From positions 124,001-188,000 of the forward strand of contig QCCP01000002.1 of the NCBI GenBank assembly GCA_003281225.1: a stretch of DNA of 64,000 nt, in the 5' to 3' direction. Source of the DNA: Prochlorococcus sp. AG-347-L20. Its GTDB lineage: Bacteria > Cyanobacteriota > Cyanobacteriia > PCC-6307 > Cyanobiaceae. The notes under the pieces were generated by a model. It saw nothing but the letters and a program-made list of their open reading frames with translations, did not search any database and had not been told where the DNA came from. The position numbers were made by a program, and so were the translations under genes. Of the stretch, positions 1 through 64,000 are shown piece by piece (the stretch's first letter is position 1; each line of letters begins with the position of its first letter).

Positions 1-64
1 AGTTTTGCCTTAAATCTTTTAAATGCATTTTTACGTTTTCTTTCTTTTGCTTTATATCAGTCAT
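1..64 (-). CDS. Partial hypothetical protein, N-terminus only (runs off the left edge)
   Basis: Reading leftward from an ATG at 64-62, the frame stays open to the window edge and gives 21 residues beginning MTDIKQKKENVK, rich in lysine and charged residues. The rest of the gene lies outside the window. I do not recognise it. A spurious frame is possible because only 64 bases are visible, although the ATG and absence of stops favour a real start. Confidence 0.4.
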   Translation of the reverse strand, partial: MTDIKQKKENVKMHLKDLRQN

Positions 65-146
65 AGGGATAAAAATTTAATTTTGTTAAACTTAAAGTTA
101 CTATCATAATATTGAGATGCTTATTTAATAGAGAATAATTCAAAAT

Positions 147-584
147 TTAATTTTTTAAATTTTCTATTTCATAGATTTCTTCGCCACCATAACAAAAATT
201 TGTAGATAACATTTTTATTTCCATATTATTAATGCCGATTGTATTTTTATTTTTAATAATATAGTTTTTAGCAATTGCTTCACAATCTAATTTATTTTTT
301 GCATGTTTAATAACTGGATAAAAATATGCCAATGCAGTAATTACAAATAAAAAGAGTATTATTGATTTTCTTTCATTTTTAATAAATTCTTTAGATGTTT
401 TTTTGGCTTTTAATATTTTTATTAGTAATTTATCTGGTAATCCTACTTGAACAAATAATAACTCTACCCACCATGGAAGATCCTTATCTTTCTTTTTCTT
501 TAAGTTTGCGGAAGTATTCATTTTCTTGGCTTCATAGTTTTGGTTTTTAAGCTCTTTAGCATTAGTTGTTTCTTTTTTATTCAT
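147..584 (-). CDS. Hypothetical single-pass membrane protein
   Basis: A 145-residue protein read from ATG at 584; a TTG three codons upstream (593) is an alternative start. The first 50 residues are hydrophilic and rich in Lys and Asn. One hydrophobic segment (about residues 73-93, ending in a Tyr-Phe-Tyr-Pro stretch) looks like a membrane span. It is followed by a tail of about 50 residues with two cysteines. I do not recognise the family and no function is proposed. It stands alone, convergent with nothing on its right. Confidence 0.7.
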   Translation of the reverse strand: MNKKETTNAKELKNQNYEAKKMNTSANLKKKKDKDLPWWVELLFVQVGLPDKLLIKILKAKKTSKEFIKNERKSIILFLFVITALAYFYPVIKHAKNKLDCEAIAKNYIIKNKNTIGINNMEIKMLSTNFCYGGEEIYEIENLKN

Positions 585-712
585 ATCATCCAATGATTTA
601 TTTGGAATATAGAGGTTTTATTTTGATTTGGGAACTATATTTTTATTTTATAAGTTTTAATTTAATTTATCTATGAATTTGAGTATTGTTAGTCTGTATT
701 TAGAAATTTTAA

Positions 713-982
713 ATGGCAAAAAAAAGAAGGAAGTTAAATAAAGATTTTGAGAGAAAAATATATTCATCAAAAAAAAATGTCGAATTAGTACTGGCAAAAA
801 TCTATGATATCGATGATGAAGACATACAAAAAGAATATATGAGCGCCTTTAACAAAGTAGTTTCCTTATATAATGAATTAAAAGAAGATTACGATCGACA
901 AGGATTTTCTGATAATTCTGAAGAACTTCTCACAAGGTATAAAAATGCTTTTAATCTTTTTGAATCAGAATTTGAAATTTAA
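713..982 (+). CDS. Hypothetical small charged protein
   Basis: An 89-residue protein starting MAKKRRKLNKDF, with a very basic N-terminus and an acidic, mostly helical-looking remainder rich in Asp, Glu, Tyr and Lys. There is no cysteine, signal peptide or membrane segment. It ends 14 bases from the convergent 68-residue gene on the other strand. The family is not recognised; the basic head could contact nucleic acid, but that is only an inference. Confidence 0.65.
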   Translation: MAKKRRKLNKDFERKIYSSKKNVELVLAKIYDIDDEDIQKEYMSAFNKVVSLYNELKEDYDRQGFSDNSEELLTRYKNAFNLFESEFEI

Positions 983-995
983 ATTCAATTTCTAA

Positions 996-1202
996 TTACC
1001 GTTTGTAAGGTTTTACAGGTATTTCAATTAGCTTTCCTTCTTGGAGATCAGATCTTTTCTCTTTTAAATTTTTGATACATAAAGATACCCTTTTCTCCTT
1101 TTCACAAAATCTTTTTATTTGGAAGTCAGTAAGTGATGATGATTCATTACTAAATGAAAAAAAGGCCAATAAAAAAATTGAAAATTTTAATACCAATTTC
1201 AT
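996..1202 (-). CDS. Small secreted or periplasmic hypothetical protein
   Basis: A 68-residue protein from ATG at 1202. Residues 1-23 form a signal-peptide-like segment (Lys near the start, then a Leu/Phe-rich core ending in serines). The mature part is basic, has two cysteines (in FCEKEK and SLCIKN) that could form a disulphide, and ends in a proline-containing basic tail. The family is not known to me. It sits 41 bases downstream of the DUF2103 gene on the same strand, so the two may be co-transcribed. Confidence 0.65.
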   Translation of the reverse strand: MKLVLKFSIFLLAFFSFSNESSSLTDFQIKRFCEKEKRVSLCIKNLKEKRSDLQEGKLIEIPVKPYKR

Positions 1203-1242
1203 TTATTCTCTCCTGACTATTATCTAATTTTCTTTAATTTAA

Positions 1243-1521
1243 TCACTTTCTATTATAAGTATCTATAATTTTTTTCAATTCATCTTTACTTAAGTCTGTT
1301 GAAATAAACACTTCTTGGGCTGTTTTACCTTTTCTTGCTATTGCTTTATATCCGTTTATAGTTTGCACTGATAATCTAATTATCAATTTAGAAGATCTTC
1401 CCCTAGATCTTGAAATAGTAGCTGGAGTTATTGTCTTGATATTAATATCCAGTGCTAACTTTTTGAGTATTGGAATTAGACCTTCTATATGTGTACTATG
1501 ATTTAAAACTAATCTTCCCAA
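1243..1521 (-). CDS. DUF2103 family predicted metal-binding protein
   Basis: A 92-residue protein beginning MGRLVLNHSTHIEGL, the opening I associate with the cyanobacterial DUF2103 family, described as predicted metal-binding. The start codon is TTG at 1521; it is preferred because the conserved sequence begins exactly there. The centre holds basic Arg/Ser-rich sequence (SRSRGRSSKL) and the C-terminus a helical DLSKDELKKIIDTY stretch. His8 and His11 are candidate metal ligands. The biochemical role is unknown. It is divergent from petN across a 115-base gap that must hold both promoters. Confidence 0.75.
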   Translation of the reverse strand: MGRLVLNHSTHIEGLIPILKKLALDINIKTITPATISRSRGRSSKLIIRLSVQTINGYKAIARKGKTAQEVFISTDLSKDELKKIIDTYNRK

Positions 1522-1636
1522 TTTAGATTTATTTTTATTCTATTGAGAAAATTTTGTTTCTGAGAAATTAACTTTAGCTTTGGAATGATTAAAAATTTTG
1601 AACTTCTGTTATATTTATATTAGCGATTTAAATTTA

Positions 1637-1738
1637 ATGATCTTTCAAATAGGTTGGGCAGCATTGGCTGCAATCTTTACTTTTTCAATTGCCATGGTTG
1701 TTTGGGGAAGAAATGGTGATGGTTCCATTGATATATGA
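1637..1738 (+). CDS. petN: PetN, cytochrome b6f complex subunit 8
   Basis: A 33-residue single-span protein, the expected size for PetN, a small subunit of the thylakoid cytochrome b6f complex that carries electrons between the photosystems. After [12 protein letters not shown] comes one hydrophobic helix, then the characteristic VVWGRNGDG end, here with a short SIDI tail. The ATG is at 1637 and the TGA at 1736-1738. The next frame starts inside its stop codon (ATGA, from 1735), so the two genes are probably translationally coupled. Confidence 0.93.
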
Positions 1739-1875
1739 TTTCATTTTTAACTTTTGAAGTCTATTTAAGTAAATTTCTTATCCTATCATCATTCGTTTTA
1801 CTCATATTCATAACATTTGGTGTAATTTATATATCCTATGTCTCTTGGAAAGATAAAAAGAGATTAAAAAAATAG
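1735..1875 (+). CDS. Small single-span membrane protein overlapping the petN stop
   Basis: A 46-residue frame starting at ATG 1735, sharing ATGA with the petN stop, and ending TAG at 1873-1875, three bases before the psb29 stop on the other strand. It has one long hydrophobic stretch (about residues 10-36, [20 protein letters not shown]) followed by a basic tail [10 protein letters not shown], a classic positive-inside single-pass layout. No family is recognised. The ATGA overlap suggests it is made with PetN, perhaps as a small thylakoid protein; that is inference. Confidence 0.65.
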
Positions 1876-1878
1876 ATA

Positions 1879-2487
1879 TTATTTGTGGTCTTTTTTCTTA
1901 TCCTTAATTCTGAGCTCTTCAATTAATTCTTTTGCTTGTTTCATTTTTGATATAGTGCTTTTATAAATTCCAATATCCTTTTCTGCTTTATTAGCAGATA
2001 AGTTTAATTTTTCAAAAATATCAGAAATCATCTTATTTGTCTTTGATTCATCTTTCTCTTTAAAATCTTGGGCGTTTGAAATTAATATATAAATCCCTAA
2101 GTTCAAAATCCTTGATGGATAAAGTTTAGAATTGCTTTTTTCTATTAATAATTTCAAAATATCTTTAGTTGTTTTATCCTTTAATTCCTTTTGAGAATTT
2201 TGAGATATTTCATTAATTTCCTTTGCTTCAAAATTTGTAGAACTGCATAACGATTCAAAAAGAAGGTCTAGATGTTTCTCAGGTTTGTATCCTTTCATTA
2301 ATTCTTTGAATGTTTCGGTAAGACCGATGCAAAAGAGATAATCTTGCGTAAAATCATTTTGATGGTTTAGAAGATTAAGTTCGACAAGCATTTCATCAAC
2401 TATTCTTTTATATAAACCAGGAATGACGTAAGGGAATTTTTCATGAAATAACTTTTTGCTATCTGAAACAGTCAATTTTTCTTTCAA
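1879..2487 (-). CDS. psb29: Thf1/Psb29, photosystem II biogenesis and thylakoid formation protein
   Basis: About 202 residues if read from TTG at 2487; an upstream TTG at 2532 would add 15 residues that do not look like the family. Thf1/Psb29 proteins start close to a TVSDSK motif followed by a helical domain (here LYKRIVDEMLVELNLLNHQ), which matches residues 5-45. The C-terminal half is a charged coiled coil with many lysines. The family is needed for normal photosystem II assembly or repair and interacts with FtsH proteases. Here ftsH and clpP are close neighbours. It is divergent from clpP. Confidence 0.85.
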   Translation of the reverse strand: MKEKLTVSDSKKLFHEKFPYVIPGLYKRIVDEMLVELNLLNHQNDFTQDYLFCIGLTETFKELMKGYKPEKHLDLLFESLCSSTNFEAKEINEISQNSQKELKDKTTKDILKLLIEKSNSKLYPSRILNLGIYILISNAQDFKEKDESKTNKMISDIFEKLNLSANKAEKDIGIYKSTISKMKQAKELIEELRIKDKKKDHK

Positions 2488-2567
2488 TTTTTTATATGTA
2501 AACCTTAATAAGGTTAGCGTATGTTGACTCAATATCGTTAATATCTAATAAACAGATAAATATTATT

Positions 2568-3149
2568 ATGATCCCTTTAGTATTAGAAGAATCTGGCGGT
2601 AGTGAAAGAGTCTTTGATATTTATTCGAGACTATTAAGAGAGAGAATAATCTTTTTGGGAGAACAAGTTACTAGTGAAACTGCTAATAGAATTGTTGCTC
2701 AATTATTGTTCCTCGAAGCAGAGGATCCAGATAAGGACATTTATATGTATATAAATTCACCAGGAGGATCCGTATACGATGGATTGGGTATCTTCGACAC
2801 AATGCAACATGTTAAGCCTGATATTCATACAGTATGTGTAGGCTTGGCAGCTAGTATGGGCGCATTTTTGCTTGCAGCAGGCACTAAAGGTAAAAGAAGT
2901 AGCCTTAGACATTCAAGAATAATGATTCATCAACCCCTTGGAGGTGCCCGAGGACAAGCAAGTGATATAAGGATTCAAGCAGATGAAATTTTGTTCTTAA
3001 AAGAGCGACTTAATACTGAATTGTCAGAGAGAACTGGAAAGGATTATGACACTATCAAAGAAGATACTGATAGAGATTTTTATATGTCCCCAAACGAAGC
3101 CGTTGAGTACGGTTTAATTGATCTTGTATTAAATAAGAAACCTATTTAA
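2568..3149 (+). CDS. clpP: ClpP, ATP-dependent Clp protease proteolytic subunit
   Basis: A 193-residue serine peptidase, the usual ClpP length. The catalytic triad is complete: Ser96 in GLAASMGA, His121 in MIHQPLGG and Asp170 in DRDFYMS. ClpP forms a double heptameric barrel fed by a Clp ATPase and degrades unfolded or tagged cytosolic proteins. Cyanobacteria carry several clpP paralogues; the intact triad says this is an active type and not the inactive ClpR. The gene ends two bases before the stop of ftsH on the opposite strand, so the tails meet with no room for a separate terminator. Confidence 0.96.
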
Positions 3150-3151
3150 GC

Positions 3152-5065
3152 CTAGCTTAATAATTGAGGTGTTCTTTCTTTCTCGGGGATTTTAGTAAAT
3201 TTGGAGAGAATACTTACGAATTCATCACCATCTAATGTTTCTTTTTCGATTAGTAGGTCAACTATCTTATCCATAGCTTCTCTATTTTTGCATACAATAT
3301 CGTAGGTTTCTTTGTAACATTCCTTGACCATTACTCTTACACTTTCATCTATTTGTTTAGAGATTGAATCAGAAACTTCACTTCTAGTCATTAAATCTCT
3401 ACCAACGAATACTTCTTGATTACCACTTTCTAAAGCTATTGGACCTAAATTACTCATTCCAAATCTAGTAACCATTTGGCGAGCCATTGAAGCAACTTGT
3501 TGGAAATCACCTCCCGCTCCTGTTGTAATCTCACCTTCTCCAAAAACTACATCTTCAGCAGCTCTTCCTCCTAAAGCACCCATTATCCTCGCTTTTAATT
3601 GCGCCCTGCTAACAAGGGTTTGTTCATCGTCTGGGGTAAACCAAGTTAATCCTTTAGCTTGACCTCTTGGAATGACGGTCACTTTTTGAACAGGATCATG
3701 GGCTTTAACAAGTGAACCTATTAGAGCATGGCCAACTTCATGATAAGCAATTAATCTCTTGCTTCTACCATCTGTTAATGGAGATCCCTCCATTCCTGCG
3801 ACAATCCTATCTACAGAGTCATCAATTTCTGAAATACTTATAGAGTCTTTTCTCCTTCTAGCTGTTAGTATAGCAGCCTCATTTAATAAATTTGCTAAAT
3901 CTGCTCCAGTAAATCCTGGTGTTCTTCTCGCGATGCTTTCAAGGGTTAAATCCTCTTGAAGTTTCTTATTTCTGGCATGAACTTCTAATATTGATAATCT
4001 GCCCTTGATATCAGGTGCATCTACAGTCACCTGTCTATCAAATCTGCCTGGTCTCATTAACGCTGAGTCTAGAACATCTGGCCTGTTTGTTGCAGCAATT
4101 ATTATTATGCCACTATTGCCTTCGAAACCATCCATTTCAGTAAGTAATTGATTGAGAGTTTGTTCTCTCTCATCATTACCTCCACCAATTCCAGCACCCC
4201 TTTGCCTTCCGACAGCATCGATTTCATCAATAAAAATTAAACAAGGACTATTCTCTTTAGCTCTTTTGAAAAGGTCTCTTACTCTACTAGCACCAACACC
4301 TACAAACATTTCAACAAATTCAGAACCTGATAATGAGAAAAATGGCACACCAGCTTCACCTGCAATTGCTTTAGCTAAAAGGGTTTTACCAGTACCAGGA
4401 GGTCCAACTAAAAGGACACCTTTTGGAATCCTTGCTCCTACAGAAGTAAATTTTTCTGGTTTTTTCAGAAAAGTGACAACTTCTTGCAAATCCTGTTTAG
4501 CTTCATTAACGCCTGCAACATCATCGAATACAACTCCTGTTTCAGCTTCCATTGCAAATCTTGCTTTTGTTTTTCCAAACTGCATTGCTTGACCAGGACC
4601 TCCAGGCATACCATTTGACCTCCTCGCTAACAAAATTAAACCTCCAATTAAGATTGCCGGGAAAAGTAAATTACCTAAAATTCCTAACGCAGGAGGAGCT
4701 GTTTTTACTGGATGAACATCAAAACTGATTCCCTCATTTTTTAAAATATTTATGAGTTCTGGTGTTAAGCCAGGAAGATCTACACGCAACCTTTGAACTT
4801 TATTGTCTAAATCCGAATCTATTGTCTCTATAACTGCATTTCTGCCTCCCTCAAAAATATCAACAGATGTCACCCTTCCTGAATTAATGTAATCTAAAAA
4901 TCTGCCGTAACTAACTCTTGCTACCGCTGAATTTCTTGGCGCAACAGTAGTCCCATTAGATTTAAGTGAATCAACACTACTTGAAGATAAAAATTGGTAG
5001 GAAAGTGCTATTACTAGAAGTATAGGTAAAGCCCATAAAATTAATGTTTTAAATTTCTGATTCAT
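3152..5065 (-). CDS. ftsH: FtsH, membrane-bound ATP-dependent zinc metalloprotease
   Basis: A 637-residue protein from ATG at 5065; a TTG at 5083 would add six residues. There are two membrane spans (about 8-26 and 131-147) flanking a lumenal or periplasmic domain. The AAA+ module has Walker A GPPGTGKT at 221-228, Walker B LIFIDEID at 276-283 and a second region of homology with NRPD. The zinc site HEVGH is at 442-446. In cyanobacteria such FtsH proteins remove damaged membrane proteins, notably the photosystem II D1 subunit. Its neighbour psb29 belongs to the same process. Confidence 0.96.
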
Positions 5066-5172
5066 TAATTTGTAGAAAGTCAATTCTAGGATTCTAGAAT
5101 GAATCAGTGCATTTCGTTGATATTTTTTTTAACTTTATGCTTATACTACTCTTTAATGTTTCTAATTTACAT

Positions 5173-5382
5173 ATGAAATTTGAGATCAACGATAAGGTTA
5201 AGTTGATTGCGCCAGTCTCTTACTTGAAGACTTCAGATAATATGCCGATGTTAAGACCTCCTGATCTAGTCGCAATTGATGAAATAGGGGAAATCCTTTC
5301 AATTAAATCTCCAGATACTGTTGAAGTAAAGTTTAGAAGAGGTTCGTTCTTAATAGATATTGATAAGATTGAGAAAAACTAA
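5173..5382 (+). CDS. sipA: SipA-like regulator (DUF3148)
   Basis: A 69-residue protein from ATG at 5173; an upstream ATG at 5107 would add 22 hydrophobic residues that the family lacks, so the shorter form is preferred. The sequence fits a small SH3-like beta barrel: FEINDKVKLIAPVSYLKT, then MPMLRPPDLV and a KFRRGSFLID ending. These are the conserved blocks of DUF3148. Its Synechocystis/Synechococcus member SipA binds the histidine kinase NblS, linked to light and nutrient stress control. It is divergent from ftsH and convergent with the M16 gene, one base apart. Confidence 0.8.
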   Translation: MKFEINDKVKLIAPVSYLKTSDNMPMLRPPDLVAIDEIGEILSIKSPDTVEVKFRRGSFLIDIDKIEKN

Positions 5383-5397
5383 CTTAAAAGTTTTTCT
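5372..5397. terminator. Candidate bidirectional terminator at the sipA/M16 junction
   Basis: GAAAAACT (5373-5380) and AGTTTTTC (5389-5396) are perfect inverted repeats, extended by an A-T pair, with an 8-base loop. The hairpin covers the last codons of sipA and of the convergent M16 gene, whose stops are one base apart. The descending arm is itself U-rich in both directions. Its terminator function is inferred from position. Confidence 0.4.
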
Positions 5398-6601
5398 TCC
5401 AACTATTAGAAATTTCTAAACATATTTTTTTATTTCCAGAAATACTCAGAAAAGGTTTTGAAAAATACTTATTTGTTAATTTAAAAATGTCTAACGAAGA
5501 TATTTCCTCTATTTTTGTATTTAAATCGTTCTCAGAAATTGGTGAAATACCATAACTAACTAACTGTATCTTTCTCTGTAAAATTTCATCTAGTGATTGA
5601 TTTCCTAATAGAAAAGAACTTTTTAGTTTTTCTTTTGCTAAAAATATTTCAGCATCAGTCAACGGATTAAAAAGTAAATTTTTCCATAGTGTTGATAAAA
5701 GTTCAAATGCAAAAAGGGCTTGCTCATTAGATACGGATAAATAAATTAAAAATGGGGCATTTCCACTCCTGATAGGATAATAAACACCTAAATCGTAAGT
5801 AATACCATGTTTTTCTCTAAAAAGTTTAAATAAAGTAGCGCTCATTCCATAAGATAAATATGACTCCAAAACCTTAAGAGGAAAATATTCATTACTTCTT
5901 CGCGAGCAAGTTTGGTCCCCAATCATTATTATTGTTTGATTTGAATCATTATTAATATAATCAAATCTATTCATAGTATTTAAATTATGATTTAAAGCAT
6001 CTGATTTTTCTTGTAAGATTTTTTTTTCTAATGTTCCAAAATTTTCTCCATTTATTTCACGATTATTTGAAATTAAATACTTTTCTCTATTTTTAAAATT
6101 TTTAAACTCAAGCAAAATATCTTCATAAGTAATCTTTGAGACATCATTAGCATTGCCAATTGTGTTGAAAGCATAAGGATGATTTGAGTAAACAATTTTT
6201 CTCCATTTTTCAAAACAGATACTGAATGGATTCTCTTTATCTTTTTTAATGTGATCAATAGAAGATTTTTTTACTTTTTTAAATTCAGTTTCCGAGAGGA
6301 TTGGCTTATCAATTATTAAATCTAATAGAGGGAATAATTTGCTGAAATGTTCATTTATGGATTTAATACTTATTGAAATACCATCTTCAAATATTTCTTG
6401 ATTCAATTCTGCTCCATAAGACTCAATATACTCAGAGAGAGTGAAATTGTTAAAACCTTCACATCCTCTGGTAAGCAATGAACAAAGGATCTTGTTTATT
6501 CCTCTTTTGTCAGTACTATCCATATCACTCCCCCCTTTAATCCAAATTGAAGCAGTTGAAAAATTTCTTTTTTTGTTATTTAAAAAATATCTTTTTAACA
6601 T
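5384..6601 (-). CDS. M16 family peptidase-like subunit lacking the zinc site
   Basis: A 405-residue M16 (pitrilysin/processing-peptidase) homologue. The position that normally carries HxxEH reads DKRGINKILCSLL, so the metal site is absent. The family's second signature is present near residues 250-275: a FREKHGITYD stretch with the Arg and Tyr that position substrate. Paired M16B systems use such an inactive partner with an active subunit, as in mitochondrial processing peptidase. The active partner is directly upstream and overlaps it by 7 bases, so a heterodimer is likely. The substrate is unknown. Confidence 0.85.
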   Translation of the reverse strand: MLKRYFLNNKKRNFSTASIWIKGGSDMDSTDKRGINKILCSLLTRGCEGFNNFTLSEYIESYGAELNQEIFEDGISISIKSINEHFSKLFPLLDLIIDKPILSETEFKKVKKSSIDHIKKDKENPFSICFEKWRKIVYSNHPYAFNTIGNANDVSKITYEDILLEFKNFKNREKYLISNNREINGENFGTLEKKILQEKSDALNHNLNTMNRFDYINNDSNQTIIMIGDQTCSRRSNEYFPLKVLESYLSYGMSATLFKLFREKHGITYDLGVYYPIRSGNAPFLIYLSVSNEQALFAFELLSTLWKNLLFNPLTDAEIFLAKEKLKSSFLLGNQSLDEILQRKIQLVSYGISPISENDLNTKIEEISSLDIFKLTNKYFSKPFLSISGNKKICLEISNSWKKNF

Positions 6602-7845
6602 TTACCAGGGTATGCAACTAAAGTGAATTTGTCTCCACGGATATATTCTGTGATCTCTTTGAAGTTATCCAAGTCATTCCAATATTTTAAATGACTCTCT
6701 AAATTATTTATTGAAGATTTTCTCCCCCAAAGAAGTTCATTTCCAAAGAATGAAGAGAGTTGTGTAGATGTCTCTAAATTAAAGATATAATTACTTTTCA
6801 CAATATTTATTGCTTTTTTTATTTCATCCAAAGTCAAGGCTTTAATATTTGAGATCTCATCAATTGTTTTATTAATTTGTTTTTCTACTAAATTAACATC
6901 TTTGGGCTCACAACTCGCTTCCATTATAAATAATCCTCCTAATTCTCCAGCATTTACATCTACATATACCGATTCAACGAGATTACTATCTTCTTTTAAA
7001 ATTTTAACTAATCTGCTGTTTCTTCCAACAGAAAGTATTGATGCTAATATCTCAAGTCCAATAATATTTTTTTGATAATTTAGATTTGGGATAAACCAAG
7101 CCATAAATATTCTTGAAAACTCTAAATTATTAAAATTAACTGACTCTCTACCATTCCTGATTTTTAAAGAAGGCGTATTTTTTGGATTTATTAAATTTGG
7201 ACTTTTTTTTATGCCAGATAGATCACTTTTTTTAAAAATTTTATAAATTTCTTCAGAGAGATTCCCCGCTATTGCAATACAAATTTTTTCGGTAGTGTAA
7301 TGTTTGCTGTGGAATTTCACAAGGTCATTTATCTCCAAGTTTTTAATACTATGTTCAGTTCCGAGAATAGAATTGGCATAATTCGGACTTAACCAAACCC
7401 TTTTCAAAAAATAATTAAATAGTCTTTCTTCAGGCTGATCATTTTGTTGTTTTATTTCATCAATAACTACCCCTTTTTCTTTTATAAATTCATTAGGATT
7501 AAAATCTGGAGCAACGACAATATTTGTCAAAAGAGCAAGTGATTCTTTAAAGTTACTTGGTGGAACTAATACATGGTAATGTACATCATCATAACCAGTT
7601 GAAGCGTTACTTAATCCGCCTAGTGATTCAATTTTATGGTCAAACTCACCTGGCATTATTTTGTTAGATCCTTTAAAAATCATATGTTCTAGAAAATGAG
7701 CAGTACCGTTTTTATCAACATCCTCAAATGAAGAACCTGCTTTGCACCAAATATCAATGCTTATAAGCGGCAATTCTTTATTATCCACAAACACACATCT
7801 AGTTTTGCTTGAATGGGTGTAGTAATTAACATCTCCTACGTTCAT
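6595..7845 (-). CDS. M16 family zinc protease, active subunit
   Basis: A 416-residue insulinase/pitrilysin-family protease. The inverted zinc motif HFLEH lies near residues 48-52 (NGTAHFLEHMIFKGS) and a downstream Glu in an EKGVVIDEIKQ stretch is the expected third ligand region. It has the two-domain M16B size. It probably cleaves peptides, for example signal or transit-type fragments, though the substrate cannot be told from sequence. ATG at 7845; it overlaps the partner gene downstream by 7 bases. It is divergent from pcyA with only 41 bases between start codons. Confidence 0.9.
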   Translation of the reverse strand: MNVGDVNYYTHSSKTRCVFVDNKELPLISIDIWCKAGSSFEDVDKNGTAHFLEHMIFKGSNKIMPGEFDHKIESLGGLSNASTGYDDVHYHVLVPPSNFKESLALLTNIVVAPDFNPNEFIKEKGVVIDEIKQQNDQPEERLFNYFLKRVWLSPNYANSILGTEHSIKNLEINDLVKFHSKHYTTEKICIAIAGNLSEEIYKIFKKSDLSGIKKSPNLINPKNTPSLKIRNGRESVNFNNLEFSRIFMAWFIPNLNYQKNIIGLEILASILSVGRNSRLVKILKEDSNLVESVYVDVNAGELGGLFIMEASCEPKDVNLVEKQINKTIDEISNIKALTLDEIKKAINIVKSNYIFNLETSTQLSSFFGNELLWGRKSSINNLESHLKYWNDLDNFKEITEYIRGDKFTLVAYPGKC

Positions 7846-7862
7846 TTCAGTTCTCTCTTTAA

Positions 7863-8611
<749 letters not shown>

Positions 8612-8612
<1 letters not shown>

Positions 8613-9526
8613 TGAATTTAAAAATATTAAAAAATTTATTTATTTATTTTTTATTATTTACACCAATATCTCTTGGTGTTATTTCCTGTTCTGGAAATAA
8701 TAAATCTAGTTCAAAGTTTAAAGAGGAAATAACTTCAGATTTAATACCTCCTATTACAGCTGTTGCAGCACTTGGTCAACTTTCTCCTTCGGGAGAGATA
8801 AGACAATTGGCGGCTCCAATAAGTCAGTTTGGCTCTTCCCCCCGTATTGTCGAAATTTTTGTAAATGAAGGAGATTTCGTGAAAAAAGGCGACATCCTGG
8901 CAAACTTTGAAAATGGAGAAAAATTAATTGCTGATCTTGAAAGAAACGAAAATCTAATTAATACTATTAACGAAGAAATTACCCTAAAGAAAGATCAAAT
9001 TCAAAGGTATGAGCTAGCTTTGAGCAAAGATGTATATTCTTTTGTAGAGTTTTCACAGAGAAAAGATGAATTATTAAAATTGCAAAAACAGAAAATAAAC
9101 CTTATCGGAGATCAAAAAAACATCAAGATAGATCTATTTAATTCAAAACTAAGGAGTCCAATAGATGGTTTTATCCTTGGAATAAATAAGAGAGTTGGTG
9201 AAAGGCCTCAAAATGAAGGGATTTTGGATATTGGTTCAAGTCAAAAAATGGAAGCTTTGATAGAGGTTTATGAATCTGACATCGATAGGGTCTTTATCTC
9301 TCAGAATGTTGAATTGAGCAGTGAGAATGGAGGGTTCCAAAAAAATCTTAAGGGAAAGGTGATTAGGATTAGTCCTCAGGTAAAACAAAGAAAAGTTCTA
9401 TCGACTGATCCAACAGGGGATGCTGATTCACGAATTATCGAGGTACTAGTAAAACTAGATCAAGATTCTATAGATATTGTTCAAAACTATGCAGGAATGA
9501 AAGTGATTGCAAAATTTATTCCTTAA
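8612..9526 (+). CDS. devB: DevB-type membrane fusion protein of an ABC exporter
   Basis: A 304-residue HlyD/DevB-family periplasmic adaptor. The N-terminus is a lipoprotein-like signal: hydrophobic residues 9-25 then VISC with Cys26 as the lipidation site. Next come a biotinyl-lipoyl-like half (VNEGDFVKKGDILANFENG), a coiled coil around 100-160, the second half (RSPIDGFILGINKRVGE) and a beta-barrel region. With DevC and DevA it forms the inner-membrane part of an efflux system; in Anabaena the homologue exports heterocyst glycolipids, which cannot be the job here. Start and stop codons overlap by one base with both neighbours. Confidence 0.88.
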
Positions 9527-10698
9527 TGAGTTTTTCTTTTTTAAAATTTAGAAAAATACCATTAGCTTGGTTGTTATTAACTAGGCAACCATTAAGGTTA
9601 GCAGTTGCCATAGCTGGAATCAGTTTTGCAGGGATTTTGATGTTTATGCAATTAGGTTTTAGAGATGGTTTATTTGACACGAGCGTAACTATTCATAAAC
9701 TTCTAGATGCCGATCTTGTTCTGATAAGTCCCAGATCAAAAAGTTCTATAAGCATGAGTGGATTCCCAAAAAGAAGATTAATTCAAACTCTCGCAGTAGA
9801 GGATGTTGAAAAAACTGCTCCCGTTAATCTAAATTATTTACTTTGGAGAAATCCAGAAAATCTTAAAACTAGATCAATACTTGCATTAGGTTTTAATCCC
9901 TCCGATTCACTTCTTTTAGATGAGGGATTCTCAAAGAAAGCTTATAAATTGAGAAATCCATCAAGAGTTCTTTTTGACAAACTATCTAGACCTGAATTTG
10001 GACCGATTGAAGAATGGTTCTTTTCTGAAAAAAAAGTTGAGACTGAGGTTGCTGGTAAAAGAGTAATTGTTGAGGGCCTTGTGGAGTTGGGACCCTCTTT
10101 TGGCGCAGATGGTAATTTGATAACTAGTCGAGAAACCTTCTTAAGACTTTTTCCTGCTAATCCTCCTGGCAGTATAGAAATTGGTTTGGTTAAGCTAAAA
10201 AAAGGATCTGATCCTGAATTGATTTCAAGGATATTAAATTACTCACTTCCAAATGATGTTAGGGTTCTTACAAAAAATCAATTTATAGAATTTGAGAAGA
10301 ATTATTGGAAAAATAGTACTGCAATAGGTTTTATATTTAGTTTGGGAGCATTGATGGGTTTCGTCGTAGGGTGTGTGGTTGTTTATCAAATTCTTTATAG
10401 TGACGTTACAGATCACCTCCCAGAGTACGCCACCTTATTGGCAATGGGGTATAGACTTAAGTCCCTTTTCTTTGTTGTGGCTAGAGAGGGGTTTTTGTTA
10501 GCATTGTTTGGTTATTTACCTGCTTATTTCTCTGGTCAAATACTTTACTCAGTTATAAGAAGTTCTACAAAGCTCCCAATAATAATGGACGCAGACAAAA
10601 CTATTTTAATTTTCGTATTAGTTTTAGTTATGTGTATGGGGTCCGCCGCTGTTGCGATGCGTAAATTAGTTGACGCTGATCCTGCTGAAATTTTTTAA
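9526..10698 (+). CDS. devC: DevC-type ABC exporter permease
   Basis: A 390-residue FtsX/MacB-type permease. One span near residues 22-45 is followed by a large extracytoplasmic domain (about 50-260), then three spans (about 265-290, 315-340, 362-382). This four-span layout is typical of DevC and MacB. The cytoplasmic stretch DHLPEYATLLAMGYR after span 2 matches the coupling region that contacts the ATPase. The ATG overlaps the devB stop (TAATG), so translation is probably coupled. The substrate is unknown. Confidence 0.88.
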   Translation: MSFSFLKFRKIPLAWLLLTRQPLRLAVAIAGISFAGILMFMQLGFRDGLFDTSVTIHKLLDADLVLISPRSKSSISMSGFPKRRLIQTLAVEDVEKTAPVNLNYLLWRNPENLKTRSILALGFNPSDSLLLDEGFSKKAYKLRNPSRVLFDKLSRPEFGPIEEWFFSEKKVETEVAGKRVIVEGLVELGPSFGADGNLITSRETFLRLFPANPPGSIEIGLVKLKKGSDPELISRILNYSLPNDVRVLTKNQFIEFEKNYWKNSTAIGFIFSLGALMGFVVGCVVVYQILYSDVTDHLPEYATLLAMGYRLKSLFFVVAREGFLLALFGYLPAYFSGQILYSVIRSSTKLPIIMDADKTILIFVLVLVMCMGSAAVAMRKLVDADPAEIF

Positions 10699-10711
10699 CA
10701 ATTGAAAGTAA

Positions 10712-11440
10712 ATGGTTAAAGCTAATAAATCAAAAAATAATGTTAAAAACCTTAAAACAGTCTCTATAAATAATTTGAGTCACTTTTATGGAAAAAATGA
10801 GAATAAAAAACAAGTTCTTAATGACGTTAATTTAAATATTGATAAAGGAGAGTTGGTTCTTTTGAAAGGACCTTCTGGATGTGGTAAAACGACTCTTTTA
10901 ACATTAATTGGTGCCTTGAGAACCTGTCAAAGTGGAGATTTAACTGTATTAAATAATCAGTTAAATGGAGCATCAAGGAAAACCCGTCAGATTCTTAGAA
11001 GAAGTATTGGAATGATTTTTCAAGGTCACAATCTTCTGAGATGTTTAACAGCAGAACAAAATGTCCAGATGGGCGCCGATTTAATAAAAGGTTTAACATA
11101 TTTGCAAAGACGTGAAATAGCACGGAATTGGTTGTCAGCAGTAGGATTAGAAGAACATCATAAAAAGTTGCCAAATGACTTATCTGGTGGGCAGAAACAG
11201 AGAGTAGCAATTGCTAGAGCTTTATCTGCTAATCCAAAACTTTTGTTAGCTGATGAGCCGACTTCTGCTTTAGATAGTGTCACAGGAAGAGAAATAGTAA
11301 CCCTTTTAAGGAAACTAGCAAAAGAGCAAAATTGTTCTGTACTTATGGTGACGCATGATCCAAGAATTTCTGATATGGCTGATAGGATATTAAATATGGA
11401 AGATGGTAAAATATATAGTGCCCATAGTGAGCTAATATAA
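10712..11440 (+). CDS. devA: DevA-type ABC exporter ATP-binding protein
   Basis: A 242-residue ABC ATPase of the MacB/LolD/DevA group. Walker A GPSGCGKT is at 53-60, the Q-loop in MIFQGHNLL, the signature LSGGQ at 157-161, Walker B LLLADEP at 177-183, and the switch His in MVTHDPR. It powers the DevB-DevC exporter encoded just upstream, 13 bases away. The first 18 residues are a lysine/asparagine-rich extension before the conserved domain. Confidence 0.9.
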   Translation: MVKANKSKNNVKNLKTVSINNLSHFYGKNENKKQVLNDVNLNIDKGELVLLKGPSGCGKTTLLTLIGALRTCQSGDLTVLNNQLNGASRKTRQILRRSIGMIFQGHNLLRCLTAEQNVQMGADLIKGLTYLQRREIARNWLSAVGLEEHHKKLPNDLSGGQKQRVAIARALSANPKLLLADEPTSALDSVTGREIVTLLRKLAKEQNCSVLMVTHDPRISDMADRILNMEDGKIYSAHSELI

Positions 11441-11458
11441 TTAAAAGTTAAAAATTTT

Positions 11459-11608
11459 ATGTCTAAGAGAAGGAATCTAAAAAAAGAAAAGCAGGAACGT
11501 AATAGAGCCTATGCTAGAAAATTCAAAAAAAGGAAATTAAGAACTGATGGAAGACCTGATGGTGGAAACGTTACAGGCACAGCAAATAATGGCGGTGCAG
11601 CTGATTAG
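11459..11608 (+). CDS. Small very basic hypothetical protein
   Basis: A 49-residue frame beginning MSKRRNLKKEKQERNR. The first 32 residues are dominated by Lys and Arg with a likely helix; the tail is Gly/Asn/Ala-rich (GGNVTGTANNGGAAD). The ATG starts 18 bases after the devA stop. The composition resembles small ribosome- or RNA-associated proteins, but I recognise no family and assign no function. It is called a gene because of the clean start, the compact spacing and a composition unlike random AT-rich DNA. Confidence 0.6.
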   Translation: MSKRRNLKKEKQERNRAYARKFKKRKLRTDGRPDGGNVTGTANNGGAAD

Positions 11609-11669
11609 GGAATATCTTTTATTTTTCTCTTTCGGAGTTTAATATATAATGCATACTTAAGACATAATC

Positions 11670-12581
11670 ATGAATGTAAGTATTGTTATACCGACTTACA
11701 ATAGATTACCTATATTAGAGAAATGTCTATTTGCGCTTGAGAATCAAAAATTAAATACAAATATCGGTAATTATGAAGTAATAGTAGTTGATGATGGATC
11801 AACTGATGGGACAACCTCATGGATAAATAAAAACAAAGCTAATCTCCCTCACGTTATTCTATTTCAGCAAGAACATGGTGGACCTGCACTTGGAAGAAAT
11901 CTGGGAGTAATTAAATCAAAATATGAAATTATTATATTCATTGATAGTGATCTAATTGTTTTAGACAATTTTATAAATTGCCATGTAGAAAAATTACTTG
12001 CCTCTTGGAGAAAAAATGATAAAAAATGTTTTACCTATGGCTCGGTAGTCAATACATCTAATTTTCAAAATCCTCAGAGTGAAAAACATAAAATAATGGA
12101 CACTTCTTTTGCATACTTTGCTACTGGGAATGTAGCGATATCAAAAGAATTGATTTTAAGTGTGGGATTATTTGATACTTCTTTTAGTCTTTACGGTTGG
12201 GAGGATTTAGAACTTGGAGAAAGATTAAAAAAAATTGGGACAAAATTAATTAAATGCCCAAATGCAGTAGGTTTTCATTGGCATCCGCCATTTAATTGCG
12301 AACAAATTGATTCTTTAATAGCTCAAGAAAAAGAGAGAGCAAAAATGGCTTTAGTGTTTTATAAGAAACACCCAAATTTAAGGGTTAGATTTATGATTCA
12401 ATTTACTCCTCTCCATAATTTACTTTGGCAAATTCTTTGCTTAGGAGGACTAATCAGTGTTGATAGAATCCTTCCTTTATTAAGATTCCTAGTAAATATA
12501 AGAAGAAATAGACTTGCACTTGAGATACTTAGGATCCCTCTAAATATGATATACATTAAAGAGTTAACCAAATCAAGATAA
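11670..12581 (+). CDS. Family 2 glycosyltransferase
   Basis: A 303-residue GT-A fold glycosyltransferase. It opens VSIVIPTYNR, has the nucleotide-sugar motif DDGSTDGT at 41-48, the metal-binding IDSD at 92-95, and the acceptor-side GWED at 176-179 that usually holds the catalytic base. No membrane segment is obvious except a weakly hydrophobic stretch near 248-275. It probably adds a sugar to surface polysaccharide or a lipid; donor and acceptor cannot be told. It lies alone, 61 bases after the 49-residue gene and upstream of the rpsB promoter. Confidence 0.88.
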   Translation: MNVSIVIPTYNRLPILEKCLFALENQKLNTNIGNYEVIVVDDGSTDGTTSWINKNKANLPHVILFQQEHGGPALGRNLGVIKSKYEIIIFIDSDLIVLDNFINCHVEKLLASWRKNDKKCFTYGSVVNTSNFQNPQSEKHKIMDTSFAYFATGNVAISKELILSVGLFDTSFSLYGWEDLELGERLKKIGTKLIKCPNAVGFHWHPPFNCEQIDSLIAQEKERAKMALVFYKKHPNLRVRFMIQFTPLHNLLWQILCLGGLISVDRILPLLRFLVNIRRNRLALEILRIPLNMIYIKELTKSR

Positions 12582-12606
12582 AAAACTTTTAGAAATACAC
12601 ATCACT

Positions 12607-12615
12607 TGCTAGAAT
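12607..12615 (+). promoter_or_regulatory. Extended -10 promoter element for rpsB
   Basis: The sequence TGCTAGAAT matches the extended -10 pattern TGnTATAAT (TG at 12607-12608, hexamer TAGAAT at 12610-12615). I see no good -35. A start about 7 bases downstream would give a leader of roughly 90 bases, which would include the whole inverted-repeat structure at 12635-12698. Confidence 0.55.
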
Positions 12616-12634
12616 ATTTGAATTAAATTTCACA

Positions 12635-12698
12635 CATCTGACAGTTTCGGGTGAATTATTAATATTAATTCCCCGTCAGATGGAGGCTAACCCGAAAC
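12635..12698 (+). ncRNA. Candidate structured leader (pseudoknot) of the rpsB mRNA
   Basis: Two perfect inverted repeats interlock. Arm A is CATCTGAC (12635-12642) with GTCAGATG (12675-12682); arm B is GTTTCGGGT (12644-12652) with ACCCGAAAC (12690-12698). The order A-B-A'-B' is an H-type pseudoknot. Inside, GAATTA (12653-12658) and TAATTC (12666-12671) form a hairpin that CGGG/CCCG can extend at the cost of helix B, so two exclusive folds exist. The ATG follows 12 bases after helix B. Ribosomal protein leaders often bind their own product; autoregulation by S2 is known for the E. coli rpsB leader and is inferred here. Confidence 0.7.
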
Positions 12699-12710
12699 CC
12701 TTTTTAAATT

Positions 12711-13415
12711 ATGGCTGTTGTATCACTATCAGAAATGATGGAAGCTGGTGCTCATTTTGGGCATCAGACTAGACGTTGGAATCCCAAGATGTCTAAGTAT
12801 ATATATTGCGCGAGAAATGGAGTTCATATTATTGATCTCGTAAAAACAGCATTGTGTATGAACAATGCATATAAATGGACGCGAAACGCCGCAAAAAGCG
12901 GTAAACGTTTCCTATTTGTCGGTACAAAAAAACAAGCATCAGATGTAGTAGCTCAGGAAGCTACACGCTGTGGAGCTGCATATGTAAATCAAAGATGGCT
13001 TGGAGGGATGTTGACTAATTGGACAACAATGAAAGCTAGGATTGAAAGATTAAAGGACCTAGAAAGAATGGAAAGTAGTGGTTCAATAGCGATGAGGCCT
13101 AAAAAAGAAGCTGCAGTATTAAGGAGAGAACTTGAAAGATTACAAAAATACTTAGGTGGACTTAAGGGTATGAGAAGATTACCAGATGTAGTTGTATTGG
13201 TTGATCAGAGAAGAGAATCTAATGCAGTATTAGAAGCTAGAAAATTAGATATCTCACTAGTTTCAATGTTGGATACAAATTGCGATCCGGATTTGTGTGA
13301 AGTTCCAATTCCTTGTAACGATGATGCTGTTAGATCTGTGCAACTTATTTTAGGAAGACTTGCAGATGCCATAAATGAGGGTAGAAAGGGCTCTAATGCC
13401 GAAAGAAAAAATTAA
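12711..13415 (+). CDS. rpsB: Ribosomal protein S2
   Basis: A 234-residue S2 protein of the 30S subunit. Family blocks are clear: [19 protein letters not shown] near the start, [13 protein letters not shown], the [10 protein letters not shown] strand, [11 protein letters not shown], and a late [10 protein letters not shown]-like region ([12 protein letters not shown]) ahead of the [14 protein letters not shown] segment. It is followed after 44 bases by tsf, the near-universal bacterial partner. No Shine-Dalgarno sequence lies at normal distance; the only GGAGG (12682-12686) is 24 bases upstream and within the structured leader. Confidence 0.97.
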
Positions 13416-13459
13416 ATTCTAATTTAAAACTTACTATTCACTATTTTTTATTACTTCAA

Positions 13460-14116
13460 ATGGGAAACATTACAGCAAAACTTGTAAAAGATCTTAGAGA
13501 CAAAACTGGCGCAGGAATGATGGACTGCAAAAAAGCACTTAACGAAACTGAAGGGAATCTAGACAAAGCTTTGGAATGGTTAAGAAAGAAAGGCATAGCT
13601 AGTGCCGAAAAGAAATCGGGAAGAGTAGCGGCCGAAGGGTCAATTGGTAGTTATATTCATACTGGATCAAGAGTCGGAGTTTTACTAGAGTTAAATTGTG
13701 AAACTGATTTCGTTGCTAGAGGTGATATATTCCAATCTCTGTTGAAGGATGTCTCAATGCAAGTAGCAGCATGCCCAAATGTTGAGTATGTATCAATTGA
13801 TGAAATACCTGAAGATGTTGTGGAAAAAGAGAAGCAGATTGAAATGGGTAGGGATGATTTATCTGGAAAACCTGAACAAATTAAAGAAAAAATAGTTGAA
13901 GGGAGAATAGCAAAAAGACTTAATGAGCTTGTTTTGCTTTCACAACCTTACATTAAAGATAGTTCTCTAACTGTTGAGGATCTTGTTAGACAAGCAGCTG
14001 CAAAAATTGGGGAAAATATCAAAGTAAGACGCTTTACAAGATATACATTGGGTGAAGGTATTGAAAAAAATCAGATGGACTTTGCTGAAGAGGTCGCATC
14101 AATGCAAACAAACTAA
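13460..14116 (+). CDS. tsf: Elongation factor Ts
   Basis: A 218-residue nucleotide exchange factor for EF-Tu. The N-terminal UBA-like domain is clear ([21 protein letters not shown]), including the TDFVAR motif near residue 80 ([11 protein letters not shown]) that contacts EF-Tu. It is shorter than E. coli EF-Ts, as is usual for cyanobacteria, and the C-terminus ends soon after the [12 protein letters not shown] stretch. It is probably in one transcript with rpsB. The next gene starts within five bases of its stop. Confidence 0.96.
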
Positions 14117-14120
14117 TCAC

Positions 14121-15206
14121 TTGAATGATTTGAATAATTTCAATAATTACATAGATACAGATAAAATTAATTCTCAATTAGAGAGAGCAGAGAGACAAAA
14201 AAGAATATTAACTAGAAATATCTATAAGGAATATGAACTTTATCTTAATCTAGTAAGAGATCTACTTTTCATCTCTGTAGAAAAAGGCCTTAATCAAATA
14301 TATAGTTATCCAACAATTAATGATAATTTCTTAAATGAAAATGAATTCTATAGTCTTTTTGAAAAAAAAATAAGTAAATTAATATTTACGAATTTGCCCT
14401 TTTTAACTGTAGAACAATTAAAGATAAATGAAATTGAAAAAAATATAAATAAGGAAGTTAATTTTACTATTTTTGATAGTTCAACAAAAATAAAGGATGA
14501 TCAAAAAGAAAAATTTCAATATGAAGATGGTTTTCAATTAAAAGAACCCACTCAGTTCGAGATTACTGAAGACTTTTCAAATACTTCTGAATATTATCAA
14601 GCTCATAATTATGAGAGATTCGAATCACTCGATTTAGATAATAACCACCATAATAATTATTTATCTAAAAACAATATTTTTGAAAATTTAGGAATTGAAA
14701 AACAATTTATTTCCTCCTTAATTGAATTAATAGGAGAACAAAAAGTGGAAAAACCAAGTTATCAAGAAAAAGAAAATATCAATCAAATAGATGATTTACC
14801 AAAAAATCAGATACTTAATAATTTTGATTTAATAGACAAGTCATTGGAAAATTTACTCTTGAATCTTTCATATAATATTAACCAAGAATTATTCAAGGCA
14901 AATCTAATAAAAAAGATGATATCTAGAGATTCCTTTGATTACTTAGTAGACAAAAATTTAATGATAAAACATCCATATCCTTTTGTTATTAATTTCGAAT
15001 TAAACTTAAATCGGTCATCACTAGTCGGCAATAATTCTCCAAGGATTATTTTCTTAAATATATCTACTGTTGAGTTAGAGTTTAAAAATTTAAATCTTTC
15101 TATTCAAAGAAACAAAATAAATGAGCTAAAAAATCAATTTCAGCGTTTGATTAAAAAAGAGACATATTGGAGGCAAAAAGAAATAACTTTGAATAAGATA
15201 CGTTGA
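14121..15206 (+). CDS. Hypothetical Asn-rich protein between tsf and recG
   Basis: If read from TTG at 14121, 361 residues; an ATG at 14052 would place 69 bases inside tsf and is less likely. The N-terminal 60 residues look helical and charged (ERAERQKRILTRNIYKEYELYL). The middle (about 100-240) is low in complexity, with many Asn, Asp, Glu and Lys. The last 110 residues are more ordered (LMIKHPYPFVINFELNLN, then a basic helical tail). The family is not recognised. It probably shares a transcript with tsf and recG. Confidence 0.7.
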   Translation: MNDLNNFNNYIDTDKINSQLERAERQKRILTRNIYKEYELYLNLVRDLLFISVEKGLNQIYSYPTINDNFLNENEFYSLFEKKISKLIFTNLPFLTVEQLKINEIEKNINKEVNFTIFDSSTKIKDDQKEKFQYEDGFQLKEPTQFEITEDFSNTSEYYQAHNYERFESLDLDNNHHNNYLSKNNIFENLGIEKQFISSLIELIGEQKVEKPSYQEKENINQIDDLPKNQILNNFDLIDKSLENLLLNLSYNINQELFKANLIKKMISRDSFDYLVDKNLMIKHPYPFVINFELNLNRSSLVGNNSPRIIFLNISTVELEFKNLNLSIQRNKINELKNQFQRLIKKETYWRQKEITLNKIR

Positions 15207-15228
15207 AAAAATAACTCTTTTTTCAAAT

Positions 15229-17685
15229 GTGACTATTAGCGGGAATAATAATAAATTAATCAAAGATTGGATAAGACCTCTTCAAAAATCTCTTACTATT
15301 GAAACTGAAAACAATTTTATTAATACTTTAGGGAGAGAAAAATATTTTAATGATTATTTGCATGAATCTTTAAAAAAACTAGATAATCTAAATCTCTCAG
15401 ACGAATATTTAAGGATATTTTATGAATTTTCTAAAAAATATAATGAATACAATAAATTAGATGAAAATCAAAGAAAAAGGTTAATTATAGATACAAGAAA
15501 AAATCTTTATAAACTAGGAAAAACTCTAGAAATAGAAAGTTCTAGTAATCTTTCTAATAATGTTTTTCTGAATAAAGCTGATGCAAGTTTGTCTTTTGAA
15601 TCAGATATTTCATTAATAAAAAATGTAGGAAAAGTTTATAAAAATAAGCTTAATGAATTAGGGATATTTCATATAAAAGATCTAATTAATTATTTCCCAC
15701 GAACATATCTAGACTATACGAATAGAGATAAGATAATAAATTTAAAACCAGATAATTTATACACGTGCATCGCAAACGTTAAAAGATTTTATATTCATAA
15801 GAGTAAAAAAAATAGTAATTTATCAATAATGAATATTGTCGTTTTTGATGAGACGTCTTCAATAAAGGTTACAAAATTTTTTTTAGGAAGAAGATTTAGA
15901 TCTTACTCCTTCTTCACATCTCAAAAATCTTTGTATACTCCTGGTACCAAATTAGCAATTTCCGGTAAGGTTAAATTAACAGAGTATGGCAAAACTTTTG
16001 TAGATCCACAGATTGAAATTCTTAAGGATAATAATGATAATTTTAATTTTTCAGGTAAAATATTACCCTTGTATTCATTAGGTGAAGCATTATCAAATAT
16101 GAGTTTTATAAAACTTATGAAAAATGTACTAATTTATGCAAAGCAATATCCAGAAATTTTAAATAAAAAGCAACTTGATTCATTATCTTTATTATCAAAA
16201 GGAGAGTCGTTGATTAATATTCATTTTCCACCAACTCAACAGGCACTTATTGAGTCAAAAAAACGTTTGGTTTTTGATGAGTTATTCTTACTTCAAATAA
16301 AGTTCCTACTTAGAAAAAGAAAGACGAATAAAAATGCAACTTCCGAACAATTACCTCAAAAGAAATCTTTATTAAAAGAATTTTTAAATACTTTTCCTTT
16401 TGAATTAACAAAATCTCAAGAAAATGTTTTAAATGAAATTAAGAAAGATTTATCTAGTCCCGTACCAATGTCTAGATTGCTTCAGGGAGATGTGGGAAGC
16501 GGTAAAACCATAATTGCAATAGCGTCTCTTTTACTTGTCATTGAAAAAAACTTGCAAGGTGCATTTATGGTCCCAACTGAAGTATTGGCAGAACAGCATT
16601 ATAAAAATTTATTAAAATATTTGAACCCCCTTTTAGTGTCTGTTGAGCTACTTACTGGGAATACTTCTCAAAAAAAGAGAAATGAAATTTTCTCTAATTT
16701 GAAAAATGGATTAGTTGATATCCTCGTAGGTACTCATGCATTATTTGAGGATAAAGTCATCTTTAATGCATTAGGGATGGTCGTAATTGATGAACAGCAT
16801 AGATTTGGAGTTACTCAAAGAAATAGATTACTAAATAAAGGAGAAAATACTAACTTGTTATCAATGACAGCAACACCAATTCCAAGAACACTTGCGCTTT
16901 CTATTTATGGTGATTTAGATGTGAGTCAAATTACAGAACTCCCTCCTGGGAGAGTTCCCATAACAACAAAAATAATTTCAGAAGATGATTTAACTAACTT
17001 GTTCAAGATTGTTGAAAATGAGATCAATAAGGGAAAGCAAGCTTATGTGATTTTGCCACTTATAGAAGATTCAGAAAAAATGAATTTAAGCTCCGCAAAG
17101 AAAACATTCAAACATTTATCAGAAGAAGTCTTTCTTAACAAAAAAGTTGGATTATTACATGGCAAATTAAGTTCACAAGAAAAGAATGAAGTAATTAATT
17201 CTTTTTTAAAGAATGAAATTAATATATTGGTTTCAACCACAGTAATTGAAGTTGGCATTGATGTGCCTAACGCCACAATCATGATTATTTATAATTCGGA
17301 CAGATTTGGATTGTCCCAGCTACATCAATTAAGGGGGAGAGTTGGTAGAGGATCAACAAAATCTTTTTGTTATTTGGTAACCCCCGATAAAAATGGATTA
17401 GAAAATAAAAGACTTTGTGTTTTGCAAAAATCTAACGATGGCTTTTATATTGCAGAAAAAGACTTGGAGCTTAGAGGACCAGGCCAGATTTTAGGATATA
17501 GACAATCTGGATTGCCTGATTTTGTACTGGACAATTTACCTAACAATAAATTTCTTATTGATAAGGCTCGTGAAGAGGCTATTAAGATTGTTAGAGATGA
17601 TCCTGATTTAAAAGAAAATATTGTTTTAAGGAATATACTTATTGATAATTCTGATAATAAATTCATTCATGATTTCTTAAATTGA
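15229..17685 (+). CDS. recG: RecG, ATP-dependent DNA helicase
   Basis: An 818-residue superfamily 2 helicase that reverses stalled forks and migrates Holliday junctions. An N-terminal extension of about 140 residues precedes the wedge/OB domain (KNVGKVYKNKLNELGIFHIKDL onward). The helicase core has motif I GDVGSGKT near 420-427, motif II DEQH near 518, motif III TATPIPRT, and late motifs (STTVIEVGIDVPNA, QLRGRVGRG). The start is GTG at 15229. RecG is typically about 690 residues in E. coli; the longer N-terminus is common in cyanobacteria. Confidence 0.95.
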   Translation: MTISGNNNKLIKDWIRPLQKSLTIETENNFINTLGREKYFNDYLHESLKKLDNLNLSDEYLRIFYEFSKKYNEYNKLDENQRKRLIIDTRKNLYKLGKTLEIESSSNLSNNVFLNKADASLSFESDISLIKNVGKVYKNKLNELGIFHIKDLINYFPRTYLDYTNRDKIINLKPDNLYTCIANVKRFYIHKSKKNSNLSIMNIVVFDETSSIKVTKFFLGRRFRSYSFFTSQKSLYTPGTKLAISGKVKLTEYGKTFVDPQIEILKDNNDNFNFSGKILPLYSLGEALSNMSFIKLMKNVLIYAKQYPEILNKKQLDSLSLLSKGESLINIHFPPTQQALIESKKRLVFDELFLLQIKFLLRKRKTNKNATSEQLPQKKSLLKEFLNTFPFELTKSQENVLNEIKKDLSSPVPMSRLLQGDVGSGKTIIAIASLLLVIEKNLQGAFMVPTEVLAEQHYKNLLKYLNPLLVSVELLTGNTSQKKRNEIFSNLKNGLVDILVGTHALFEDKVIFNALGMVVIDEQHRFGVTQRNRLLNKGENTNLLSMTATPIPRTLALSIYGDLDVSQITELPPGRVPITTKIISEDDLTNLFKIVENEINKGKQAYVILPLIEDSEKMNLSSAKKTFKHLSEEVFLNKKVGLLHGKLSSQEKNEVINSFLKNEINILVSTTVIEVGIDVPNATIMIIYNSDRFGLSQLHQLRGRVGRGSTKSFCYLVTPDKNGLENKRLCVLQKSNDGFYIAEKDLELRGPGQILGYRQSGLPDFVLDNLPNNKFLIDKAREEAIKIVRDDPDLKENIVLRNILIDNSDNKFIHDFLN

Positions 17686-17742
17686 AAACTATCATTGTAA
17701 TTTTTGATATATATGCCACTATAAATCAATTGCAAATTTCAA

Positions 17743-18426
17743 TTGAAAATTTGGAATAAAATACCAATTAAAGATAATGGAGAAAAATTAATAGCTATAC
17801 CTAGTTGCCTAAAGTTTTTAGATCCCCACCCTTACTCACATTTAGGAGCACCTTACAAAGATAAAACTTCTATTTGGAAATTAAGGGAGGAGGTAGTAAA
17901 TAGATTAGTAAAAGTACATGATTATTTGATATCAAAGAGTAGTTTTAACCTTTTAATTTATGACAGTTGGCGACCTTTAGAAGTCCAGGAATTTATGTTT
18001 AAAAGAGCAATTTTATTAGAGTGTGAAAAATCGGATATTGATATTTCATTTGAAAATATAAAATCTTATCCATCCATTTTAAAAAAAGTTGAAAAATTTT
18101 GGGCATATCCTTCTTATGACACTAGATGTCCTCCCCCTCATTCAACTGGGGGTGCATTGGATGTTTGTTTATCAGATAAAGACGGAAATCTTGTTGAAAT
18201 GGGAAGCATGGTTGATCAAATGGATGAGACCTCAAATCCTTATTTTTATGCAAACAGAAACAATGAAGAAGAAATTATTTGGAATAGTAGAAGAAATTTA
18301 TTAAGGGAAATTATGACTAAATTTGAATTTGCTCAACATCCTAATGAATGGTGGCATTTTAGTTATGGTGATCAACTATGGGCTTGGAAAAATAAAAAAG
18401 CATATGCCCTTTATGGAAAAATTTAA
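17743..18426 (+). CDS. VanX-like D-alanyl-D-alanine dipeptidase (peptidase M15D)
   Basis: A 227-residue zinc dipeptidase. The conserved Arg is in YDSWRP (Arg77), the zinc ligands His133 and Asp140 in PHSTGGALDV, and the catalytic Glu202 and zinc His205 in EWWHF. The family hydrolyses D-Ala-D-Ala released in peptidoglycan turnover; without vanHA neighbours this is a housekeeping role, not glycopeptide resistance. No signal peptide is seen, so it is probably cytosolic. The start is TTG at 17743. It ends three bases from the convergent sir gene. Confidence 0.88.
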   Translation: MKIWNKIPIKDNGEKLIAIPSCLKFLDPHPYSHLGAPYKDKTSIWKLREEVVNRLVKVHDYLISKSSFNLLIYDSWRPLEVQEFMFKRAILLECEKSDIDISFENIKSYPSILKKVEKFWAYPSYDTRCPPPHSTGGALDVCLSDKDGNLVEMGSMVDQMDETSNPYFYANRNNEEEIIWNSRRNLLREIMTKFEFAQHPNEWWHFSYGDQLWAWKNKKAYALYGKI

Positions 18427-18429
18427 ATT

Positions 18430-20217
18430 CTATTGATTTTTATTTAGTAAATTCAATATACAATTTTCATCTTGAGTATTTATAAAATCTCCGAAATCCA
18501 AATCCAAATTACTCTTCCAATTATCAAATAATGGTTGAAGAGTTTTTTCTAAATCGTTAAGTTCCATTCTTTGCAAGAATGGTTTAGCCAGTCTTTGTAG
18601 ATTCTTACTCCCCCCCAACCATAATTGGTATTTGTTTTGCCCACTTCCAACAAGTGCTAATTCGGCCATATAAGGCCTGGTACATCCATTCGGACATCCT
18701 GTCATTCTGAATAAAATTGTCTTTTGTATTTTTAGATCTACTAGTAAATTTTCAATCCTTTTTAATACATCAGGTAATATTCTTTCAGCTTCAGTCATCG
18801 CAAGACCACAAAGTGGTAAAGCAGGACAAGCTAAAGCATGTCTTTGAATTTCATTAATGTTTTCTAAATTCTCGTATCCAATTTTTGATAGAGATTTTTG
18901 AATTTCACCTTTGTTTTTATTGGCGATATTACAAAGTAAAATATCTTGATTAGGTGTGAGTCTTAAATCTAAATTGTATTTTTTAACGATACTTGTGATT
19001 GTATTCTTCTTCTCTCCAGATAATCTCCCTGATAATAATGGTAAACCTACAAAATAGGAGTTTTTATTTTGTTTATGCCAACCTAAGTAATCAATAAGAA
19101 CCTTATCCGGTTCTTTTCTGATTTTTTTAATTTCTTTCTTGAAATACTTATCAAAAAGTATCTTTGTGAACCATTTAATACCTTTTCTATGAAGAAGATA
19201 TTTCATTCTCGAATTTTTTCTTGATTTTCTATCGCCATAATCTCTTTGAATAGCCACAATGCTTTGTATTAATTCAAAAACATCAGGTTCTTCAACATAT
19301 CCAAGTGGATCTGCAATTCTGGCAAAGGTCTCTTCATTATTATGTGTGCGACCCATACCACCTCCAACATAGAAGTTGCACCCTTCTAAATTTCCATCTT
19401 TAGAAGTAAAGGCAACTATTCCTATGTCATTGGTAAGAAGATCAACAGAATTGTCCCCAGGAACTGTCACAGCACATTTGAATTTTCTCGGTAAATAAGT
19501 TGAACCATAAAGAGGCTCATCTTTTATCCCACTAAATACATTATCTTTGAATTGGAGCTTCCTAATTGCTTCAATATCTTTGTCAGGCTTTATAGTGTAC
19601 TCTAAATCTCCATCAGCCCAAAGTTCTAAAAAAGTACCTTGGCCAGCCATTGGGGTGAGAAGATCTGCAACTTTTTTTGCCAATGCTCTTGCAATTTTAT
19701 AGTCTGGTGAATCAAATGGAGCCGCAGGCGCCATAACGTTTCTATTTATGTCTCCACATGCAGCTAATGTGGAACCCATTGAATTTACTATTGTTTGAAT
19801 TACTTCTTTTAGGTTCTCCTTTCTAATTCCATGCATTTGAAAGGCTTGTCTTGTAGTGGCCCTAAGTGTTCCATTCCCTAGTTTGTCGGATAATTCATCT
19901 AATGCTAAAAATAATTTTCCAGGGACTTCACCGCCCGGATTTCTTAACCTAAGCATCATTTGCCAATCTTTACTTTTGCCCGGCCTTCTATTCTCTCTGT
20001 TATCTTGTTGATAACTACCATGAAATTTTAATAACTGCACCGCATCATTAGTAAAATGATCGCTCTCATTGACTAATTCCGTAGCAAGTGGTTCTTTAAG
20101 AAATTTGCTACTTTTTTTAAAATTTTCAAATTTAGAAACTTCTAGTCCATTTGCCAAACAAACAGTTTCTTCCTTCGAAGGATCTTTTTTCTTTTTTACT
20201 TTCTCAACCTTGATCAA
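18430..20217 (-). CDS. sir: Ferredoxin-sulfite reductase
   Basis: A 595-residue siroheme and [4Fe-4S] enzyme that reduces sulfite to sulfide with ferredoxin as donor, for cysteine synthesis. The cluster cysteines fit C-x5-C and C-x3-C: Cys464 and Cys470 in ACPALPLC, Cys508 and Cys512 in GCPNGC. Duplicated half-repeats of the nitrite/sulfite reductase fold are evident (LRNPGGEVPGKLF, then a second half after 380). It starts at TTG 20217 and is divergent from glyS. The length fits the plant/cyanobacterial type. Confidence 0.94.
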   Translation of the reverse strand: MIKVEKVKKKKDPSKEETVCLANGLEVSKFENFKKSSKFLKEPLATELVNESDHFTNDAVQLLKFHGSYQQDNRENRRPGKSKDWQMMLRLRNPGGEVPGKLFLALDELSDKLGNGTLRATTRQAFQMHGIRKENLKEVIQTIVNSMGSTLAACGDINRNVMAPAAPFDSPDYKIARALAKKVADLLTPMAGQGTFLELWADGDLEYTIKPDKDIEAIRKLQFKDNVFSGIKDEPLYGSTYLPRKFKCAVTVPGDNSVDLLTNDIGIVAFTSKDGNLEGCNFYVGGGMGRTHNNEETFARIADPLGYVEEPDVFELIQSIVAIQRDYGDRKSRKNSRMKYLLHRKGIKWFTKILFDKYFKKEIKKIRKEPDKVLIDYLGWHKQNKNSYFVGLPLLSGRLSGEKKNTITSIVKKYNLDLRLTPNQDILLCNIANKNKGEIQKSLSKIGYENLENINEIQRHALACPALPLCGLAMTEAERILPDVLKRIENLLVDLKIQKTILFRMTGCPNGCTRPYMAELALVGSGQNKYQLWLGGSKNLQRLAKPFLQRMELNDLEKTLQPLFDNWKSNLDLDFGDFINTQDENCILNLLNKNQ

Positions 20218-20304
20218 AGGACCAAAAAATATCTCTTTTTATACATTAGCGAAAAGCTTATTTAACTGGTAGTAAATTATAGTAAGTGAAGTCATATTTT
20301 TTTC

Positions 20305-22467
20305 TTGTCTAAATATTTACTTGAGATAGGAACAGAAGAGTTGCCCGCAAAATTTTCTCATTCTGTTCTAGAGCAATTTAAATCTCTAATAGAATTTGAA
20401 TTGGATAAAAAGTTAATCAAATTCGAACATATAGTTGTTACCTCCACACCAAGGAGGATAGTTCTACTTCTCGAAGGTTTAGTTGATTATGCAGAAGATA
20501 AGATAATAGAAAGAAAAGGGCCTAAAGCAAATTCAGCTTATTTAAATGGATGTCCTACTAATGCTGCTTTAGGATTTGCTAATAGCTTAGATATAGATGT
20601 AGGTGAGCTAGAAATAAAAAATACAGAAAAGGGTGATTTTGTATTTGGAAAGAAAATTGAGAAAGGACTATCAACAAAAATTTCATTGTCTTCGATTATC
20701 CCAAAATTAGTAAAGAGTCTTCAAGGCCCTCGATTTATGAAATGGGGGGCTGGGAACATAAAATTTTCAAGACCTATTAGGTGGATTGCCTCTATTTATA
20801 ATGATGAAATTCTTGATTTTGAATTTGATGAATGTGATCCAAAAATTCAAATAAGTAATAAATCAAAAAGTCATAGATTAATAAATGAAGTTTTTGAAGT
20901 TCAGAATCCTGATGATTTTTTTGAATTATTGAAACGAAATAGAGTAATAGCTATTCGAAAAGAAAGAAAAGAAAAAATTGAAAGTTTAATAAATCAGGCA
21001 TCCAAATCTTTAAATCTGAAACCTGACCTTTCAGAAGGATTACTAAATGAACTAACTGATTTAGTTGAATGGCCAGACTTAATTATTGGCAAATTTAGTG
21101 ATGAATTTCTTGATCTTCCGGTTGAAGTTCTCTCAACAGTAATGAAAAGTCATCAGAGATACGTTCCTCTTTTATTGAAAAACAAAAGTTTTTCTAAACT
21201 AGATTTAAGCTCTGAAAAAAATATTAGTACAACTTTCTGTGTTATTTCAAATGGTCTTGAAGAATCAAATAATAATATTGCCAAAGGTAATGAGAAAGTA
21301 TTAAGGGCAAGGTTTTCAGATGCAAAGTTTTTCGTTGAAAGTGACAAAAAAGTTGCTTCAATCGAAAGAAATGAAAAGCTTAAATCTGTTTCCTATTTGA
21401 AAGGACTTGGAAATATATTTCAGAGGGTAGAAAGGATTGAGGAAGTTACTAAAAAAATTCTTAAATTTTTAAATGATAAGTCTTTAGAAGAAAAAAAAAT
21501 AATAGAAGTTGCTAAATACTGTAAAAACGACTTATGTAGCGAAATTGTTTTCGAATTTCCTGAGCTACAAGGAATAATGGGTGGAAAATACCTTAAATAT
21601 GAAGGATTTAATGAGGAGGTTTGCTTGGCTGTCGCTGAACATTATCTACCTTCCTTTTATAAAGATTCTTTGCCATCTACAAAATATGGTGCAATAGTTT
21701 CAATAGCAGATAAGATCGAAACTTTAATAAGCATATTTATTTCTGGTAAACGTCCCAGTGGATCATCTGATCCTTATGCTTTAAGAAGAAATTTGAATGG
21801 AGTGATTAAAATAATTTGGGATTATGAACTTGATTTACCTTTAGATAAATTATTTAACGAACTTATTGATTTTTGGAAAATCGCATTTCCGAATTTAAAC
21901 TTTTCAAGAGAAACAGTATTTAATGATTTGAATAAATTTTTAGTTCAAAGAATTGTTAGTCATCTAGAAGAAATATCACTAAGTAAACAATTAATAAAGG
22001 CCGTTAGCTCTTCTGATGAATTATCTCAAAAAAGAGTATTGAATATTCTTGATCTTAAAAACAGGGTTAACTCTATTATGAATTTTTGCGAAAAGGATAA
22101 TTTTGTTGAAATCCAGAAGGTAATTACTAGGGTAAGCAAATTAGCTAATAATAGTAATCTTTCAAGAGACGTTCTCTCAACAAGAGATAATGTAAACGCA
22201 AAACTTTTTGAAAAAGATTGTGAGTTGAAAGTTTTTGAATTTATTGAAGAATTAGAAAAACTTTTTTCCAAAGGATATTGCAATTATTTGGCACTTCTAA
22301 ATTTGTTTGAGATTAATGTTAAAACTATCGAGGATTTATTTGATAATGAAAAGGGAGTCCTAATAATGTCAGAAGATTTAAAAGTAAGAAATAATAGACT
22401 CAATTTGTTGAGCTTAATTAGAAATTATTCTCTAAAAATAGCCGACTTTACACTTTTGGACTCTTAA
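20305..22467 (+). CDS. glyS: Glycyl-tRNA synthetase beta subunit
   Basis: A 720-residue beta subunit of the bacterial two-subunit glycyl-tRNA synthetase, responsible for tRNA recognition. The N-terminus LLEIGTEELPAKF and the middle ADKIETLISIFISGKRPSGSSDPYALRR are the family's most conserved blocks. It starts at TTG 20305. The alpha subunit gene is not in this window. Its last 20 bases overlap the end of chlP on the opposite strand. Confidence 0.95.
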   Translation: MSKYLLEIGTEELPAKFSHSVLEQFKSLIEFELDKKLIKFEHIVVTSTPRRIVLLLEGLVDYAEDKIIERKGPKANSAYLNGCPTNAALGFANSLDIDVGELEIKNTEKGDFVFGKKIEKGLSTKISLSSIIPKLVKSLQGPRFMKWGAGNIKFSRPIRWIASIYNDEILDFEFDECDPKIQISNKSKSHRLINEVFEVQNPDDFFELLKRNRVIAIRKERKEKIESLINQASKSLNLKPDLSEGLLNELTDLVEWPDLIIGKFSDEFLDLPVEVLSTVMKSHQRYVPLLLKNKSFSKLDLSSEKNISTTFCVISNGLEESNNNIAKGNEKVLRARFSDAKFFVESDKKVASIERNEKLKSVSYLKGLGNIFQRVERIEEVTKKILKFLNDKSLEEKKIIEVAKYCKNDLCSEIVFEFPELQGIMGGKYLKYEGFNEEVCLAVAEHYLPSFYKDSLPSTKYGAIVSIADKIETLISIFISGKRPSGSSDPYALRRNLNGVIKIIWDYELDLPLDKLFNELIDFWKIAFPNLNFSRETVFNDLNKFLVQRIVSHLEEISLSKQLIKAVSSSDELSQKRVLNILDLKNRVNSIMNFCEKDNFVEIQKVITRVSKLANNSNLSRDVLSTRDNVNAKLFEKDCELKVFEFIEELEKLFSKGYCNYLALLNLFEINVKTIEDLFDNEKGVLIMSEDLKVRNNRLNLLSLIRNYSLKIADFTLLDS

Positions 22468-23788
22468 CTTTAATGCCTCCCTTAATTGAATAATTTTCTA
22501 GCATTTTTTCTACTTCTTTATTTTCCCTAACAGCACTATCAACGGGTTTATATTTTAGAGGTGCTAGGGCTTTACCTCTTAAAATCGAACCAAGTGTAAG
22601 CATTGTAATTTTAAGTTGCTGTAATGGTTTCATGGAGACAACTCTTTTGTATAGGTAACTATCAAAAGTAAGTCTTTGTACATCCATGTCATCACACATC
22701 TCAACAAAGGCTTCTCTTGCAGAATCATTTCTGTAGAAAATATTTTGAAGGATTTCTAGTACCTTATAAGTTGTTCCATATTTTTTATCCCATTTTTTAA
22801 GGTAGTTTTTTAAATCTTTTTCTGATGGGATTACTTTACCGTTTTTTGATGCCTCAACAATTTCTTCAGCACACATTCTCCCGCTCTTTGCTGCAAAATA
22901 AATACCCTCGCCGGAACTCTTAGTAACATAACCTGCGGCATCGCCAACCAGAGCCATTCTCCCAACAACTCTTCTTGGTCTTGGATGCTCAGGGATAGGA
23001 TGTGCTTCTACCTTTATTACCTCACCATGAACTAGTCTTTTTTTTGCCCTATTTCTTACGCCCTCTTGAAGTCCTTTAATTAATGACTGATTCTTTTGCA
23101 TGGTTCCAGTACCTACTGCAACATGATCATATTTAGGAAATACCCAACCATAAAAATCTGGAGAAACATCAGTGCCGACATACATTTCAGCAAGATCTTC
23201 GTAGTAACTCATTTCTTCTTTAGGCAATTTAATTCTTTCCTGAAATGCTATAGCAACTTTGTAATCGCCTGCATCCATTGCTTTTGCGACTCTGCTATTG
23301 GCTCCATCAGCTCCGATCAAAAGGTCAACAGTAAGCTCTTTTAGTTCCCCTTTTTTATCTCCATTCGTAAAATCTGAGTAGGAAAGCTTATATGGCCCTT
23401 GATTATTATCGCCAGTATCAATAGAAGTAACTAATCCATTTATTAATGTAGCACCAAGATCTGAGGCTCTATTGCGCATAAAGGCATCCATAACTTCTCT
23501 TCTACACATCCCAATAAACTCATTATCACTTTTCCCATAAACTCTATCTAAACTTATATCTACTTCTCTATTTGATGGAGATATCATTCTCATATGCCTA
23601 ACTTTTCTATCAATAATTGACTCAGGTAAATCAAATTCTTCAACCATGCAAAGTGGAATTGCTCCTCCACATGGTTTCGCATTATCTAATTTTCTCTCGA
23701 AGAGCCAAGTTTTTATTCCAGCTTTAGCAAGTATTTCTGCCGCACATGAACCACTTGGACCTCCACCAATAACAGCTACCCTCAACAT
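22448..23788 (-). CDS. chlP: ChlP, geranylgeranyl diphosphate reductase
   Basis: A 446-residue flavoprotein that reduces the geranylgeranyl group to phytyl for chlorophyll and tocopherol. The Rossmann dinucleotide motif GGGPSGSCAAE is at 8-18 and the second FAD motif is in GRMALVGDAAGYVTKSSGEGI. The chain ends in a basic region (about 370-446), perhaps near the thylakoid membrane. ATG at 23788. It converges on and overlaps glyS by 20 bases, and is divergent from the VanY-like gene. Confidence 0.95.
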   Translation of the reverse strand: MLRVAVIGGGPSGSCAAEILAKAGIKTWLFERKLDNAKPCGGAIPLCMVEEFDLPESIIDRKVRHMRMISPSNREVDISLDRVYGKSDNEFIGMCRREVMDAFMRNRASDLGATLINGLVTSIDTGDNNQGPYKLSYSDFTNGDKKGELKELTVDLLIGADGANSRVAKAMDAGDYKVAIAFQERIKLPKEEMSYYEDLAEMYVGTDVSPDFYGWVFPKYDHVAVGTGTMQKNQSLIKGLQEGVRNRAKKRLVHGEVIKVEAHPIPEHPRPRRVVGRMALVGDAAGYVTKSSGEGIYFAAKSGRMCAEEIVEASKNGKVIPSEKDLKNYLKKWDKKYGTTYKVLEILQNIFYRNDSAREAFVEMCDDMDVQRLTFDSYLYKRVVSMKPLQQLKITMLTLGSILRGKALAPLKYKPVDSAVRENKEVEKMLENYSIKGGIKVKSPKV

Positions 23789-23901
23789 ATGAAAAAAAAA
23801 TAATACTGTATATAAAAACTACATCTTTTTTGGTTATAAAAGTGCATTTCTTAAAATAATAGTTAATATCGAAATATCTTTTCCAAATTCACTTCTAAAT
23901 A

Positions 23902-24615
23902 TTGGAACTAAACAAAGATATCGATAAATTTGATATACCACTTGCCAAAAGAACTTACCTAAATAATCCAAATTCAAAATTATTAAAAAAACTATTAATA
24001 TTTTCTCCATTTCTTTTTCTTATCTTTTCTGTCGTTGCATTACGATTAATTAAGAATATAGAAATAGGATCTCTTGATAATCTCAATTTTCAGGCTCAGA
24101 TAAATCACGACCATAGAATTTTAGGCCATTTACCCTATGCGGAAATTTCTAAGGAGAAACTAGTTTTAATTGAGCCTAATATTGAAGTTCATATAGATAT
24201 GCGCGATTCTCTTCTAAAGATGAGAGAAGAAGCCAAAAAGGATGGGATATATTTAGTCTTCTTGAGTGGTTATAGATCAATAAATTTGCAAAACGATATC
24301 TTCTATTCTTTAAAATCCATTAGAAATCAAGAAGCGGCAGAAAGAGCTAGAGTTTCAGCCCCTCCAGGATATTCCGAACATAGTACAGGTTTCGCAATCG
24401 ATATTGGTGATGCTACTCAAAGAGAGAAAGACTTTGAAACCGATTTTGAAAATACTGATGCCTTTAGATGGTTAATAAAAAATGCATCTAAGTTTCACTT
24501 TAAGTTATCGTTCAACAAAGATAATAAATATATAGATTACGAACCCTGGCATTGGAGATATGAGGGGTCAATTGAAGCATTAAAAGTTTTTGAAAGCTCA
24601 AATAGAAAATTATAA
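23902..24615 (+). CDS. VanY/DacB-like D,D-carboxypeptidase (peptidase M15B), membrane-anchored
   Basis: A 237-residue protein with one membrane span (about residues 30-50), then a zinc peptidase domain facing the periplasm. The motif GYSEHSTGFAIDIGD gives zinc ligands His160 and Asp167, SGYRS holds the conserved Arg125, and YEPWHWRY carries the catalytic Glu214 and zinc His217. It should trim D-Ala from peptidoglycan side chains. The start is TTG at 23902. It complements the VanX-like dipeptidase 6 kb upstream. Confidence 0.88.
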   Translation: MELNKDIDKFDIPLAKRTYLNNPNSKLLKKLLIFSPFLFLIFSVVALRLIKNIEIGSLDNLNFQAQINHDHRILGHLPYAEISKEKLVLIEPNIEVHIDMRDSLLKMREEAKKDGIYLVFLSGYRSINLQNDIFYSLKSIRNQEAAERARVSAPPGYSEHSTGFAIDIGDATQREKDFETDFENTDAFRWLIKNASKFHFKLSFNKDNKYIDYEPWHWRYEGSIEALKVFESSNRKL

Positions 24616-24655
24616 ATCTAATTGATTAATTTAATTCTTCAATAAATTATATTTT

Positions 24656-24698
24656 TCAAAGTCTTAAAGAGAAAATTCTCATAATAAGCATACTTTGA
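24656..24698 (+). other. Imperfect hairpin in the typA upstream region
   Basis: TCAAAGT (24656-24662) pairs with ACTTTGA (24692-24698), CTTA (24663-24666) with TAAG (24685-24688) across a three-base bulge, and GAGA (24669-24672) with TCTC (24677-24680). It lies between the VanY-like gene and typA and has no following T-run, so it is more likely a leader structure than a terminator. The function is unknown. Confidence 0.35.
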
Positions 24699-24743
24699 GT
24701 TAGCCTTAATAAAGTCAATCTAATATTTATATAAATTCTATAA

Positions 24744-26540
24744 ATGTCATCTTCGATAAAAGAAATTAGAAATGTTGCAATTATTGCTCACGTAGATCAT
24801 GGGAAGACAACTCTTGTAGATGCATTGTTATCTCAATCAGGAATATTTAGAGACAATGAAGTTATCCCTACATGTGTAATGGATTCAAATGATCTTGAAA
24901 GAGAAAGGGGGATAACAATTCTCTCAAAAAATACTGCAGTTAACTACAAAGATACCAGAATTAATATTATAGATACACCTGGACATGCTGATTTTGGAGG
25001 AGAGGTTGAAAGGGTTTTGGGAATGGTTGATGGTTGTCTGCTTATTGTTGATGCAAATGAGGGACCTATGCCTCAAACAAGATTTGTTTTAAAAAAAGCA
25101 TTAGAAAAAGGACTTAGGCCTATAGTCTTTGTAAATAAAATTGATAGACCACGAGTAGTACCAGAAATAGCAATTGATAAGGTCCTTGATTTGTTTTTGG
25201 AGTTAGGTGCTGATGATGATCAATGTGATTTCCCTTATCTTTTTGGGAGTGGGTTATCTGGTTTCGCAAAAGAAGAGATGGAATCTAATAGTGACAATAT
25301 GATGCCTCTTTTTGAAGCTATTATTAGACACGTTCCTCCTCCAGTAGGTGATTCTAATAAGCCTCTTCAGCTACAAATAACTACTTTGGACTATTCTGAT
25401 TTCTTAGGCAGAATAGTAATTGGGAAGATACACAACGGAACTATAAAAAATGGCCAACAGGCTAGTTTAATTAAAGAAAACGGAAAAACTATTAAAGGTA
25501 AGGTTAGTAAGCTTTTAGGATTTGAAGGATTACAAAGAATTGATATAAATGAAGCATTTGCAGGTGATATTGTTGCTGTTTCAGGTTTCGATGACGTCAA
25601 TATTGGTGAGACCATTGCCTGTCCTGATTCTCCTCATCCTCTTCCATTAATCAAAGTTGATGAACCTACCTTAAATATGACTTTTGTTGTCAACGATTCA
25701 CCATTCGCGGGTAAGGAAGGGAAATTTGTTACTAGTAGACAATTAAAAAATAGATTGGAGAGGGAACTTTTAACAAATGTTGCCCTGAGAGTAGAAGAAA
25801 CTGATTCTCCTGACAGGTTCTCAGTTTCAGGAAGAGGAGAATTACATCTTGGGATATTGATTGAAACTATGAGAAGAGAGGGTTTTGAGTTTCAAATCTC
25901 ACAACCTCAAGTAATTTTCAGAGAAATTGATAATGTTGAATGTGAGCCTATAGAGACTTTGGTTTTAGATGTACCTGAAGTATCTGTTGGTTCTTGCATC
26001 GAAAAACTTGGATCTAGAAAGGCAGAGATGAAAAACATGCAGACAAGTTCAGATGGTAGAACTCAATTAGAATTTCTAGTACCATCAAGAGGATTAATTG
26101 GATTTCGCGGGGAGTTTGTGAGGATAACCAGAGGTGAAGGTATCATGAGCCATTCGTTTTATGAATATAAACCTAAAACAGGAGACTTTGAAACCAGAAG
26201 GAATGGTGTTCTTATAGCTTTTGAGGAAGGTGTAGCCACATTTTATGCTTTAAAGAATGCTGAAGATAGGGGAGTATATTTCATTAAACCTGGAGTTAAA
26301 GTTTATAAAGGAATGATAATTGGTGAGAATAATCGACCTCAAGATCTTGAGTTGAATATATGTAAAACTAAGCAGTTGACAAATATGAGATCTGCAGGGG
26401 CAGAAGAACTTGATACATTGCAGTCACCTGTGGATATTACCCTTGAAAGAGCACTAGAATATATTGGTCCAGATGAAATGCTAGAGGTTACACCGGATTC
26501 AATAAGAATGAGAAAAATAAATAAAAAGAAAAAAAATTAG
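24744..26540 (+). CDS. typA: TypA/BipA translational GTPase
   Basis: A 598-residue EF-G-like GTPase that binds ribosomes and helps 50S assembly and stress growth. G1 AHVDHGKT is at 15-22, the switch RERGIT near 53-58, G3 DTPGH at 77-81 and G4 NKID at 131-134. Domain II, the EF-G III/V-like domains and the TypA-specific C-terminus ([25 protein letters not shown]) follow in order. ATG at 24744, 11 bases before the DUF309 gene, so probably one transcript. Confidence 0.96.
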
Positions 26541-26551
26541 TAATTGCTTAA

Positions 26552-26920
26552 ATGAATGAAGAAAGTGCAAAAAGTTTTCAAGATTCCCTCTTTACAGCGT
26601 TAAATCTTTTTAACAACCATGAATGGTACGAGGCTCATGATGCTTTTGAAGAAATATGGAATTCCGTAGATGGTGACGAAAGACAAGTTATCCAAGGGAT
26701 TTTACAAGTATCTGTTTCTCAATTTCACTTAAGTAAAGGTAATTTAAATGGAGCTACTATTTTGCTTGGAGAGGGTTTAGGCAGAATAAAAACTAGAACC
26801 AAGATTGATTTAGGGATTGATCTTGAATCCTTCTGCCAATGTTTGGAAGATTTATTAAGGAAATTACAATATAGAGAACTATTAAACGAGAGCGATAAGC
26901 CTTTTTTGAAACCTCTTTGA
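26552..26920 (+). CDS. DUF309 family protein
   Basis: A 122-residue helical protein with the DUF309 hallmarks: FNNHEWYEAHDAFEEIWN (HEWYEAHE-like) near residues 20-37, then QGILQVSVSQFHLSKGN. The conserved His and Glu pairs on successive helices suggest a metal or acid-base site. No enzyme activity is established to my knowledge. It follows typA by 11 bases. Confidence 0.85.
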   Translation: MNEESAKSFQDSLFTALNLFNNHEWYEAHDAFEEIWNSVDGDERQVIQGILQVSVSQFHLSKGNLNGATILLGEGLGRIKTRTKIDLGIDLESFCQCLEDLLRKLQYRELLNESDKPFLKPL

Positions 26921-27004
26921 TGAATATATCTTTATCTTCAATTAAATTATTATTATGTATTTAATTTTTTAAGAAACTAAGAAAACTAATCGATCTCAAG
27001 GAAA

Positions 27005-27733
27005 ATGAACCTAAATATTCATAATGTATCCCTTTCAATTAATGGAAGATTAATCGTAAATGATGTTTCCATAACTGTTAATCCAGGGGAAGTTGTAGGT
27101 TTGATGGGACCTAATGGTGCCGGGAAAACTACAACTTTTAATCTCGCAGTTGGGAATATAAAACCAGATAAAGGTGAAATTTTAATGAATGGGAAAAATA
27201 TAACCAATCTTCCTCTACCAATTAGATCAAGACTTGGGTTAGGGTACTTAACTCAGGAAGCTAGTATATTTAGAGACCTCACAGTTAAGGATAATATAGA
27301 TTTGGCTTTACAAAATTCATCCTATAGTAGGGCAGCGATAAGAAATAGAAGAGAACAATTAATTAATGAATTTAATTTGAATAACTTTGTAGATAATTAT
27401 GGTTATCAACTTTCAGGAGGAGAGAGGAGGAGGTGTGAAATTGCAAGGGCTCTCACTGTAGGAAGAAAAGGACCAAAATATTTGTTATTAGACGAACCTT
27501 TTGCTGGGATAGATCCTCTAGCTGTTAATGATCTTAAGAAACTAATTCTAAAATTAAGTAGTGATGGGGTAGGGATTCTCATTACAGACCATAATGTGAG
27601 GGAAACCCTTCTAATTACGAACAAATCATATGTATTAAGTGAAGGAAAAATTTTAGCTAACGGTTCATCCAATGAATTGGCTGATAATCCAATAGTCAAG
27701 AAGTATTATCTCGGAGATGATTTCAAACTTTGA
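27005..27733 (+). CDS. lptB: LptB-like ABC transporter ATPase
   Basis: A 242-residue ABC ATPase of the LptB/branched-amino-acid group. Walker A GPNGAGKT is at 35-42, YLTQEASIFR holds the Q-loop, the signature LSGGE is at 136-140, Walker B LLLDEP at 160-165 and the switch His in ITDHNVRETL. LptB powers lipopolysaccharide transport to the outer membrane with LptF/LptG; neither partner nor lptA is adjacent here. The RRRCEIARAL stretch after the signature is characteristic of LptB. Confidence 0.85.
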   Translation: MNLNIHNVSLSINGRLIVNDVSITVNPGEVVGLMGPNGAGKTTTFNLAVGNIKPDKGEILMNGKNITNLPLPIRSRLGLGYLTQEASIFRDLTVKDNIDLALQNSSYSRAAIRNRREQLINEFNLNNFVDNYGYQLSGGERRRCEIARALTVGRKGPKYLLLDEPFAGIDPLAVNDLKKLILKLSSDGVGILITDHNVRETLLITNKSYVLSEGKILANGSSNELADNPIVKKYYLGDDFKL

Positions 27734-27847
27734 AATGCTTTTTTTAAAATAAATTAAAACTTTATTATTAAAGATTTACTCATATGAGAATGATTTTAAT
27801 TATTATTTGGTTGTCATTGAATATTAAAACTTGAGAAATTTCTAGAA

Positions 27848-28777
27848 ATGATACTAGATAATTTTTTTAAAAATTTAATATATGAACCGGTTTCAGTTTT
27901 AGGTCTTTTAGTTTTTTATTTCTTATTAATTAACTTACCAATATCTTTGGGTGCAGTTTTTAAAAAAAAGTCTTCTGCTGCTGTAAGACTCATTACGATT
28001 TTAGTGAACTTACTAATAACATTACAATTACTTTTTAGGTGGTCAATTTCTGGGCACTTTCCTATTAGCAATTTGTATGAATCTCTTTATTTCCTTACTT
28101 GGGGTATCACATTAGGTCAACTATTGGTTGAAAGAGAATACCAAGCTCCAATAATTCCCTCAATAGCTATACCTATTGAGTTACTGACTGTGGCTTTTGC
28201 TTGTTTTGTATTACCTGAGGATTTGAAATTATCATCCAATTTAGTTCCAGCTTTAAGGTCTAGTTGGTTAGTAATGCATGTTAGCGTCGTAATGCTGAGT
28301 TATGCAGCATTAATAATAGGTTCTTTACTTTCAATGTCCGTTTTGTTTATCAATAAAAATAAGCCACTTCAAATCAGAAGTAGTTCTACAGGTATAGGAG
28401 GATTTAAACTTTCAAATAGCTATCCCGTAAATGATTTAGTTGAACCTATTGAATTTTCTCATTCAGAAGAATTAGATACATTAAGTTATCGTTCTATATT
28501 GGTAGGTTTTGTTCTTTTGACTCTCGGTTTAATTTCAGGTGCAGTTTGGGCTAATGAGGCCTGGGGCACATGGTGGAGTTGGGATCCAAAAGAAACATGG
28601 GCATTTATCTCATGGTTGTTTTATGCCGCTTATCTGCACATGAGAATAAGCAAGGGTTGGCAAGGTCGCAAACCAGCAATATTAGCATCTACAGGCTTTT
28701 TAGTTGTTTTAGTATGTTATTTAGGAGTTAATTTTTTAGGAATAGGTTTGCATAGTTATGGATGGATATTTGGGTGA
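27848..28777 (+). CDS. ccsA: CcsA, cytochrome c biogenesis (heme handling) protein
   Basis: A 309-residue multispan protein of the system II cytochrome c maturation pathway. The tryptophan-rich heme motif WGTWWSWDPKETW is near residues 237-249. Conserved histidines appear in VMHVSVVM, AAYLHMR and IGLHSYG, on or near the lumenal side. With CcsB it moves heme to the lumen and attaches it to apocytochromes such as cytochrome f and c6. Seven to eight membrane segments are visible. It ends 21 bases before the convergent rpe stop. Confidence 0.92.
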   Translation: MILDNFFKNLIYEPVSVLGLLVFYFLLINLPISLGAVFKKKSSAAVRLITILVNLLITLQLLFRWSISGHFPISNLYESLYFLTWGITLGQLLVEREYQAPIIPSIAIPIELLTVAFACFVLPEDLKLSSNLVPALRSSWLVMHVSVVMLSYAALIIGSLLSMSVLFINKNKPLQIRSSSTGIGGFKLSNSYPVNDLVEPIEFSHSEELDTLSYRSILVGFVLLTLGLISGAVWANEAWGTWWSWDPKETWAFISWLFYAAYLHMRISKGWQGRKPAILASTGFLVVLVCYLGVNFLGIGLHSYGWIFG

Positions 28778-28798
28778 TTCCTTAATCATCCAGAATAT

Positions 28799-29557
28799 TT
28801 ATTGAGGTTCCGAAAGAACATTCCCTTTTTGTGCTTCTTGTGCAACTTTTCTCAAGTCATCACATCCTTCTTTTAATGTTGGGTAAGCAAACATTCCGCT
28901 ACCTGCAATAAAACAATTAGCACCAGCATCGGCACATTGTGAAATAGTCCAATTTGCTTTTATTCCTCCATCAACTTCAATGTCGACATCTAAGTTTTTT
29001 TCGATAATAAAGTTTCTTATTTCTCTTATTTTATTAAGCATTGTTGGTATATAAGCTTGTCCTCCAAAACCTGGATTTACTGTCATAACCAAAACATGAT
29101 CAACCATATCCATTATGTTTTTAATCATTTCAAAAGGAGTATGAGGGTTCAATGCAACAGAAGGAGATCCTCCTAAATCTCTTATTCTTCCTAGAACTCT
29201 ATGCAAATGAATATTTGCTTCGGCATGAGCTATTACTACTCCTGGTTCACCATTTGCTCCTTTTGTAGCGTTTACATAAGATTCAAGCATTGTTTCACAG
29301 TTGTACTGGCTTACCATTAATTGAGTTTCAAAAGGGACATTGCAATATTTCCTGCATGCACCAATCATTTCAGGACCAAATGTAAGATTTGGTACGAAAT
29401 TTCCATCCATTACATCAAATTGAATTCTATCTACCCCAGCTTCCTCGAGCTCTTTCACACATGCTCCCATATTTGCCCAATCTGCTGGTAAAACTGAAGG
29501 AATTATTTGAATTGGTCTATTTGCACCAGTTAAATTTGCTTGATTTGACTCAGTCAT
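28799..29557 (-). CDS. rpe: Ribulose-phosphate 3-epimerase
   Basis: A 252-residue TIM-barrel enzyme interconverting ribulose 5-phosphate and xylulose 5-phosphate in the Calvin and pentose phosphate pathways. The typical blocks are PSVLPADWANMG, the metal-binding QFDVMDGNFVPNLTFG, the VMTVNPGFGGQAY phosphate loop and EVDGGI. About 18 residues of Asn/Gln-rich sequence precede the fold. ATG at 29557. It is divergent from glpX, another sugar-phosphate gene, across 187 bases. Confidence 0.95.
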   Translation of the reverse strand: MTESNQANLTGANRPIQIIPSVLPADWANMGACVKELEEAGVDRIQFDVMDGNFVPNLTFGPEMIGACRKYCNVPFETQLMVSQYNCETMLESYVNATKGANGEPGVVIAHAEANIHLHRVLGRIRDLGGSPSVALNPHTPFEMIKNIMDMVDHVLVMTVNPGFGGQAYIPTMLNKIREIRNFIIEKNLDVDIEVDGGIKANWTISQCADAGANCFIAGSGMFAYPTLKEGCDDLRKVAQEAQKGNVLSEPQ

Positions 29558-29675
29558 TTAATTTTTAAAATATTTAATAAAGATACTATATTTAGTTGTT
29601 TATTCCTAATTTCAAGTCACGGCCTGATAAAGTAACAGCTGTAAAGAGTTAAAAAAAGCTTACTAGCATAATAAT

Positions 29676-29704
29676 TCTCATAAAAAATTGCATTTTATAT
29701 GAGA
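29676..29704 (+). other. AT-rich hairpin in the glpX upstream region
   Basis: TCTCATA (29676-29682) pairs with TATGAGA (29698-29704), and AAAA (29683-29686) with TTTT (29693-29696) past one bulged A, giving 11 pairs and a 6-base loop 40 bases before the glpX GTG. It could be a leader hairpin or an operator-like site between divergent rpe and glpX. I cannot choose from sequence alone. Confidence 0.3.
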
Positions 29705-29744
29705 TCATACTCAAAACCTTTTAGAAAATCCTCAAAATTTAATT

Positions 29745-30746
29745 GTGAATCAAACTTTAATTCAAGAAATTCTCGAAGTTGTCGAGCAAGCAGCTATTGC
29801 CTCAGCAAAACTAACAGGACTTGGTCAAAAAGATGAAGCTGATGCTGCAGCTGTCGAAGCAATGAGATTGCGAATGGGCAAAATTGAAATGAAAGGGAAA
29901 ATTGTTATTGGAGAAGGTGAAAGAGATGAAGCACCCATGCTTTATATAGGTGAAGAGGTTGGTAGTGGAAGTGGCCCAGGGGTTGACTTTGCAGTAGATC
30001 CTTGTGAAGGAACTAATCTTTGTGCGAATAATCAAAGAGGTTCTATGGCGGTTTTAGCTGCCTCTGATACGGGTGGTCTTTTCAATGCTCCTGATTTTTA
30101 CATGAACAAATTAGCAGCGCCTCCTGCGGCCAAAGGTAAAGTTGATATCAGAAATTCAGCTACTGAAAACTTGAAGATACTAAGTGATTGCTTGGGCCTT
30201 TCTATTGATGAGCTTACAGTAGTTGTAATGGATAGAACTAGACATAAAGATTTAATTAAAGAGATTCGAGGATGTGGTGCAAAAGTTCAACCGATTTCTG
30301 ATGGTGATGTTCAAGCTGCGATTGCATGCGGTTTTGCAGGAACTGGAACACATTGCTTGATGGGTATAGGTGCAGCTCCAGAGGGTGTTATTTCAGCTGC
30401 CGCAATGAGAGCTCTCGGCGGACACTTTCAAGGACAACTCGTTTATGATCCGGCAATCGCTCAAACTTCTGAATGGGCTGATTACACAAAAGAAGGAAAT
30501 ATAAAACGTCTTAATGAAATGGGCATAACAGATATAGATAAAATCTATGAAGCAAATGAATTGGCATCGGGAGAAAATGTTGTTTTCGCTGGAAGTGGAA
30601 TAACTGATGGATTATTATTTGATGGAGTTAAATTTGAAAGGGATTGTGTTAGAACAAGTAGTCTTGTTATTAGTACATTAGATAGTACTGCAAGGTTCAC
30701 AAATACCGTCCATATAAAAGATGGTGCTAAGAGTATCAGCCTTTAA
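29745..30746 (+). CDS. glpX: Class II fructose-1,6-/sedoheptulose-1,7-bisphosphatase
   Basis: A 333-residue GlpX-type phosphatase. In cyanobacteria this enzyme handles both bisphosphates and is the key Calvin-cycle regeneration step. The metal site is shown by [10 protein letters not shown] at 56-65 and DPCEGTN at 85-91. Later blocks include [17 protein letters not shown], typical of GlpX. The start is GTG at 29745. It is followed by hemA after 18 bases, so the two may be co-transcribed. Confidence 0.95.
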
Positions 30747-30764
30747 AAATTCACTTTTGATTTT

Positions 30765-32075
30765 ATGCATATTGTTGTCGTCGGACTGAGTCATCGCACG
30801 GCACCTGTCGAAGTGCGTGAGAAGTTAAGTATTCCTGACCAATCCATAACAGAGTCATTGAAAGCATTAAAAGCTTTCTCTGATGTATTAGAAGTGTCAA
30901 TTTTAAGTACATGTAATAGGCTGGAAATATATGCGCTAGTAAAGGATAAAAATACTGGAATTTCATCTATTAAAGAATTCATATCAGAATATTCTGGAAT
31001 TATTTTTGAAGATTTAAATCCACATCTTTTTTGCTTTAGACAGGAAGAAGCAGTTTTGCATTTGATGAAAGTCTCGGCAGGACTCGATAGCCTCGTTTTA
31101 GGGGAAGGACAAATCCTTTCGCAGGTAAAAAAAATGATGAGATTAGGTCAAGAGAATCAATCTACTGGACCAATTCTTAATAGATTATTAACTCAATCAG
31201 TTAGTACAGGTAAAAAAGTAAGATCCGAAACAAATTTAGGAACTGGAGCTGTGTCAATCAGTTCAGCAGCGGTAGAACTAGCTCAATTAAAAATTGGACA
31301 AGAAAAGGGTTTTGATACTCTTGTAAGTCTGGAATCAGAGAACGTCCTTGTTGTTGGCGCCGGACGAATGAGTAGGCTTTTAATAACTCATTTAAAATCA
31401 AAAGGATGTCATAAACTTATCCTTTTAAATAGAAATATTGATAGAGCATTAAATCTTGCTCAAGACTTCCCTGATTTAGAGATTGTTTGTAAAGGGTTAA
31501 ACGAATTAGAAGAAAACATATCATTATCTTCGCTTGTTTTCACTAGTACTGCTTCTGAAGAGCCAATTATTGATCTCACAAAAATTGAAAAAATAAATTT
31601 GAGTAATAGACTTAAATTTATTGATATTGGTGTACCAAGAAATATATCTAATGATGTCAAACAACATGAATTTGTTAAATCATTTGATGTTGATGACTTA
31701 CAAGAGGTCGTTTCAAGAAATCAAGAATTTAGACAGAAAATAGCAAAGGAAGCGGAATCTTTAGTAGAAGAAGAAAGGATCATTTTTCTAGAATGGTGGG
31801 CAAGTTTAGAGGCCGTTCCAGTAATTAATAAACTTAGATCAGATTTGGAGTTAATTAGAAAAGAGGAATTGCAAAAAGCACTTAGCAGAATGGGACCAGA
31901 TTTTTCGGCTAGAGAAAGAAAAGTTGTGGAAGCTCTGACTAAAGGAATAATTAATAAAATACTTCATACCCCGGTCACCAAGTTGAGAAGTCCTCAATCA
32001 AGAGAAGAAAGACAAGTTTCTTTGAAAATCGTTGAAAAATTGTTTTCTTTGGTAGAAGAGGATAAAAATAACTAA
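30765..32075 (+). CDS. hemA: Glutamyl-tRNA reductase
   Basis: A 436-residue NADPH enzyme that makes glutamate-1-semialdehyde from glutamyl-tRNA, the first committed step to heme, chlorophyll and bilins. The catalytic Cys50 lies in STCNRLEIY. GLDSLVLGEGQILSQVK is the most conserved block, the NADPH fold is at VVGAGRMSRL, and the C-terminal dimerisation helix follows. It supplies precursors for chlP- and pcyA-dependent products, whose genes are elsewhere in this window. Confidence 0.96.
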   Translation: MHIVVVGLSHRTAPVEVREKLSIPDQSITESLKALKAFSDVLEVSILSTCNRLEIYALVKDKNTGISSIKEFISEYSGIIFEDLNPHLFCFRQEEAVLHLMKVSAGLDSLVLGEGQILSQVKKMMRLGQENQSTGPILNRLLTQSVSTGKKVRSETNLGTGAVSISSAAVELAQLKIGQEKGFDTLVSLESENVLVVGAGRMSRLLITHLKSKGCHKLILLNRNIDRALNLAQDFPDLEIVCKGLNELEENISLSSLVFTSTASEEPIIDLTKIEKINLSNRLKFIDIGVPRNISNDVKQHEFVKSFDVDDLQEVVSRNQEFRQKIAKEAESLVEEERIIFLEWWASLEAVPVINKLRSDLELIRKEELQKALSRMGPDFSARERKVVEALTKGIINKILHTPVTKLRSPQSREERQVSLKIVEKLFSLVEEDKNN

Positions 32076-32205
32076 CTTTTTTCTATTTATATTAAGTTTT
32101 TCCAGTGATTTATTGAAATACCTTTGTAAACTGGCCATTTGTATTTCTAAATATGCCCATAATCAGTTACTTTAAATAGTTGTATATCTACCTCCATTAG
32201 ATTGA

Positions 32206-33501
32206 ATGAAGCGTGTGTTGGCCATAATCCTCGGAGGAGGAAAAGGTTCTAGACTTTACCCTCTAACAAAAATGAGGGCTAAACCTGCTGTGCCATTGGC
32301 AGGTAAGTATCGTTTGATAGATATTCCAATTAGTAATTGTATAAATTCAGGCATTGAAAAAATGTACGTATTGACCCAGTTCAATAGTGCATCTCTAAAT
32401 AGACATATAGGAAGAACCTATAATTTAAATGGCCCTTTTGGGCAAGGATTTGTGGAAGTTCTGGCTGCACAACAGACTCCTGATAGTCCGAAGTGGTTTG
32501 AAGGTACTGCTGATGCTGTAAGAAAATACCAATGGTTATTTCAAGAATGGGATGTTGATGAATATTTAATATTGTCTGGTGATCAACTGTACAGAATGGA
32601 CTACAGTTTATTTGTTCAACATCATAGAGATAATGGTGCTGATTTAACTGTTGCAGCTCTGCCTGTTGATGAATCTCAAGCAGAAGGTTTTGGCCTAATG
32701 AGAACCGATGACTTAGGTAATATAAAAGAATTTAGTGAAAAGCCGACTGGAGAGAAGCTGAAGGCTATGGCAGTAGATACTTCAAAATTTGGATTAAGCA
32801 AGGAGTCAGCTGTCGAAAAACCATATCTAGCCTCTATGGGGATTTACGTTTTTAGCAGAAATACTCTCTTCGATCTTCTAAATAAATTTCCTAATTATAC
32901 CGATTTTGGTAAGGACATAATTCCAGAAGCCCTCAATAGAGGCGATACTCTTAAGAGTTATGTATTCGATGATTATTGGGAAGATATCGGCACAATTGGG
33001 GCATTCTTTGAGTCAAACCTTGCATTGACTGAGCAACCAAAACCTCCATTTAGTTTTTATGATGAGAAATTTCCAATTTATACTAGACCTAGATTTTTAC
33101 CCCCTTCTAAACTTGTAGATGCTCAAATTACTGATTCAATTGTTTGTGAAGGCACAATCTTGAAGTCATGCAGTATTTTACATTGTGTTTTAGGTGTAAG
33201 AAGCAGGATTGAAAGTGATTCGGTTCTTGAGGATACTCTTGTTATGGGAGCCGATTTCTTTGAATCCCCTGAAGAGAGGATTGAATTAAGAAAAGGGGGC
33301 GGAACGCCTCTTGGAGTAGGTGAAGGTACTACTGTAAAAAGAGCAATTCTTGATAAGAATACAAGAATTGGCGATAATGTCGTGATCATTAATAAAGATC
33401 GAGTAGAAGAAGCAGATAAGCCAGAATTAGGCTTTTATATCAGAAATGGAATTGTTGTAGTAGTTAAAAATGCAACTATTGCAAACGGAACTGTTATTTA
33501 A
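32206..33501 (+). CDS. glgC: Glucose-1-phosphate adenylyltransferase (ADP-glucose pyrophosphorylase)
   Basis: A 431-residue enzyme making ADP-glucose for glycogen. The N-terminal nucleotidyltransferase signature is [27 protein letters not shown]-type (residues 9 onward). The middle holds the sugar-phosphate site ([11 protein letters not shown], the SEKP lysine loop). The C-terminal left-handed beta-helix ends with a Lys-containing activator region. It is allosterically switched by 3-phosphoglycerate in cyanobacteria, tying storage to the Calvin cycle. It is preceded by a 130-base gap likely to hold its promoter. Confidence 0.96.
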
Positions 33502-33596
33502 ATCTTTTCCATCATTTTTCGCTGACATAAGTATTTTTTTTGAGCAATTTTGTTGAGTTGCAGGCACACTGTATTTATTGAGTTTTTTAATTTTTT

Positions 33597-35015
33597 ATGT
33601 CCAAGGCACATTTTGGTTTAATAGGTCTTGGTGTTATGGGCGAAAATTTAGTTCTTAACGCAGAGAGAAATGGATTTTCTAGTGTAGTTTTTAATAGGAC
33701 TTACTCAAAAACCGAAGAATTTTTACAAGGTCGTGGCCTTGGGAAGAATATAGAAGGAGCTGAAACTCTTCAAGAATTTGTTAATAAGCTAGAGAGACCT
33801 AGAAGAATTCTAATGATGGTAAAAGCTGGGCCCGCAACAGATGCTGTAATTGATAATATTTCTGGATATCTCGAGGAAGGAGATTTATTAATAGATGGCG
33901 GCAACTCTCAATTTAAAGATACAGAAAGAAGGGTGAATACTCTTGAAAGTAAAAGTTTTGGATACATTGGGATGGGAGTCTCTGGAGGGGCCAAAGGAGC
34001 TTTAGAGGGTCCAAGTATGATGCCCGGTGGTACTAAGGCTTCATATGATGCAATAGAAAGCTTATTAACAAAAATGGCTGCCAAAGTTGAAGACGGACCA
34101 TGTGTTGCATATGTTGGACCAGGAGGCTCAGGTCATTTTGTGAAAACTGTTCATAACGGAATTGAATATGGAATTGAACAAATACTTGCTGAAGCTTATG
34201 ACCTCATGAAGAGAGTCAAAGGTATGAATGGTCAGCAAATGTCAGAGGTATTTGGTATTTGGAATAACACTGATGAATTAGCTTCTTATCTTGTTGAGAT
34301 AACAGAGATTTGTCTTAATACAAAAGATGAGATAACTGGAGATGATGTCGTGGAAAAAATATTAGATAAAGCTGGCCAGAAAGGTACAGGGTTATGGACT
34401 GTTGTAAGTGCTCTAGAACTGGGGGTATCAGTCCCAACTATTTATGCATCTTTAAATGCAAGAGTAATGAGTTCTTTAAAAGAGCAACGTAGTGAGATTG
34501 AAAAAACAATTCCATCTAAAGAGATAGAGGATTTTGATTTAGGAAATATATCAGATGGAATGAAACCTTTATTTGATGCTGTAGTCCTTGCCACAATTGC
34601 TAGCTATGCCCAGGGTATGGACATTTTAAGAGAAGCATCTGAAGTTTATAACTATGGTTTGAATATGCCGTCAATTGCTCAAATATGGAAAGGTGGTTGC
34701 ATAATTAGATCAAAATTATTAAGTAAAATTCAAGATGCTTACAACAAAGACACTAATCTAAAAAATTTAATTTTTGATGATTGGTTCAATAATGAAATTG
34801 CGACAAGACTAGATAACTTAGCTAAAGTTGTTTCTTTATCCACAAAAGCTGGTATACCAGTCCCGTGTCTATCCAGTACCTTAGATTATTTGAATAGTTA
34901 TAGAACCAATAGACTTCCTCAGAACCTTGTTCAGGCAATGAGAGACTGTTTTGGCTCTCATACATATGAAAGAATTGATAAGGAAGGTAGTTTTCATACT
35001 GAATGGATGAAATGA
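33597..35015 (+). CDS. gnd: 6-phosphogluconate dehydrogenase, decarboxylating
   Basis: A 472-residue NADP enzyme of the oxidative pentose phosphate pathway giving ribulose 5-phosphate and CO2. The Rossmann motif is GLGVMGENLVLN near 9-20; the catalytic Lys lies in GSGHFVKTVHNGIEYG. The family's C-terminal tail (FHTEW) is present. It overlaps pgl by four bases (ATGA), pairing two consecutive steps of glucose oxidation. In Prochlorococcus these genes serve night-time metabolism. Confidence 0.96.
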   Translation: MSKAHFGLIGLGVMGENLVLNAERNGFSSVVFNRTYSKTEEFLQGRGLGKNIEGAETLQEFVNKLERPRRILMMVKAGPATDAVIDNISGYLEEGDLLIDGGNSQFKDTERRVNTLESKSFGYIGMGVSGGAKGALEGPSMMPGGTKASYDAIESLLTKMAAKVEDGPCVAYVGPGGSGHFVKTVHNGIEYGIEQILAEAYDLMKRVKGMNGQQMSEVFGIWNNTDELASYLVEITEICLNTKDEITGDDVVEKILDKAGQKGTGLWTVVSALELGVSVPTIYASLNARVMSSLKEQRSEIEKTIPSKEIEDFDLGNISDGMKPLFDAVVLATIASYAQGMDILREASEVYNYGLNMPSIAQIWKGGCIIRSKLLSKIQDAYNKDTNLKNLIFDDWFNNEIATRLDNLAKVVSLSTKAGIPVPCLSSTLDYLNSYRTNRLPQNLVQAMRDCFGSHTYERIDKEGSFHTEWMK

Positions 35016-35740
35016 TTGAAAAGGTTAAAAACGGATATACACTTAACATTTACGAAGACAAGTTAGAGCTATCTAGAGCGGTTTTTAAGTTTATTGAAAG
35101 TCATATTATTCATACTTTAAAAAAGAAAGACAGGTTCAAATTTTGTGTAAGTGGAGGTTCAACTCCTAAATCTGTCTATAAGCTTTTATCAAAAAGTGAT
35201 CTTAGATGGGATATGGTTGATATTTTTTTAGGTGATGAAAGATGTGTTGATCCAAATTCAGAATTAAGTAACTCGTTAATGTTGAAGAATTCATTGTTAA
35301 CTAATTTTGGATCTAAAGCTTTTTTTTATGAAATTTTCAATGATTTAAATGCTGTTGATGAAGTTACAAAAAATCAATTTATTTCTAAATTATTTGAAAA
35401 ATGCGGATCAAACCCTCCAACTTTTGATTTAACATTATTAGGTCTTGGAGACGATGGTCATACAGCCTCACTATTCCCATATCAAAAAAATAATAATGTA
35501 GATGATTTTGTTATTTTTAATGAAGGTAAAGGTTTAAAAAGAATTTCATTAACTCCAAAGGTTCTTTCAGCCTCATCAAAGATAATATTTTTGGTTAGTG
35601 GAGCCAATAAAAGAATTGCTCTTGAGAGGTTATTAGATGAAAAAGAGCCACCAGATAGAACACCATCAAAATTAATAAAATCTATTAATCAAATTTCAAT
35701 ATTTTGTGATCAGGAATCAGCAAAAGAATTAGAAATTTAG
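35012..35740 (+). CDS. pgl: 6-phosphogluconolactonase
   Basis: A 242-residue Pgl (NagB/DevB-like fold) hydrolysing 6-phosphogluconolactone. Conserved blocks are CVSGGSTPKSVY, DIFLGDERCV and GLGDDGHTASLFP, which carries the catalytic His. I favour ATG at 35012 because it makes an ATGA overlap with the gnd stop; an ATG at 35003 would add three residues. This pgl is unrelated to the DevB exporter protein despite an old name shared by both families. Confidence 0.93.
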   Translation: MIEKVKNGYTLNIYEDKLELSRAVFKFIESHIIHTLKKKDRFKFCVSGGSTPKSVYKLLSKSDLRWDMVDIFLGDERCVDPNSELSNSLMLKNSLLTNFGSKAFFYEIFNDLNAVDEVTKNQFISKLFEKCGSNPPTFDLTLLGLGDDGHTASLFPYQKNNNVDDFVIFNEGKGLKRISLTPKVLSASSKIIFLVSGANKRIALERLLDEKEPPDRTPSKLIKSINQISIFCDQESAKELEI

Positions 35741-35770
35741 TTAAAGTCTATTAATAATTTAAATTATTTA

Positions 35771-36319
35771 ATGAGTAAGAAAAAATTTTTATTCCAGAAA
35801 AAGGAGTTCGATGGTTGGAAAACATTAAATGATACTGTTATGGGCGGATCAAGTTCAGCTTTTTGTGAAACTTCAAATTCGGGTTTGATATTAAAGGGTA
35901 ATATTGTCGAGAAAGCAGGAGGATTTGTTAGTTGTAGATCGTCTATATATAAACCTTCTTTAAATGTATCTGAGTATTCATCCTTTGAATTAAATATTGA
36001 TGGACAAGGAAGAACTTTTAAATTTGCTGTTGCTTGTGAAGATGATTTACTAGGACTAACCGAATTTATTCCGGGTGGACTTAGATGGATTAAATCATTC
36101 CCAACAAAAAAATTCGGGACAACAAATGTTCAAATTCCTTTTAGTGAGTTAAAACCTTCAGTAAGAGCTAATAAAGTACGTTTTCCATTTAAATTCAAGC
36201 CATCTAAAATTAAAAGATTGCAACTACTTCACTCTAAGTTCGGTGATGATGGATTACTTAATAATGAGTTTAGACAGGGTTCCATAAAAGTTTTAATTAA
36301 ATCAATAAGTGTTATTTGA
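35771..36319 (+). CDS. CIA30 family protein
   Basis: A 182-residue protein with the CIA30 (complex I intermediate-associated 30) fold, a galactose-binding-like beta sandwich. The hallmark GWKTLNDTVMGGSSS is at residues 15-29, followed by a GFVSCRS stretch and a QIPFSELKPS block near 118-127. Mitochondrial CIA30 aids NADH dehydrogenase assembly; cyanobacterial members are uncharacterised but could help NDH-1. It is 30 bases after pgl and its end overlaps the next start. Confidence 0.82.
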   Translation: MSKKKFLFQKKEFDGWKTLNDTVMGGSSSAFCETSNSGLILKGNIVEKAGGFVSCRSSIYKPSLNVSEYSSFELNIDGQGRTFKFAVACEDDLLGLTEFIPGGLRWIKSFPTKKFGTTNVQIPFSELKPSVRANKVRFPFKFKPSKIKRLQLLHSKFGDDGLLNNEFRQGSIKVLIKSISVI

Positions 36320-36695
36320 AAATCCACCTAAAAATATAGAGAGTTTAATCGCTAAGTCAGCAGATTTAACAAATAAACCTTTTGTTCATTCTGTAGTAAA
36401 AATAAATGGTGAATACGAATTCGAAGATGAAGATATTGATTTAACAGTTAATATCTTATGTCGTGATAAAGAAGGTAAAAGATTAGAAATTTATGATCTT
36501 GAATTAGAACTTTTTAAATCAAATAAAGAGTTGGTTTTAGTAATCTCTAAGCTTAACTTCCCTGATGAACCAATATTATGGTGTGGAGTTAAAACATTAT
36601 GGATGGATAGCAATAATGGAAAAAAATGCAACTCACCAAAGTACAGCGCTAGATTGGAAAATTTAGCAAATAGGATAAAAAGTTTTTTTGATTAA
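36309..36695 (+). CDS. Hypothetical acidic protein
   Basis: A 128-residue protein starting at GTG 36309, inside the end of the CIA30 gene (11-base overlap), so it is likely co-translated. It is acidic in the middle (EYEFEDEDIDLTVN) and mostly beta and helix with one WCGVKTLW stretch. There is no signal peptide or membrane span. Family not recognised. It ends 21 bases before the convergent ilvD stop. Confidence 0.65.
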   Translation: MLFENPPKNIESLIAKSADLTNKPFVHSVVKINGEYEFEDEDIDLTVNILCRDKEGKRLEIYDLELELFKSNKELVLVISKLNFPDEPILWCGVKTLWMDSNNGKKCNSPKYSARLENLANRIKSFFD

Positions 36696-36716
36696 GAAAA
36701 TAAAATTTGAGCTGAT

Positions 36717-38390
36717 TTATAAATCAGTAACAGCCCCTAAACTTGATGTGCTTACGATTCTCGAATATTTTGAAAGAATTCCTCTTTTGTATTTTTGAAT
36801 AGGTTTTACCCAATCTTTTTTTCTTTTTTCTAATTCTTCGTCAGATAAATCAACTTCAATTAGTTGTTTTACAGCATCTACTGTAATTAAATCACCTTGT
36901 TTTATTAGAGCAATATTTCCTCCAACAGCAGCCTCTGGAGCTATGTGACCCACAACAAGACCATAGGTACCCCCACTAAATCTGCCATCGGTAATTAAAG
37001 CTACCTTCTCTCCTAGCCCTTGACCAACAATCGCAGATGTTGGAGCTAACATTTCTCTCATGCCGGGACCTCCTACAGGACCTTCGTTTCTAATAACAAC
37101 AACATCACCAGCTTTGATATCGTTATTTAATATTGATTTTAAACAATCCTCTTCACTTTCAAAAATCTTTGCGGGACCAGTTAATACAGGGTTTTTTACT
37201 CCGCTAATTTTAGCTACAGAACCTTCGCTCGCTAAGTTACCTTTTAATATCGCTAGATGTCCTTTTTTATAAAGAGGGTCATCTATTTCTCTTATGACAT
37301 TTTGATTTGTTGGAGGCTTATCTGGAATATTTTGTAAGTATTCTGAGATAGTTTTGCCTTCAATGTTTTTGCAATCGCCATGAATTAATCCTGCATTCAA
37401 AAGTATTTTCATTACTTGTGGAATCCCACCGGCCTTATGAAGATCCACTGTCACATATTTACCACTCGGTTTAAGGTCGCAAATAACGGGTACTTTTTGT
37501 CTGATTCTTTCAAAATCATTAATGTTGATATCTATTCCTGCAGTATTCGCGATAGCTAAGATGTGCAATACCGCATTTGTTGATCCGCCAATTGCCATAA
37601 TTACTGATATTGCATTTTCAAATGCTTTCTTTGTCATTAGGTCTAGAGGTCTTATATCTTTTTCTATTGCAGAGACTAATATCTCAGCACTTTTATCGGC
37701 ACTTAGTTCTTTTTCAAGATCTTCAGCAGCCATAGTGGAACTGTGAGGAAGACTTAACCCTAATACTTCAATAACCGCAGACATTGTATTAGCTGTAAAC
37801 ATTCCTCCACAGCTACCAGCACCAGGAATACAATTTTTCTCAACTTGGATTAGCCTGTCTTCATTAATTTTGCCTGATGTTAATTGTCCAACAGCCTCAA
37901 ATGCACTAACAACAGTAAGATCTTCTCCATGCAATTTCCCAGGCTTTATTGTCCCTCCATAAATGAAAATTGAGGGAATATTCATTCTTGCAATCGCAAT
38001 CATGGCACCCGGCATATTTTTATCACATCCACCTATAGCAAGTACTCCATCCATACTCTGAGCATTGCATGCTGTTTCAATTGAATCAGCAATAACTTCT
38101 CTTGAAACTAGGGAATATTTCATGCCCTCTGTTCCCATAGAAATCCCATCACTTACTGTTATAGTCCCAAACATCTGAGGCATTCCACCTGATCTTTTTA
38201 TAGACTCTTCAGCTTTCAGAGCTAACTTATTTAAACCCATATTGCATGGTGTTATGGTGCTGTATCCATTTGCAACTCCAATAATAGGTTTATTAAAATC
38301 TTCATCATTAAATCCAACAGCTCTTAACATCGATCTGTTAGGGGATCTTTGCACACCTTGGGTTATTGCAGATGATCTGAGTTTATTCAT
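36717..38390 (-). CDS. ilvD: Dihydroxy-acid dehydratase
   Basis: A 557-residue Fe-S dehydratase in isoleucine, valine and pantothenate synthesis. Expected cluster cysteines are present: Cys49 (TPCNMG), Cys122 (GGCDKNMPG) and Cys194 ([12 protein letters not shown]). Three cysteines fit the [2Fe-2S] form. The C-terminal [14 protein letters not shown] block is family-typical. A 16-base palindrome straddles its stop. leuB of the related leucine pathway lies 10 kb away. Confidence 0.96.
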
Positions 38391-38413
38391 ATTATTTGAG
38401 AACCTTTTTTATT

Positions 38414-38704
38414 CTATTGCCCCAGCTCTTCAAGTTGCTTCCTTACATCAGCAATTGCAGAATTAAGTTGCTCAACTTTCTTCTCCAGATTCTCCCCTTC
38501 AACTTCATTTATATTTTCATTTGTATCAATCGCTTCAGAGCCATCTTGAATCCTGGAGGAATACATCATTGCTTTTTGTTTTTTTTCCTCCTTTCTTTTG
38601 TCTGCTTCGGATATTAACCACCAAGCTAAACCTGCTGCTCCAATAAAAGCACCGCTTATTAATGATAAAAGATTATTTGAAGACGAATCTCTGTATTCAG
38701 ACAT
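38414..38704 (-). CDS. Hypothetical membrane-anchored coiled-coil protein
   Basis: A 96-residue protein. One span with a glycine/alanine-rich core lies at about residues 12-32 (LLSLISGAFIGAAGLAWWLI), followed by a highly charged linker (ADKRKEEKKQK). A C-terminal heptad-like helix (LEKKVEQLNSAIADVRKQLEEL) is a probable coiled coil. It is 23 bases upstream of ilvD on the same strand. Family not recognised. Confidence 0.7.
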   Translation of the reverse strand: MSEYRDSSSNNLLSLISGAFIGAAGLAWWLISEADKRKEEKKQKAMMYSSRIQDGSEAIDTNENINEVEGENLEKKVEQLNSAIADVRKQLEELGQ

Positions 38705-38733
38705 TGGTAAAATATTTGCTCCTACATTCTATA

Positions 38734-39351
38734 TTAGTTCTTATCTTGAAATATAGTACTCAAACGCAATAAAGGAATTCCAATACCCGGTACCAATGAT
38801 TGTGCGTTCTCGTCTTCCTCATCTATGCAAGAGGTGTAAATTACTTGGTTAGGGAATAATTTCGCAATTTTATTTAGCCCTTTATTTGAGCAAATAGCAG
38901 TTATTAACAAAATCCTATTGGAATCAACTCCTAATTCCTTTAATTTAATTAAAATTTCTAATGTTGCCGATTTTGTAGTTATTTGTTCCGAATAAAAAAT
39001 AACTCCTTCATTTGATTCAATAGTTTTAGGAAGTTCTCCTAATGAAAGAGTTGCATTAGGAATTACCTCTTTAGATCCAAACCAAAGAGATAACCCTTCG
39101 GGCAACATTGCGAGCACTTTTATTGGATAATCATTATTAATAAAGAATCCATCTGCGTTTCCATTATCAGTATTTACTATTTCTTTTTTATATGGAAGCC
39201 AATTACGTAATGCTTCATATGTAAGCCATTTTCCTAATTGTTCATATCCTGTTGAGTACAAAATATTTGGAGTATTTTTTTCTCGCAATATTGAAAGCCA
39301 ATGTTTTATTAATGGATGAGTAGGAACAATAACCTTTAGTGACATTGCCAT
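38734..39351 (-). CDS. Uracil phosphoribosyltransferase homologue with degenerate active site
   Basis: A 205-residue protein aligning end to end with Upp: the opening VIVPTHPLIKHWLSILR, the middle KVLAMLPEGLSLWFG and late IYTSCIDE and LVPGIG blocks. Yet the PRPP loop that reads DPMLATGGS in Upp is SEQITTKSA at 121-129, and the uracil-binding GDAGDR following PGLG is replaced by IPLLRLS. It therefore probably does not make UMP and may be regulatory or structural. It is usually named upp by similarity; I would not assign that activity. Confidence 0.75.
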   Translation of the reverse strand: MAMSLKVIVPTHPLIKHWLSILREKNTPNILYSTGYEQLGKWLTYEALRNWLPYKKEIVNTDNGNADGFFINNDYPIKVLAMLPEGLSLWFGSKEVIPNATLSLGELPKTIESNEGVIFYSEQITTKSATLEILIKLKELGVDSNRILLITAICSNKGLNKIAKLFPNQVIYTSCIDEEDENAQSLVPGIGIPLLRLSTIFQDKN

Positions 39352-39414
39352 ATATTTTCCTTTAAAATACTCTTACAAACTTTAAATACTTAAGTTCTAA
39401 AATACAGTTTTATC

Positions 39415-39927
39415 ATGATTAAATCAATTGTTTTCCCTTCACTAAAAAATGCATTAATTGTATTATTGCTTGTTGGAAGTATATTTTTTAATTCTGCAAA
39501 TTCTGCATGGGCTAAAAGACCTCCTGAGATTAGAAACCAACAAGACCTTAATTTAGAGCCAGATATGCATGGTCAAGATTTAAGCGGTAACGAATACGTT
39601 AAGTTTGATTTGAATGGGTTTAATTTCAGTGAAAGTAATTTAGAAGGAGCGGTTTTCAATAATAGTAAATTGCAAAACTCAAAATTTAATGGAGCCAATT
39701 TAAGAGATGCACTAGCTTATGCAACAGACTTTACAGATGCAGATCTTTCGGATGTTAATTTTACAAATGCTTTATTAATGGAGAGCAATTTTGAAGGTGC
39801 AAAAATAGATGGTGCAGATTTTACTGATGCTGTTCTTAGTCGTACACAACAAAAACAATTATGTGCGATTGCTAATGGCACAAATAGTTCTACAGGAGAG
39901 AGTACAGAATATAGCTTGGGTTGTTAA
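39415..39927 (+). CDS. Pentapeptide repeat protein, probably lumenal or periplasmic
   Basis: A 170-residue protein. Residues 1-33 form a signal peptide ending SANSAWA. From about 60 to 140 come tandem A(D/N)Lxx-type repeats (for example FNGANLRDA, DADLSDVNF, GAKIDGADFTDA), which fold as a right-handed beta-helix. A short C-terminal tail has two cysteines (residues about 145 and 170). Several thylakoid-lumen proteins of this kind exist in cyanobacteria; none has a firmly known job. It is followed nine bases later by the CobW gene. Confidence 0.85.
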   Translation: MIKSIVFPSLKNALIVLLLVGSIFFNSANSAWAKRPPEIRNQQDLNLEPDMHGQDLSGNEYVKFDLNGFNFSESNLEGAVFNNSKLQNSKFNGANLRDALAYATDFTDADLSDVNFTNALLMESNFEGAKIDGADFTDAVLSRTQQKQLCAIANGTNSSTGESTEYSLGC

Positions 39928-39936
39928 TCATCAAAG

Positions 39937-41001
39937 ATGAAAAAAAAAATACCAGTTATAGTTGTTTCGGGATTTCTTGGTTCAGGTAAAACAACTTTTC
40001 TAAGATATTTACTAAAAGAAAGTAATAAAAAATTTGGTTTAATAATTAATGAATTTGGTGATGTTGGAATTGACGGTGATTTGATTAAAAGTTGTGATAA
40101 ATGTAATGAATCTGAAGACGACTGCGTAATCGAATTAAACAATGGATGTTTATGTTGTACTGTTCAAGATGATTTTGTTCCATCAATAAAAGCTCTCCTA
40201 GAATTTAATCCTCCTATCGAATCAATAATTATCGAAACAAGTGGCTTGGCACTACCAATTCCCTTAATTCAAGCACTTAACTGGCCTGAGATTCGATCTT
40301 CCATCTACCTTGATGTTGTTGTTGGTATCGTTAACGGAGAATCAATGCTTAATGGTTCACCAATTAATGATTTAAATAAAATAACAAAACAATATAATGA
40401 AACAGATAAAATCGATCACAATGCCACTATAGATGAACTTTTTGAGGAGCAACTAGAAGTTTCTGATATCGTTTTAGTCTCTAGATCAGATATTTTAAAT
40501 GATGATCAGTTTAACGTTGTAAAAAATAAAATTCAAGGAAGTCTAAACTCATCTACACCAGTCCTTAAATCTAAGAATGGCAATATTGATTTAAATTATC
40601 TATTTGATTTTAATTTTAAAAAAGAGACTTATAAAGAATTTTTAACTGAAGAACATGACCATAATCATGTTGAGCTTGTATCAGACTCATTTAAATTAAA
40701 TTATTTTCTTGAAAAAAATGACTTTGAAAAGGAGATGTCAAAAATCTTGGATGAATTAAACATTCTTCGAATAAAAGGACGTATTTGGATACCAAACAAA
40801 TCATTGCCTTTACAAATACAAATTGTTGGAAAGAAAATTAATACTTGGTTTGAAGAGGCTCCAGACAATTGTTGGAGACCAAATGATAATGCTGGGCTTG
40901 AATTAGTAATAATTTCCTTTGATGAAAAATCTATAAAAACATTCAATAGAAAAATTAAAGAGAAATTTAAGATTTTAAGTGATCCAAAAATAGCAATTTG
41001 A
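39937..41001 (+). CDS. CobW/COG0523 family metal-linked GTPase
   Basis: A 354-residue G3E GTPase. Walker A GFLGSGKT is at 12-19. The metal-binding CLCC motif is at 71-74 (NNGCLCCT), preceded by three more cysteines at about 53-63. Asp/Glu-rich switch sequence and ETSGLALP follow, and a His cluster EEHDHNH lies near 237. The CobW_C domain is at the end. Members deliver zinc or cobalt or help insert metals; the name CobW does not prove a role in cobalamin synthesis. Confidence 0.88.
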   Translation: MKKKIPVIVVSGFLGSGKTTFLRYLLKESNKKFGLIINEFGDVGIDGDLIKSCDKCNESEDDCVIELNNGCLCCTVQDDFVPSIKALLEFNPPIESIIIETSGLALPIPLIQALNWPEIRSSIYLDVVVGIVNGESMLNGSPINDLNKITKQYNETDKIDHNATIDELFEEQLEVSDIVLVSRSDILNDDQFNVVKNKIQGSLNSSTPVLKSKNGNIDLNYLFDFNFKKETYKEFLTEEHDHNHVELVSDSFKLNYFLEKNDFEKEMSKILDELNILRIKGRIWIPNKSLPLQIQIVGKKINTWFEEAPDNCWRPNDNAGLELVIISFDEKSIKTFNRKIKEKFKILSDPKIAI

Positions 41002-41047
41002 CTTTATAGTTAGCTGTCGGGATACTTACTACAGTAGACAGCCCAAT

Positions 41048-41212
41048 ATGGAAAATCCAAAAATTGCTTTAAAACAAATAATCTCTGACGATGTTACATT
41101 AATTGATAAAATAAAATGTTCAAAATGTGGAGGGGCAGGAAATTTCAAAACTCATGAAAATTCAAGAAGAACTTGCTTAGTTTGTTTTGGTAGAGGCTTC
41201 ATAAACATTTAA
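41048..41212 (+). CDS. Mini zinc-finger protein with DnaJ-type cysteine pairs
   Basis: A 54-residue frame from ATG 41048 to TAA 41212. Two pairs of cysteines (Cys24/27 in CSKCGGAG and Cys43/46 in CLVCFGRG) match the CxxCxGxG repeat of DnaJ zinc fingers. No J-domain or other domain is attached. It resembles plant BSD2 or other small DnaJ-zinc-finger chaperone proteins in layout. It lies 46 bases after the CobW GTPase; a link between a metal carrier and a zinc protein is suggestive only. Confidence 0.75.
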   Translation: MENPKIALKQIISDDVTLIDKIKCSKCGGAGNFKTHENSRRTCLVCFGRGFINI

Positions 41213-41309
41213 TAACTCAGAAAACCTTAAGGTAAAAATATTTGTTTATTAATCAATAGTACTTTTTATAAAAATTTAAACTAATCTTCTAGTAGAAATT
41301 AATTTTTAT

Positions 41310-41564
41310 TTGGACCAATTTGCTGTAAAAGTTTTTGTAAGACTAAGACCCTCAGTTTTAGATCCAGCAGGGGAGGCTACTAAATCTGCTTCTATAAAAC
41401 TTGGAGCCAAGGGAATTAAATCATTACGTATAGGAAAAATGATTGAGGTAAAAATAGAAGGTAATGGTGAAAACGAAGTAAGAGAAAAAATTGATTTATT
41501 GTGTGATAGGTTATTCGCAAATACTGTCATTGAAGATTATGAGTATTCATTAGAAAAATTATAA
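41310..41564 (+). CDS. purS: PurS, phosphoribosylformylglycinamidine synthase subunit
   Basis: An 84-residue subunit, the size expected for PurS, which joins PurL and PurQ in the fourth step of purine synthesis. The [15 protein letters not shown] block and the [12 protein letters not shown]-like stretch ([17 protein letters not shown]) are characteristic. It starts at TTG 41310 and ends one base before purQ. purL is not in this window. Confidence 0.93.
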
Positions 41565-41565
41565 G

Positions 41566-42231
41566 ATGGATAATTTTACTGTAGGAGTTGTTGTCTTCCC
41601 TGGTTCTAATTGTGATCGTGATGTTTCATGGGCATTGGAAGGTTGTTTAGACATAAGAACAAAATACTTGTGGCATGAGTCTTCAGATTTAAGTGATGTA
41701 GATGCAATAGTTTTACCCGGAGGATTTAGCTATGGTGATTATTTAAGATGCGGAGCAATTGCGAGATTCTCTCCATTAATAAATGCCTTGGATGAGTTTG
41801 TTAAAAGCGGGAAAAGAGTTTTAGGAATTTGTAATGGGTTTCAAATTTTGACAGAATCAGGGTTTTTGCCTGGTGCTCTTGTTGCAAATAAAAATCTTAA
41901 TTTTATCTGTGATGACGTTGAACTGGATATCGTTTCTTCAAAAGGAGGTTGGTTTAATAATGTAGATGAAAAACAAACAATTAAGTTGCCAATAGCGCAT
42001 GGGGAAGGAAGATATCATTGTGATTCTGATACTTTAAAGAAACTTGTAGATAATGAATTGATCGCTTTGAGATATAAAAATAATCCCAATGGATCCTCAT
42101 TCGATATCGCAGGCATAACTAATGAGAAGGGAAATGTTCTAGGTTTAATGCCTCATCCAGAGCGAGCATGCGACGAGACAATTGGTGGGACTGATGGTCT
42201 CTTCACATTAAAATCATTAATATTGAAATAA
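41566..42231 (+). CDS. purQ: PurQ, glutamine amidotransferase subunit
   Basis: A 221-residue class I glutamine amidotransferase giving ammonia to the FGAM synthase complex. The nucleophile Cys89 is in VLGICNGFQ, the oxyanion [12 protein letters not shown] region is at 52-64, and the His-Glu pair is in [11 protein letters not shown] near 196-206. It lies one base after purS and converges on the class II aldolase gene; a strong terminator separates them. Confidence 0.95.
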
Positions 42232-42265
42232 AAAAAAGACCCCCAATTTTGGAGGTTTTTTTTTA
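42230..42265. terminator. Bidirectional intrinsic terminator between purQ and class II fba
   Basis: A run of eight A (42230-42237), then ACCCCC, an AATTTT loop, GGAGGT and nine T (42256-42264). The GC core pairs with one C/A mismatch, and the A-run pairs with the T-run, so the structure works in both directions. It sits between convergent genes, 0-30 bases past each stop, and is the clearest intrinsic terminator in the window. Confidence 0.85.
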
Positions 42266-42282
42266 TTTAATTTGGGAGGAAA

Positions 42283-43356
42283 TTAAACAGTAGCTTTTAC
42301 TTTTGGATCCAAATCACCTTTTGCGTAAAGATCAGCAAAATAATTAGTGCTGTTTTGTTTGATCTTACTTGCTTGACCTTCGCACCAGAACTGCTTGTAT
42401 CTATCAAGACAAACTTGCTTCATGTATTTTCTAGCAGGCTTGTTGAAATGTCTTGGGTCGAAATTTGCCTTATCCGCAAATGCTGCCTCTCTAACCGCGG
42501 CAGTGAAAGCAAGTCTGTTATCAGTATCAATGTTGACTTTCCTAACTCCATTTCTTATTCCCTCTTGAATTTCTTCAACAGGAACACCATATGTTTGAGG
42601 AATTTCACCTCCATACTTGTTAATGATATCCAACCATTCTTGAGGAACTGAACTAGATCCATGCATTACAAGATGGGTATTTGGAAGTGCTTTATGAATT
42701 TCAGCAATTCTGCTTATTGCAAGAACTTCCCCTGTAGGTTTTCTTGTGAATTTATAAGCACCATGACTTGTTCCTATAGCAATAGCTAAAGCATCGACTT
42801 TTGTTTTAGCTACAAAATCTGCAGCTTCTTCAGGATCAGTCAGAAGCATATCTGTAGAAAGTTCACCTTCAAATCCATGACCATCTTCCGCTTCACCTTT
42901 TCCTGTCTCTAATGAACCTAAGCAACCCAACTCTCCTTCAACACTAACTCCAACTGAATGAGCAAAATCCACTACTTTTTTAGTAACCGCAACATTATAT
43001 TCGTAACTAGCGGGTGTTTTTGCATCTGCCTCTAGAGAACCGTCCATCATTACTGATGTGAAACCATTTATTGCTGCTGAATAACATGTTGATGGCTCAT
43101 TACCGTGGTCTTGGTGCATTACTACTGGAATATTAGGATATGTTTCTGTAGCAGCAAGGATTAGATGACGTAGGAAAATTTCTCCTGCATAATTTCTTGC
43201 CCCTCTTGAAGCTTGGAGGATTACTGGACTATCAGTTTCATATGCTGCTTCCATGATTGCTTGAACTTGTTCAAGGTTATTAACATTGAAAGCTGGAATA
43301 CCGTAACCATTCTCAGCAGCGTGATCTAAAAGTAGTCTTAGTGGAACGAGGGCCAT
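42283..43356 (-). CDS. fba: Class II fructose-1,6-bisphosphate aldolase
   Basis: A 357-residue zinc aldolase (Calvin-subtype, also called CbbA), joining dihydroxyacetone phosphate with glyceraldehyde 3-phosphate or erythrose 4-phosphate. Zinc ligand His84 lies in VMHQDHGN, the others in [12 protein letters not shown] and [10 protein letters not shown]. The length fits the Calvin-type members. ATG at 43356. The class I aldolase gene is next upstream on the same strand, 147 bases away. Confidence 0.95.
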
Positions 43357-43503
43357 AATTAAAATAAGTTAAATGCTATATAAAGCATATGTTTCCGAGA
43401 GTTTAGTATAAAGAGGTATCAAATGTCACGTCATTAGATATACAAAATACTAAATTAAAGAAACTTTTTTTATGACCCAGAGTACATTTTTAGTATTTTT
43501 TAG

Positions 43504-44571
43504 TTAATAAGTGTAGCCTGCCACAAACAATTGCTCATCAGATGAAGGTTGAGATCCTGCTACATAGGCACCTTTTGAAGCTTCAGAGTTTGCTTGAGCT
43601 CTTGCTATTAAAGCTTTTTGACCTCCTTCAACGTCGCTTCCTTTCCAGGCCTTTAAGCATGAGTGCTGTAATGCTCTTCCATAGGAGAAGGAAACGTTCC
43701 ATAATGCTTTCCTGTAAAGAGTGTTCATATTATTTAGATAAACAGAAGCCGCTTCTTCGCTTAACCCTCCTGATAAGAAAACTATTCCAGGAACAGATGC
43801 AGGAACGCATCTTTCCATAGTTCTAATTGTCATTTCAGCAACCTTCATAGGATCAGCCTTTGTTGGACAATCTGCTCCATTAACAGTCATAGAAGGTTTT
43901 AATAGAGTGCCTTCTAGAAAAACTCCATTTGCTTGACAGGCAATATAAACCTGTTTTATTACCTCTTCTTGAACTTCAGCAGTTTTTTCTATAGTATGGT
44001 CGCCGTCCATTAAGATTTCAGGTTCAATAATTGGTACTAACCCAGATTCTTGAACTGATCTCGCATACCTTGCTAATCCCCAAGCATTCTCTTGAATTGA
44101 TAGTTTTGAAGGACAACCATCATTTGTAATTTGCAGAACTGCTCTCCACTTTGCAAATCTGGCACCTTGTTCATAATATTTTGCAGATCTTTCAACTAAC
44201 CCATCAAGGCCAGAGCAAAAAGTTTCTACATCTCCTCCTCCTGGAAGTGGATTTAGGCCTTTATCGACCTTTATACCTGGAATAATACCTAAATCATTTA
44301 GTTTCTTAACCATTGACTCGCCATCTTGGTGATTCTGATAAAGAGTTTCTTCGAAGAGGATTGCTCCACTTATATATTTGCCAAGACCTTCTGTAGTAAA
44401 AAGCATTCCTCTATATGCCTTCCTATTGTCTTCAGTATTCTCAACGCCAATTCCAGCGAGTCTTTTACCTACTGTTTTAGTGGATTCATCTACCGCTAAT
44501 ATTCCTTTTCCTTTAGAAGCTAGTAATTGAGCATTTTCTTTAAGCTCATTTTTGTAATAATTTAAAGCCAT
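43504..44571 (-). CDS. Class I fructose-1,6-bisphosphate aldolase
   Basis: A 355-residue Schiff-base aldolase. The catalytic Lys225 is in EGTLLKPSM; other active-site blocks are GILAVDES, KWRAVL (Lys141) and IEPEIL. It is unrelated in fold chemistry to the class II enzyme encoded next to it. Having both in tandem suggests condition-dependent use, for example with respect to zinc supply or glycolytic versus Calvin-cycle direction; that is inference. Confidence 0.95.
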   Translation of the reverse strand: MALNYYKNELKENAQLLASKGKGILAVDESTKTVGKRLAGIGVENTEDNRKAYRGMLFTTEGLGKYISGAILFEETLYQNHQDGESMVKKLNDLGIIPGIKVDKGLNPLPGGGDVETFCSGLDGLVERSAKYYEQGARFAKWRAVLQITNDGCPSKLSIQENAWGLARYARSVQESGLVPIIEPEILMDGDHTIEKTAEVQEEVIKQVYIACQANGVFLEGTLLKPSMTVNGADCPTKADPMKVAEMTIRTMERCVPASVPGIVFLSGGLSEEAASVYLNNMNTLYRKALWNVSFSYGRALQHSCLKAWKGSDVEGGQKALIARAQANSEASKGAYVAGSQPSSDEQLFVAGYTY

Positions 44572-44674
44572 TCTTTAATAATTCAGTTCAATTGATTTTT
44601 CCAGAATATGAAAAAAAAATAAAATCAATCCAATACTTTATCGAGTGATAATTGCTACTTATAAATGTATAGCC

Positions 44675-45772
44675 TTAAATTTTGATACTTAATCCACTTT
44701 TGGAAGATTCTCTTATGGCTTCGCAAACTTTATGACTAGCAAGTCCCTCGCATAAGCCTGGGATTACAGGTGTTCCATTAATTATACTCTGAGCCCATAA
44801 ATTTTGAATTCTCAAAACTGGAGCTATTCTCCCATCAGTCCATGTTTTTTCAAAATTAAAACTTGAATCTGCAATTAGATTTTGTATTGTATTTTCGTTG
44901 TTTGAATATTTCAAATTAAAACCATGTACATAATCTTTTTGGTTTTCGCTTTTAAGAATTAGTGAACCTTCGCTTCCATATATTTCTAAACTAAATCCTC
45001 TACCATTTTTAGAAATTGATGATAAAGATACCTGACATGGAATAAGATTCGAGCTGTAGTTTGATATTTCTATATTGGCTAAACATACATCTTCACTCGT
45101 AACATCATATAAATCAGATGAATTAGGTAAAGGTCTTTTTTTTATTGATGTTGCTAATTTGCCAGACACGTTTATTGCTTCTCCAAAAAACCAATTCAAC
45201 ATATCGAATGCATGAGTACCTAAAGCGCCAATAACTCCTCCACCTTTTTCTTCCAATGAATACCAATTCCAGGATCTTTTGGGGTCGGATCTACTGCCCA
45301 TTAACCAATCTAATTTGACTAAATATATATCTCCTAAGATATTTTCATCAATAAGTTTTTTTGTCTGAAGGAAAAGAGGTACGGCTCTATATTCAAAATC
45401 AACACATACGCTTAAATTATTAATCAAAGATATTCTCTGAAGCTCTTCAATTTCTGAGGAGGATATTGAAACGGGTTTTTCTAGGAGCAAATTTTTATTA
45501 TTCTCAAGAGCTTGTTTTGCTAACTTAAATCTTGATTCAGGTGGAGTGGCAATAATAATTCCATCAATTTTTGGAGATTTAACTAAGTCTTCCCAATTGT
45601 GAAAAAAATCTAAGCCCGTTTCTTTTCCTATTATCGATGTTTGCTTTTTCTCGTAATGATAAATTGCTACAGGAGTTAAATGATCAGACTCTTTTAATGC
45701 CTCTAAATGAACTTTTTTCCCAAACCCTAGTCCAGCGATTGCTATTTTTAATTTTTTATTTTTAGTATTCAT
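44675..45772 (-). CDS. GFO/IDH/MocA family NAD(P)-dependent oxidoreductase
   Basis: A 365-residue dehydrogenase. The N-terminal Rossmann fold begins IAIAGLGFGKKVHLEAL, with the conserved EKP in LLLEKPVSI (catalytic-site Lys) and the substrate-site GGGVIGALGTHAFDMLNW. Substrates of the family are sugars and inositols; which one is not determinable. It is 2 bases downstream of the 130-residue secreted protein gene and 103 bases upstream of the class I aldolase gene. Confidence 0.88.
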   Translation of the reverse strand: MNTKNKKLKIAIAGLGFGKKVHLEALKESDHLTPVAIYHYEKKQTSIIGKETGLDFFHNWEDLVKSPKIDGIIIATPPESRFKLAKQALENNKNLLLEKPVSISSSEIEELQRISLINNLSVCVDFEYRAVPLFLQTKKLIDENILGDIYLVKLDWLMGSRSDPKRSWNWYSLEEKGGGVIGALGTHAFDMLNWFFGEAINVSGKLATSIKKRPLPNSSDLYDVTSEDVCLANIEISNYSSNLIPCQVSLSSISKNGRGFSLEIYGSEGSLILKSENQKDYVHGFNLKYSNNENTIQNLIADSSFNFEKTWTDGRIAPVLRIQNLWAQSIINGTPVIPGLCEGLASHKVCEAIRESSKSGLSIKI

Positions 45773-45774
45773 TC

Positions 45775-46167
45775 TTATTCATTAATAAACTCTGAACAGC
45801 TATTTTCAATAACAACATCTATAAGTTCATCATTATTAGAAGTTTGCCATTTTGAATTAAATTGAGGAATTCCATTTATTGATGTATCTTTGAACTTTTT
45901 TTCATTGCAATTAATTCTCATTACATAAAGTGATAACTCTCCATCATCATCAGAATTAGTTGGATTCTTAAAGAACTTTGTTAATACACTTATTTCACCA
46001 TTTGGGAGTGACTTAATACTCCCTTTATCAAGCCATTCTTTCCCATCATCATTCTCTTTAAGGAGAACCCAATCAACATTTCCTATCGCATATGAATAGG
46101 AGGCAAAGTTTAAAATAAAGAGTAGAAGGCTTAATGAAAAATAAAATAAATTAGAAATTATTCTCAT
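45775..46167 (-). CDS. Secreted hypothetical protein
   Basis: A 130-residue protein from ATG 46167; a TTG at 46188 would make it overlap accD and is less likely. Residues 1-26 are a signal peptide (long Leu/Phe core, ending SYSYA). The mature part is acidic, with the blocks DWVLLKENDDGKEWLDKGSI and SVLTKF that resemble a small surface-adhesin-type beta fold, and two cysteines. Only a single base separates it from the accD stop. No specific function recognised. Confidence 0.7.
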   Translation of the reverse strand: MRIISNLFYFSLSLLLFILNFASYSYAIGNVDWVLLKENDDGKEWLDKGSIKSLPNGEISVLTKFFKNPTNSDDDGELSLYVMRINCNEKKFKDTSINGIPQFNSKWQTSNNDELIDVVIENSCSEFINE

Positions 46168-46168
46168 T

Positions 46169-47050
46169 TTATATATTTGCTTCTGCAAGTTCTTTTACAC
46201 CATGAATTTTTAAAATTTTAGTCAGAGTATCCTTGAGATCTTTCCTTTTCACTATTACATCAACAAAACCATGCTCAAGCAGATATTCAGCTGTTTGAAA
46301 ATTATCGGGTAATTTTTCTCTTAATGTTTGTTCTATAACCCTTCTTCCAGCAAATCCAATAAGTGCTTTAGGTTCTGCCAAAATTAAATCACCTAACATC
46401 GCAAAGCTGGCTGTTACCCCTCCAGTAGTTGGATGAGTTAACAAGGGCATATATAGGAGATTTTTCTCTTTATGTTTTTTTAGTGCTCCAGATATTTTTG
46501 CCATTTGCATGAGACTTAACATACCTTCTTGCATCCTTGCTCCTCCTGATGCGCAAACAATAAGAATTGGAAAATTTTCCAAAGTTGCTCTCTCAATTAT
46601 CCTTGTAATTTTTTCACCAACTACTGAACCCATGGATCCTCCCATAAATCTAAAATCCATAACAGCTAATGCTAAAGGCATTGAATTCACAGAACAGATA
46701 CCTGTTACGACTCCATCTCTTAAACCTGTACCTGCTTGACTTTCTTTAATTCGATCAGCATATGCTCTTCTATCTTTAAAACCCAAAGGATCTGTAGGAC
46801 TTAGTGAACTATCAAATTCTTTGAATGAATTTTTATCAGCAATTATATTTATCCTTTCATCGCTATTAATCCTATTGTGGTGTCCACAATTACTACAAAC
46901 ATTGAAATTTGAAATTAGGTCTTTTCTATAGGCTACTTGCGAACACTCTGAACATTTAACCCACAAACCATCTCCTTCGTCAGTATCTTGAGAAACTTTC
47001 CCAACAAATTGATCTTTACGCCTTGCGGCAAACCAGTCGATTAATGACAC
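46169..47050 (-). CDS. accD: Acetyl-CoA carboxylase carboxyltransferase subunit beta
   Basis: A 293-residue subunit of the carboxyltransferase making malonyl-CoA for fatty acids. The N-terminal zinc ribbon has Cys33, Cys36, Cys52 and Cys55 (VKCSECSQ and NVCSNCGHH). The crotonase-like core includes [19 protein letters not shown] and [14 protein letters not shown]. The start is GTG at 47050. The partner accA is not in this window. Confidence 0.96.
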
Positions 47051-47189
47051 AACTTTTCCTGTTTTTTCTATTTAAATCTAAGTAAGGTACTTTTATCAAG
47101 AAAGATATATAAAAATTTGAGATCCTCTAGATTAAAAACTTCTCAAAGTTAAAAAATAATGATTTGAGTTGATAATCGAAAATTAATTA

Positions 47190-48086
47190 TTATTTATTTT
47201 TCTCCTCAATCATTTTATGAATTATTGGAGTGAGAATTAGTTCCATTGCGAATCCCATTTTTCCTCCATTTACAACGATACTTGTTGGACTTGACATAAA
47301 TGAATCATTAATCATGCCAAGCAAGTATTGAAAATCAATCCCCCATTTCTCTCTAGCCCCTTTTCTGAAATGTATGATCACAAAGCTCTCATCAGGAGTT
47401 GGGATATTCCTGCATATGAAAGGATTAGAAGTGTCAATTGTGGGAATTCTTTGGAAATTAATATCGGTTTTGCTGAATTGTGGGCAAATATGATTTATAT
47501 AATCAGGCATTCTTCTCAATATAGTATCCACAATGGTTTCCGCTGAGTAACCTCTTTCTGCGTTATCTCTATGGATTTTTTGAATCCACTCTAAATTTGT
47601 TATCGGAACAACTCCAACAAGTAAATCAGCATAAGAGGCAACATTGTATCCATCACCTTCTACCCCGCCATGCAAACCTTCATAAAAAAGTACATCTGTT
47701 CCCTCAGGAATATCTTCCCATGGAGTAAATTGCCCAGGTTCTAGGGATGTCCCAAGTCTTGTATTATGTTCTTCTGCTTCTTCAAGACTATGTAGATAAT
47801 ATCTTTTCTTTCCTCCTCCAGTTTCACCATAGATTTTAAAAAGTTCTTCTAGCTTGTCAAAAAGATTAGCCTCTGGACCAAAATGTGAGAAATTTTCACC
47901 TTTTGAAAGAGCGTCTGCCATAGCTTTTTTCATAGGCATTCTTTCAAATCTGTGGTAACTATCACCTTCAACAACTGCGGGGACAATATCTTCTCTGGCA
48001 AAAATATGCTCAAAGGCTCTTTTTACTGTACTTGTTCCTGCTCCTGAAGATCCTGTTACAGCGACTACTGGATGACGTTTTGACAT
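47190..48086 (-). CDS. prk: Phosphoribulokinase, short proteobacterial-type
   Basis: A 298-residue kinase making ribulose 1,5-bisphosphate, the Rubisco substrate. The P-loop is GSSGAGTST at 12-20, without the usual Lys, exactly as in the Rhodobacter-type class I enzymes. Further shared blocks are EGDSYHRF, FYEGLHGGVEG, IQKIHRD and DTSNPFICRNIP. The N-terminal cysteine pair used for thioredoxin/CP12 control in plant and beta-cyanobacterial (class II, about 330 residues) PRK is absent. It likely acts without that redox switch; allosteric control may replace it. Confidence 0.92.
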   Translation of the reverse strand: MSKRHPVVAVTGSSGAGTSTVKRAFEHIFAREDIVPAVVEGDSYHRFERMPMKKAMADALSKGENFSHFGPEANLFDKLEELFKIYGETGGGKKRYYLHSLEEAEEHNTRLGTSLEPGQFTPWEDIPEGTDVLFYEGLHGGVEGDGYNVASYADLLVGVVPITNLEWIQKIHRDNAERGYSAETIVDTILRRMPDYINHICPQFSKTDINFQRIPTIDTSNPFICRNIPTPDESFVIIHFRKGAREKWGIDFQYLLGMINDSFMSSPTSIVVNGGKMGFAMELILTPIIHKMIEEKNK

Positions 48087-48176
48087 TTTTTAAAAACAAT
48101 ATCTAATGATTCTGACAGGTCATATGCCAACTTTATGTTTTACTTAAAAATATTTTTTTATTTATTAATTTTTTTC

Positions 48177-49250
48177 TTAAATTTCATCCATTATTTTATC
48201 TCCGATTTCACTGCAAGATAAAACTTCAGTAGACCCATCAGCTAAATCTGCTGTTCTAAATCCTTTTGATAAAACTTTATCAATAGCAGTTTCTAAATTT
48301 TCTGCAACTTCTTCTTCATTTAATCCAATTTTTAACATCATGGAAGCAGATAAAAGCATTGCAATAGGATTAGCTATGTTTTTACCAGCTATATCAGGAG
48401 CCGAACCATGAACAGGTTCAAAAACGCCTGGGCCATTATTGTTTAAAGAAGCAGATGGAAGCATACCAATAGAACCAGTTAACATTGCGGCTAAATCGCT
48501 TAAAATATCTCCAAATAAATTACTAGTTAAAATCACATCAAATTGACCAGGATCTCTAACTAATTGCATTGCGGCATTATCAACGTACATATTGCTTAGA
48601 GATATATTTTTATCTTTTGAGGTAATATTTAAAACTGTATCTCTCCACAATTGACTAACCTCAAGAACGTTTGATTTATCAACAGAACATATTTTTTTAT
48701 TTCTTTGGTTAGCAATTTTTATTGCTATTTCAGTTATTCTTTCTATTTCGGTCGAATCATAAACCATCGTATTGAAAGCTTTTGGGATTTTTGTATTTGT
48801 TATATGTCCTCTTGGTTTTCCAAAATAAATTCCTCCTATTAATTCTCTTACAACAATAAGATCTACATGCTCAACGATTTCTTTTTTTAGTGTACTTGCA
48901 TCTAAAAGAGATTTTCTTATTTTGACAGGCCTGATATTTGCAAAAAGGTTTAGGGCAGATCTTAACTTTAGTAACCCACTTTCTGGCCTTAATTCTCTTG
49001 CAAGAGAATCATATTTAATATCTCCAACACATGCTAAAAGTACTGCATCACTTTTTTTACATTGATCTAGTGTCTCATCTGGTGCAGGAGTACCATATTT
49101 TTCATATGCTATCCCTCCAAATAATTTTTCAATAATCTCAATATCGAAATTATGATTTTTTGAAAGCTTTTTTAAAACTTTTTTTGAAACTTCAGAAATC
49201 TCTGGTCCAATTCCGTCTCCCGACAATAAAACAATCTTATATTTCTTCAT
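48177..49250 (-). CDS. leuB: 3-isopropylmalate dehydrogenase
   Basis: A 357-residue NAD-dependent dehydrogenase of leucine synthesis. The N-terminus LLSGDGIGPEISEV is diagnostic, followed by VRELIGGIYFGKPRG (substrate Arg and Tyr), DKSNVL and the NAD-binding EPVHGSAPDIAGKNIANP block. ATG at 49250. It lies 28 bases downstream of lpxD on the same strand. Confidence 0.95.
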   Translation of the reverse strand: MKKYKIVLLSGDGIGPEISEVSKKVLKKLSKNHNFDIEIIEKLFGGIAYEKYGTPAPDETLDQCKKSDAVLLACVGDIKYDSLARELRPESGLLKLRSALNLFANIRPVKIRKSLLDASTLKKEIVEHVDLIVVRELIGGIYFGKPRGHITNTKIPKAFNTMVYDSTEIERITEIAIKIANQRNKKICSVDKSNVLEVSQLWRDTVLNITSKDKNISLSNMYVDNAAMQLVRDPGQFDVILTSNLFGDILSDLAAMLTGSIGMLPSASLNNNGPGVFEPVHGSAPDIAGKNIANPIAMLLSASMMLKIGLNEEEVAENLETAIDKVLSKGFRTADLADGSTEVLSCSEIGDKIMDEI

Positions 49251-49278
49251 TTAAATTTTTGTTTAATAGAACAATAAA

Positions 49279-50313
49279 TTATTGTTTGTCTAATTGTCTA
49301 AGTTTTTTTGCTAATTCTGGTAATTTTTTAAAAATACTTGAACTCCTTAGCCATGATTTATTTTCCATCGCGGGGAAACCACTTATTACCTTGCCATCTT
49401 CAATGTCACAATGGATTCCGCATTTTGAACTCGCAATGACATTATTACCAACTTTTACTCTGTTATTGACTCCTACTTGCCCTGCCAAAATAACACCATC
49501 TCCAATATTTGCTCCTCCAGCGATACCAACTTGAGCTGCAAATGCACAATTCTTTCCAATTTTTACGCCATGACCTATTTGTATTAAATTATCCAACTTT
49601 GTTCCCTCATCAATAAAAGTAAATCCAACTGCGGGTCTATCAATACAACAATTAGTTCCAATTTCTACAAAACTCATTATTTTTACACCACCTTTTTGTG
49701 GCATCTTTACCCATTTGCCATTTTCAGGAATAAAACCAAATCCCTCTGATCCAATAACAGAATTTGAATTAATTACACAATTATTTTTTAGAGTGGTATT
49801 TTCGTAAAAAACACAATTTGGATGAATTATATTATTATTTCCTATTCGAACATTGCCTAAAATTGATGCTCCAGGAAGAATAAGATTATTGTCACCAATT
49901 ATAGTATTTTCTCCAATATAGACATTAGGTCCAATATGGCAATCTGCTCCAATTATTGCTGTTTTATCTATAATCGCTGAAGCGTGAATTCCTGGTTTGA
50001 AATTGATAGTTTTATATAAACAGTCCAATACTTCTGCAAATGCAATTCTTGGATTTTTAACGATTATGTTTGATATATTGAGTTTCCTTAAAGCACTAAC
50101 GATTTCATCGTTGTTAGTAGTTATTATTGCTGATGCTTTAGTTTGATCTAATTTTTCTTTAAGGATATTATTTTCTTCTAAAAAAGATATTTGATGTTTA
50201 ATTGCATTATCTAATGAGGCAGCATCATCTATATATAAATCTTCAAAAATATTGGCACTAATAAAATTTGAATTTCCTTTTTTTATTAGATCAACTAAAT
50301 CACTTAAAAGCAT
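49279..50313 (-). CDS. lpxD: LpxD, UDP-3-O-acylglucosamine N-acyltransferase
   Basis: A 344-residue acyltransferase for lipid A. An N-terminal uridine-binding domain precedes a left-handed beta-helix of hexapeptide repeats (about 105-320; for example IGADCHIGPNVYIGENTIIG). The active-site His is in DNLIQIGHGVKIGKNC and the motif GSEGFGF marks the acyl site. This indicates a lipopolysaccharide outer membrane, consistent with the LptB-like ATPase above. Confidence 0.94.
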   Translation of the reverse strand: MLLSDLVDLIKKGNSNFISANIFEDLYIDDAASLDNAIKHQISFLEENNILKEKLDQTKASAIITTNNDEIVSALRKLNISNIIVKNPRIAFAEVLDCLYKTINFKPGIHASAIIDKTAIIGADCHIGPNVYIGENTIIGDNNLILPGASILGNVRIGNNNIIHPNCVFYENTTLKNNCVINSNSVIGSEGFGFIPENGKWVKMPQKGGVKIMSFVEIGTNCCIDRPAVGFTFIDEGTKLDNLIQIGHGVKIGKNCAFAAQVGIAGGANIGDGVILAGQVGVNNRVKVGNNVIASSKCGIHCDIEDGKVISGFPAMENKSWLRSSSIFKKLPELAKKLRQLDKQ

Positions 50314-50333
50314 TTTTCAGTTTTAATTTTTTT

Positions 50334-51416
50334 CTAAGAGAGAGCAAGAACATCTCTATGTACGACAATTATCGAGGAGTTGTTATTTTCTTTATTAATT
50401 AAGATACTTCTTAATTTGTCGCTACTTATTGATACTAAACCTTTTGCAACTTCTTTATTATTAGTATTTACGATTTTAACTGCCTGATTAATCGTAAAGT
50501 TTCCTTCTACATTCTTAACACCAACCGCTAAAAGTGAGGCACCTTTTTTTATAATTGCAAAAGATGCGCCATCATCTAAAGTAATTTTCCCTACTGTTTG
50601 AATTGCATGTGAAAGCCAACTTTTTTTGTTTCCGATAGGTTTTTTTACTGGATAAAAAAAAGTTCCAATTTTATTATCATTAAAAATTTCAATTAAGTTT
50701 TTTTTATTAGTTCCATCAACTAATTGGACTTCAACTCCTCCTTTTGTTGCTATTTCTGCAGAAGTTAATTTTGTAGAAATTCCTCCTGTTCCCCATTCAT
50801 TATTTAAGTTTTGGATATTTTTATTTTTAATTTCTTTTAATTCACTATTATGAACTTCTTTAATAGGTTGGGCATCTTTATTATAACGTGGATCTTTTGA
50901 GTATAGATTTTCAATATCGGTTAATAAAATAAGCTTGTTAGCATTTATAGCTAAGGCAACTAAAGCAGAAAGGGTATCGTTATCTCCATATTTAAGCTCT
51001 TCATTTGCTACGGTATCATTCTCATTTACTATTGGAATAACATTCAAATCCATTAATTTTTTTAAAGTTTTAGAAGCGTTATTAAAGGATTCTCTTGAAT
51101 TGAAATCAGCTTTAGTTATTAAAATCTGAGCAATATTAAGACCTAATCTATTAAATACTTTATCGTATAAGGACATTAAATTAACTTGACCCACTGCAGC
51201 AGTAGCTTGAAGGGTACTTAAATCATTTGGTCTCGTTTTAATATTTAATTTTTGGCAACCTAATCCAACGGCTCCACTAGTTACTAGAATTATTTTATTT
51301 CCTTTTGAAAGAAAACTTGTAAAGGATCTTGAAAGGGTTTCAATAACTTCTTCTGTAGATGTTTCCTCTGTTCCTCTTAAAATACTAGTACCAATTTTTA
51401 TAACCCAAGTTTTCAT
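50334..51416 (-). CDS. proB: Glutamate 5-kinase
   Basis: A 360-residue kinase starting proline synthesis. The amino acid kinase domain has KIGTSIL at the start, TSGAVGLG (about 46-53) and [19 protein letters not shown]-terminal PUA domain (about 275-360) carries [20 protein letters not shown]. The ATG overlaps the stop of the upstream HAD gene as ATGA, so translation is likely coupled. Confidence 0.95.
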
Positions 51417-51907
51417 TTTATAAAATGAGAAATTAATTTTTCTATTGTCAAAGTTAAATTAAATTTTATAGGCAAGCCATCTCTATTTAATCGCTTAACT
51501 AATATTGTTTTAATATTACATCTGTTCCCAACAATAATATCTGTAAAAATTCTGTCTCCAATAATAGCTACATTTTTTGGCTCTCCGCCAATTTCTTTGA
51601 TAGCAGACAAAGTTACTTTTTTTCTAGGTTTTGATGCATTGTATTTGTACCTTAAATTTAATTCTTTTGCTATTTTTGCGATTCTTTTTTTTGATGGATT
51701 ATTACTTATTAGATATAAGGAGAAAAGTTTTTTAGATTCTATGATCCAATTTTTTACAGCTTTTGAGATCATATTAGATTTTCTATTTACTAGAGTCCCA
51801 TCCACGTCTAGCAATAAAGAATTTATGCCTTTTTTTTGCAACTCAGATAGAGAAATCATATATATTGGTAAGTTTGAATCCCAATTGATTTTTAGGATAG
51901 ATCTCAT
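51413..51907 (-). CDS. YqeG-type HAD phosphatase
   Basis: A 164-residue HAD-IIIA phosphatase. The nucleophile motif LDVDGTLV is at 33-40 (Asp34, Asp36), motif II in [10 protein letters not shown], motif III near KPRKK and motif IV in [13 protein letters not shown]. The YqeG group includes phosphatidylglycerophosphate phosphatases of plants (PGPP1-like), so a role in phosphatidylglycerol synthesis alongside pgsA is plausible but not shown. It is five bases downstream of the DUF3727 gene. Confidence 0.86.
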
Positions 51908-51912
51908 TTATT

Positions 51913-52449
51913 TTAAGAACTACTTTTTTCAAGCTCAGTTTCAATCAAAGGTTGAATTTTATCGAACTCATCATCTTCAACTAACAAGGCACCTTTGTCT
52001 TTTAATTTACCCACAATAAAAAAAGGATCTAGTGGTATATATAAGCCATATTCTTGGTCAAAAAGATTAAAGTTAACGAGCAATTCATAACTCTCACTAT
52101 CATCATCGACGTAATCTTCTTCTAATTCATCGTAAATTGGTTCTTCAAGCTCTCCTGATACTGTTAATGTAACTGCTGATCTGATAAGTCTTAAATCATG
52201 TTCTTGAAGGACTGCTTCAGCATTTTTTAGTATTTGTTCATTTTTATCTATTTTCTCAATTAGTTCAGGTTCATCTTTTTCATTTATCTTAAAAAGACTT
52301 ACTGGTGTATCAACTGGCGTTAATAAAGCATATTCTTGGCCTTCAATACTAACTAATTGCTCAAGATAACAAAATAGCTCGTTTCCATTTGAGTCATTTA
52401 ATAAAAGAGTCTGTGCATCATAATTATCATTTGAATTGGCTTCTTTCAT
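51913..52449 (-). CDS. DUF3727 family protein
   Basis: A 178-residue acidic protein. The N-terminal part resembles DUF1292 (LLNDSNGNELFCYLEQLVSIEGQEYALLTP-type beta sheet) and the rest matches the cyanobacterial/plastid DUF3727 family. It has a strongly acidic linker near 108-120 and the late LYIPLDPFFIVGK. Function unknown. It lies between ruvX and the HAD gene on the same strand. Confidence 0.8.
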   Translation of the reverse strand: MKEANSNDNYDAQTLLLNDSNGNELFCYLEQLVSIEGQEYALLTPVDTPVSLFKINEKDEPELIEKIDKNEQILKNAEAVLQEHDLRLIRSAVTLTVSGELEEPIYDELEEDYVDDDSESYELLVNFNLFDQEYGLYIPLDPFFIVGKLKDKGALLVEDDEFDKIQPLIETELEKSSS

Positions 52450-52475
52450 TTAAAAATTATCTATCCTTTTTAATA

Positions 52476-52937
52476 CTAATATTTTATCTGACGTTTACCA
52501 GCTATTTCTTCTAATTCAGGACCTTCTTCGATCCATTGTTCAAGTATTATTTTTGCTGAAAAACTATCAATCAATCCAGATTTATCTTTTTTTATTCCAA
52601 ATCTTTCTGAAGATTCCCAAGTTGAACTATGTTCGTTGACATAAGAAAATGGAAGCTTTAATTCATTTGAAAGTAATTGACCATAATTTTTACAGTCAAT
52701 AGCTTGTGTAGTCATTTGACCTTCCTCATCTAGCGGAATACCCACAATAAAACCAGTCAAATTAAATTCATTTATATAATTTCTAATGATTTTAATCTCT
52801 TGATTATTTTCAAATCGTTTTACTGCTGGAAGTATATTTGATGTTATGCAGAGGGGATCACAATAAGCTAATCCTATTCTTTTGGTACCTATATCCAAAC
52901 TCAAAATTGACTTGGGTTTGGGTTTGCAAAATTTCAC
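52476..52937 (-). CDS. ruvX: RuvX/YqgF family Holliday junction resolvase-like protein
   Basis: A 153-residue RNase H-fold protein. The first acid Asp15 is in [17 protein letters not shown], the second in [12 protein letters not shown], and the later [13 protein letters not shown] block is family-typical. Members process 16S rRNA 5' ends or resolve junctions; the essential role in bacteria is rRNA maturation. The start is GTG at 52937, overlapping the upstream stop as GTGA. Confidence 0.9.
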
Positions 52938-53989
52938 TTTGTTTTTAATGGAAAAGGAGATGGATATGGATTACCTTGTGGACTTAATTTTTCAAAGATT
53001 GATTCCAAAGATTGATTTATTATATTTACTTGTTTGGCTTCATTCTTAATTATTGTGTTCCTAATAAGAATTATTTCTTGATTTTTTTCTATGATATTAC
53101 ACTCTTCGAGAAAAACATTTAATTGAGAATTTTCTTTATAGGTTTTTAAATATGAAAAAGGTGATTTTTCAAAAAATCTTTTTATAAATTCTTTTAGAAT
53201 AGAATTGAATCTATTATCCCAATATCTACTTATAGTTAAAGTATAAATTTCCTCATTTTGATAATTAATATCTTTTAAAATTGTACATAAAACAGAATTT
53301 TCATATATCAAGGCACCACTCTTAGAGTTATTTCTTTTAAAAATGTCGTCTTGATCAAAATCTAAAATATTTCTTATTAAGGGAGATTGATTTGATCTTA
53401 TGAAATTAACTATTTTTAATATATTTTGTTTATTAATGTTTTGGAATTCACTAATTAATGTATAGGCATTGGTATTTTGATTTGTAGGTTTATTTTGATA
53501 AGAACCATCCCAAAGGATTATCTCTTCTAACGGTTGAAAGCCTAATTCTCTTGAGTTTGATATGAGGTCAACATTATTTATATCTGCATTAATTATCCAA
53601 CTTGAAGTTTTGATTTCTTTTATTGAGATAGATTTTTTTATCAATCCTAAAGTTAATTGTTTTTCTGTTAAAGAACACTTGCTATTAATCAACTTGGGCT
53701 TAGATATTTTTAAGCAAGTCTCTTTTTTGTTTAAAGGAAAAATATTCAAATAACCAATAATTTCGTTTCCATATATAGCAATTATGCATTTATTTTTATT
53801 TTTCTTAAGATTATTCAAGAAGATTTTTAAGTCATCAAAGGTGTTTATAATTGCCATCTTTAAAAACCAATTATTCAATTTCTTATTTTTAATATCTATT
53901 AAAAGATTAATGTGCCGTATATGGAGTTCTTCAAAAGTTACCTCCATTCCTTTTTTAGATTGGAAAGAATAAGAGGTATCTTTTTTCAT
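52934..53989 (-). CDS. Hypothetical protein, N-terminal part weakly GNAT-like
   Basis: A 351-residue lysine- and asparagine-rich protein. Residues about 15-170 resemble a GNAT acetyltransferase fold in layout ([52 protein letters not shown]). The C-terminal half repeats helical and beta patterns without a recognised motif. ATG at 53989. It directly abuts the CofE-like gene (no gap) and overlaps ruvX by four bases. Function unknown. Confidence 0.72.
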
Positions 53990-55156
53990 TTACTTTTTTT
54001 CTCTTATTAATACTATAGGGGTTTTTTCATCTCCATTGCCAGCTGGATTAGACAATAAGTTTCTTTTAAGTATTTTATTTACTTTTTTATTTGAACTTGC
54101 TAAGACTTTCACCCCTCCAAGATCATTAACATCGACAACAGCAACATCTATATTTAGATAGCTCGAGACCTCCTTACAAAATAAATCCGCATTGAGAGGA
54201 CCCATAACTATGCTCTTGTCATAAGGTGTAACTGTGCCGCTTATATCATCAATGAGAGATGATTCTGAACCAGTTAACCTGTAAAACATACCTTTAATCC
54301 CAACTAATTTGAAGAGAAATCCAACAAATAGTGCAAAGGTTATTCTTGTGACCCCGATTCTATTTATTAATAATTGCATGCCGCAAGCTGTTGCGAGACT
54401 GCTTGTAGGGTGAAAAAAATAACATAAAGCTTTCGAAAATAAACTATATTCTAAATTTTGAGGGGAAATATATCTATTTTGCATAATCGCTAGCGGACTC
54501 TCACCGATAGTTAAAATATCATTTTTTTCTACAATTCCTTTGCAGTATTCAATCACAGTATTTACTGGGTTATCAAAGCAACCAAGTAAATCAGTTTTAA
54601 TAGCAAAAGCTTTATATTTATTATTTATTGGAATTTCAAAAACTTCTTTCGGCTTTTGTTTTTGACCATCTAAATTAATTAAAAAACAATCCTTATTATT
54701 TGAAATACCAAAATGTCCATAGTTCTCCCAAAATACTTTTAACCATAGATATTTTATTTTTTTTCTAAAATTATCATTGCTAAATTTATATATGATTCTT
54801 ACAAATAATTCTGAATTTGCCTTGATAATTGTTGTTGGCCAATAATTATTTAAATTCTTAATTTTATTATTTTCATATATATAAATATCTTCTTGATAGT
54901 TTAAATTTTGGCAATATTCGTTACCTTTATTTTTAAAAAAATCTAGTTCAAATTTTATATTAGATACCATCGTCTCTTTGGTTTTACTTTTATTAGTTAT
55001 TTTTAAATCAATAATTAATTCGTTTAAACCACTCTTTTTTTTTATTTTGTAATTTGTAGGTACCAGATTTAACTTTGATTTGGGTGAGTATTTAATATAT
55101 AAATCTGAAACAATTAAAAAAATTAAAAGAACCAAGAGGATATTTACTAATATCAT
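53990..55156 (-). CDS. Membrane-anchored CofE-like (F420-0:gamma-glutamyl ligase fold) protein
   Basis: A 388-residue protein. Residues 1-22 form a membrane anchor; residues about 35-160 are a beta-rich domain. From about 165 the sequence matches the F420-0:gamma-glutamyl ligase (CofE) fold: KTDLLG, ITIGESPLAIMQ-type, SIVMGPLNADLFC and DVNDLGGVKVLASS blocks. Cyanobacteria of this group are not known to make F420, so the substrate is unclear. ATG at 55156. Confidence 0.78.
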   Translation of the reverse strand: MILVNILLVLLIFLIVSDLYIKYSPKSKLNLVPTNYKIKKKSGLNELIIDLKITNKSKTKETMVSNIKFELDFFKNKGNEYCQNLNYQEDIYIYENNKIKNLNNYWPTTIIKANSELFVRIIYKFSNDNFRKKIKYLWLKVFWENYGHFGISNNKDCFLINLDGQKQKPKEVFEIPINNKYKAFAIKTDLLGCFDNPVNTVIEYCKGIVEKNDILTIGESPLAIMQNRYISPQNLEYSLFSKALCYFFHPTSSLATACGMQLLINRIGVTRITFALFVGFLFKLVGIKGMFYRLTGSESSLIDDISGTVTPYDKSIVMGPLNADLFCKEVSSYLNIDVAVVDVNDLGGVKVLASSNKKVNKILKRNLLSNPAGNGDEKTPIVLIREKK

Positions 55157-55163
55157 TTTTTAA

Positions 55164-55712
55164 CTAATTTTCGTTTTTATCTTTTTTTTCAGAAATGATA
55201 CTGTTGTATTCATTAAAACTTTCTACAGAAAATGACGTATCTTCTATATCAATTCCTTTTAGTTCTCCTATAACTTTGTTTAATTCATCGATATTAATTA
55301 TTCCATTTTGATCATATTTAACCTCACCATCACTATTTAAAATAATGGTTTGTGGAATTAATCCGTTCCAATAATAATTAGGTTCATTTCTAAGATCAGA
55401 CTTTTCTTTATCCTGTAATTCATCAGTTGTTAGAGCAATGATATCTATGTTATTTCTCCATATTAAATCTAAACCAGATATTATCGGAGCCATAGCTTTG
55501 CTATCTGAGCTATCATCAAGATAAAAAAATAAAACTGCGACTCTTTTATTTTTTAATGATTCCTGAAGAGTTGTCTGGGGAGGAACTATAGCCCCATTGC
55601 CTGCGTATATAGGAAAGATGTTGCCATCGTAACTATTAGAATCTCTAGAGGCATTTGCTTTATATGGACTTAAGAAAATTAATGCTATTAGGATCCATTG
55701 AATTATTTTCAT
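55164..55712 (-). CDS. Thioredoxin-fold lumenal protein without the CxxC motif
   Basis: A 182-residue protein. Residues 1-21 are a signal peptide ending YKANA. A thioredoxin-like core follows (VAVLFFYLDDSSDSKAMAPI, then the cis-Pro loop LIPQTIILNSDGEV). Where CxxC is expected there is DDSSDS, so it cannot act as a dithiol oxidoreductase. Related cyanobacterial/plant proteins are linked to photosystem I accumulation; I apply that name only tentatively. It lies between the CofE-like and DUF3685 genes. Confidence 0.75.
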   Translation of the reverse strand: MKIIQWILIALIFLSPYKANASRDSNSYDGNIFPIYAGNGAIVPPQTTLQESLKNKRVAVLFFYLDDSSDSKAMAPIISGLDLIWRNNIDIIALTTDELQDKEKSDLRNEPNYYWNGLIPQTIILNSDGEVKYDQNGIINIDELNKVIGELKGIDIEDTSFSVESFNEYNSIISEKKDKNEN

Positions 55713-55726
55713 TAAAGTTTAAAAAC

Positions 55727-57343
55727 TTACTTTGAACTTGATCTTCCTAATCCTTGAAGGATTCCTTTCCCCACTAAACCGATAGCTTTGCCAACAACCT
55801 TTGTAAGGAAATTTACGAAGAGATTACCGATATATTTTACCGCAACTTCTAACTGCGGTGCTACGGCATCTCTTATCTCCACTAACAATGTAACTTGTTT
55901 TTGTAGCCACTCTAGATTCTCTAATTCTTTCTCCCTATTTTCATTTTTAAAGTAACGGGTAAATTTTTTATCGATAATATCAATATATTCTCGTTTACTC
56001 TCATACAAATAGATAGGCATATAAATATTGTCATGCCAGCGATTGTAGTTATTAATATTATTTCTAAATCTTTCAAAATTTCTTGTCGATTGTAATTCGG
56101 GATTTATGAGTACAGTTCTTAATTCAGGCCAAGAAGAACAAATATTAAAGATTTCAGAAGCTAATAAATTACAGTTCCTTATTGTCCAATTTGAAATTAT
56201 ATTTTCAAGAATCAAAAACGATTCTGTTTCATATAGAGGGAGTAATTTTCCATCATAGTCAAGAGCTTCATTTTTAATAATTGGCTCAATAAACATTATT
56301 GATTCATGTGATTCTCTATCTATCTCTTCGCAACTTACCTCACTATAGATAAAATCATTTATTGAGATAGATTCGCTTCCTTTTTTTAATCGAAAATAGC
56401 TGTCTGTGATATTTGAAATTGTATTAACCTTAAGTTCTTTTATAAGAGAATTTAAATCATCTTTTAAATCTTTCTCCTTATAGTTTTCTTTAATATTTTT
56501 TACTAAATTATCTAACTCATCTAACATTTTACAAATTAATCTTGAAATAAATTCTTTCTTTATCCCAGAGAGTATTATTGATGAATTATTAAATTCAACC
56601 TGTAAGTTAGTTAAGCTATACCTTTCTTTTAGTCTATCTAAAATTAAATTCCATATTTCTGTTGTGTTTTTATCTTTAATGAATACAGTGTTCTTATTTT
56701 CAAGATTAATTTTATTTTCAGTGTAAACTGCCTCTGTATAAAGTTCTAGTGAATTACCCCATAAGAAAATTAGAAAAGATTTTGCAGTAATAAGTTCTCT
56801 TAATCTTCCTTTTAAAATGAATTTATAAAATTCTGGTGTTGAATCAGAGTTAACATATTTAAATATATAATTAATTTCAGAATCTATTTGTTTAAGACCT
56901 GAAGTTAGAATCTTTTGACTAAAAGAGAGAGGCTTATTTTTGTTTAATTGAACTCGGGAATTATTTTCAATATCAAATACCCTGCCTCCATTTAAAATGG
57001 TATCAATAGATTCAAGAACTTTTTCTGCACTGGGATTTAAAAGAAAACCTTCAGCATTTAAAGATGGAGGGGTATTTGCTTCATAAACAAGATCGCCAGA
57101 AAGAACTATAAGAAACTTTGACTCATCATATCTTTTTCTTAATTTTAATAATTCTAACCTTATAAGATCTTCTGATTGGAAATTAAGAACATTCCATATA
57201 ACTAAATCTGGAGTTTTATCACTTGTCCCATTATTAAAATTAATTTCTAAATTTTGGTCTAGTGATGTTAACTTAAGCGATAAAGATTCTGCTATTAAGC
57301 TTGGAGCAATAATCAATATCGATTTTTTTGAAATTAATTCCAA
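55727..57343 (-). CDS. DUF3685 (Ycf55-like) protein with receiver-like N-terminus
   Basis: A 538-residue protein starting TTG 57343. Residues 1-125 look like a response-regulator receiver fold (ILIIAPSLIAESLSLKL, then DLVIWNVLNF and FLIVLSGDLV) but with Asn in place of the usual phospho-Asp. The remainder matches DUF3685, related to plastid Ycf55. The final 60 residues are hydrophobic and amphipathic (KYIGNLFVNFLTKVVGKAIG) and may touch the membrane. Function unknown. Confidence 0.75.
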   Translation of the reverse strand: MELISKKSILIIAPSLIAESLSLKLTSLDQNLEINFNNGTSDKTPDLVIWNVLNFQSEDLIRLELLKLRKRYDESKFLIVLSGDLVYEANTPPSLNAEGFLLNPSAEKVLESIDTILNGGRVFDIENNSRVQLNKNKPLSFSQKILTSGLKQIDSEINYIFKYVNSDSTPEFYKFILKGRLRELITAKSFLIFLWGNSLELYTEAVYTENKINLENKNTVFIKDKNTTEIWNLILDRLKERYSLTNLQVEFNNSSIILSGIKKEFISRLICKMLDELDNLVKNIKENYKEKDLKDDLNSLIKELKVNTISNITDSYFRLKKGSESISINDFIYSEVSCEEIDRESHESIMFIEPIIKNEALDYDGKLLPLYETESFLILENIISNWTIRNCNLLASEIFNICSSWPELRTVLINPELQSTRNFERFRNNINNYNRWHDNIYMPIYLYESKREYIDIIDKKFTRYFKNENREKELENLEWLQKQVTLLVEIRDAVAPQLEVAVKYIGNLFVNFLTKVVGKAIGLVGKGILQGLGRSSSK

Positions 57344-57422
57344 GACTAGATTTCTTATCTCTTATACAAAATTAACTAACAATTACTGCAAACACCAGCC
57401 TTGAATCAATTTTTATAATCTT

Positions 57423-58190
57423 TTAAGCGTAGTAATTTGTGTTTAAATCAAAGTCATTTAATCTCTCTGCTGACAATACATTATTCGCTTCGTTTATCGA
57501 GAATTTATTTTCATATAGAGCTTTACCTACTATTACTCCAGAGAGTCCAGAGTTTTCGAATTTTACTAACGATAATAAATCAGAAATTGAACCAACACCT
57601 CCTGAGGCTATTACTGGAATATCTGTAATTTCAAGTATGCTTTTTATGAATTCTTCATTTGTCCCTTCTAAAGTCCCATCTGTATTTATATCCGTAACAA
57701 TAAAACTAGCAATTTTAAATGAAGAAAACTCCTTTACTACATCTGTGGCAAAAATATTAGATTGTTCAAGCCAACCCCTAGTACTAACTTTTCCATCTTT
57801 TGTATCTATCCCAACAATTATCTTTCCAGGAAATTTATTTGATAAGTCTTTAACTAGTTCTTTATTTTCTATTGCAGAGGTTCCCATGATAACTTTCTCA
57901 ATACCATAAGAAAATAATTGTTCTATCCTTTCTTGAGACCTTATCCCTCCACCTATTTGAATAGGTATGTTAACTGTTTTTGCAATCTTTTTTATTGATT
58001 TATCGTTTGTTGGGGATCCAGTTTTTGCAGCATCCAAATCAACTATATGTATATATTTTGCTCCTTCGCTTTCCCAAAATTTAGCTTGCTCATGAGGCTC
58101 TTTTGTGAAGTCTTTTCTTTTGTTAAAGTCGCCTTTAAAAAGCCTTACACACTTACCATTCATTAAATCAATTGCTGGTATTAGGTCCAT
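57423..58190 (-). CDS. hisA: HisA, ProFAR isomerase
   Basis: A 255-residue TIM barrel enzyme in histidine synthesis. Catalytic Asp8 is in IPAIDLMNGKCVRL, the second acid in VGIDTKDGKVSTRGW, with phosphate loops IGGGIRS and IASGGVGS. ATG at 58190. It is 79 bases upstream of the DUF3685 gene and divergent from the epimerase gene. Confidence 0.95.
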   Translation of the reverse strand: MDLIPAIDLMNGKCVRLFKGDFNKRKDFTKEPHEQAKFWESEGAKYIHIVDLDAAKTGSPTNDKSIKKIAKTVNIPIQIGGGIRSQERIEQLFSYGIEKVIMGTSAIENKELVKDLSNKFPGKIIVGIDTKDGKVSTRGWLEQSNIFATDVVKEFSSFKIASFIVTDINTDGTLEGTNEEFIKSILEITDIPVIASGGVGSISDLLSLVKFENSGLSGVIVGKALYENKFSINEANNVLSAERLNDFDLNTNYYA

Positions 58191-58282
58191 AGAATCATCC
58201 TTTTCATTAATTACTTATTAGTAGTACTATTCAATATGTAATTCTATTTAAGATTACTACTTTAGTTAAATATTTTTTGAAT

Positions 58283-59203
58283 ATGAAAATTCTTGTAATG
58301 GGTGGCACTAGATTTGTTGGCAAGTCTTTGGTTGGAAAGTTATTAAGTAAAAATCATTATATTGATATTTTCACGAGAGGTAATAAAAGTAATCCTGAAA
58401 AAACAAATTTAATTAAGGGTGATAGAAATAATTCAGAAGATATCGTCAAGCTAAGAAATGAAAAGTATGATGTTGTTTATGATATTTCTGGAAGAGAGTT
58501 AGAACAAACCAAACTTCTTATAGAAAATTTAGATAACTCTTTCCAGAGATATATTTATGTCAGCTCTGCAGGTGTTTATAAAGATAATTGTGAACTCCCC
58601 TTATCCGAAGTTGATCCAATTGATCCAGAAAGTAGGCACAAAGGAAAGTTTGAGACAGAGAATTGGTTAAAAAACCAAAAAATTCCTTTTACAAGTTTTA
58701 GACCAACTTATATTTATGGACCAGGAAATTATAATAAAATTGAAAATTGGTTTTTTGAAAGGTTATTTACTAAAAAATCTATACCAATCCCTGGTGACGG
58801 TTCATTAATCACTCAGCTAGGCCATGTTTCGGATCTAACTGACGTAATGATTAGGTGCATAAATTTTGAAAATTCCAAAAATAATATTTACAATTGTTCA
58901 GGTGAAAAAGGAGTAACAATCAAGGGTTTAATTTATTTCTGTGCGAATGTTCTTGGCTTAAAACAAAATGAGATTTTTTTAAGAACATTTGATTATCAAA
59001 AATTAGATCCTAAGTCTCGAAAGGGATTTCCAATTAGATTAAATCATTATCAGACTGATATCTCTAAGATAAAACGTGATTTAGAGTGGGCGCCAACTTT
59101 CGATTTACTTAATGGTCTAAAGGATAGTTTTGCGAATGATTTTAATAATAAAAAGAGTGAGGAGTTTGATGAAAATTCAGATAATATTCTTTTTAATTCT
59201 TAA
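58283..59203 (+). CDS. NAD-dependent epimerase/dehydratase, CSP41-like
   Basis: A 306-residue extended SDR. The nucleotide motif GGTRFVGKSL is at 7-16. The usual YxxxK is not kept: the strand YIYVSSAGVYKDN carries a Tyr-Lys pair only. The sequence resembles the plastid CSP41/Mrf group, whose members bind RNA and support plastid translation and which lost the catalytic residues. ATG at 58283; a TTG at 58277 is an alternative. The end overlaps pgsA by 27 bases. Confidence 0.82.
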   Translation: MKILVMGGTRFVGKSLVGKLLSKNHYIDIFTRGNKSNPEKTNLIKGDRNNSEDIVKLRNEKYDVVYDISGRELEQTKLLIENLDNSFQRYIYVSSAGVYKDNCELPLSEVDPIDPESRHKGKFETENWLKNQKIPFTSFRPTYIYGPGNYNKIENWFFERLFTKKSIPIPGDGSLITQLGHVSDLTDVMIRCINFENSKNNIYNCSGEKGVTIKGLIYFCANVLGLKQNEIFLRTFDYQKLDPKSRKGFPIRLNHYQTDISKIKRDLEWAPTFDLLNGLKDSFANDFNNKKSEEFDENSDNILFNS

Positions 59204-59716
59204 ATAGCCTAATAAAGTCACAAAAGTCAGGATGAATCCTAACCAATAAAAAATTAAAGCCAAATTATTCAAAAAGCTAATTTTTAATGGTGTAAAGAAA
59301 GTAATTACTGAAATAAAAAAGAAAAATGTTTTATATTTTCCTAATATTGATGCTGGTAAACCGTCTTTTGTAAAGTTCCTTAGGCTAGAGATAATTAATT
59401 CTCTAAATAAAATTAATGACAAAGACCAGAAGGGTATAAAATTATTTTTACAAAGGAAGGTCAAAGGAATTAAATAGAATACTTTATCGCTTAAGGGATC
59501 AAGGATAGCTCCTAATCTGGTTTTAAGATTAAATTTCCTTGCAATTAACCCGTCAAAATAATCAGTTAAACCTCCAATAATAATCAATATAAAGACATAA
59601 AAAGGTCTGTTAATTTCTAAAAAAAGTATTAATGGAAATACAAGGAAAAGGCGAGATATCGATAATAAATTGGGAATATTCAATGCCAAATTTTTAAGAT
59701 TTTTACTTAATAACAA
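59177..59716 (-). CDS. pgsA: PgsA, phosphatidylglycerophosphate synthase
   Basis: A 179-residue integral membrane enzyme. The CDP-alcohol phosphotransferase signature is complete, with Asp52, Asp55-Gly56, Ala59-Arg60, Gly69, Asp73 and Asp77 (from TDYFDG to DPLSDK). It makes the precursor of phosphatidylglycerol, an essential thylakoid lipid. The start is uncertain: TTG at 59716 or a later TTG. It converges on and overlaps the epimerase gene by 27 bases. Confidence 0.9.
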   Translation of the reverse strand: MLLSKNLKNLALNIPNLLSISRLFLVFPLILFLEINRPFYVFILIIIGGLTDYFDGLIARKFNLKTRLGAILDPLSDKVFYLIPLTFLCKNNFIPFWSLSLILFRELIISSLRNFTKDGLPASILGKYKTFFFFISVITFFTPLKISFLNNLALIFYWLGFILTFVTLLGYLRIKKNII

Positions 59717-59907
59717 ATTAGTTTTTGTATATAAAAAATATCTTACACTCTCAACATGCTTAAATATTTAGTAAAAATTTTAAATGGTTTTTGATGCTAG
59801 AATCTAAAACTTAATTTAAATCTGAATCCTAAAGATTATAAACTCAACTTCTCTTTATGGATGATGGTGTTTTATATTACAAAACTATTCCTTATATCTA
59901 ATATCTA

Positions 59908-60519
59908 ATGCAGTCTCATAGCCTAAAGCTATCTCCAGAATCTGATTTGATAAATTCAATTAAAGAATATTCTTTATCGAATAATTTATACGGGTATGTT
60001 TCTGGAGTGGTTGGTAATCTTAGAACAGTTTGTATTCAATGCCCAGGTAATCAAGAGATAAATAAATTTGAGGGAAATCTAGAGATAGTTTCTTTAAACG
60101 GACATTTTAATAAAGGAGATGTTCATTTACATTTGAGTTTTGCAGATGAGGGATGTAATGTCTTTGGCGGTCATCTAGAGGAGGGTTGTATTGTAAAAAA
60201 AGGTACTGATATATTATTACTTTCTTTTGAACAAAAAATTACTAATATCTCAAGTAATGATTTATTAAAAAATGAATCACGTTTAAAAGCATATATTTTA
60301 AAGGATTGTCCTTGGTCTAAAAGAGCAATTAGGTTGCTTAATTCTTTATCTATCCCTCATGAGGTTATTTTAATAGAAAATGATGAGAGCTTTCAAAAAG
60401 TAATGGCTCAAAGTAGTCATAATACTTTCCCTCAAATATTTTTGGATAATAAATTTTTTGGAGGATATGATGAACTTTCTGAACAAGCAAAATTAGATAA
60501 CTTAAGTTCATTTAAGTAA
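59908..60519 (+). CDS. DUF296 (PPC) domain fused to glutaredoxin
   Basis: A 203-residue two-domain protein. Residues 1-115 are a DUF296/PPC domain with the metal-like GDVHLHLSFAD (His73, His75) and FGGHLEEG (His89). Residues about 126-203 form a glutaredoxin: active site CPWS at 134-137, cis-Pro loop TFPQIF at 173-178 and the glutathione-site GGYDEL at 185-190. Only one thiol in the motif suggests monothiol chemistry or iron-sulfur binding. The role of the fusion is unknown. Confidence 0.85.
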   Translation: MQSHSLKLSPESDLINSIKEYSLSNNLYGYVSGVVGNLRTVCIQCPGNQEINKFEGNLEIVSLNGHFNKGDVHLHLSFADEGCNVFGGHLEEGCIVKKGTDILLLSFEQKITNISSNDLLKNESRLKAYILKDCPWSKRAIRLLNSLSIPHEVILIENDESFQKVMAQSSHNTFPQIFLDNKFFGGYDELSEQAKLDNLSSFK

Positions 60520-60528
60520 TCTAAATTT

Positions 60529-60717
60529 TTAACTATCTCGGTTAGTATGTTTTTCAGCAACTAATTCTTCCTCTAACTGCTTTATTAATCTTGATACAAG
60601 ACTTTGAAATTCTGGTTGACAGCCTTTGAATGCAGCTTTATGCCTTATTGGCTCATTTCTAGTTCTCAAATCAGTAAGCATTAATTGTAATGCGTCAATT
60701 TTGGGATTTATTTTCAT
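60529..60717 (-). CDS. Small hypothetical protein
   Basis: A 62-residue charged helical protein beginning MKINPKIDALQLML, with the central block RHKAAFKGCQPEFQSLVSRL and an acidic C-terminal half. It has one cysteine and no membrane segment. It lies 26 bases downstream of the SDR gene on the same strand. It converges with the DUF296-glutaredoxin gene nine bases away. Function unknown. Confidence 0.65.
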   Translation of the reverse strand: MKINPKIDALQLMLTDLRTRNEPIRHKAAFKGCQPEFQSLVSRLIKQLEEELVAEKHTNRDS

Positions 60718-60743
60718 AGTTTTAATTTATATATTTACATCTT

Positions 60744-61403
60744 TTAAATCATTTGCATAGCTTTTTTAAAAGATATTTTTTTATTATCGTTCGAACTTGT
60801 AACTTCTATTAATTTATTTATGGATTCTTTGTTTTTCAAAGAATCTATACAACATTGCGCAACTAATCTTCTTGGGATTGATCCATTAATTTGAGTATCC
60901 TCCTTTGAATAATTTATATTTTCTGATTTAATATCTTCATTTTCCTTTAATCCTCCAGGTCTAATAATAGTCCATTCGAAATTTGAATTTCGTAGAAAGT
61001 TTTCACCTAATTTCTTCCAAATAAGAATTAAACCAAATAAGTTTAATGGGTGAAATAATTTACCAGTACAAAGGGAACTAACTAAAATAACTCTTTTAAT
61101 ACCAACTCTTTTGCAACTCTCTAATTGCCTGTATACACCTAATGCATCAACCTTTGCAGGACCAGTTAAATCTAACGATGCTCTCGCTCCAGTCGCAATT
61201 ATCAAAGCATCAATATCTTTTAAAGCTTTATCAAGTTCTTTTCTATTGTCTAATGAAACCCTAATTGTTTCCAAACTCTCTAGTCCTGCTGTGACTTTTG
61301 AATTATTTCTGATGATTTGCCTTACTTTATATCCTTTCTTAACTGCTTCTTCGGCAATTCTATAACCTGTTTTCCCCGATGCACCAGTAATTGCTATTTT
61401 CAT
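60744..61403 (-). CDS. NAD(P)-binding SDR (atypical, NmrA/Ycf39-like)
   Basis: A 219-residue Rossmann-fold protein. The motif TGASGKTGYRIAEEAVKKGY is at 6-25, followed by a typical VRQIIRNNSK loop. The strand VSSLCTGK replaces the normal catalytic Tyr region, so it may be a regulator or chaperone-like binder rather than a dehydrogenase. ATG at 61403; 35 bases separate it from nth on the same strand. Confidence 0.8.
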   Translation of the reverse strand: MKIAITGASGKTGYRIAEEAVKKGYKVRQIIRNNSKVTAGLESLETIRVSLDNRKELDKALKDIDALIIATGARASLDLTGPAKVDALGVYRQLESCKRVGIKRVILVSSLCTGKLFHPLNLFGLILIWKKLGENFLRNSNFEWTIIRPGGLKENEDIKSENINYSKEDTQINGSIPRRLVAQCCIDSLKNKESINKLIEVTSSNDNKKISFKKAMQMI

Positions 61404-61438
61404 GATTAAAGAATTAATTTAAACATTATATAAATTTC

Positions 61439-62092
61439 TTAAGGCTTTTTACATATAAATTTCTTTTTTCTTTTGGGATAAAGAGTGCGACATAAAGAAC
61501 ATTTTGTTCCATCACAGCCTCTTGCTGTGCAGTATTCTCTGCCATAAAAGATTATTTGTAAATGTAAGTTATTCCATTCATTAATAGGAAATATTTTTTT
61601 AAGGTCTTTTTCTGTTTGAACTACGTTATCTCCATTTGATAGCCCCCATCTTTGTGCCAACCTGTGTATGTGAGTATCTACTGGGAATGAGGGTATTTTA
61701 AACACTTGAGACATTACAACTGATGCTGTTTTATGACCTACCCCTGGAAGAGATTCAAGCTTCTCAAAAGAATCTGGGACCGCGCCATTATGTTTCTCAA
61801 TCAATAGTTTAGATAAGTTATAAATGTTCTTTGATTTTTGATTAGATAGACCTAAAAATTTTATGTATTCGTAAATGCCATTAATGCCTAGCTCCACCAT
61901 TTTTTCTGGATTATCTGCAACTTCAAATAGGCTTTTTGTTAATTCATTAACTTTCTTGTCTGTTGATTGAGCACTTAAAACTACGGCGACGAGAAGTGTA
62001 TATGCATTTGTATGATCAAGAGGTATTGGAGGCGATGGATATAGCTTTTTGAGTTCCCTACGGATTATTTCTGCTCTTTCAGACTTTCTCAT
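61439..62092 (-). CDS. nth: Nth, endonuclease III
   Basis: A 217-residue DNA glycosylase/AP lyase removing oxidised pyrimidines. The helix-hairpin-helix is LESLPGVGHKTA with Lys121, and the catalytic Asp139 lies in FPVDTHIHR. The Fe-S loop keeps four cysteines but with spacing C-x4-C-x4-C-x2-C (188, 193, 198, 201) instead of C-x6-C-x2-C-x5-C, plus a fifth Cys at 214. ATG at 62092, divergent from the ABC ATPase gene. Confidence 0.93.
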   Translation of the reverse strand: MRKSERAEIIRRELKKLYPSPPIPLDHTNAYTLLVAVVLSAQSTDKKVNELTKSLFEVADNPEKMVELGINGIYEYIKFLGLSNQKSKNIYNLSKLLIEKHNGAVPDSFEKLESLPGVGHKTASVVMSQVFKIPSFPVDTHIHRLAQRWGLSNGDNVVQTEKDLKKIFPINEWNNLHLQIIFYGREYCTARGCDGTKCSLCRTLYPKRKKKFICKKP

Positions 62093-62113
62093 TAAATTTG
62101 AAAATTAAACGGT

Positions 62114-62129
62114 GTATAAAATTATACAA
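62114..62129. promoter_or_regulatory. NtcA-box-like palindrome (TGTA-N8-TACA)
   Basis: TGTATAA (62114-62120), AA, TTATACA (62123-62129): a perfect 7-base inverted repeat matching the NtcA consensus TGTA-N8-TACA exactly. It lies in the 95-base divergent gap between nth and the ABC ATPase. The -10 candidates toward the ATPase (TATTTT at 62148, TAACTT at 62158) are 18 and 28 bases away rather than the typical 22, so activation is not certain. Confidence 0.45.
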
Positions 62130-62187
62130 GAGATATTTTAGGTGAATATTTTCTGCTAACTTAATATATTTAAATAAGAAGAACTTA

Positions 62188-63246
62188 GTGAAAAATGATG
62201 CGTTAATAATTGATGATTTGCATCATAAATATGATAATCGAGAATGTTCAAATTGGATATTAAACGCAATTAATCTGAAAATTGAAAATGGCGAATTGTT
62301 AGGGTTGCTTGGTCCTTCTGGTTGCGGAAAAACTACTCTTTTAAGATTAATTGCGGGGTTCGAATATCCCTCTAGAGGCAGGATCTCTCTAAATGATGAG
62401 GAAATTTCAAGTGGAAAAAAAATTCTTAGTCCTGAGAAAAGAAATATTGGTATGGTTTTTCAAGACTATGCACTTTTTCCTCACTTAACTGTTTTGGAAA
62501 ATGTAATTTTTGGTTTAAAAAACAAAAAAGATAGATCTAGAGTTGACTATTTATTAAATATTGTAGGTCTTGATAGTTTTATTGGAAGATACCCACATGA
62601 ATTATCTGGAGGCCAAAAACAAAGACTTGCAATTGCGAGAGCTCTTGCTCCTGATACTAATTTTATTTTATTAGATGAACCATTTTGTAGTCTTGATATG
62701 CATGTCAAACTAAAATTGAGAAGTGAACTCCCAAATATCCTAAAAGGTTGTAATGCAAGTGGATTGATGGTTACTCATGATCCGGAAGAGGCAATGTCAA
62801 TTTGCGATAAAGTTGCCGTCATGAATGAAGGAAAAATACATCAAATTGATACACCAATTAACCTTCTAAACAATCCCAAGACCCTATTTGTTAGTAGTTT
62901 TATTTTGGGTAATAATATTATTAATCTTCAAAAAAATGGTAATTCATATATGTCTTTTTTAGGTGAAATAAATAGTTCAGAGGTTTTACAAAATGCAAAT
63001 ATTAAAAGTATGTCAATTTCGCCTAAATTTATTTCAATTAAAAGATCGGAATCTGGAAATGCGAATGTAATATCTAAAGAATTTCTTGGAGAATTTCTTA
63101 TATATAAAGTAATTATTAATGGAAACATATTGAGGGTTAGAACTGATATTAATAATCTCCTAAATAATGGTGATAAATGTTCTCTTTCTATAAATAAAAA
63201 TAGTTATTATTTTTTATATCCTGGAGCACATAAGGTATATATATAG
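62188..63246 (+). CDS. FutC/FbpC-type ABC transporter ATP-binding protein, probably ferric iron
   Basis: A 352-residue ATPase of the FbpC/PotA group. Walker A GPSGCGKT is at 42-49, the signature LSGGQ at 139-143, Walker B ILLDEP at 160-165 and switch His in MVTHDPEEA. A C-terminal TOBE-like domain of about 110 residues follows. Such ATPases import Fe3+, spermidine or sulfate; iron is favoured by the ferritin gene next door. The permease and binding protein genes are not adjacent. The start is GTG at 62188. Confidence 0.82.
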   Translation: MKNDALIIDDLHHKYDNRECSNWILNAINLKIENGELLGLLGPSGCGKTTLLRLIAGFEYPSRGRISLNDEEISSGKKILSPEKRNIGMVFQDYALFPHLTVLENVIFGLKNKKDRSRVDYLLNIVGLDSFIGRYPHELSGGQKQRLAIARALAPDTNFILLDEPFCSLDMHVKLKLRSELPNILKGCNASGLMVTHDPEEAMSICDKVAVMNEGKIHQIDTPINLLNNPKTLFVSSFILGNNIINLQKNGNSYMSFLGEINSSEVLQNANIKSMSISPKFISIKRSESGNANVISKEFLGEFLIYKVIINGNILRVRTDINNLLNNGDKCSLSINKNSYYFLYPGAHKVYI

Positions 63247-63386
63247 AATTTATTTATAGGCAATTACACCTCCCTCCCTTCCAATTAGAGCATTTTTTCT
63301 TTTTACATTTCTTTTTTTTATCTTTATATATTTTATTAGTTAAAAGCAGTTCAGAAAAACTGTACTCTAAATTCATTTATAGTATT

Positions 63387-63405
63387 GCGAGTGATTTTCA
63401 TTATC
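63387..63405 (+). promoter_or_regulatory. Fur-box-like site upstream of ferritin
   Basis: The 19 bases GCGAGTGATTTTCATTATC match the Fur consensus GATAATGATAATCATTATC at 14 of 19 positions, with the right half perfect. It lies 84 bases before the ferritin ATG in the 243-base gap after the ABC ATPase gene. The rest of that gap is AT-rich, and I see no other feature in it apart from possible promoter elements. Confidence 0.5.
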
Positions 63406-63489
63406 ATATTATTTAATTTAATTTAAAGGATTTATTAATTACTAATTTATACAAAATGTTGTATTATTTTCTTAGATACTTATCTGAAA

Positions 63490-64000
63490 ATGAATGAAAA
63501 TAACTTAAAAACAAAAAAATTAGTTCATTTTGGTCCATCTGGAAGAGCTGTTGCTCAACCGATTGACAAAAGTTTGTTAGATAACATTTTTGAACATCTA
63601 ACAATGGAAAGATATGCCAATGTTCAATATTTTTCTATGTATCTATGGTTTCAAGAACGTGATTTAAATGGATTTGCCTCTCATTTTCTAAGTGAATCAC
63701 AAGGCGAAATGGAACATGCTCAGAAATTTGCAGATTACTTAATCGCAAGAGGACAAAACGTAAAATTAGATGAAATTCCTGCACCTGTTCAAACATGGAA
63801 TTCTATAGAGGAGCTGATTTCTTATTCTTTTAATATGGAGGCTGATTTAACTTCATCTCTACAACAACTTTATTCCATATCAGAAAGAATTTCAGATACA
63901 AGAACAAACGTATTTTTAGATCCCATTATAGAGGCTCAAACACAATCAGAAGATGAATTTGCGAACATACTGGGCAAGGTTAAGTTTGCTTCTAATCAAC
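63490..64000 (+). CDS. ftn: Ferritin, partial (runs off the right edge)
   Basis: The first 170 residues are visible from ATG 63490. This is a non-heme ferritin storing iron and detoxifying Fe2+. The ferroxidase ligands are visible: Glu40 in TMERYA, Glu73 and His76 in GEMEHA, Glu117 in NMEADL and the QTQSEDE stretch near 151-157. It has an N-terminal extension of about 20 residues. No stop is reached before the window ends. It sits downstream of a Fur-like box, next to an iron-type ABC ATPase. Confidence 0.93.
   Translation, partial: MNENNLKTKKLVHFGPSGRAVAQPIDKSLLDNIFEHLTMERYANVQYFSMYLWFQERDLNGFASHFLSESQGEMEHAQKFADYLIARGQNVKLDEIPAPVQTWNSIEELISYSFNMEADLTSSLQQLYSISERISDTRTNVFLDPIIEAQTQSEDEFANILGKVKFASNQ

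Follow-up and report, generated by a model that had tools for sequence, protein, structure and literature searches.

Introduction

In E. coli, ribosomal protein S2, helped by S1, represses the translation of rpsB-tsf through the leader of the mRNA, and in the section of PMC10931766 that deals with this leader, the details of the repression are called unclear, since the ribosome binding site lies outside the operator. A structured element before rpsB has been described as the 'rpsB motif' (Meyer et al. 2009, PMC2704228). Its rpsB section lists Cyanobacteria among the named carriers, reports a pseudoknot, and gives the helix P2 as absent or very short in Cyanobacteria. As this section describes the motif, names the phylum and reports the pseudoknot, the S2 leader element has been known in kind, and for Cyanobacteria, since 2009. 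Beyond that paper and reviews, our literature search (a search with most subscription journals outside its scope) returned nothing on the cyanobacterial rpsB leader. Term searches of PMC10989914 and PMC7368042 gave nothing on an rpsB leader, and none of the papers searched treats rpsB together with Prochlorococcus start sites.

We have analysed the rpsB leader in a stretch of 64,000 nucleotides from Prochlorococcus sp. AG-347-L20, here called the window. An initial annotation of the window had suspected a structured, pseudoknotted leader comparable to that of E. coli rpsB, and was unsure whether a cyanobacterial counterpart had been described; on the latter point it is corrected by the 2009 paper, which has the motif in print with its pseudoknot. 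With good confidence, we consider the window leader to be the picocyanobacterial form of the S2 leader known from bacteria, the 'rpsB motif' (in E. coli, its counterpart overlaps t44/tff), through which S2 would repress rpsB.

Results

The locus consists of the following features.

12607..12615, + strand: extended -10 (TGCTAGAAT), conserved; predicted transcript start at about 12621-12623
12631..12634, + strand: conserved CACA box (CnCA) before P1, seen in two cyanobacterial alignments and present in E. coli too
12635..12642, + strand: 5' arm of P1 (helix A of the initial annotation), inverted repeat, with two-sided changes at 7 of 7 tested pairs
12644..12652, + strand: 5' arm of the pseudoknot helix (helix B of the initial annotation), inverted repeat, with a core nearly invariant in cyanobacteria and a fifth pair that covaries across phyla
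12653..12674, + strand: variable hairpin P3 inside P1, with a mean z of its loop fold below zero; the GGG/CCC extension of P3 is a possible competitor of the pseudoknot helix in the window's family
12675..12682, + strand: 3' arm of P1, inverted repeat, with two-sided changes
12683..12689, + strand: joint GAGGCTA, which with the last G of P1 reads GGAGG
12690..12698, + strand: 3' arm of the pseudoknot helix, inverted repeat ending 12 nt before the AUG, with the same comparative basis as the 5' arm
12711..13415, + strand: rpsB, ribosomal protein S2, an ORF whose product is 47% identical to E. coli RpsB
13460..14116, + strand: ORF after rpsB

We observed that the two perfect inverted repeats, of 8 nt (12635-12642/12675-12682) and 9 nt (12644-12652/12690-12698), are exact and interlock in the order A-B-A'-B', as the initial annotation had given them. 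Its gap of 12 bases between the end of the repeats and rpsB is also correct (from 12698 to the ATG at 12711), and its AT-rich hairpin is present, with the GGG/CCC extension, in the nested minimum-energy fold. The ORF at 13460..14116 is presumably tsf (EF-Ts), judging from its sequence and the known rpsB-tsf order, and it is probably in one operon with rpsB.

We reject a chance origin of the interlocked repeats: when the 159-nt region was put through 20,000 dinucleotide shuffles, an interlocked 8+9 pair within 64 nt came up in one of them. The whole real window holds a single interlocked 8+9 site, while 18 of 20 shuffled windows had none and two had one. The folding energy of the lone sequence was only modestly low (z -2.13, with 5 of 200 shuffles folding equally well), and the comparative evidence for the rpsB leader is far stronger than this energy.

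An rpsB match was obtained for 121 of the 151 genomes of the genus, for 199 of the 200 of the family and for 286 of the 291 of the phylum. The 153 cyanobacterial leaders that were parsed comprise 67 from the genus (from 66 genomes, the window's own genome being counted twice, as the window and as L001), 28 from other genera of the family and 58 from other genera of the class, the last set with one leader per genus. All 153 carry the element, two of them after hand parsing. The alignment A2 holds 88 of 118 distinct segments, the 118 excluding leaders longer than 115 nt and a few misparsed ones, and the covariance model R1, with P1 as its only helix, was built from 88 cyanobacterial leaders.

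R1 matches 132 of the 291 phylum genomes at E <= 0.01, with one match per genome, and each match ends about 6-19 nt upstream of rpsB (positions compared by eye). Nine class genomes were missed: one is without an rpsB match, and the other eight (L085, L105, L107, L128 and L245-L248) have the element when their leaders are read, with a long P3 or a diverged joint. Among the sampled genomes of the class in which rpsB was matched, 140 of 140 have the element directly before the gene (132 found by the covariance model and 8 by eye), a count that is partly by construction, because many of the surveyed genomes also gave R1 its training leaders. On the window's own genome, R1 had a single strong match, which is by construction (E 6.3e-16), and two further matches no better than expected by chance (E 2.0 and 8.3). 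We consider the rpsB leader element to be real and ancient, and very probably functional.

In the 150 phylum genomes of other classes (139 of them not listed by name), R1 gave no match at E <= 0.01. One genome outside the class has a weak match just before rpsB (L140:417-492, 16.9 bits, E 0.013). Three loci from a single non-class family of the same phylum (L144, L145 and L146) share, in the 120 nt before rpsB, the block CTAGTCTGATAGG ... CCCTAGTC ... GTTTAGCCCGTAGTACAATAA and similar; it is unlike the S2 leader of the class, and is either a strongly diverged leader or another element. The pair counts below exclude the loci of other classes, L140-L147, among which L142, L143 and L145 were unparsed, L141, L144, L146 and L147 misparsed, and L140 is the weak match.

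We observed changes on both sides at all 7 tested pairs of P1 in A2, so that helix A of the initial annotation is borne out by covariation. P1 was paired in 98.9% of 616 cells, as compared to a mean of 83.2% in shuffles, which ignore phylogeny, and at most 45.5% in slid controls. As the leader parser settles on whichever P1 pairing is best, P1 figures taken from parsed leaders are biased in favour of the helix. The hairpin P3 within P1 is variable in length and sequence. Its loop fold had a mean z against mononucleotide shuffles of -2.63 in the genus, -3.01 in the rest of the family and -2.17 in the rest of the class, and loops with z <= -1 numbered 20 of 42, 28 of 28 and 42 of 58, respectively.

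This arrangement of a long helix P1 around a variable hairpin is that of the rpsB motif. The same is true of P2, as a single base (12643) separates P1 from helix B in the window; nearly all other cyanobacterial leaders have two to five bases at this place (counted to the 7-base arm). The joint, read together with the end of P1, is TGGAGG in 65 of 67 genus leaders and 27 of 28 other family leaders, and GGAGG in 50 of 58 leaders from the rest of the class. Three Colwellia loci (L173, L174 and L175) have ATGAACGC between P1 and the pseudoknot arm in place of the conserved GGAGGC joint.

When we examined the pseudoknot helix, its core GGGU/ACCC was nearly invariant in cyanobacteria (82 distinct rows, with few or no exceptions to the pairing), and the test therefore falls mainly on the next pair, pair 5. 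At this position, most cyanobacteria have CG; the proteobacteria have GC, TA, CG or AT. When the two phyla are taken together, it is a standard pair in 87 of the 106 distinct arm pairs, as compared to 52.3 after shuffling, with 0 of 2000 shuffles reaching the observed value, and in proteobacteria alone in 40 of 58 as compared to 22.7 (phylogeny ignored). Within cyanobacteria, pairs 5 and 6 are slightly above shuffles (47/48 and 45/48; P 0.0035 and 0.0065). Pairs 6-8 in proteobacteria showed no excess over shuffles (69 of 80 leaders parsed, with a parser that required GGGTG and AACC, so that pairs 1-4 are paired by construction), and pairs 7 and 9 in other class members were no better than shuffles. 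Helix B of the initial annotation thus covaries between cyanobacteria and proteobacteria at pair 5, but not in its outer pairs.

Pair 9 forms in 26 of the 27 distinct family rows, as compared to 16 of 56 others, which indicates that the 9-bp pseudoknot helix is an extension belonging to the window's family. The pairing of the junction stretch with the 3' extension after P1 is again that of the rpsB motif, with the outer pairs unsupported beyond the clade. The 3' arm, 12 nt before the AUG in the window, ends 7-15 nt before it across the family.

We also evaluated the window against Rfam, where no model matched at the gathering cut-offs. The only match of the window leader below E 0.3 was t44 (RF00127), which scored 28.5 bits along its entire model, with E 2e-4 in a search of 201 bases and 1.2e-4 in one of 116 bases. 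With a score under the gathering cut-off of 44 bits, the leader is filed as a relative of the RF00127 leader and not as a member. One of the 13 other family loci gave a t44 match at E <= 1 (L061, 0.071), and none was found at E <= 0.1 in the 291 phylum genomes under strict filters. Among 14 control genomes, E. coli and Thermotoga maritima match t44, one of the two over the cut-off.

In the reverse direction, R1, which had no E. coli sequence in its training, finds the E. coli S2 leader (25.2 bits, E 6.5e-5 in 69,689 bases), at the right place and over model positions 1-68. The initial reading of the locus as a structured, pseudoknotted counterpart of the E. coli leader is supported. When R1 was run on 80 proteobacterial rpsB leaders, 56 matched at E <= 1 and 40 at E <= 0.01, all of them lying upstream of rpsB and on the same strand, with no match in the rest of the 150 kb; in the remaining 24, nothing was found at E <= 1. 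In five loci (L215, L226, L227, L228 and L237, from Lysobacteraceae bacterium, Stenotrophomonas, Xanthomonas and Luteimonas), the GGGAGGCCCAACCCCGGAA-type 3' end of the element is found some 90-140 nt upstream of rpsB, and an additional stretch separates it from the rpsB start codon.

Upstream of the leader, the extended -10 that had been placed at 12607-12615 is there in the sequence, and it is conserved across the class at a near-constant distance. In the 45 nt that precede the CnCA box, TGnTAnnnT was present in all 66 leaders analysed from the genus, in all 28 from the rest of the family and in 53 of 57 from the rest of the class (shuffled means of 3.9, 1.9 and 3.1). Its distance to the box is nearly fixed, mostly 14-20 nt.

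The initial annotation had also remarked on the lack of a Shine-Dalgarno sequence at normal distance, and indeed there is no core 4-16 nt before the ATG in the window. Across the parsed leaders, the core is present 4-16 nt before the AUG in 58 of 58 from the rest of the class versus 0 of 95 from the window's family, and in many of the former it lies directly 3' of the pseudoknot arm, for example ACCCGAAUAGGAG. This loss is not peculiar to rpsB; SD-less starts are the rule in the window, since only 7 of 56 window ORFs (at least 120 aa) carry a core 4-16 nt before the ATG.

Discussion

By analogy with E. coli, rpsB is likely to be repressed by S2 at the level of its own translation. Transcription would start some 10 nt upstream of the CACA box, and the 5' UTR folds into P1, the variable hairpin P3 within it, and a pseudoknot in which CGGGU after the first arm of P1 pairs with ACCCG just before the start codon. 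S2 in excess over 30S subunits, perhaps together with S1, would bind the folded leader, as the homology to the E. coli leader suggests. The pseudoknot, bound and stabilised, would then clash with the 30S subunit and block initiation at rpsB, because 12 nt separate its last arm from the AUG, and the footprint of a 30S subunit at the start site takes in this region. The repression of tsf would follow by coupling.

The window's family may have a two-state switch as an addition to the S2-leader reading, and not as an alternative to it. Here, the GGG of helix B would pair either with the CCC beside P3, forming one long hairpin with the start site free, or with ACCC, forming the pseudoknot with the start site covered, and S2 or the ribosome would choose between them. 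We regard such a switch as possible but doubtful. The competing GGG/CCC extension is seen in silico in the nested fold of 46 of 46 distinct genus leaders and 28 of 28 distinct leaders from the rest of the family. The two folds also have similar rough energies in the window: -17.9 kcal/mol for the nested P1..P1' fold, and -10.4 kcal/mol with the pseudoknot arm held open plus -13.0 kcal/mol for the helix B duplex, the latter before any pseudoknot cost. However, ten sets of shuffled loops give the extension nearly as frequently (34-43 of 46 and 22-27 of 28), and the invariance of the GGG leaves no room for a covariation test. In the other cyanobacterial leaders, shuffled loops give the extension more often (42-49 of 58) than the real ones do (30 of 58), and as a core mechanism the competing hairpin is thus unsupported outside the window's family. 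As for the two exclusive folds that had been proposed for this RNA, both are possible in the family, but the competing one is barely above shuffled loops there and is not kept elsewhere.

A more far-reaching scenario, in our estimate an improbable one, is that the window's family carries a Shine-Dalgarno-free variant of the S2 leader in its own right. The Shine-Dalgarno that stands after the pseudoknot in other cyanobacteria would have been lost, the pseudoknot would have grown to 9 bp and the competing GGG/CCC hairpin would have arisen, with the switch between pseudoknot and hairpin controlling an SD-independent initiation at rpsB, perhaps with the conserved internal GGAGG as a ribosome standby site.

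This conserved leader could have a ligand different from S2 (a second ribosomal protein, the complete 30S subunit or a factor of mRNA stability, for example), as structure alone names no ligand. The kinship of the leader to the S2-responsive leader of E. coli in sequence, structure and position makes this quite unlikely. Transcription attenuation, with helix B and CCCTTTTT as an intrinsic terminator whose formation is controlled by P1/P3, can be set aside as hardly credible: a U-run does follow helix B in the window (12701-12705), but we reject the terminator because this run is not kept in the family, being absent after the same helix in other members (e.g. CCCTCAAACCATGG), and moreover the loop of helix B is 37 nt and the sole terminator-like site of the pattern scan falls inside the 5' arms of P1 and helix B.

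The S2-leader reading links the window's picocyanobacterium to an element of ribosomal autoregulation that it has in common with E. coli, on a cyanobacterial branch that the Rfam t44 model does not reach. To what was already known, we add a class-wide count, the covariation of the pseudoknot over two phyla, a -10 at a fixed distance, and the variant that lacks a Shine-Dalgarno and has a 9-bp pseudoknot, without claiming that these are absent from print. The SD-less family also lends itself to asking whether the repression by S2 works by masking the Shine-Dalgarno or otherwise, which PMC10931766 calls unclear for E. coli as well.

Among known systems, the S15 (rpsO) leader of E. coli, in which a pseudoknot close to the start codon lets a ribosomal protein control the mRNA that encodes it, resembles the window leader in its way of working and not by membership, the sequence and the ligand being unrelated. 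The rpsB motif, in its section of PMC2704228, shares with the window the place before rpsB, P1, the variable P3, the absent or very short P2, and a pseudoknot in which the stretch before P3 pairs with the 3' extension that follows P1. The text of that section gives five pseudoknot pairs, whereas the window's family has nine, and it mentions neither a missing Shine-Dalgarno nor a competing hairpin. The E. coli S2 leader (t44/tff, RF00127) shares the CACA box, an 8-bp P1, the pairing of GGGGUG with AACCCC, and the GUGGAGGC joint, GGAGGC being present in E. coli as well. Two things set it apart from the window leader: a longer insert that separates P1 from the pseudoknot arm, and a Shine-Dalgarno core (GAGG) placed 8 nt upstream of the AUG.
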